DNA of 27,325 bases from a virus. The position numbers and the translations under genes were made by a program. The notes under the pieces were generated by a model that was not told the DNA's origin, did no database searches, and saw only the letters and a list, made by a program, of their open reading frames with translations. Shown here in pieces: positions 1 to 27,325 of this stretch. The stretch covers positions 1 through 27,325 of the IMG/VR virus record IMGVR_UViG_3300032323_003280; one strand, 5' to 3'. How positions within the stretch are numbered: position 1 is the stretch's first letter; every line of letters starts with the position of its first letter.

Positions 1-3
1 TAT

Positions 4-273
4 TTATAACTTCTCTTGTAGTTTGTCCAATTTTGAAGTCATATTTTTTCTACACGCAGTATCACAATATCCTACCAATAGTTCGTTGGTATGTTCCAAA
101 ACAAAGGATATAAACCAATCTTTCTCTTCTTCATTTTGATTGTTTAGATAGTTCCTCGCTCTGTCAATGTCTTCTTTTGTGTATGTTATAATTTGATTGC
201 TGATAACATTGATCTCACCTACTGATTCATATTTTATTTTTGGTGATGCTGGTTTTTGTTTGCAGTTACACAT
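4..273 (-). CDS. Hypothetical small Cys-containing protein (89 aa)
   Basis: The family is not recognised. The protein opens with a Cys pair (C2, C4) and has two more cysteines near residues 70-74 (GYCDTAC), so a small metal site is possible but unproven. The middle is rich in charged helical sequence (EDIDRARNYLNNQNEEE). Its ATG at 273 overlaps the last codons of the sigma-like gene by 8 nt, which implies translational coupling and a shared transcript. It is the last complete gene before the window edge; the stop lies at 4-6. Confidence 0.65.
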   Translation of the reverse strand: MCNCKQKPASPKIKYESVGEINVISNQIITYTKEDIDRARNYLNNQNEEEKDWFISFVLEHTNELLVGYCDTACRKNMTSKLDKLQEKL

Positions 274-781
274 GTCTTTTTTTATTTAATTCTTTTCTAA
301 CTTTATTGATATCTCTTGATACGCTATTAATTGGGATGGTAGTTTTCTCTGATGTGGCTGTGATGCTACACCCCAATTCAATATAGAGTTCAAAGAGCCT
401 ACCATAATACCAATCAGATGTTTTTTTCATTTCATCCAAATGTTTATTAACCCATTCCAAATTTACTTCAGGTTCTTCGTATTGTAAATCAGGAAAGTCA
501 TAATCATATATTTCACTGGCTTTAAACCTGTGGTATTGATAATAATACTTTGATGTCTTTGAGTGGAATTGATTTCTAACTAACCTTGAGAAGAAATATA
601 ATCTTTGATTATCTGGTATGTCAGCAAACTTTTTGTTGATTAGTATTTGTTCTATGCATATTTGGAATAGATCGTCAATGTCTTCCAATCTTGAAATACT
701 TTTACATATCTTTTTTAGTTCATCAATATTTTCTGTTATCCAAATATTAATCAAGATCGTTTCTATTATGGTTTTATCCAT
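266..781 (-). CDS. Divergent sigma-70-like RNA polymerase sigma factor (171 aa)
   Basis: This is probably a phage sigma factor that redirects host RNA polymerase. Residues about 30-86 resemble sigma region 2: an acidic helix (EDIDDLFQICIEQIL), then a basic-aromatic stretch (FSRLVRNQFHSKTSKYYYQYHR). Residues about 124-165 resemble a region 4 helix-turn-helix (LFELYIELGCSITATSEKT, then NSVSRDINKVRKEL). At 171 aa it is close to a minimal two-domain ECF-type factor. I start it at the ATG at 781, not the TTG one codon upstream. It overlaps the winged-helix gene by 8 nt and the next gene by 8 nt, so all three are probably co-transcribed from the promoter at 1052-1082. The sigma call rests on motif shape only; another HTH regulator is possible. 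Confidence 0.6.
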   Translation of the reverse strand: MDKTIIETILINIWITENIDELKKICKSISRLEDIDDLFQICIEQILINKKFADIPDNQRLYFFSRLVRNQFHSKTSKYYYQYHRFKASEIYDYDFPDLQYEEPEVNLEWVNKHLDEMKKTSDWYYGRLFELYIELGCSITATSEKTTIPINSVSRDINKVRKELNKKRHV

Positions 782-1037
782 CAATGTTATTTACTCCTTT
801 GTAGATAACACGGGGATAATAATCTTCTTCAATCCACGAGTTATTTAACTTTTGAATAAATTTGTTTTTGGCTAATTTTATTATGTGATCTCTTACAGAA
901 AAAGGTGAGACCTTAAATTCCAATAATTCATAAATTTCTGCGTTGGTAAGAATTGAATAACCTGTTCCGTTCTTTTCAATATCTTCCATTAGAATTTTAT
1001 AAATCATTCTTTGTCTTGGATTTGTTATTGTTTTCAT
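774..1037 (-). CDS. Small winged-helix DNA-binding protein (87 aa)
   Basis: This is a probable DNA-binding regulator. The sequence reads as a winged helix-turn-helix: helix 1 RQRMIYKILMEDIEK, helix 2 TNAEIYELLEF, recognition helix SVRDHIIKLAKNKFIQKL, then a beta wing with WIEEDYYPRVIYK. A longer frame opens at 1082, but I chose the ATG at 1037 because a TTG-N20-TATATTTA promoter occupies exactly 1052-1082 and would place the transcript start just before this ATG. Its stop overlaps the sigma-like gene start, so the two are coupled. Target DNA is unknown. Confidence 0.65.
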   Translation of the reverse strand: MKTITNPRQRMIYKILMEDIEKNGTGYSILTNAEIYELLEFKVSPFSVRDHIIKLAKNKFIQKLNNSWIEEDYYPRVIYKGVNNIDG

Positions 1038-1051
1038 TATTTGTCTTTTGA

Positions 1052-1082
1052 TAAATATAGTATAGGTGGGTATATGTTTCAA
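1052..1082 (-). promoter_or_regulatory. Promoter, TTG-N20-TATATTTA
   Basis: Read on the minus strand, TTG at 1082-1080 is followed by exactly 20 nt and then TATATTTA at 1059-1052, next base T. This resembles the Bacteroidota consensus (TTTG about 19 nt before TAnnTTTG). The same arrangement occurs at 2066-2096 and 4349-4379, and a variant at 3055-3085. It lies 11 nt beyond the base of the terminator hairpin at 1093-1127 and just upstream of the winged-helix ATG at 1037, so it begins a new transcription unit (winged helix, sigma-like factor, 89-aa protein). Confidence 0.6.
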
Positions 1083-1092
1083 TAGTAATGAA

Positions 1093-1127
1093 TAAAAAAA
1101 ACCCCACTCATGAGATCAAGGTGGGGT
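1093..1127 (-). terminator. Rho-independent terminator
   Basis: On the minus strand, ACCCCAC (1127-1121) pairs perfectly with GTGGGGT (1107-1101) across a 13-nt loop and runs directly into eight Ts. This is a textbook intrinsic terminator that closes the unit holding the 155-aa and 89-aa (1208-1477) genes, just before the next promoter. Confidence 0.85.
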
Positions 1128-1207
1128 GAGATGCTTTAAAAAAAAGAAATCTAAATGACAGAATAATAATGGTGTAGCATCTACTTCCATTATAAATATA
1201 GTTTAGA

Positions 1208-1477
1208 TTATTTTAATTTGTATTTCTTATTCAATCTTTTAATTAATCTATGAATCATATCTGCTTTCTCAAAATCTTCGTTGAATTCTGCATATACTAA
1301 TTGTCTTCCTAATGTATCAACATAATATGGAGCCAGATATGGATCTCTTAATAATCCTAATAATAATTTTTCAGTAATAATAATACTGATCTTATTTCTT
1401 TGTCTATCTGTTAAATTGAAATATTCTTCAACTGGTATATCAAATTCCTCCATTAATAATCTATCAACTTTCAACAT
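1208..1477 (-). CDS. Hypothetical protein with UVR-motif-like C-terminus (89 aa)
   Basis: The family is not recognised as a whole. Residues about 63-87 (AEFNEDFEKADMIHRLIKRLNKKYK) resemble the UVR motif of UvrB, UvrC and ClpC-type proteins, a short helical hairpin used for protein-protein contact. The N-terminal 60 residues look helical (RQRNKISIIITEKLLLGLL). It starts 8 nt after the DUF6291-like gene and is followed by a terminator, so it is the last gene of that unit. Confidence 0.6.
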   Translation of the reverse strand: MLKVDRLLMEEFDIPVEEYFNLTDRQRNKISIIITEKLLLGLLRDPYLAPYYVDTLGRQLVYAEFNEDFEKADMIHRLIKRLNKKYKLK

Positions 1478-1485
1478 ATGATTTT

Positions 1486-1953
1486 TTATTTTAAATATTT
1501 TTCAATCAAACTTTGAGTTTCTTTATTATAGATATCAAATTCAAATTTATCTATATCTATTTCTTTCTCTTTATCTTTCTCTTTATCTTTCTCTTTATCT
1601 TTCTCTTTATCTTTCTCTTTATCTTTCTCTTTAAGGTTTTTTGGGTTAGTGTGGGTTTCTGATAAACCACTTGGGTTATTTGGGTTATGATCGGTTTTAG
1701 GTCTACCACCTTTTTTCCCATTGGCTTTATTGGCTTCTACCTTCTTTTGATAGTTGTCATAAAGGGATAATAGGTTCGGTTCAATACCTAACCAAATACC
1801 TTCAAGTAGCTGATCATCAAAATCTACTTCAATGTTTTTTCTCCAAGCATTAATTGCTTTGAATAACTTACCAGTTTGTTCATCTGATAATCTGTCTGTG
1901 ATGTTCCAAATTGATTCATAAATCAGAACATTTGTCATTTTTATTTCTTTCAT
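1486..1953 (-). CDS. DUF6291-like protein with KEKD repeat tail (155 aa)
   Basis: Residues about 7-75 (VLIYESIWNITDRLSDEQTG, KLFKAINAWR, LEGIWLGIEPNLLSLYDNYQKKVEAN) resemble the N-terminal domain of phage proteins grouped as DUF6291 or replisome-organiser-like, with the usual basic GKKGGRPK stretch after it. That family often sits near replication genes, so a DNA-replication role is an inference. The middle is a low-complexity run of alternating KEKD units encoded by a 12-bp DNA repeat (1563-1634), followed by a short acidic-helical C-terminus ending SLIEKYLK. A structured leader of about 100 nt precedes the ATG at 1953. Confidence 0.65.
   Translation of the reverse strand: MKEIKMTNVLIYESIWNITDRLSDEQTGKLFKAINAWRKNIEVDFDDQLLEGIWLGIEPNLLSLYDNYQKKVEANKANGKKGGRPKTDHNPNNPSGLSETHTNPKNLKEKDKEKDKEKDKEKDKEKDKEKEIDIDKFEFDIYNKETQSLIEKYLK
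1563..1634 (-). repeat. 12-bp tandem repeat, six units, coding for KEKD repeats
   Basis: Six head-to-tail copies of the plus-strand unit ctttctctttat lie at 1563-1574, 1575-1586, 1587-1598, 1599-1610, 1611-1622 and 1623-1634; only the last differs, by one base. The unit is a multiple of three, so copy-number change by slippage would keep the frame of the 155-aa protein and only lengthen or shorten its charged linker. Confidence 0.95.
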
Positions 1954-1968
1954 AGTTTATAAAACGAA

Positions 1969-2055
1969 ACCCCCGCTTTTCAATCATGCTCTTCACTTCA
2001 CAATTTACTCAACGAGGGTCTCTAAATTTTTTTTAATGTCCGATAATGTGAAGAG
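1969..2055 (-). promoter_or_regulatory. Structured leader with possible pseudoknot
   Basis: Between the promoter at 2066-2096 and the ATG at 1953, two complementary pairs interlock. CTCTTCAC (2055-2048) matches GTGAAGAG (1996-1989) perfectly. ACCCTCG (2019-2013) matches CGGGGGT (1975-1969) with one G-U pair. The order is 5' arm A, 5' arm B, 3' arm A, 3' arm B, a pseudoknot topology. Arm A starts close to the predicted transcript start. It could be a cis-regulatory leader for the DUF6291-like gene or an independent RNA; chance pairing cannot be excluded. Confidence 0.35.
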
Positions 2056-2065
2056 GGACTTTGTA

Positions 2066-2096
2066 TAAATATAATTCTTTCATAGGAAAATCTCAA
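2066..2096 (-). promoter_or_regulatory. Promoter, TTG-N20-TATATTTA
   Basis: On the minus strand, TTG at 2096-2094, a 20-nt spacer, and TATATTTA at 2073-2066 (next base T). Box and spacing are the same as in the promoters at 1052-1082 and 4349-4379. It points at the DUF6291-like gene and lies in the divergent gap between that gene and the plus-strand gene at 2160. I found no equivalent site facing the plus strand. Confidence 0.6.
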
Positions 2097-2159
2097 CTAA
2101 CTTTTTGTAAAAACCCAACTATTTATTTTAAGACGATTTAAGACAACATTTTTTTAATT

Positions 2160-2600
2160 ATGAGTAGACCATTCAAAGAAAGAAAAAGTCCCATTGATGA
2201 AGACGGGAAGAGGGAATGCGGTCAATGTAACAAGAGGAAGCAACTAAACCATTTCTATAAATCTTATAACTATGTGGATGGTTATACTCCCATGTGTAAA
2301 ATTTGTTACATTGAAAGGAGAGATAGGATTAAAGAACCCAAAGCCAATAAGAAGGAAAAGATCCAACCACTTAAATCAGACATGGCTAAAATGACTGTAT
2401 GTTCCAAACAGGACTATATGGACATGTATAAATTCTTTGAGACAATTGGTTATGACATTACACAAAACATCTCCAAACAATTCTGTGAGAAACATGATCT
2501 CAAATACAGAGACAGAAGACAACAAGATCTGTCATTATACACACATGATGGCAAAAAAAATCCCCTCCATAGAAGTATGAAGGGGAAAGGGGACAATTAA
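2160..2600 (+). CDS. Zinc-ribbon-like protein, only plus-strand gene (146 aa)
   Basis: Residues 20-50 hold a four-Cys arrangement: CGQC, then KRKQLNHFYKS, then CKIC, a spacing typical of the small zinc ribbon seen ahead of HNH or endonuclease VII-type domains in phages. No HNH motif follows; the rest is basic and helical (MAKMTVCSKQDYMDMYKFFE), ending in a Lys-rich tail. DNA or RNA binding is therefore likely but the role is unknown. It is transcribed against all its neighbours, divergent from the 155-aa gene and convergent with the gene at 2606-3007, the two stops only 5 nt apart. The AT-rich sequence before its ATG has no Shine-Dalgarno. Confidence 0.7.
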   Translation: MSRPFKERKSPIDEDGKRECGQCNKRKQLNHFYKSYNYVDGYTPMCKICYIERRDRIKEPKANKKEKIQPLKSDMAKMTVCSKQDYMDMYKFFETIGYDITQNISKQFCEKHDLKYRDRRQQDLSLYTHDGKKNPLHRSMKGKGDN

Positions 2601-2605
2601 AACAA

Positions 2606-3007
2606 CTAAGTTAACATACCATATAATACAGTTCCGATGATGGACAGGATCAATAATGTTTTGAGAACTGAACCACCTTCTTCTTTGATTTCAACATTCT
2701 GTAATTTTTGGATCTCCAAGTTACCTTGTTGGATACCATCCAAACAATCTGTTTTGCAGATGTTATATTCAGTTAAAGTGATATCACCCTTCTTGTAAGA
2801 TTCTTCCACTTCTCCAAGAATGCTTTGGAATTTATCACGAATTGCAATGTGTTTGTTAATGTGATCTTGTCTCTCTTGTTCTAACTTCAATTGACGCTTA
2901 GATACTTTTGGAGTTGAATCAGATGGAGCAGTTACTGCGTTTGCAGCTTTTCTACCAAGTGTCATACCGAAACCACGAACCATAGAGTTGAATAATTGAT
3001 TACCCAT
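2606..3007 (-). CDS. Small C-terminally anchored membrane protein (133 aa)
   Basis: Not recognised as a family. The C-terminus (residues about 114-132, LKTLLILSIIGTVLYGML) is one hydrophobic segment able to span a membrane. Residues 35-70 are charged and probably coiled coil (RQLKLEQERQDHINK). Residues 75-100 (SYKKGDITLTEYNICKTDCL) recall the SHOCT-type short helical domain. The N-terminus contains a Gly/Arg-rich MVRGFGMTLGRKAA. A membrane function such as a lysis accessory is possible but nothing specific supports it. Its own promoter lies at 3055-3085. Confidence 0.65.
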   Translation of the reverse strand: MGNQLFNSMVRGFGMTLGRKAANAVTAPSDSTPKVSKRQLKLEQERQDHINKHIAIRDKFQSILGEVEESYKKGDITLTEYNICKTDCLDGIQQGNLEIQKLQNVEIKEEGGSVLKTLLILSIIGTVLYGMLT

Positions 3008-3054
3008 AAAAATTGATGTTCAGATATCCTGTCCCCGAGTTGATTATTAAAGTG

Positions 3055-3085
3055 TAAAATTAAATAAGTTATTTGATTCTGCCAA
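3055..3085 (-). promoter_or_regulatory. Promoter variant, TTG-N20-TAATTTTA
   Basis: On the minus strand, TTG at 3085-3083, a 20-nt spacer, and TAATTTTA at 3062-3055. It fits TAnnTTTA with the same spacing as the three TATATTTA promoters. It sits between the stop at 3088 and the ATG at 3007, in the right place and direction to start transcription of the membrane-protein gene. Confidence 0.45.
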
Positions 3086-3087
3086 AA

Positions 3088-3306
3088 TTATTTTAAAAAA
3101 GCAGAATTTGTTTTTTCCATTTCCATCATACGCTCGTAGATCTCCACCACTTGTTCTTTTGAGAACATCAATATAAAATCCTGTGATGTCTTTCTTGTGT
3201 TGGTTTGACCATTCACTTCTACATACATTACATTCTCATCAATTGTATCACTATAAGTGTATTGGAGAGTATAGATTTCATTTACGCCTAAGAAAGTTGT
3301 TTTCAT
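3088..3306 (-). CDS. Hypothetical protein (72 aa)
   Basis: Not recognised. It has a beta-like N-terminal half (FLGVNEIYTLQYTYSD, NVMYVEVNGQ) and a helical C-terminal half (SKEQVVEIYERMMEMEK). No Cys, no membrane segment. The ATG at 3306 is immediately preceded by the first copy of a 30-bp direct repeat, suggesting a duplicated leader that sets expression of this gene and of the one starting at 3773. Confidence 0.65.
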   Translation of the reverse strand: MKTTFLGVNEIYTLQYTYSDTIDENVMYVEVNGQTNTRKTSQDFILMFSKEQVVEIYERMMEMEKTNSAFLK

Positions 3307-3335
3307 TGTTGTTGTTTTAATTGTGAGGTGCTAAG
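3306..3335 (-). repeat. 30-bp direct repeat, copy 1 (gene leader)
   Basis: These 30 bases are identical to 3775-3804. On the minus strand the repeat reads CTTAGCACCTCAC, then AATTAAAACAACAACAA, its last A being the A of the ATG at 3306. The A-rich second half is a typical Bacteroidota-type translation leader. Copy 1 lies in the gap between two small genes. Confidence 0.9.
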
Positions 3336-3338
3336 GTA

Positions 3339-3542
3339 TTAAACATAATTTAAACTGCCAAATCTTTTTCCAAATCTTCTATTATACTCATGGATCAGAT
3401 CAAATCTTTCTGTCATAAGATCAGTCAGGGTCATACCCCACTGATTATAAACCCTGTCTATTACAACTTGGTTATTGGACCTAATGTGTTTGATTGTTTG
3501 TGTGAGTTCTGATATCTCCATTTGTAGTTGTCTCTTTGTCAT
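3339..3542 (-). CDS. Hypothetical helical protein (67 aa)
   Basis: Not recognised. The N-terminal 30 residues (RQLQMEISELTQTIKHIRSNN) look like an amphipathic or coiled-coil helix, and the rest is basic and aromatic (HEYNRRFGKRFGSLNYV). No membrane segment or metal site is visible. It lies 12 nt after the gene at 3555-3773 and is probably in the same transcript as the other small genes fed by the region near 4171-4386. Confidence 0.6.
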   Translation of the reverse strand: MTKRQLQMEISELTQTIKHIRSNNQVVIDRVYNQWGMTLTDLMTERFDLIHEYNRRFGKRFGSLNYV

Positions 3543-3554
3543 TGTGTATATTAT

Positions 3555-3773
3555 TTAATTGGATTTGAACATTTGATATTCGTAATAGCGAGCTAAATCA
3601 TATACATCTTTACTGAAATAAGTTCCAATACCATAGATGTTATAATCACGATAAGCTCTGACATTTTTCTCAAACGAAGAAACTATTTTCTTGTATAACG
3701 ATGGTGATTCGTTTTTCATAGATTTAAGTTCCTGTAATTGTTCTTGACTAAGGGGTGTAATTAACCAATCCAT
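3555..3773 (-). CDS. Hypothetical protein (72 aa)
   Basis: Not recognised. The N-terminus MDWLITPLSQEQLQELKSM is followed by a basic helical stretch (SLYKKIVSSFEKNVRAYRD) and a Tyr-rich C-terminus (GIGTYFSKDVYDLARYYEYQ). No clear domain. Its ATG at 3773 is preceded by copy 2 of the 30-bp repeat, which also encodes the last codons of the upstream gene. Confidence 0.6.
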   Translation of the reverse strand: MDWLITPLSQEQLQELKSMKNESPSLYKKIVSSFEKNVRAYRDYNIYGIGTYFSKDVYDLARYYEYQMFKSN

Positions 3774-3774
3774 A

Positions 3775-3804
3775 TTGTTGTTGTTTTAATTGTGAGGTGC
3801 TAAG
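3775..3804 (-). repeat. 30-bp direct repeat, copy 2 (gene leader)
   Basis: Identical over 30 bases to 3306-3335. Here the repeat does double duty: its first part encodes the last residues (LAPHN, stop) of the 52-aa gene, and its A-rich part is the leader of the gene starting at 3773. In copy 1 the same sequence lies wholly between genes. Confidence 0.9.
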
Positions 3805-3944
3805 ATAGGACTATTTGGATTCTCAGCCAAATATTTTTCATATTCTTTTTCAATCCATTCCTTGAACTGATACTCATCATCATCCAAATCAATGTCCAAT
3901 ACATTGATCTCCATTTGTTCATACATTCTTTTACTCTGTCCCAT
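3786..3944 (-). CDS. Hypothetical acidic protein (52 aa)
   Basis: Not recognised. It is short and acidic, with a helical centre (DLDDDEYQFKEWIEKEYEKYL). I start it at the ATG at 3944, which follows the stop of the upstream gene (3946-3948) by one base; a longer frame opening at 4007 would overlap that gene by about 60 nt and is less likely. Its C-terminal codons lie inside the 30-bp repeat. Confidence 0.55.
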   Translation of the reverse strand: MGQSKRMYEQMEINVLDIDLDDDEYQFKEWIEKEYEKYLAENPNSPILAPHN

Positions 3945-3945
3945 A

Positions 3946-4170
3946 TTACTTTGTATTACGATTTGACTTAATATATGCATCCAATTTATTGAATCTCTCC
4001 TGAACATCCTTAGAAGGTCCGTTAATTGCGAAATCTACCATAACATCTGTTGCCAGTGCTATCTCAAATAATGTTGGACATATTCCACAGTCCTGAAACC
4101 ACTTCTGAACCAGATGTGATTGGTTTTGGAAGATAATTGTTTCCTCTTTAGATCGTTGTTTGTTGCTCAT
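3946..4170 (-). CDS. Hypothetical protein (74 aa)
   Basis: Not recognised. The sequence looks helical with two close cysteines (FQDCGICPTLFEIALATDVMVDF). I start it at the ATG at 4170, which has the usual A-rich leader (ATAAAAACAAACATT). A frame extending to a TTG at 4338 reads back through a terminator hairpin and a probable small RNA and is not credible. It is the first of the small-gene run that ends at 3088. Confidence 0.65.
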   Translation of the reverse strand: MSNKQRSKEETIIFQNQSHLVQKWFQDCGICPTLFEIALATDVMVDFAINGPSKDVQERFNKLDAYIKSNRNTK

Positions 4171-4230
4171 AATGTTTGTTTTTATATTACAAAGATAGGG
4201 GTATAGGAGGGTATAGTCAAATAAATTGCA

Positions 4231-4261
4231 TAAAAAAACAGGAACTTTTTTAGGATTCCTG
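4231..4261 (-). terminator. Rho-independent terminator
   Basis: On the minus strand, CAGGAA (4261-4256) pairs with TTCCTG (4244-4239) across an 11-nt loop and is followed by seven Ts (4238-4232). It is a standard intrinsic terminator. It stands about 80 nt downstream of the predicted start of transcription from the promoter at 4349-4379, before any ORF begins, so it would give a short transcript. Confidence 0.75.
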
Positions 4262-4343
4262 CTTTTTAAACATATTATTGAGAACATTAGAGATTGATCG
4301 TTAATAAACAACAGATGGATAAACAATAAATCAACCAATCTCT
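4232..4343 (-). ncRNA. Putative small structured RNA, about 110 nt
   Basis: A promoter (4349-4379) and a terminator (4231-4261) bracket a stretch with no credible ORF. The predicted transcript begins at or near the 5' arm of a 12-bp helix: AGAGATTGGTTG (4343-4332) pairs with CGATCAATCTCT (4300-4289), including two G-U pairs. The roughly 31-nt loop between the arms is U-rich and open. A short linker and the terminator hairpin follow. This layout matches a stand-alone bacterial or phage sRNA. I recognise no known RNA family. An attenuated leader of the small-gene operon, with read-through into 4170, is the alternative. Confidence 0.5.
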
Positions 4344-4348
4344 ACTCA

Positions 4349-4379
4349 TAAATATACTGATATATCTTGGTAGTATCAA
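4349..4379 (-). promoter_or_regulatory. Promoter, TTG-N20-TATATTTA
   Basis: On the minus strand, TTG at 4379-4377, a 20-nt spacer, and TATATTTA at 4356-4349 (next base T). It is the third exact instance of this arrangement in the first 4.4 kb. It sits right after the stop of the 273-aa gene and would start the sRNA-like unit at about 4343. Confidence 0.6.
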
Positions 4380-4386
4380 TATTTCT

Positions 4387-5208
4387 TTAGAGATACGATT
4401 GTATTTTTTCTATGTGACCATCCATATATGAAACATCATGGTCCATATTCAACGCCTTATCAATCTCCTCCATTATATCATAAAAATCATCAACCAAAAT
4501 AACTGCTTGGTTTAATTGATCTTGTGTGGCTTTACCATCTTCTATAACCTTTGCTTCAATCTGAAAAACATTATCAGCAACTTGAGCTGCAGATCTAATC
4601 ATACCACTTGTTTCATCATCAGGTTTCATTGAAATCAAATGTTCAAAGGTAGATTGTGCTCCAGGACAAATGTAAAAGAACTTGGTCTTATATCCCAATA
4701 CATCCATTTCACCGAACGCAACTGGTTCAATAATTAAATTATCCCCACTCATTACGATCGGAACATTTGGTGATACACTTTTTGTTGCACATCTGGCATA
4801 GGCTGTTCTATAATCAACACCACCCTTTGCTCTTTCATAAGCAATACACTCACCAAGTGCTGAATCTTCAGGAACATCAGCGAAGTCCTCAAGCTTAGCC
4901 CAATACTTGTAATATGAATTGAATGAGTTTAAACAAAAGTTACCTCTCTCAATTCTATTAGGCATCTGTGACTTCATTCTTGAATTAGATAAACAACGAC
5001 TTAAATAAAGACCTCTATTCTCGTTTTTCTTGGGCTTTAAAACAAATACCTCATTATCCTTGAACTCATCTTTTGACATTGAATTATCCCACTTAGATTT
5101 GCAAACAGCATATCTCTGTGCTTCATCAGGGAAAGAATCTTTCTCTTCACTCATACATCTCCCTATAAATGTGTTTTCATCTTCCGATGCTAATGGTTTT
5201 ACTGGCAT
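4387..5208 (-). CDS. Protein with three Cys-pair modules (273 aa)
   Basis: No enzyme family is recognised. The N-terminal half holds three similar modules, each with two cysteines 18-20 residues apart: C18/C36 (FIGRC...YAVC), C72/C92 (YLSRC...NFC) and C121/C140 (LGEC...YARC). The same kind of module is present in the protease fusion (C247/C267). The C-terminal 130 residues contain no cysteine after C181 and end in helical sequence (DDFYDIMEEIDKAL). It starts right after the small membrane protein and closes the portal-connector block, so a virion or head-assembly role is likely by context. Paired cysteines could bind metal or form disulfides; the sequence does not decide. Confidence 0.6.
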   Translation of the reverse strand: MPVKPLASEDENTFIGRCMSEEKDSFPDEAQRYAVCKSKWDNSMSKDEFKDNEVFVLKPKKNENRGLYLSRCLSNSRMKSQMPNRIERGNFCLNSFNSYYKYWAKLEDFADVPEDSALGECIAYERAKGGVDYRTAYARCATKSVSPNVPIVMSGDNLIIEPVAFGEMDVLGYKTKFFYICPGAQSTFEHLISMKPDDETSGMIRSAAQVADNVFQIEAKVIEDGKATQDQLNQAVILVDDFYDIMEEIDKALNMDHDVSYMDGHIEKIQSYL

Positions 5209-5211
5209 TTG

Positions 5212-5475
5212 TTATATTGATTTTCCGTATCCTTTAAGGATTTTATTTTCTTCGTGCAATTCGTCTATTTTCTTCTCCAAATCTTGGACCTTGAGGTTTA
5301 GATTCTGTATTTCAACCTTCAAATCGTCAATTAAAACCTTATAACTTGATATCACAATTTCCATGTTACGGAGAATTGCATTATCAGTGTCAACTTGTTT
5401 TCTCTTACGACCAACAAAGAATGAAGCTGCGGCAGTTAAACTGTTTGATATGATTAATAATAATTCGTTATTCAT
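5212..5475 (-). CDS. Small membrane-anchored coiled-coil protein (87 aa)
   Basis: The N-terminus is a hydrophobic segment (LLLIISNSLTAAASFFVG) capped by a basic cluster GRKRKQ. A long heptad-like coiled coil follows, residues about 28-80 (VLIDDLKVEIQNLNLKVQDL). This one-helix-plus-coil design is common in small proteins beside portal or connector genes of Bacteroidota phages; the function is unknown. I start it at the ATG at 5475, two bases after the stop of the connector-like gene; the upstream start at 5493 would overlap that gene. Confidence 0.65.
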   Translation of the reverse strand: MNNELLLIISNSLTAAASFFVGRKRKQVDTDNAILRNMEIVISSYKVLIDDLKVEIQNLNLKVQDLEKKIDELHEENKILKGYGKSI

Positions 5476-5477
5476 AA

Positions 5478-6080
5478 TTAAAATCCACAACAATAAAATG
5501 TTGGATCAGCAAAGACTGGCATTCCTCTTGGAATCATATCATAAGTCCCCCTTCTTCCACCATTGGTTAATTGTAATCCTGAGAAGTAATTCTTTCCAAG
5601 ATGAGGAAACAATCCATCAGATGTATTATAGTTAAAACATAGAGGATAATTTCCACTATTATAGATTATCTCGTCAATCATTCTTTGTTCAAAGAATTGT
5701 GATCTGTCATCAGCTCTGTTATACATCCACTCCATCTCTTTCATAGTAACAGTATTCTCAGATCCATTAACAATACCATTATTTTTAATTCTCATAAAAA
5801 TTGAAGGTAGTGCTTCACGATAGGCAGCCCAAATTAACATTGGTTGACAGAAGTATTGTAAGAAATTGTTGTTGATATCAGTTAATGTTGAACCAGAAAT
5901 TTGATCTAATAATTGACGATAATATTTTCCACCAATAATATACTCTAATTTTGTTTGTTGAACAACGCTAATAAACGGAAGTAAAACTGAACTCGTAACA
6001 TTGGGATCAATATCAGTAAAGTTTTTCAGCTTATTTTCGCTGACCATCAATATATTTTGTGGCACTAATGCTTGTGACAT
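5478..6080 (-). CDS. Head-tail connector-like protein (DUF6712-like, 200 aa)
   Basis: The N-terminus (ENKLKNFTDIDPNVTSSVLLPF) and the following helical part (KYYRQLLDQI, QPMLIWAAYREALPSIFMRIKNNGI) resemble DUF6712-type proteins that follow the portal gene in Bacteroidota phages. Such proteins are predicted to form the head-tail connector (adaptor) ring. The C-terminus is Gly/aromatic-rich and ends CCGF. It lies 2 nt after the portal gene, in keeping with a connector role. The family name is from memory and untested here. Confidence 0.65.
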   Translation of the reverse strand: MSQALVPQNILMVSENKLKNFTDIDPNVTSSVLLPFISVVQQTKLEYIIGGKYYRQLLDQISGSTLTDINNNFLQYFCQPMLIWAAYREALPSIFMRIKNNGIVNGSENTVTMKEMEWMYNRADDRSQFFEQRMIDEIIYNSGNYPLCFNYNTSDGLFPHLGKNYFSGLQLTNGGRRGTYDMIPRGMPVFADPTFYCCGF

Positions 6081-6082
6081 AA

Positions 6083-7276
6083 TTAATTAATTGTTTCGTT
6101 TTTATTTATATCCAATCCTTCTGTCTTGTCAACATTGATAGTTTCAATTGGTGCTTCATCAGGTAATGATACCATCTTGAATTGTTTGATTTCAATTTCT
6201 GCTGGTTGACCATCTCTTAAGTTCAATAACTTCTCAAATACTTTTTTGATCTCAGTTTGTAAAGGAGTGATTACTAATCTATTAAAGTGATCCTGAGCCT
6301 CTAAGTGATCTCTACTACCTAAAGCTCCCGGAGTAGATATACCCAAGAGTTCCGCTGAGGAGATCTGATGAGCTGTTAAGATCGCTTGTTGCACACTCGC
6401 ACCCATCTCAATCCACATTTTATCTGAACCATTGGTTGCAATTTGTGTGATCTCAGGTGCTTCTTCTTTTGAATTGGCAAAGGTTAACATCAACTTAGAA
6501 GTTGAGTTTGATCCTCCATACTTTTGAGTTAGTGTTCTATAGATATCTTCTCTCTGTTCAGGATCAGGAATACCTGAGTTGATAGAAACGAATAAAGATG
6601 GTTGTAAGTTATTACAAATGGAGTTGAACCACCAGTTGTATATTTCCAATTCTGTAGAAATTGCAGTAGCGGCTCCCCAATATGTTGGTGTTGCATAATA
6701 GTTATTTCCAACAGAGTGTGTTGTATAATAATAAATTTGACTTGGCTCTTCTGATGTAATATTAAATGCTGGTAATCTTCTTGGAACAAATGGTTCTTTC
6801 TTAGGGAAAGCCCAATCTGCTGAGAAATAATAGTCATTAATTCTATCATGCATATCTGATCTACCAGCTCTTAATTTTGATGTGTCTGTATAATAGATTT
6901 CAAATCCTTGATCTCTATCTTTTCTCCACACAATATTCAAACTCACGGCACCGTATAAAATGAAGTCCAAAGTTGCTTTCTGCCAGATATCATACATACT
7001 TTCTCCAATTGAGTTAGCCATAAGTAATCTTTGATCATCACCATTTTTTAATGATATAGATTCACCTCTTACACCAAACCACTTACTCATGATTGCTGCT
7101 CTATGAGTTGGACTTGAATTGTATAATCTAATTAGTTCCTGAGGCGCGAGATTTGAAGGTCCATAGTAGACCCATGGCGTTCTTGTGTTGATAATTAAAT
7201 TCTCTTCAATGATCGGAACATTAGCCTGAGCCATTTCAAATACCTTTAGAAAATTCTTACTTTGTTCTTCACTCAT
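6083..7276 (-). CDS. Portal protein (397 aa)
   Basis: The portal is the dodecameric ring at the capsid vertex through which DNA enters and leaves. Supporting features: an N-terminal region with LIRLYNSSPTHRAAIMSK, as in portal proteins that begin with a short helix ending in a conserved H/R-x-A-I motif; a central YxxD-like region (FILYGAVSLNIVWRKDRD) and crown segments; and a C-terminal helix with LTAHQISSAELLGISTPGAL followed by FNRLVITPLQTEIKKVFEKL, typical of the stem-clip part of PBSX/HK97-like portals. Length is within the family range. A TATATTTAT box lies 5 nt before the ATG. It is downstream of the MCP in the transcript, the reverse of the usual portal-first order. Confidence 0.85.
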   Translation of the reverse strand: MSEEQSKNFLKVFEMAQANVPIIEENLIINTRTPWVYYGPSNLAPQELIRLYNSSPTHRAAIMSKWFGVRGESISLKNGDDQRLLMANSIGESMYDIWQKATLDFILYGAVSLNIVWRKDRDQGFEIYYTDTSKLRAGRSDMHDRINDYYFSADWAFPKKEPFVPRRLPAFNITSEEPSQIYYYTTHSVGNNYYATPTYWGAATAISTELEIYNWWFNSICNNLQPSLFVSINSGIPDPEQREDIYRTLTQKYGGSNSTSKLMLTFANSKEEAPEITQIATNGSDKMWIEMGASVQQAILTAHQISSAELLGISTPGALGSRDHLEAQDHFNRLVITPLQTEIKKVFEKLLNLRDGQPAEIEIKQFKMVSLPDEAPIETINVDKTEGLDINKNETIN

Positions 7277-7302
7277 ATCTATAAATATATCTTTTTTGTG
7301 GT

Positions 7303-7536
7303 TTAATCAGTTAAAGGGAAATTCCACACCTTACCATGAAAAGGTATCAATGGTATAGATTTAATCCATAGAAAGTCAGGATCAGTCGTTTGATCTATTT
7401 CTTCTTTTGATATAACCCAGTTATCGTTCTTGTCTTGTATAGGATTATAATAACTACCATCACCGAATGTTTTGCCTGATAAAGCTTCAACTTCGTATGT
7501 TGTTAGTTGTCCTACTATTGGTAATAATTCTGCCAT
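7303..7536 (-). CDS. Hypothetical protein (77 aa)
   Basis: Not recognised. Short and acidic, beta-rich in appearance (GKTFGDGSYYNPIQDKNDNW, DFLWIKSIPLIPFHGKVW). No Cys, membrane segment or signal. It is wedged between the appendage gene (3-nt gap) and the portal, so it is probably a virion or assembly accessory translated from the same mRNA. Confidence 0.6.
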   Translation of the reverse strand: MAELLPIVGQLTTYEVEALSGKTFGDGSYYNPIQDKNDNWVISKEEIDQTTDPDFLWIKSIPLIPFHGKVWNFPLTD

Positions 7537-7539
7537 ATG

Positions 7540-9153
7540 TTATACATTTCGTCCCAAACTTGTTTGATATGTTTGGATAATATTATAAAGTGTTGATTGT
7601 TCTGTTGCTCCAAGACCAGTTCCTATTGTTGCAAAAGAGAATATGTTGTCATAATATTGGATTATACTACCATTATTATTTAACGCTCCTATTACAACAG
7701 AGTTTGTTGTTGTTCCTGTTGATGCTCCACTATTGGTTTGAACAATACTTCCATTTCTATACAAGTTTTGGAATGTTGTTGCTGTTGTTGTGATTAGATT
7801 ATATCCTCTTGGTTGTGGTGCAACACTCGCAGAGATACCATCTGTTTCAGTTCCATAATAATATAATGGTGATCCTTCTTGACCAACACCGAAGAATGCT
7901 CCTCCAGCACCTGCCACTCCAATATAGTTCTTACCTGTGCCAGTATAAACAGTGGTGTTCAACATATACACAGACGAGTGGTTATTAATTGGTGATACAC
8001 TTGTTCCTGATAAGAAAGTATCAGCGTAAGCGTTAGATCCATTTGATGTAGCTCCTGATACACCATGTGTCCAACCACCAACAAATGATAATCTAAATGC
8101 GGCATTGGTATCTAATGGATTCTTGGCATTAAATTTGTGTGATCCTGCAACCCCACCTAAGAATGGATACATCGCAGTAATCTTGGTATACAAACTATTA
8201 CTCTTCAATGATGTGAATAAAGTATTTGTTGCTCCTGATTGAGTTGAATTAACAGATCCCCCTGCAGTTACAACAGCATTCAAGTAAGCAATTGCATCAG
8301 CATCAGTAACGATTGGTGTAGAAGAAGGTGTTGGTGAGAATGTAGGTGTGTTCGTCATTGTTGGTGTTATAGCAGGTGTTCCTGTTTGTGTAGGTGTATT
8401 TGTCTGTGTGGTTGTAACACTCGGAGTTGGAGTGCTTGTATTAGTTGTAGTAACACTTGGAGTTGGAGTGCTCGTATTGGTTGCTGTTACACTTGGGGTT
8501 GGAGTATTCGTAGGAGTGCTTGTATTGGTAGGTGTGATTGTATTAGTTGGAGTAACACTTGGTGTATTAGTTTGTGTGTTAGTTGGAGTGGCAGTAGGAG
8601 TGATTGTATTAGTAGGAGTGTTCGTCATTGTTGGCGTTACACTTGGAGTTGGTGTTGTCGTAGGTGTTGTTGTAGGTGTCTCAAAAGGTGTTTGAGTTTG
8701 TGTTGCTGTAACACTCGGAGTTGGGCTTGGAGGATTTAATTCATCAGGTGCGAATAGATAGTTTGAGTTATCTTCATTTGATGAAATAAATTCAACATAA
8801 TAATCATTTGTTGTTTCAGCAGAAGTGGCAATAACAAGAGCCAAACCATTCTCCACAACATTATAAGCTAATGCAGGATTGGTATTGGTTGGTATCTGAG
8901 CTATTTGTTCACTTACAGTATACAGGTATTGTCCTTCATATGGAAATGCAATCTCACCAACACCTTGTCCCTCTGTAAATACAAACTCATCATATCTGTT
9001 TTGATGTGATGATGTATTAGGGAGAACAAAAGAAACTTTGTCTTTTGTAAAAATGTGAGTGAAACTAAATAACCATTGTGGATTTGATAATTCAGCATTT
9101 TGAGATACTGTTACCACCAATGTATTAAGCTGATTTGTTTTGATTATTAGCAT
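7540..9153 (-). CDS. Virion appendage protein: N-domain, Pro/Thr linker, shared C-terminal module (537 aa)
   Basis: Three parts are visible. Residues 1-140 form a beta-rich N-terminal domain (LVVTVSQNAELSNPQWLFSF, EGQYLYTVSEQ) that probably docks on the virion. Residues 142-280 are a Pro/Thr/Ser linker built from units such as TNTSTPTPSVTT. Residues 281-537 are a Gly/Tyr-rich module starting DADAIAYLNAVV and ending SLGRNV. This last module is homologous to the C-terminus of the 1253-aa tail protein and looks like a concanavalin/LamG-type sandwich, so glycan or host-surface binding is a reasonable inference. The position beside MCP and tail tube genes suggests a capsid decoration or neck/tail fibre; the sequence does not say which. 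Confidence 0.7.
   Translation of the reverse strand: MLIIKTNQLNTLVVTVSQNAELSNPQWLFSFTHIFTKDKVSFVLPNTSSHQNRYDEFVFTEGQGVGEIAFPYEGQYLYTVSEQIAQIPTNTNPALAYNVVENGLALVIATSAETTNDYYVEFISSNEDNSNYLFAPDELNPPSPTPSVTATQTQTPFETPTTTPTTTPTPSVTPTMTNTPTNTITPTATPTNTQTNTPSVTPTNTITPTNTSTPTNTPTPSVTATNTSTPTPSVTTTNTSTPTPSVTTTQTNTPTQTGTPAITPTMTNTPTFSPTPSSTPIVTDADAIAYLNAVVTAGGSVNSTQSGATNTLFTSLKSNSLYTKITAMYPFLGGVAGSHKFNAKNPLDTNAAFRLSFVGGWTHGVSGATSNGSNAYADTFLSGTSVSPINNHSSVYMLNTTVYTGTGKNYIGVAGAGGAFFGVGQEGSPLYYYGTETDGISASVAPQPRGYNLITTTATTFQNLYRNGSIVQTNSGASTGTTTNSVVIGALNNNGSIIQYYDNIFSFATIGTGLGATEQSTLYNIIQTYQTSLGRNV
8330..8730 (-). repeat. Degenerate tandem repeat encoding Pro/Thr linker
   Basis: This part of the 537-aa gene is a run of degenerate units encoding TPT, TNT, PSVT and similar. 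Within it an approximately 36-nt unit (12 residues, TNTSTPTPSVTT) is repeated near 8405-8515. The linker is low-complexity but strictly in frame. Related linkers are present in three other virion genes. Confidence 0.85.
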
Positions 9154-9165
9154 ACTAATAAATAT

Positions 9166-9195
9166 AACACGAGGAGAACCTAATCTCCCCGTGTT
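9166..9195 (-). terminator. Strong hairpin after the 178-aa gene
   Basis: On the minus strand, AACACGGGGAGA pairs with TCTCCTCGTGTT over 12 bp with one G-U, around a 6-nt loop, and is followed by ATATTTATT and the ATG at 9153. The stem is strong but the U-tract is weak, so it may be a partial terminator or an RNA-stability element separating the tail tube gene from the appendage gene. Confidence 0.5.
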
Positions 9196-9211
9196 AATTT
9201 TAATCTATTGA

Positions 9212-9748
9212 TTATTGAACTGTGAAACCTTGAGCAATTGAAGCTAAAGATCCGCTCAACTGCGACGCAGGATATGGTTCAAGAGCACCCATTGTTAAGT
9301 TGTATCCATTAGCGTCTCCCAAAGCAAGACCTGAAACGATTGTTCCAGCTGTTACGAAAGCACCATAAGATTCACCCATCAAGAAGTAATCTCCGTTATT
9401 ATCTTCAAACACCAAAGCTAATCTTTGAGATTGAGCTAAAGTTTTGATGATGTTTCTTTTTGCTTGTTCCATTTTATTGAAATAAGCTACTAATTCATCA
9501 CTATAGAAAACTGTTCCCGCCTCAAGTGAAGCATTGATAGTGCTTGTATAGCTAGATGTTTGTCTGATCAATTGAAACTCATAAAAAGTTCCTGATCCTG
9601 AAATTGCAGTGATAGTATCCGCTGTAGCGCCAGTTGAAGTTTTTGTGATAGATGTGATGTTATCAAAATCTGTAATCCACAAATTCTTCAGACCCCCTAC
9701 ATTATCTCTACAATCAAGGACGATTCCATTTGTTAAATTGCAAGCCAT
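9212..9748 (-). CDS. Putative major tail (tube) protein (178 aa)
   Basis: The N-terminus NLTNGIVLDCRDNVGGLKNL and the C-terminal GLALGDANGYNLTMGALEP motif are features I associate with major tail/tube-like structural proteins of Bacteroidota phages (a CRDN-x-GG start and a GD-x-NGY end). Its length fits a tube subunit, and a tape measure protein in the same window implies a tube. Hairpins on both sides (9788-9806 and 9166-9195) would isolate this mRNA segment, as expected for an abundant protein. A second capsid-associated protein is the alternative. Confidence 0.6.
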   Translation of the reverse strand: MACNLTNGIVLDCRDNVGGLKNLWITDFDNITSITKTSTGATADTITAISGSGTFYEFQLIRQTSSYTSTINASLEAGTVFYSDELVAYFNKMEQAKRNIIKTLAQSQRLALVFEDNNGDYFLMGESYGAFVTAGTIVSGLALGDANGYNLTMGALEPYPASQLSGSLASIAQGFTVQ

Positions 9749-9787
9749 TTGTATATTAATTTATTTACCTGTTTATGTTTTAATAAT

Positions 9788-9806
9788 GGGGAGTTATTCA
9801 CTCCCC
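9788..9806 (-). terminator. Hairpin after the MCP gene
   Basis: On the minus strand, GGGGAGT and ACTCCCC pair perfectly around a 5-nt loop, 23 nt after the MCP stop. The sequence after it (ATTATTAAAACA) is AT-rich but not a U-run, so I call it a weak or partial terminator or a 3'-end stabiliser for the MCP message. Confidence 0.45.
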
Positions 9807-9829
9807 TTTATAATTTTTTTGGTTAACAA

Positions 9830-11061
9830 TTATGCTAAACCATTAGTTACGAAGAACTGAGGGAACGCAATTGCAGTTCCTATCTTCCAAGCTGACATCA
9901 TTCTTACTTCTTGGAAATCCATAGACCACCAAGCTCTGAATGAATCTTCATCACTCATCAAGTCAGTTCCGATTAGGAAATATTGTTGAGGACCAGCTGC
10001 GATTAAGTTAGAACCATTCAAACCAGGAACACCAACTACTTTATAGTTAGTTTGTGGGTGGAATGTTTCATACACTTGACCTAATGTAGGTTCAGTGAAA
10101 TGGAAGTTATTCACATTTCTAATTGCTACTAAGTAACATTTGAATTGTTGTTGACTCATGAAGATCACGATATCATCTCTGTCGTAGATATTTCTATCAA
10201 TTTGAGCGATGATGTTATCAACTTGTGTTAATACATTATACGCTTGTTGTTGTGTAGAAGAACCTGTTACAGAACAAAGAGCTACAGTGTTTGCAGAATA
10301 CGCTGATAATGCGTTAATTTTAACTACACCAGCAGTGTTCGCTAATAATTGTTTGAAACCAGAGAAACTTGAAGTTCCTGATGTTGCGTTCCAAATTAAA
10401 TCTTCATTGTATCTTTTAATTTGTTTAGTTTGTAAATCTGTGATAGCAGCTTCAAATGGAGCTGTTTCGTTGTAAGAACCAGCATTTAAATACTGACCTA
10501 ACCATAATGTGTTTAATTGCTCAAGACATAAAGATTGATTTACCTTTAAAGCTTGAACAGCTAATGGAACTGCTGTAAATGTTACATCACCTGCGTCATT
10601 GAATCCACAAGTTGTTCCTGTTTGCACTGAAATAGTTTCAGAAAGTAAGTTCACATTTTGTGTTCCTTTTATCAATTTGTTACCGTAAAGGTTTTTTATC
10701 CCTTACTTCTTATCCTTGAGTTAAGATAAGTTCAGCATACATTTTCAACTTTGAAAGTTGTCGGATACTCGTGGGAGGATTATATTTATTCACCTCCTAT
10801 GCGTTACACTACTTAAAATCCTTTTCGTTATATTTTAAGTTAGCTCGGTATTTGGAATCTCACCGTTCACCGATTTTACCCGATTCACATCTTATATCAC
10901 TATAAGAAGGGGCATAAGCTACCTGGAACAACATTACAATATTTCATTGTAACTGGTGACAATACTGCTTCCGAAATAATATCAGATGAAAGTTGATCAA
11001 CATATGCAGACAATCCGCCTAAGTCATAGTTGAACTTTGATTTTACTAATCCTTTTTTCAT
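9830..11061 (-). CDS. Major capsid protein, split by a group I intron (327 aa spliced)
   Basis: This is the main shell protein. Exon 1 is 11061-10921 (47 codons, ATG at 11061, ending VVPG). Exon 2 is 10672-9830 (280 aa, starting IKGTQNVNLLSE). Joining the exons is in frame and recreates the continuous motif NVVPGIKGTQNVNLL; a PGxKGT element is what I recall from MCPs of Bacteroidota phages. Exon 2 contains a bulky HK97-like body with aromatic-rich ends (DSFRAWWSMDFQEVRMMSAWKIGTAIAFP). Unspliced mRNA would stop after seven intron codons (SLCPFLL, TAG). It lies directly after protease and scaffold genes, the standard capsid order. The A-rich leader has no Shine-Dalgarno. Confidence 0.85.
10673..10920 (-). 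ncRNA. ORF-less self-splicing group I intron in the MCP gene (248 nt)
   Basis: The intron folds as a compact group I ribozyme. The guide UUAUGCC (10917-10911) pairs with exon 1 end GGU (U-G at the splice site, P1) and with exon 2 start AUAA (P10). P2 is a 7-bp hairpin with a GUGA tetraloop (10907-10890). P3 is UCGGGU (10883-10878) with AUCCGA (10766-10761). P4 is UCGGU (10873-10869) with ACCGA (10849-10845). P6 is a perfect 9-bp stem (10840-10832/10819-10811). P7 is GCAUA (10802-10798) with UAUGC (10739-10735), with P7.1 GGAGG/CCUCC (10797-10793/10778-10774). P8 is at 10760-10746; P9 hairpins are at 10730-10709 and 10706-10685. The last base is G (10673). The P7.1 extension suggests subgroup IA. 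No endonuclease ORF is present. Confidence 0.9.
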
Positions 11062-11085
11062 TTTTGTATTTTTTTTATTTTTAGT

Positions 11086-12063
11086 TTAGTTTTGAGAAAG
11101 AACTTCTCTAAGCTTTTTGAATTGATCCATTCTTGAGTTTGGTTCAAACGCTTTTTCTGTTATGGTTTTTTGAGTGAATACTCTCTGACCTGCTGGTTCT
11201 TTTGAAAATTTTCCGAAAGATGTTTCAAGATCTTGTTGCTTAACAACAATTCTATCAATCTTATCTTCAAGTTTTCTAAGAGCCGATGCGAAAATTTCTG
11301 CGATCTTTTCTTCAGACATTTTTTCCTCTTCAACATTACTTCTTTCAGTAATAACGCCGTCTTTGGTTGTAAATCTGATTTTGTTTTCGTTTCCACTTTC
11401 GTCTTTAAGAACTACTTGATGCTCACCATTTGGTGCTGGTGTTTTCTCACCACCTTCAGACACGACCTCAACTGGTTCACCTACATCAAATGTTGGGGAT
11501 TCCAATTTTGCTCCTTGTGCTGATTCAGCGATTGTGAATTTGCCACCTTGTGCATCTTTTTCAGCCTTTGTTTGGTATCCTGAGATTGCTCCACCTACAA
11601 CAGAAATTATCTTTCCGCCTTCAGTTTCGTATTCTCCATCCTGTAAAGCCGTCAATGTGCCATCATAAGAAACTTTCTTAACTAAGAGACCAACACCTGG
11701 TTCTTCGCCTTCCATTCTTATAATACCACCATCTTTCAACTTAACATCACCAAATTCCAACTCAACTTGAGACATATCTTCTTCAGATACTTCTGGTTCT
11801 TCTACCTCAGATTCAATATTACCTACCTTAATCTTAGATATTTTACCATCAGATACTTCTATTTCAGATCCGTCTTCAAGCATGTGAGACCCGTCTGGTG
11901 CAGGAATCATACCTTCGTCTGTTGCGACATAGATTGGAGCACCTAATTCCAACTCACCATCAATCTTAACAGCCATACCTTGTGCGGTTTTAGCCTCATA
12001 AAACTTTTGTGGAGTCAAATTAAGTATTCTCATAATCTTGTCAATTGCTTGCTTACTATTCAT
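11086..12063 (-). CDS. Scaffold-like capsid assembly protein (325 aa)
   Basis: It is acidic and sits between protease and MCP, where the scaffold is usually encoded. Residues about 28-220 contain repeated beta-rich modules with the theme G-apolar-DG-x-I and P-APDGSHML / P-APNGEHQV. A C-terminal coiled coil (residues about 250-285, EEKIAEIFASALRKLEDKID) precedes a basic tail (DQFKKLREVL). Scaffolds direct shell curvature and are removed by the protease; the module repeats resemble carrier segments in Bacteroidota phage scaffolds. The ATG at 12063 overlaps the protease stop by 8 nt, so translation is coupled. A minor capsid protein is the alternative. Confidence 0.65.
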   Translation of the reverse strand: MNSKQAIDKIMRILNLTPQKFYEAKTAQGMAVKIDGELELGAPIYVATDEGMIPAPDGSHMLEDGSEIEVSDGKISKIKVGNIESEVEEPEVSEEDMSQVELEFGDVKLKDGGIIRMEGEEPGVGLLVKKVSYDGTLTALQDGEYETEGGKIISVVGGAISGYQTKAEKDAQGGKFTIAESAQGAKLESPTFDVGEPVEVVSEGGEKTPAPNGEHQVVLKDESGNENKIRFTTKDGVITERSNVEEEKMSEEKIAEIFASALRKLEDKIDRIVVKQQDLETSFGKFSKEPAGQRVFTQKTITEKAFEPNSRMDQFKKLREVLSQN

Positions 12064-13669
12064 CGTTAATTGATTTAAGTATACTTTTTATTTGGTTTAT
12101 TTGTTTGTCCTCTTTTGAGAATATAGATTTCTCTGCGAATAATCCTTCAACCGAGAAACCTGTAAGAGATTTTTCTTTAATCATTTTCCATATCTTGTCA
12201 TCTTCAACCTTCATTGCCACATACCAAGTTCCTTCTGGTAATTCAAATCCGTATTTCTTTGACTTGTCATATACTGGATCTTCTGATACCCATGATTCAG
12301 TAATATAAACTTTGTCAGCACCTAATTTAATTCCATTGTGTTCTACTGATGTCTCGTCTGTTCTCTTTTGTTTTAAGAACTTATCAGCCATCTTCTTAAT
12401 AGATTTCTTTGAGAAGAATACATAGTATAAATTACCTAACTGATCATAACGATGAATCATTCTATTCGGCACCATTGCAGCTCCAATTAAGATTCTCTTT
12501 TCTTCATCATAGGCAAAAGTCATCCTCTGCTTTTCAAGTTGTTGTAGTTTTCTCTCAGCCCATTTAAGTGCTGGTTCTCCACCCCAACTATCATACATTA
12601 ATTTTCCACAACCATCTTCATATGACTTTGATGATTGTAAATCGGCCTTATGTCTGCTCAAATAAGAATACATTCTCTTGATTGTATCAACAGAAATGGG
12701 TTCACCATTGGCTAATTGAGAAGCACGAGTTTTTCCTACAGCTGTTCCACAAGATCCCCATCCATTTTCATCTGCATATTTAACTGCTCTCGCAGCAGCA
12801 TCTTTAACACCTTCGGGATAGTCAGAAATACTTTCTGCAAAGTCATCTTCTGTCATCTTAATTGGAACACAATTTGGAACTTCTTTACCATCTAAGATCT
12901 TTGTTCCAATTGCTTCATATCCTTCCCAACAAGCATCTTCTAAACCAGCCATTTCTTCATCTTTACCAAATGCCTGACCCGTTCTTGGTTCACCTGGTCT
13001 CCATTCAGTTGGACTTGGATTTGCTTTCGTTGCGTTGTTTCTTGTATCAGGACCTATTACAACATCTTCAGTAATTAAACCTGATGTTGAGTTGGCATTA
13101 TTTCTAATTGTTCCTTGTTTCTTATAGACCAATCTAACCCATGCGTGTCTGCAGTTAAATGATCCTCTCCACAAAAAGATATTGTATGAACCAAATTCAG
13201 GATTTGATAATCTTTCAATATCCTCAATGGTATACACTCTATTCTTTTGTAACATGTCAGCACAGAATTGTCTGTTCTTGTCATCTCTTGGACCAATATA
13301 TTTGTATCTTACTCTTATCTCTTCTGTATCAAGTTGTGAATCAGCATTTGGATTTGAGAACTTTTGTTGTTGCATTGAATATACCATCGTTGGGGTCATC
13401 TTCTCAACTCTAACAACTTCCCAACCCTCTTTAATAAGGGTGGAATACTTCTCACCTAACTCATCTAACTTTGGATTGTGTTGACAGAAATCATCTTCAA
13501 CAATTGTATATGGATTCATCTCTTCCTCTTCTTCCATCTTCTGTAGTTGGGAATTAAATGCCATCCAAGGCTCATCATGAGCTGGTCTTGATACTAATGA
13601 AATTGCCTCAATACCGGCTTCTTCATAATCATCATCAATGAATAATTCAATAATTTTAGTTGAATCCAT
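12056..13669 (-). CDS. Prohead protease (XkdF-like) fused to head-morphogenesis modules (537 aa)
   Basis: This reads as a multidomain head maturation protein. Residues about 20-38 (EAISLVSRPAHDEPWMAF) and 118-183 (RYKYIGPRDDKNRQFCADML to NCRHAWVRL) resemble the Mu F/SPP1 gp7-like head-morphogenesis C-domain, with its Cys/His cluster. Residues 241-275 hold a Cys-pair module (C247/C267). Residues about 287-380 contain the phage domain with SCGTAVGKTRASQLA and TIKRMYSYLSRH. Residues about 390-512 match the XkdF-type phage serine protease; H444 (SVEHNGIKL) and S506 (TGFSVEGLF) are the likely catalytic residues. It directly precedes the scaffold and MCP genes, which it should process. Confidence 0.75.
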   Translation of the reverse strand: MDSTKIIELFIDDDYEEAGIEAISLVSRPAHDEPWMAFNSQLQKMEEEEEMNPYTIVEDDFCQHNPKLDELGEKYSTLIKEGWEVVRVEKMTPTMVYSMQQQKFSNPNADSQLDTEEIRVRYKYIGPRDDKNRQFCADMLQKNRVYTIEDIERLSNPEFGSYNIFLWRGSFNCRHAWVRLVYKKQGTIRNNANSTSGLITEDVVIGPDTRNNATKANPSPTEWRPGEPRTGQAFGKDEEMAGLEDACWEGYEAIGTKILDGKEVPNCVPIKMTEDDFAESISDYPEGVKDAAARAVKYADENGWGSCGTAVGKTRASQLANGEPISVDTIKRMYSYLSRHKADLQSSKSYEDGCGKLMYDSWGGEPALKWAERKLQQLEKQRMTFAYDEEKRILIGAAMVPNRMIHRYDQLGNLYYVFFSKKSIKKMADKFLKQKRTDETSVEHNGIKLGADKVYITESWVSEDPVYDKSKKYGFELPEGTWYVAMKVEDDKIWKMIKEKSLTGFSVEGLFAEKSIFSKEDKQINQIKSILKSINDE

Positions 13670-13706
13670 TATCTGTAAATATTTGATTTATTAATTTATA
13701 CCACTT

Positions 13707-16592
13707 TTAAATGAGAGATCTTTGTTTGATTACTCTATCAAACTGTTGTTGATTAGATATTTCTTGACCTGTAACATAAGTTCTAATTGGTGATTGTGAA
13801 ATACTCTCAGCAATCATCTGACCTATATTGTCATTTGATTCTCTCATATTGTTTGTTCCTGGTGCTCCCAATCCAGCTGCTGCGAATTGAGGTAATGCTC
13901 CATATGAATTTATCGTATCCAATAATGGACCGAATAACTTTGTTGATCTAGCATTTACAACGAACTCACCACTTGATAGTGCTGTTGTAATTGAATCTGA
14001 TTGTTGTCCACCTGGTCCAAGTATCATACCACCCTGTGCTCTCTTAACAGCATTAACTTGTATTGGAGGAGGTGGAGGGGTTGCTCCTGTTCCACCACCA
14101 GATCCACCACTATCGGTTGGCACCTGAACTGATACAATCTTTTTAACATTCGCAATACCTGCTGCAACAGCTGCTGCGGCTGCAATTGCTCCGAGTGCTG
14201 GTCCCACAACAGGAATACCTGCTAAAGCTCTATAAGCTGCTACCGCAGATGAATAAGTATCTATCGTTGTTTTAGCAATTGCGAAAGCTTTACCAGCCTT
14301 TGTATCCTCACCAACAATCTTAGATAGATTACCAAACGCATCACCTACTGCAGCAACTGTTTCTTGTTTGGTTTTTCTCTCAAGTAAATCAATGTCTCTA
14401 CGAGCCTTTGAAAGCTTTAAGGACCTTGACAAATACTCTTGATCACTAATAGTTTTCTTCTTGTTTAGATCATCTAATTCTTTTTGATATTGAGCTTGTG
14501 CTGCTCTTTGTCCGTCAAAATACTCCTTATCAAATCTTCTAAACTCATCATAGTTTACATTTAAAGCATCTACTTGGTTCTGATAAGATAAATCTAAGGT
14601 TTGTAAAAGTGCATCTTGATATTGTTTAATTAATGATGCTCTCTCTTGTTCATTAAGATTTAAACTTGTTGTTAAAGCTGTTTGTAGTTCTTCGTATATT
14701 CTAAGTTGTTCTCTATAGTTTCCTCTATTAGCTTCAAGTTCTGTTTGTAATCTTTGTAATGTATCTTTATTGATTGCCTCATTAGCTAACTTAGCATACT
14801 TCTCTCTTAACGCTTGTTTCTCTGATTCAGATAACTCTTCGTTCTGTAATTCAATTCTTAATTTCTCATCGTAGTAAGATTGAAGAGTTTTAAGATCTGT
14901 ATCTCTTTTGTCTATTTCAATTTGAGCTGCAGCATCTAACTCTTTTAATCTTCTATCATTTCTTTTCTTCTCATCCGCAGCAATTGCCTCATCTAATTTT
15001 CTACCATATTCCTGACGAGCTAATTCTTTTTGATTTTCATTATTACCAAGTTCTTTCAATTCAAGATCTAATCTCTCCTTGAGTAATCTTTGTAATGTTT
15101 CCTTATCAGTGTCTGCTTTATCAATCTCTAATTTGATTGCTGCATCAAGTTCTGCTTTACGACTTTTCTCTCTTTCTTTTTGTTGTTCTAGTTGGAAATC
15201 TAATTGGTTCTGAGCAAACTCTCTTCTGAGTTTTATAATCTCATCTGTATAGTTTTGTTCTGCCCCTTTTAATTTCTTATTGGCTTGTTCCAATAAAGCA
15301 ATTCTTCTATTGAGACCATTTTGTTCAATACGGAATATATCTTCAGCAGTTTTATCTGCAATCTTTGCTCTTGTAACTTGAGCTTTTGTTTCAGCTTCAA
15401 TTGTGCTAATCCCTCTCTCAGTTGATTTTCTTACGGCCTCCTGAGCCTTAGCTAATTTATCATTTGCTGCTGCGGCTTTGTCTGATCCTTCAGCTGCTTT
15501 ATCAGTCCCTTTATACCAATCCATTAATAAAGAGACACCTGATGATAATAACGAAATCAATAATCCAATACCCAATGAAACTAATACAGCCTTTAAAGTA
15601 ATAAGTGCTGCTGTCCAAACTCTTGTAGATACCGTTGCAACTCTTTGTGCGACAGTAATCGCTCCTGTTGTTACAACATTAGCTGTTCCTGCTGCGGTAT
15701 TACCTACAACAGCTCCTGTGTTTTGATTTTCAGCTCCTGTTTGTGTTGCAACTGCTACTGTATTAGCCTTTGTGGCAGTTGTATTTGCTTGGGTTGTTTT
15801 GTTATTTAATTGTTTTGCTGTCTCTAACTTTCTAAGATTCTCACTACCCTTAAGAATTTGATTGTTCAAAGAAGCTAACTCAGTTTTTTGTTCTTTTGTT
15901 AAATCACTAAATTTTTTATCAAAGGTAATGTTACTCTCTATCTCACTTTTTCTATCTTTTAATCCTTGAACATAAGCTTTTTGTGCATCAATTACCTGCT
16001 GACTTACTTGTTCTTGTGATGTTAGAGCTGAAGCTAAATTCTTTGATGATTGTGCTGCTTGAATATTACCTTGAATCTGAGCTCCTGTTGTAGAGTTCAA
16101 ATCTTTCAATCCTGCTGTTGCTTCTTTTGTTGAAGATGCTACATTCTTATTGCTATTTCCAAGTTGACCATTTGTATCCGCTAATTCTTTAGCTTGTTTG
16201 TTGAGACCAGTGATATTATCAAAGATACCTGCCAAATCACCAATAAGACCTTTAAATTGATTACCAATATCTTTTAATGAGAACCCTGAGAATGTCTTTA
16301 ATAAACCAATTGAGTTATCTAATTGATTTGACACATCACCAATAGGACCAGGTAGTAATGATAGGGTATTAAAGAACTCACCTGACTTTGTATTAACTCT
16401 CGCTAATGAATCACTGGTATCGTTAATTTTATTTCTAACAATTTCAAATTCCCTTGTTCCCTCAGGTATGCCTTGTAGTTCTCTTTTGAATATTCTAACT
16501 TGTTGGGTAAGCGATAGGGTTTTGTCCGTTGCTATCGTTACATCGTTGGAATTAATATCAAAAACTAACTGTATTTTTTTAGATGTTGCCAT
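13707..16592 (-). CDS. Tape measure protein (961 aa)
   Basis: The tape measure sets tail length and is ejected during infection. Supporting features are its length (the second-longest ORF), an N-terminal helical region, a hydrophobic segment (residues about 328-352, ITLKAVLVSLGIGLLISLL), and a long charged coiled coil (about 375-725, with repeated LDAAxxxEIDKxDTDxxTLQ blocks). Then come a second hydrophobic Ala/Gly segment (about 790-815, IPVVGPALGAIAAAAAVAAG), a Gly/Pro-rich hinge, and the tape measure end motif (GGMILGPGGQQSD, then SSGEFVVNARS). By the usual rule of about 0.15 nm per residue the tail would be about 140 nm. Its start codon lies inside the overlapping small ORF. Confidence 0.9.
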   Translation of the reverse strand: MATSKKIQLVFDINSNDVTIATDKTLSLTQQVRIFKRELQGIPEGTREFEIVRNKINDTSDSLARVNTKSGEFFNTLSLLPGPIGDVSNQLDNSIGLLKTFSGFSLKDIGNQFKGLIGDLAGIFDNITGLNKQAKELADTNGQLGNSNKNVASSTKEATAGLKDLNSTTGAQIQGNIQAAQSSKNLASALTSQEQVSQQVIDAQKAYVQGLKDRKSEIESNITFDKKFSDLTKEQKTELASLNNQILKGSENLRKLETAKQLNNKTTQANTTATKANTVAVATQTGAENQNTGAVVGNTAAGTANVVTTGAITVAQRVATVSTRVWTAALITLKAVLVSLGIGLLISLLSSGVSLLMDWYKGTDKAAEGSDKAAAANDKLAKAQEAVRKSTERGISTIEAETKAQVTRAKIADKTAEDIFRIEQNGLNRRIALLEQANKKLKGAEQNYTDEIIKLRREFAQNQLDFQLEQQKEREKSRKAELDAAIKLEIDKADTDKETLQRLLKERLDLELKELGNNENQKELARQEYGRKLDEAIAADEKKRNDRRLKELDAAAQIEIDKRDTDLKTLQSYYDEKLRIELQNEELSESEKQALREKYAKLANEAINKDTLQRLQTELEANRGNYREQLRIYEELQTALTTSLNLNEQERASLIKQYQDALLQTLDLSYQNQVDALNVNYDEFRRFDKEYFDGQRAAQAQYQKELDDLNKKKTISDQEYLSRSLKLSKARRDIDLLERKTKQETVAAVGDAFGNLSKIVGEDTKAGKAFAIAKTTIDTYSSAVAAYRALAGIPVVGPALGAIAAAAAVAAGIANVKKIVSVQVPTDSGGSGGGTGATPPPPPIQVNAVKRAQGGMILGPGGQQSDSITTALSSGEFVVNARSTKLFGPLLDTINSYGALPQFAAAGLGAPGTNNMRESNDNIGQMIAESISQSPIRTYVTGQEISNQQQFDRVIKQRSLI

Positions 16593-16743
16593 TTGTATAT
16601 TGGTTGATTAAGTCAGTTATATTTTGTCCTGATACCAATGTTGGTAGAGAATCTTTTAACTGATCCATATATTGATTTATCTTGTTTTCAAACAGGTCGG
16701 TATATTCAATCTGTTCGTTATCTAAAAATATCTTTATTTCCAT
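16579..16743 (-). CDS. Small ORF overlapping the tape measure start (54 aa)
   Basis: An ATG at 16743 opens a 54-aa frame that ends with TAA at 16579, overlapping the tape measure ATG (16592) by 14 nt. It begins 13 nt after the stop of the 228-aa gene, so it fills the only gap in the operon. The sequence is acidic and helical (MEIKIFLDNEQIEYTDLFEN, then QYMDQLKDSLP). A small gene just before the tape measure is where tail assembly chaperones are normally found, so this is a candidate for that role, but the match is positional only. Confidence 0.6.
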   Translation of the reverse strand: MEIKIFLDNEQIEYTDLFENKINQYMDQLKDSLPTLVSGQNITDLINQYTNGNI

Positions 16744-16756
16744 ATGTTCATTTTAT

Positions 16757-17443
16757 TTAACATGATAATGAGAAGCAATTGTTTGAGGATTGTGATACAG
16801 TTATGAATGGTCTTGATAAATCAGTCGCAACTTGATTTAACCATTGATAACGACCTCCACTAATACATTTCCATGTTCCTCCACTTATAAATGCTCCAAC
16901 ACTCAAATATGAATTGAATGTAATTGGAAGACCAACAAAACTACAACTACTATCGTATAGTTGGAAACTATATGTATAAACTGGTCTCGTTGGAGTTACA
17001 CTTGGTGTTTGTGTTGTTGTTGGAGTTAACGATAAACTTGGGGTTACTGATGGTGTTGCTGTATTAGATGGTGTTATAGATATTGTTGGTGTGTTTGTTG
17101 GTGTTACTGTCAAAGTCGTTGTTGGTGTTTTTGTGATCGTTGGCGTTGCAGTAATACTCGGTGTTGGTGTTTTAGTAGGGGTTGATGTGAGAGTTGTTGT
17201 TACTGTGGGGGTTGGTGTGGGAATATTTTCAATTGGTATATCAATATAATTCAAACAGATTCCTGTTGATTTACATCTAATAACAAATGCATTATCAGGG
17301 ACTAAAGATGTTGTATATCCTGAAATCAAACTTGATCTTGTCACTCCTGTAACAAATGGAGTAGTATAATTATCAACATCAGTGAACAAACTAAATGGTC
17401 CCGTTGATGGTCCTGCAAAGGTTAAAGTTATTAATACATTCAT
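16757..17443 (-). CDS. Virion-associated protein with Pro/Thr linker (228 aa)
   Basis: Residues 1-72 are a beta-type domain ([39 protein letters not shown]) of a kind I recall from uncultured and Bacteroidota phage appendages. Residues 74-153 are a Pro/Thr linker of TPT, PSIT and NTP units. Residues 154-228 are a Cys-rich small domain with five cysteines ending CFSLSC. The layout, an anchor domain, flexible stalk and terminal domain, matches the neighbouring gene and suggests an exposed tail appendage. Confidence 0.65.
16985..17225 (-). repeat. Degenerate repeat encoding Pro/Thr linker
   Basis: The middle of the 228-aa gene consists of short degenerate units reading TPT, TNTP, PSIT, PSVT. 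They are similar in composition to the linkers at 8330-8730 and 26035-26330, which fits shared origin or convergent low-complexity growth. Confidence 0.8.
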
Positions 17444-17448
17444 AATTT

Positions 17449-18363
17449 CTAATTTGGACAGCTACCACAGTTTCCTACGGTTGCTATAATGTTTATTAAT
17501 GGATAAGATGGGTTATATGGGACTTCTGCTATTATACCAACAGAATCAAATCCTGTTTGTCCTCCACATACATAACTTTGATTTAGATTTGTGCAGTAAT
17601 AAACATCAAAAGATATTGCACCAGGTCTTCTTGTTGTTAATCTCGTATTAGAATTTAAATAAAATTCTCCACAACTTGTAAAGGTTGTGCAAGCACCAAC
17701 CCTAAGTCCTCTCGTTAAATTATACGAATAAGAAAAAATAGTTTGTGGTGGAGTTATTGAAGGTGTCCTTGTGGGAGTAGGCGTGCTTGTTGGAGTCACT
17801 GGAACATAATATGTGGCATTACCTTCTAATTCACAGGCTTCACAATCAGGTATATTTGGCACTGAAACAAAATCCCAATCACTTAAAAGTGTTTCGGTGC
17901 AATTAGTTCCATCATATCTAAAATCAGTTTGTAAATAAACATATTCAATAAACTCTTGTCCTCTCGGTAACAATAAAGTTTCAGATTGAACTCCATTTGA
18001 TACTACAATTGAATAGTCAGGATGATCACCAGGATATGCTCCACCAGATACTCTAAATGTTAATTTACCATAGAGATCTTCATAAATATTTCCATCATTT
18101 GGACATTGAAATTCTGCTGTTTCATAAGTTCTTCCTGAATAATAACATAATACCGATGCTGTGGGGGTGGGAGTGGGAGTAACAGGAAAACATGATTCAC
18201 CAATTTGAAGGTTATTCAAATTAATAATTGGTCTTGAATCATTCATACAGATCTGTTGACCAAAAGTTAAAGTTGTTGCAGTTACAGAACCACTACAAGT
18301 AGTTCCTGAAATATATTTTATTCCTGCGTTTGGATCGTTATGAACATAAAAATTACAACTCAT
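17449..18363 (-). CDS. Cys-rich virion protein with two short Pro/Thr linkers (304 aa)
   Basis: Three Cys-containing beta-type domains (residues about 1-60, 72-187, 208-304) are joined by two short linkers: [10 protein letters not shown] near residue 62 and a [12 protein letters not shown] stretch near 190. The last domain has [11 protein letters not shown] and ends with GNCGSCPN. The middle domain has Cys pairs (CEACELEG). It lies 5 nt before the 228-aa gene and 2 nt after the 1253-aa tail protein. Disulfide-stabilised appendage domains on a tail are the simplest reading; no specific family was recognised. Confidence 0.65.
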
Positions 18364-18365
18364 AG

Positions 18366-21300
18366 TTAAACATTTCTTCCTAAGGAAGTATTAAAGTTAT
18401 TTATTGTGGTGTATAGGTTTGATATCTCTGTTGCATTTAATCCCTGACCTATCGTTACGAAAGCATATTGGTTAGCGTAGTATTGTATTGGTGTTCCTGC
18501 GTTATTCAATGCTGCTAAGTATATCTGATGATTGATTGTTCCTGTTGGTGAACTACCTGATGTGTTTCTCAATGTTCCATTTCTATACAAGTTCTGCATT
18601 GTTGATGCAGTTGAAGATATTAAGTATTGTCCTCTTGGTAATGGAGTGTTTGATGTTGATCTAGCATTGTCAGATAAACCATAGAACTCTCTCGGTGTTC
18701 CATCTTGTCCTATTGCAAAATATTTAGGACCAGTTGAACCAGCAGCTCCGATATAGTTAGCTCCTGTTCCTGTTAATACAGTATTATTCAACATATACAC
18801 TGATTGGTGCATGTTGTTTATTGTAAGAGCTGAAACGAATACATTGGTATTACCATAAGCGTTTGTTCCATTAGATGTTGCACCTGATGCGTTGAATGTC
18901 CATCCACCTACCCAAGTAATATCTGAACCAGTGCCAGGATCGTAAGCATCTATTCCAATACTTGCAGATGTTCCACCTAACATTGGATAGAATGATCTTA
19001 TCTTGGAATAAAGACCATAAGATTTAAGAGTTAAGAATAATGTATTGGTATATCCTGATTGAGCTATATTAACAGATCCACCAGCTGCTACAACAGCATT
19101 TAAGTATACCTCAGCATCAGGATCAAATGTTCCACCACATTCAAAACATGTTGCAAACTGAGCTATGTTTGTATAATTCGTTGTTTGAACAAATGTTGAT
19201 GTAACACCTGTTACACATAAAAGGCTTCCAAGTGATGGGTTTGAAATTTTATAAACTAAACCTGTTGTATCAAGATCTGTTGATGTTGAATAGAATGTAT
19301 ATGGATTATTTGAATCACACTCATAACCAATATAATAGAATAATGTTTGTGTTACTGGTTGTTCTTGAACAATGTCAAATTGTGTTTTACCTGAACATCC
19401 ACAATTGTCGTATACATTAACACCATTGAAAGTGAATCCTGAACCTAACCAATAGTGTTCGTAAGTATCATTTGCATCGTATGCTCCAATACTTACTTGA
19501 TGACAACCGAGTGGTGTTAAGTCCTCACGGAATAAGGTAACATAATTTCCTGCATAAGCATATAAGTGATACATCAAGTCAGAGTTGGAATGTAATACTG
19601 TTCCACCTGAACATGGGGTTAGATCATAATAAAGAACCCTATGTCCTTCATATTCTCTTGTTAACTTAACCAATTCAAGATCACAAATACTTGGTTCAAG
19701 AATATTGAAATTGTTGATCTTATTAATACGGAAATAAGTATTGTTGATTAAGATCTTTTCGTTCCATCTTAATCCCTGAATATCTTGTGGATATAGATAT
19801 ATCTTACAATTGTATATTTTGTTTTCCTCACTTGTTAAATCATCAACATAAGGTTTGTAGTAAATGTCGTATAGATCCTCACTCTCAAATAAAAACTCTC
19901 TGGCTGTTACATTTGTTCTATCCTCTCCTCTGTAATTACAATAGTGACTGAAGTTGTTATAGTTAAATGGATATGTTGTAAACCTATTTAAGTTTTGGAA
20001 TCTATCCATCTGTGATTCTTCAATATAATAGTATTGGTATTTTGATGGTTCAACTACAGTTCCACAAGTTGTTCCTGAATTTGTAATTGAATATACCGGA
20101 TATGGAAATAATATTAAAGGTGGTCTTACTGATGTTGGGTCAGCACAAGTAGGAATTGTGTTTGATCCTGCTGATGCATAATAAACTTGTTGAACACCGA
20201 AACAATCATCATAATAAAATGGTGCTGATATATTTGTTGTAAAAGTAATTCCACTGGTGCAACTTGAAGATCCTGTTGTTGTCCCTGTTCCCCCGATAAA
20301 TCCGTAGTTATCATTCGGTAAGGTTAATCCTCTGAAAATTAATTTGGGTAGAATTTTGAAGGGTCTAAATGTCTGTAATGTGGTTCCTGATTGATCTACT
20401 GTCTGAAGCTTGGACATTGATGATACAGTAATCAGTGGCACATATGCGTTATCTACTGTAATATCAATTGGGGAACTAAACATTGTATCAAACTTTGTTG
20501 TCTCGTTCTTATATTGTAATCCCAAGTTAAACTTGTCTGATCCAAATACTCTATTGGCTTGTTTGAAGAAATCATCGTTTGCATAATCCTGATCTTTCTT
20601 AAATTCAAATTCCAATGTTCCATTAACTAATGCTGATGTTGGAACAAGGTTTTGTGTTTGACTGAAATCAACTTTGGTTGTCCAATCCAATGTCCTTCCC
20701 TTTCCGATATAGTCCACGATAGGTTCAACAATTAATCTTTCTGGTGATTCAGGATTTGGAACAACAATCATGTTGAAATACTTGTTGATTGATGTTATGA
20801 AATCAATTTGTTTGTAGTCATTGGTTGGAAACTCTGCGGCATAATCAATCGTTGATCCTGATGGAATAAATCTTGGAGGATTGATAATTTGTTGATTATA
20901 GTTTGTTATGTTAGAATACTCACCCAAGAAGAAGAATCCAAATGTAGATGTCCCTGTAATGATTAAGGATCTATCCACACTTACAGTTGTTGGTGTGTTA
21001 TCACAGAATGTATTTGAATAAATCACCTCTGTTGTTATTCCATCGTAGAAGTATAAAACAGCATAAGGGTATTCAGCTAACGAGTAATCACACTCCTGTG
21101 TTGGATTTACTGTAAAGGTAAATCTATATTGGTATGTATCGGAAAACTCTTCGTTAATCGTTATACCTGTTGTTGTTCCTGTAAAACCTAAGTCATTACA
21201 AGTAACACCTGATATTGGATTTACCCATTGTGGTGTTGATGGATCTGTATTGATTACAGCATTTGTAAATGTATAACAAGCTGGTAAGGCATTCTTTGGA

Positions 21301-22127
21301 TATATGGTCTCATCCAAAAACTTTTGTGGAACATAAAATCTTTTGAAGTATGCTGTATCCATGAAGTTAGATTCCAATTCATAACCAGCATCTGCTAAGA
21401 TTTGAGAATACAATTCACGGACCTGTATTGTTGGCTTAAAATAATAGTCGTTAAGAGGAGTTCCACTATAATCAAAATAAGGTAGTATAGGATTGTATTG
21501 GATTCCTGTTGTTGTAGCTGAAGATGGTGTAAATTGAACCAATGGTGTTGTATCAAAATTTACAAGTTGTTGTCCATTTGAATCGTAGTATTCATAACCG
21601 ATATTGTATAATCCCCAAAATGTTTTACCATTTTGATATGAGTAATCTGTTGTTCCTGTTAAAGGGAATAAGTTGGGATCTATTTGTGATTCCAAAATAA
21701 CAGCACCACTATAAGGGTGAGATATACCTGATAGATTAAGTTCAAATAAAAACTTATCACCAATGTTTGCCATCAAATCCCCGATCTGATTATAGAAGGT
21801 AACAGAATAAATGATTTCACCATTTGCTATGGATACATTATTCAATCTTATATGTCCCTGCATAATCTCATAACCATCCCACATTAGAACAGCATCAAAC
21901 TTATTGTTTGGATCAAAGTTTGTTGGTATCGCATTGATATCATAGAAGAAATTGAATAACTGGTTATTTAACTTTGAACCAGGAAGATTGAAACTCTGTG
22001 AGAAGTTTGAGTTCTTTCTGGTAATGTCTTGTAATTCAGCAAACGATAGTGATAGATTTACCGGTTCGTTCTGATATAAATCCAAGTATTTGTATTTTCC
22101 CTCAATTGTTGTTCTTATCTGTAACAA
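18366..22127 (-). CDS. Large tail protein with shared C-terminal module (1253 aa, TTG start)
   Basis: The N-terminus (KYKYLDLYQNEPVNLSLSFA, then KNSNFSQSFNLPGSK) is a start typical of large tail or baseplate proteins in Bacteroidota phages. The body (residues about 40-1000) is beta-rich with long Tyr/Asn segments. Residues about 1003-1253 are a Gly-rich module ending TSLGRNV, homologous to the C-terminus of the 537-aa appendage protein and compatible with a concanavalin-type fold. Host binding at the tail tip is an inference. The only in-frame start near the 5' end is TTG at 22127, 2 nt after the HNH stop; upstream codons run back to a stop with no ATG. Confidence 0.75.
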   Translation of the reverse strand: MLQIRTTIEGKYKYLDLYQNEPVNLSLSFAELQDITRKNSNFSQSFNLPGSKLNNQLFNFFYDINAIPTNFDPNNKFDAVLMWDGYEIMQGHIRLNNVSIANGEIIYSVTFYNQIGDLMANIGDKFLFELNLSGISHPYSGAVILESQIDPNLFPLTGTTDYSYQNGKTFWGLYNIGYEYYDSNGQQLVNFDTTPLVQFTPSSATTTGIQYNPILPYFDYSGTPLNDYYFKPTIQVRELYSQILADAGYELESNFMDTAYFKRFYVPQKFLDETIYPKNALPACYTFTNAVINTDPSTPQWVNPISGVTCNDLGFTGTTTGITINEEFSDTYQYRFTFTVNPTQECDYSLAEYPYAVLYFYDGITTEVIYSNTFCDNTPTTVSVDRSLIITGTSTFGFFFLGEYSNITNYNQQIINPPRFIPSGSTIDYAAEFPTNDYKQIDFITSINKYFNMIVVPNPESPERLIVEPIVDYIGKGRTLDWTTKVDFSQTQNLVPTSALVNGTLEFEFKKDQDYANDDFFKQANRVFGSDKFNLGLQYKNETTKFDTMFSSPIDITVDNAYVPLITVSSMSKLQTVDQSGTTLQTFRPFKILPKLIFRGLTLPNDNYGFIGGTGTTTGSSSCTSGITFTTNISAPFYYDDCFGVQQVYYASAGSNTIPTCADPTSVRPPLILFPYPVYSITNSGTTCGTVVEPSKYQYYYIEESQMDRFQNLNRFTTYPFNYNNFSHYCNYRGEDRTNVTAREFLFESEDLYDIYYKPYVDDLTSEENKIYNCKIYLYPQDIQGLRWNEKILINNTYFRINKINNFNILEPSICDLELVKLTREYEGHRVLYYDLTPCSGGTVLHSNSDLMYHLYAYAGNYVTLFREDLTPLGCHQVSIGAYDANDTYEHYWLGSGFTFNGVNVYDNCGCSGKTQFDIVQEQPVTQTLFYYIGYECDSNNPYTFYSTSTDLDTTGLVYKISNPSLGSLLCVTGVTSTFVQTTNYTNIAQFATCFECGGTFDPDAEVYLNAVVAAGGSVNIAQSGYTNTLFLTLKSYGLYSKIRSFYPMLGGTSASIGIDAYDPGTGSDITWVGGWTFNASGATSNGTNAYGNTNVFVSALTINNMHQSVYMLNNTVLTGTGANYIGAAGSTGPKYFAIGQDGTPREFYGLSDNARSTSNTPLPRGQYLISSTASTMQNLYRNGTLRNTSGSSPTGTINHQIYLAALNNAGTPIQYYANQYAFVTIGQGLNATEISNLYTTINNFNTSLGRNV

Positions 22128-22129
22128 AG

Positions 22130-22564
22130 TTATATGAATTGATATGTTTTATTTTTTATTAAAGAGTATACAGAGCTCTTACTTTTGAATCCGTATTCAG
22201 TTGATAGTTCTTGTAAGGAATATAAACCAGAATCATATTTGGATTTTATTTCTTGTGCTTGTTGCATATTAACAATTCTTTTTTGTGTTCTTGGTTTCAC
22301 ACCTAAAACTCTATAAGCATGTTTTGCATTTTCAGATTTGGTTACCCATTCAAGGTTTTCAATCCTATTATCAGTTCTGTCGCCATTTATATGATTGACT
22401 TCTTTTTTATTTTCAGGATTAGGAATAAATTTTTCAGCAATCATTCTATGAATATTCAAGGATTTACCTTTGTAACTGTATCTAATATATCCTCTCTTGT
22501 TTGGTTTTAACTTTTTTAGTTTACCATCAACAAATATTTCCCCTTCTCTTGTTATTTCTATCAT
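22130..22564 (-). CDS. Freestanding HNH homing endonuclease (144 aa)
   Basis: Residues 36-76 carry the HNH core of phage homing enzymes: [18 protein letters not shown], then [21 protein letters not shown], with H39, H58, N66 and N70 in the expected places. The C-terminus (residues about 100-142, [30 protein letters not shown]) is a helix-turn-helix of the NUMOD1 kind that binds target DNA. The gene sits between two structural genes with 2-nt gaps on each side and no intron fold nearby, so it is an independent mobile gene. It probably nicks or cuts an HNH-free allele of the flanking sequence. Confidence 0.9.
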
Positions 22565-22566
22565 AA

Positions 22567-24207
22567 TTAAATTGGTAAGTCGTAGTTTCTATAAGGTGTT
22601 TGTTTCAGTTCTATTGTATATTGAAATAATCTTTGGTATTTCTGTTGGAATACTTCAACTTCTTTATTCTGAACTACACACGGGATTAGGTATGGATAAA
22701 TGTATTGTTGGTTATTCTCAGGTAACCAGTTATCTTGAATGATATAAACATAAGGGGACATCAATAATTCCTCAATGATTATAGCATCGTTTTGTGTTAC
22801 GAAGTTTGAATCAACAGTTAATAATTCATCCACCTGTCCATAGAATACTGTCTCACTTGAATCGTATGATTGTCTATTCCACCACTGAACATTTAATGAT
22901 TTTTGTGTTGAATAGGTTTTCTTATTTACACCGAATCTCTTTTGTGATTTCTTTGTAAATGTATAGGTATCCCAAATACCATTTCTGTTCATAAACAAGA
23001 ATGAAATAGGATCGTTAAAACATTCATCACCTACCATCTTATATTGAACGATCTCTGATGAACCATACTCGTCATAGTCAATTCCAAATACATCATTGGT
23101 AAGATATATTGCAACATCACTATTGGTTCTTATTTCAGGATTAGGTTTGAATATACCATATGCTATTCTTTGTTGCATATAACCATATGGGGCTACTGTT
23201 TGTAAATTTGTTCTTGATGTAAAATCTACTGGTGCGTTTTGTATGGCATCATAATTGTATTGACCATTACCTTCTATCTTCTGACAATAAACAATTGATT
23301 TAACATTTGTTGTATTGGTGTATAAAGGATTTCCCCCATACATAAATCCAACAATGATCGGACATTTGTAATAGTGTGTTCTATATCTTGTCTGATAAAC
23401 ATTTGAACCAAGTATTGTCATTGGTATTGTTTCATTTCCAAAGGTGGACATGAATTGACCTCTTGTTGTTCCTGTGCTCATCTGCCAGTTATAGACATTG
23501 GTATCAAGATAGTTGTATTGACCTGTTAAGTTATTACCTGAGTAGTAATATTGTTCTGACATTTGTTTGTTGTCCTGAACACCAGGCCATATCATTACAC
23601 CATAAGGTTGTGTTTGTGCTGATAGTGGGGATATCGTTCCACCGGTATAAGATGTATATGCTGAGAAGTTTGTTGGAACTATTGTTGTTGATGTCCCACC
23701 AGAGGTGTATTGCACCCCAAATAAACAACGATATTCATTGATCTGATATATGTTCTCAAATCCTTCATAACCCCCGTTAAATCCATTAGAAAACGATATT
23801 GTGGAGGTTCTATCATTTACCACTGTTGCTTGTGATGTTCTTAATTCAACAGATGTTGTATCTGAATCAGCAACTCTAACCAAATAAGGATTTGTTTGTG
23901 CTGATGTTGTGGCACTTGTTGGTATTGCTCCCAAGTTTCTTGGGTTTTTATCTACCAAATTGGTAATGATTGTTTCCACATTGAAAATACAATTACCATA
24001 TTCATTTGATGGAACAAGTATTCTCGCAACCTTTCCATAATCTTGTGTTGAACCAGAATCATTTCTATAAGGGTTCTTATAGATATCAACCACCAATCTT
24101 ATATCAGTATAAGCTGAATAACTATTCAATGCCACATTCCATGTATGATCAGCATGTGCTGGTGTCATCGCTAAGGGCATTTGTTTTATGGTTAAATTTA
24201 AACTCAT
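22567..24207 (-). CDS. Structural (tail) protein (546 aa)
   Basis: No named family. It is a beta-rich, Tyr/Asn/Thr-rich protein without cysteine clusters, starting [18 protein letters not shown] and ending PYRNYDLPI. The N-terminal 110 residues ([37 protein letters not shown]) resemble a common opening in uncultured Bacteroidota phage tail proteins. Its start overlaps the tail completion gene by 4 nt (ATGA), and it lies upstream of the large tail protein, so a distal-tail or baseplate role is likely by context. Confidence 0.6.
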
Positions 24208-24782
24208 TCTAATTCTATTGTTTTAATCTCTTTATCAATTGTTCTATCTATGAATAGATTTACATCTTCTTCAACCGCATTAATCAAAGCCTGATATTCA
24301 TCCCTTAAAGTTGGTGGTAGATTTCTTGGTAGGTCATCTAATACATTACCAAAATCATCTAATGCTTTATCATAAATATTAGCAGGACGGATGCCATAAC
24401 GAAATATATTTGTTTGGATAGCAAATGCTAAACTTAGATCCTTAATGAATCTACCTTTTTTATCTCTACCTTTTATTCCCCTTATCTTGATCCATTGTAA
24501 TAAACTTGGTATTGGAACTTTTCTCTTGTTTGCCTTTCTGCCTAAATTAACATACTTGAAATAATCTTGGTAGGTAATAACCAACTCTGATGGTTTGTTA
24601 TTCTGAGCTGGTATAACTGTTGCAGTTAAAGAATTATAGAGTTGTCCTGAAGCAAACTTATTGCCTTTCCCTCTTTGACCAGGATTTCCATAGGGATATA
24701 TCTTTTCCTTTATCTTCTTCTTCATTAAAGTGACAAGGAAAGTTCCGAACCTTTGTAATTCTCTATCAGTTAATTCAAACAT
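24204..24782 (-). CDS. HK97 gp10-like tail completion protein (192 aa)
   Basis: Such proteins form the neck ring that joins the tail to the head. The N-terminal helix (RELQRFGTFLVTLMKKKIKEK), the basic segment after it, GKGNKFASGQLYNSLTATV and the aromatic strand LVITYQDYFKYVNLGRKAN correspond to the HK97 gp10-like layout: a helix, a Y-x-S-L turn, then a Y-x-x-Y-V-x-x-G loop. The C-terminal half (FRYGIRPANIYDKALDDF) also fits. The length is at the long end of the family because of the charged C-terminus. Confidence 0.75.
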   Translation of the reverse strand: MFELTDRELQRFGTFLVTLMKKKIKEKIYPYGNPGQRGKGNKFASGQLYNSLTATVIPAQNNKPSELVITYQDYFKYVNLGRKANKRKVPIPSLLQWIKIRGIKGRDKKGRFIKDLSLAFAIQTNIFRYGIRPANIYDKALDDFGNVLDDLPRNLPPTLRDEYQALINAVEEDVNLFIDRTIDKEIKTIELE

Positions 24783-24783
24783 A

Positions 24784-25578
24784 TTATATTGTATTTAACG
24801 CAATACCCCAAACAGGTTGTGTTGTTATCGTTGTAACATAGTTTGTTGTTATGTCCGATTGACTATAAGATAATTGGAATGGAAGGTTCAAAACATTATT
24901 GGAGGTTCCGATTGTTCCATGTCTTTGACCTATTGATGTTCCTGTTCCCGCAGCATTTAAATACAATCCTAATGATGTTGCGTATGATTGGTTCTGTGCG
25001 TTGAAATTACCTGATGTATATCTCACAGTTGGGGTAACTCCACTATTACTTACATAGAAGGCAATGACATAAAAACCACCGCCTGTTCCACTAAATGAAA
25101 GTGTTGAAGGTAATGTTGTTGTTTTTATTCCTGTTGATCCTGTTGATGTTAATGTAATACCTGAAAGAATTAAATCTTTCGGTGCAACACCAATTGTAGG
25201 AACTAATTGTAAGGAATATATTGCTGCGGTTACAACATCACTCGTTGATGTTAATGTTCCCAATTGGTAAGTCATTGCAGAATATGAGTTCACACCACCG
25301 TCATAAAATATTGTGTATAATGTTCTATTCTGTGTCAATGCAACATTTGCGAGTCCTGCACCTGCAGTGAATCCTATTCCACCAAAATCAGGTTTGAGAT
25401 TATTCAATCCAACTATATTTGGAGAAATAATACCTTGTGTGGAAATTCTTGTATTGGTATTATTCCCAAGTCCATCTTGGATTTGTTGATATGTTGATGT
25501 GATTCCTGTTGTAGAATCTTGAAGGTTTAATAAACCATCATATGTATTTCTGATCTGTTGTCCTGTTAAGTTAGACAT
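24784..25578 (-). CDS. Tail appendage protein with conserved N-terminal motif (264 aa)
   Basis: The first 60 residues contain LTGQQIRNTYDGLLNLQDS and YQQIQDGLGNNT, a motif pair found at the start of many phage appendage proteins. The rest is Thr/Gly/Ser-rich beta sequence (GLANVALTQNRTLYTIFYDG, GTGTSIGQRHGTIG), as in a beta-helical or sandwich tip domain. It follows the duplicated-domain protein by 24 nt and precedes the tail completion gene by 1 nt. A fibre or tail-tip adhesin is the best reading; no catalytic motif is seen. Confidence 0.6.
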   Translation of the reverse strand: MSNLTGQQIRNTYDGLLNLQDSTTGITSTYQQIQDGLGNNTNTRISTQGIISPNIVGLNNLKPDFGGIGFTAGAGLANVALTQNRTLYTIFYDGGVNSYSAMTYQLGTLTSTSDVVTAAIYSLQLVPTIGVAPKDLILSGITLTSTGSTGIKTTTLPSTLSFSGTGGGFYVIAFYVSNSGVTPTVRYTSGNFNAQNQSYATSLGLYLNAAGTGTSIGQRHGTIGTSNNVLNLPFQLSYSQSDITTNYVTTITTQPVWGIALNTI

Positions 25579-25602
25579 ATAATTTTATTTTTGTTTTTAA
25601 TT

Positions 25603-27325
25603 TTATACTGTATTCCAAAGTCCTGTTTCACTATCCCAATTTGTTGCATTGGTATTCCATAATTGACCACCTCCACCACTTGGGGTAGGAGTTAAAGTTG
25701 GAGTGCTTGTTTGAGTAACACTTGGTGTCGGAGTAACTTGATTGAATACCACATTCACACAAGGACATGCAGGAACAACATTACTTACTGTAAATCCTGT
25801 TATGTTGAAACCAGTGTTATAAGTATGATTATGGTCATTGTTAGCCATAATTGTGGTATAAGGTTGATTGATTGCTCCACCATCAATATTATAAGTTCCT
25901 GTTATTGTATAATCACAAACAGCGTTTGCATTACCTGTGAAATCAGGATTGTCAAATAAAGTAAATCTTATGTTATGATTACCCTGTTGTTGACTTCTCA
26001 AATACTGAATTGTATAAGTTCCACAAGTAGGAGTTAAAGTTGGTGTTGAAGTTATGGTTGGAGTGTTGGTAGGAGTTGCTGTCTGAGTAACACTTGGTGT
26101 CATTGTGTTAGTAACACTTGGAGTTGGAGTGCTTGTAGTCGTTTTTGTTGGTGTGTTTGTTGGAGTTGCTGATGGTGTGTTTGTTGTTGTGGTGGTTGGA
26201 GTGTTTGTTTGTGTTTGAGTAACTGTTTGGGTATTTGTAGGAGTTACACTTGGAGTATTAGTAGGACTTAAACTCGGAGTAATACTTGGAGTTGGTGTAA
26301 CAGTTGGTGTTGCTGTGGCACTTGGGGTTAACCAATTATTGAATGCTGCATCACATCTGTTAAGTGCGTTCATTACCTGAACACTAATCTGTGCTGACCA
26401 ACCAGCATTTAGGTCTGTATATTGTTCTATAAATGGAATACAGATAACAGGATTTTGTAGAGTATATTTCGCATTGAAATTACCAAGAGAGTTCGTTACA
26501 GATAATCTAAATTGAGAAATGATATCATCCATTATTTGATTGGTATCAGATAATACATCAATTTGATTTGTTAGATCCCTCTCCACAATATCCATTACAA
26601 TTAGTGTAAAGTTATATTGCATGAATCCGAACTTCTGTTCCACCTCATTTGGAATAACATATAATAGTGGGAATATTGGTGAGTTGAAATGTGTGTTCTC
26701 AACCTTGTCTCTCATCTCGGTCCAAAAACTTAGATCTTCTTGTTGTCCAAATCCAAATGAATTAATCTGTTTGTGATATTCAGATAGTGTTCTGAAATCA
26801 TCATGGAATGTTTTAAGGTTGATTGTATCATGAACAATAGGTGAGCCAGTCCATGTGTTATAAGCTGCCGCACATCTATTAAGTGGGGTCATTGTTTTTA
26901 ATTTCAATAGACCATTCCACCCATTTGTCATATCAGCATAGTCCTCCATAAATGGAGTGCAATTAACAAACTCATCAATATAATACTTGTTGTTGTATAA
27001 CCCCTCAGCTGCTGTTACTGATAATCTAAATTGAGATATGATATCCTGTAACATTTGTAATGTATCTGATAGGGTATCAACCTGATCACTTAGATCTCTT
27101 TGAACAATATCCATTACAACAGAATTGAACTCCCATGTTTTATATTGAAGATCATTCGTTACTGTTGAAGGAACAACATATAGTAATGGAAATATTGGAG
27201 GTTGTGAATGTGGGTTTTCTTCTTTGTCTCTTGAGGTTGTTAAATAACTTATCCCATCAATATTACCCAAACCAAATGAATTGATCTGTTTGTGATAATT
27301 TGACATGTTTAAGAAGTCATCAGCA
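25603..27325 (-). CDS. Duplicated-domain tail protein with Pro/Thr linker (partial at 5' end)
   Basis: Two homologous domains lie in tandem, residues about 1-155 and 167-327 counting from the Met at 27306. They share YHKQINSFG, PIFPLLYV, VMDIV-x-RDL, DIISQFRLSVT and NRC-x-AA. The frame is open past that Met to the window end, and those codons (ADDFLN) align with DDF in the second domain (HDDFRTLSEYHKQ), so the true start is outside the window. A Pro/Thr linker (326-422), a beta domain with C-PC, a second short linker and a Trp-rich tail (WNTNATNWDSETGLWNTV) follow. The position before tail completion genes suggests a tail terminator or tail-tip role; this is inference. Confidence 0.7.
   Translation of the reverse strand, partial: ADDFLNMSNYHKQINSFGLGNIDGISYLTTSRDKEENPHSQPPIFPLLYVVPSTVTNDLQYKTWEFNSVVMDIVQRDLSDQVDTLSDTLQMLQDIISQFRLSVTAAEGLYNNKYYIDEFVNCTPFMEDYADMTNGWNGLLKLKTMTPLNRCAAAYNTWTGSPIVHDTINLKTFHDDFRTLSEYHKQINSFGFGQQEDLSFWTEMRDKVENTHFNSPIFPLLYVIPNEVEQKFGFMQYNFTLIVMDIVERDLTNQIDVLSDTNQIMDDIISQFRLSVTNSLGNFNAKYTLQNPVICIPFIEQYTDLNAGWSAQISVQVMNALNRCDAAFNNWLTPSATATPTVTPTPSITPSLSPTNTPSVTPTNTQTVTQTQTNTPTTTTTNTPSATPTNTPTKTTTSTPTPSVTNTMTPSVTQTATPTNTPTITSTPTLTPTCGTYTIQYLRSQQQGNHNIRFTLFDNPDFTGNANAVCDYTITGTYNIDGGAINQPYTTIMANNDHNHTYNTGFNITGFTVSNVVPACPCVNVVFNQVTPTPSVTQTSTPTLTPTPSGGGGQLWNTNATNWDSETGLWNTV
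26035..26330 (-). repeat. Degenerate repeat encoding Pro/Thr linker
   Basis: Short degenerate units reading TPT, TNTP, PSVT and TQT run between the duplicated domain and the C-terminal beta domain. The units resemble the linkers at 8330-8730 and 16985-17225. Confidence 0.8.

Follow-up and report, generated by a model that had tools for sequence, protein, structure and literature searches.

The window, i.e. the whole analysed stretch of 27,325 nucleotides, is a 27 kb viral record that encodes, among others, a portal, an XkdF-like protease and a tape measure protein. A short RNA unit is located on its minus strand. In larger relatives, the gene order runs from the structural genes through the portal and a few small genes ending in a 273-aa type to the RNA and on to small variable genes. 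Gene content and this gene order agree with a preliminary description of the DNA, which had put the structural genes on one side of the unit and the small-gene region on the other. The features concerned are the following:

4387..5208, minus strand: 273-aa gene, function unassigned, ending just upstream of the RNA; conserved neighbour, used as bait for relatives
4349..4379, minus strand: promoter-like TTG-N20-TATATTTA, spacer containing the family-specific element CTACCAAGATA
4332..4344, minus strand: 5' arm of the closing helix (from fold and covariation)
4301..4331, minus strand: open 31-nt loop AUUUAUUGUUUAUCCAUCUGUUGUUUAUUAA, proposed pairing site (from fold and pairing tests)
4288..4300, minus strand: 3' arm of the closing helix (from fold and covariation)
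4232..4267, minus strand: intrinsic terminator hairpin and T7 tail (from sequence and fold)
4192..4220, minus strand: separate promoter-like TTGACT-17-TATCTT serving the downstream gene (from promoter scan and relatives)
3946..4170, minus strand: downstream small gene, 74 aa, MSNKQRSKEETIIFQNQS; candidate neighbour target, with a weak match in the window
266..781, minus strand: 171-aa gene with a weak sigma-factor-like PHROG match; among gene starts, it gives the window loop its best antisense match

On the minus strand, TTG (4379-4377), a 20-nt spacer and TATATTTA (4356-4349) are followed by TGAG. This strand of the window has three instances of TTG-N18..22-TATATTTA, at 4379, 2096 and 1082. 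The combination TACCAAGATA..TATATTTA is kept in relatives, and the TTACCAAGATACTAT promoter element was found once per phage and at the RNA only. A generic scan for E. coli-type (sigma-70) promoters in the region was not above chance, with 21 found and 22.1 expected, and the case for a promoter therefore rests on conservation. Flavobacterial sigma-A promoters have their start site 4-5 nt past the -7 box (PMC6847099); transcription is thus predicted to start at approx. 4344, where the 5' arm begins. Both the TTG-N20-TATATTTA promoter, which is promoter-like and conserved in relatives at 4379-4349, and the position of the 5' arm at the predicted transcript start had been proposed in the preliminary description and were recovered here. 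A nearly identical element, TACCAAGATATTATATTTA, directly precedes a gene MANGITYGINFPF... in contigs of other phages (L220, L230, L231 and L232) and may represent a wider phage promoter type.

The closing helix comprises 13 bp (4344-4332 / 4300-4288), so that it is present as had been described, with one pair more than the 12 bp reported. It encloses the 31-nt loop (4331-4301), which is unpaired in the predicted fold, and a spacer separates its 3' arm from the terminator hairpin. The latter reads CAGGAA(TCCTAAAAAAG)TTCCTG with A/T pairs lengthening the stem and T7 at 4238-4232. Like the open loop, the strong intrinsic terminator had been recognised before, and it corresponds to this hairpin with its seven T (4267-4232). 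An automatic terminator scan did not list it, as its loop exceeds the 8-nt maximum of that scan. A hairpin of this kind is present in most relatives, where its loop is often of the CTAAAAAA type. The whole RNA folds with -30.0 kcal/mol compared to -16.7 ± 3.0 kcal/mol for dinucleotide shuffles (z = -4.4; 0 of 200 as good).

The unit had also been described as lacking an ORF. Homologues of the downstream gene begin at the ATG at 4170 and therefore no separate protein is indicated within the RNA, although an open frame (listed ORF 3946-4338) does cross it, the frame of the next gene staying open upstream. This 74-aa gene (3946..4170) gave no match in Pfam or PHROG. Relatives carry comparable promoters at the same place as the separate downstream one, and the downstream ATG is mostly found 54-63 nt past the terminator. 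The leader CCTCACAATTAAAACAACAACA precedes the start codon of the window genes at 3773 and 3306 and is also present in L125; it is a repeated 5' leader of several small genes in these phages.

The search with the 273-aa gene yielded 55 relatives, and further units were added by pattern scans and portal scans. Downstream of this gene, most of the 55 contain TTACCAAGATACTAT, the TATATTTA box, a helix of differing sequence, an open loop and a separate terminator. Among the matches listed, related IMG/VR phages contributed approx. 40 distinct copies, located nearly always after a 273-aa-type gene; in L002 and L036 an extra gene lies between the structural gene and the unit, with promoter and RNA still together. 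A covariance model with a seed that did not contain the window copy retrieved this copy at E = 4e-5. Rfam gave no match at the gathering threshold in the window and nothing relevant at E up to 1 for the window piece L001 and six relatives. Length and sequence of the loop vary a lot among relatives. All that remains in the close relative L008:5823-5926 (contig G004), as judged by reading, is a short hairpin whose loop contains CUCCCA. In L125, a relative by its portal at 79%, the RNA found at this position (~7600-7760) has the same kind of terminator and another architecture, consisting of an outer helix AUGGAUA/UAUCCAU and an inner hairpin UCAGGUUUGACCUGA without the TACCAAG element. Another relative contains two group I introns above the Rfam gathering score (L053:155-441 and L053:1002-1275).

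Selection on the helix was studied in 39 distinct units. MAFFT alignments of the whole unit misplaced the 3' arm, and covariation was therefore taken from a model-based alignment. In this alignment, which was fitted to the structure and leans towards it, the covariation score was 0.634 compared to 0.236 ± 0.020 for shuffled and 0.16-0.19 for slid controls, with 129 double-change cells against a shuffled expectation of 48.8. Changes on both sides occurred at 13 of 13 helix pairs. Because of the fitting to structure, an alignment-free arm-swap test was added. The 5' parts reached on average -20.7 kcal/mol with their own 3' parts and -12.9 kcal/mol with those of other clades (15 clades; 0 of 2000 permutations as good). 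Clear exceptions were L008 and L027, and the G-rich arms of L031, L040, L069 and L048 found an equal partner in 10-14% of the swaps. Between groups the arms differ completely and still keep their pairing, which argues for a real, selected, stand-alone noncoding RNA family. The preliminary description had named covariation in relatives as a check, and the helix proved to be conserved with strong compensatory changes in its arms. The proposal of a dedicated noncoding RNA is likewise supported by the covarying helix, the once-per-phage promoter element, the RNA's own terminator and the separate downstream promoter. At the level of sequence comparison the unit, its conservation and its covarying helix are established, and it is highly probable that the RNA itself is real.

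The only matches of the portal among named phages were the Nonlabens phages P12024S and P12024L with 24% identity, which infect a marine flavobacterium, and for this reason the phages carrying the RNA are probably flavobacterial. A DNA-level search among cultured phages gave no match, and a portal-protein search of a bacterial genome collection found no genome with a relative. On the 35.5 kb contig G006 (L086, L087), the first gene families recur at the contig end; its map is therefore probably circular and shorter than the contig.

The loops consist of a short core flanked by U-rich sequence, and this core is UCCCAU in most units and UCCAUC in the window. UCCCAU is antisense to AUGGGA, the start of a 50-60-aa MGQ-type gene which follows the RNA in most relatives. 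An unanchored search for the best gene in each phage had no overall significance, with only the window (2/60 shuffles) and G034 (4/60) standing out, and a target list per phage was therefore dropped for tests across phages. Compared to shuffled loops, two of approx. 33 gene families stood out, namely, the MGQ type and MGCNC. Tests of own versus swapped partners are stricter than those with shuffled loops. On the downstream start region they gave p 0.005 for duplex energy (11 clades) and p 0.0015 for a CAU-anchored ungapped score (18 clades); the mean duplex gain over the downstream start regions of other phages was 2.2 kcal/mol (16 clades, permutation p < 0.001), the 16- and 18-clade sets including units added after the pattern was first spotted by eye. 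Near-duplicates were excluded from these two sets and no unit was excluded for its score. In the anchored test with 12 clades, the downstream neighbour ranked first against 22 gene families (p 0.02 versus at least 0.11). The MGCNC family was rejected as a target; it had a combined z of -3.45 against shuffled loops, but p values of 0.30 and 0.24 in the own-versus-swapped tests. By unanchored duplex energy, the wHTH gene 774-1037 (p near 0) and the 273-aa gene (p 0.01) scored too. The wHTH gene reached p 0.16 when anchored, and part of its pairing may fall in promoter DNA.

As controls, shuffled leaders gave nothing and the same-sense leader gave p 0.20. With leader or loop mirrored, a gain of -1.0 to -1.2 was retained at p about 0.02, roughly half of the own gain, so that part of the signal is explained by low-complexity A/U runs. 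On top of this composition effect a specific pairing component is likely to be real, and co-evolution of the loop with the downstream start region is supported statistically by the comparisons between clades. In the best cases, the loop is exactly antisense through the start codon. L178 has a loop UUCCCAUUUCUA that is the exact antisense of UAGAAAUGGGAA, and the loop CCAUUUUAUCU of L046 matches AGAUAAAAUGG, the candidate target being the first sense gene downstream; L144 and L036 are also among the best single cases. A compensating pair of leader and loop is given by L061 (leader AAAGAUAA, loop UUAUCUUU) and L208 (leader AAAGACAA, loop UUGUCUUU). Pairing with the neighbour is poor in a number of clades; most of clade K belongs here, as do L139 and the window. 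The leader of the neighbour is changed in the close relative L122 with an unchanged loop, and L169 kept its loop despite a changed leader.

In the window, the neighbour is not of the MGQ type and its pairing with the loop is no better than shuffled (304/1000 loops). A better match was found at the start of gene 266-781, where GAUGGAUAAA is exactly antisense to UUUAUCCAUC of the loop and 11 further pairs add up to 21 bp with -21.7 to -23.3 kcal/mol. It was equalled by shuffled loops in 7/1000 cases at that gene and in 20/1000 at any of 35 starts, the match being the best among many genes and phages examined; as approx. 20 phages were searched likewise, it remains a lead. GAUGGAUAAA is kept in relatives at 95-97% and UUUAUCCAUC in relatives of the RNA. 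In the lineage of the window the neighbouring gene has changed, and the start of gene 266-781 is the likelier target. The small gene 774-1037 has a weak LexA-type winged-helix match and is followed by 266-781 with its weak sigma-factor match; going by these matches, both are possible regulators. The earlier suggestion of the loop as an antisense site is thus supported by the pairing tests for the family as a whole, while the target of the window's own copy is uncertain.

The best explanation, and one we favour with moderate confidence, is an antisense translational repressor resembling the C4 RNA of P1 in its working, with a transcription unit of its own. The noncoding RNA of ~113 nt would have a promoter and a terminator to itself. 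The closing helix at the very 5' end would keep the U-rich, C-containing loop open for pairing with a phage mRNA at its start codon and A-rich leader, and in most relatives this mRNA would be that of the small gene directly downstream. Such pairing would block ribosome entry, and translation would be held back. Genes of flavobacteria have no Shine-Dalgarno sites, and their translation is promoted by adenines ahead of the start codon (PMC6847099). An RNA covering the AUG and an A-rich leader would be expected to block initiation. Expression of the RNA, repression rather than activation by the pairing and the timing in infection are what we infer. A broader reading, in which a dedicated fast-evolving RNA of a whole group of probably flavobacterial phages reads start codon and A-rich leader directly, as an antisense design suited to hosts without Shine-Dalgarno sites, and is re-aimed when the adjacent gene changes, in the window lineage at a sigma-like regulator, is put forward tentatively and seems doubtful as a whole.

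An RNA that acts in trans on host mRNAs or small RNAs, with the match to the phage neighbour as a by-product of shared A/U-rich composition, is unlikely. It would agree with a unit that stands alone, with the lesser variation of the unpaired loop core (UCCCAU in most) compared to the helix and with the part of the pairing signal surviving the mirror controls, and known prophage RNAs do act on host RNAs (PMC12197685, a review). Own pairing nevertheless exceeds swapped and mirror pairing, and the neighbour position comes first against the gene families in the anchored test. Somewhat less probable still is an RNA whose helix presents the U-rich loop to a phage or host protein, as decoy, structural or packaging RNA. 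Covariation maintaining the helix while the loop keeps a short core, and a location where the block of head and portal genes ends, would suit such a role; the variable loop, the short hairpin in L008 and the rebuilt L125 are unlike an essential structural RNA, and no relevant Rfam match appeared even at E up to 1.

We consider it very improbable that the element is a strong terminator or processing element closing the structural operon, with a transcript that has no separate function. It does come right behind the final gene of the structural block, and a terminator is part of it. However, relatives conserve a promoter-like element of its own that occurs at no other site, the closing helix lies at a distance from the terminator with covariation independent of it, and promoter and RNA stay together in L002 and L036 despite the gene in between. 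The family is absent from Rfam, has strong covariation support and occurs in phages without a close named relative; by its helix alone it is well qualified as a candidate entry among RNA families. If the loop targets start codons, it would be a natural example of small-RNA silencing where the mRNAs of an entire phylum have no Shine-Dalgarno sites, and it would offer ~40 natural loop/leader pairs (among the matches listed) for probing pairing rules.

Among known systems, the phi29-type packaging RNA is a small phage RNA near head and packaging genes. The location is alike and the fold is different, and its Rfam covariance model gave no match in the window nor in L001 and six relatives. The OOP RNA of lambda is a short phage RNA that pairs with phage mRNA; OOP and Sar are transcribed from the opposite strand of their targets with perfect complementarity. 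P22 Sar, too, is a short phage RNA pairing with phage mRNA (PMC12197685). The window RNA differs from both in being neither opposite-strand nor perfectly complementary. Unconventional type I antitoxin RNAs (OrzO, IstR-1 and OhsC) lie adjacent to a small gene and have limited pairing of 18-21 nt to its mRNA, and for OrzO 15 nt of continuous or 17 nt of interrupted pairing are enough (PMC3919570). A small RNA adjoining a small gene, with limited pairing that is putative in the present case, is common to both; the orientation here is the same strand instead of divergent. Pairing with the neighbour mRNA is significant over the clades, part of the signal staying in mirror controls. By reading, the downstream MGQ-type proteins of ~50-60 aa are D/E-rich and show no hydrophobic stretch as in type I toxins.

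C4 RNA is encoded upstream of its target on the same strand, and Rfam includes a C4 antisense RNA family. The C4 covariance model matched neither the window at the gathering threshold nor L001 and six relatives at E up to 1. In phages P1 and P7, C4 bears complementary sequences in its loops, and their pairing around the ribosome-binding site prevents translation of a phage mRNA (PMC12197685). The units share the layout of a small phage RNA on the same strand and upstream of the candidate target; the loop complementarity is good in many clades and weak in the window. They differ from C4 in having one long helix with one open loop, a different small target gene and leaders without Shine-Dalgarno sites. 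C4 is cut from the transcript of its target, whereas here, judged by sequence, the two are separated by a terminator and another promoter-like site; the RNA would have its own promoter and terminator, and the candidate target gene a different promoter. Going by these tests, the RNA belongs neither to the C4 family nor to the type I antitoxins; with its compensatory helix changes, own promoter-like element and own terminator it has the features of a stand-alone phage noncoding RNA, to which C4 is closest in working.
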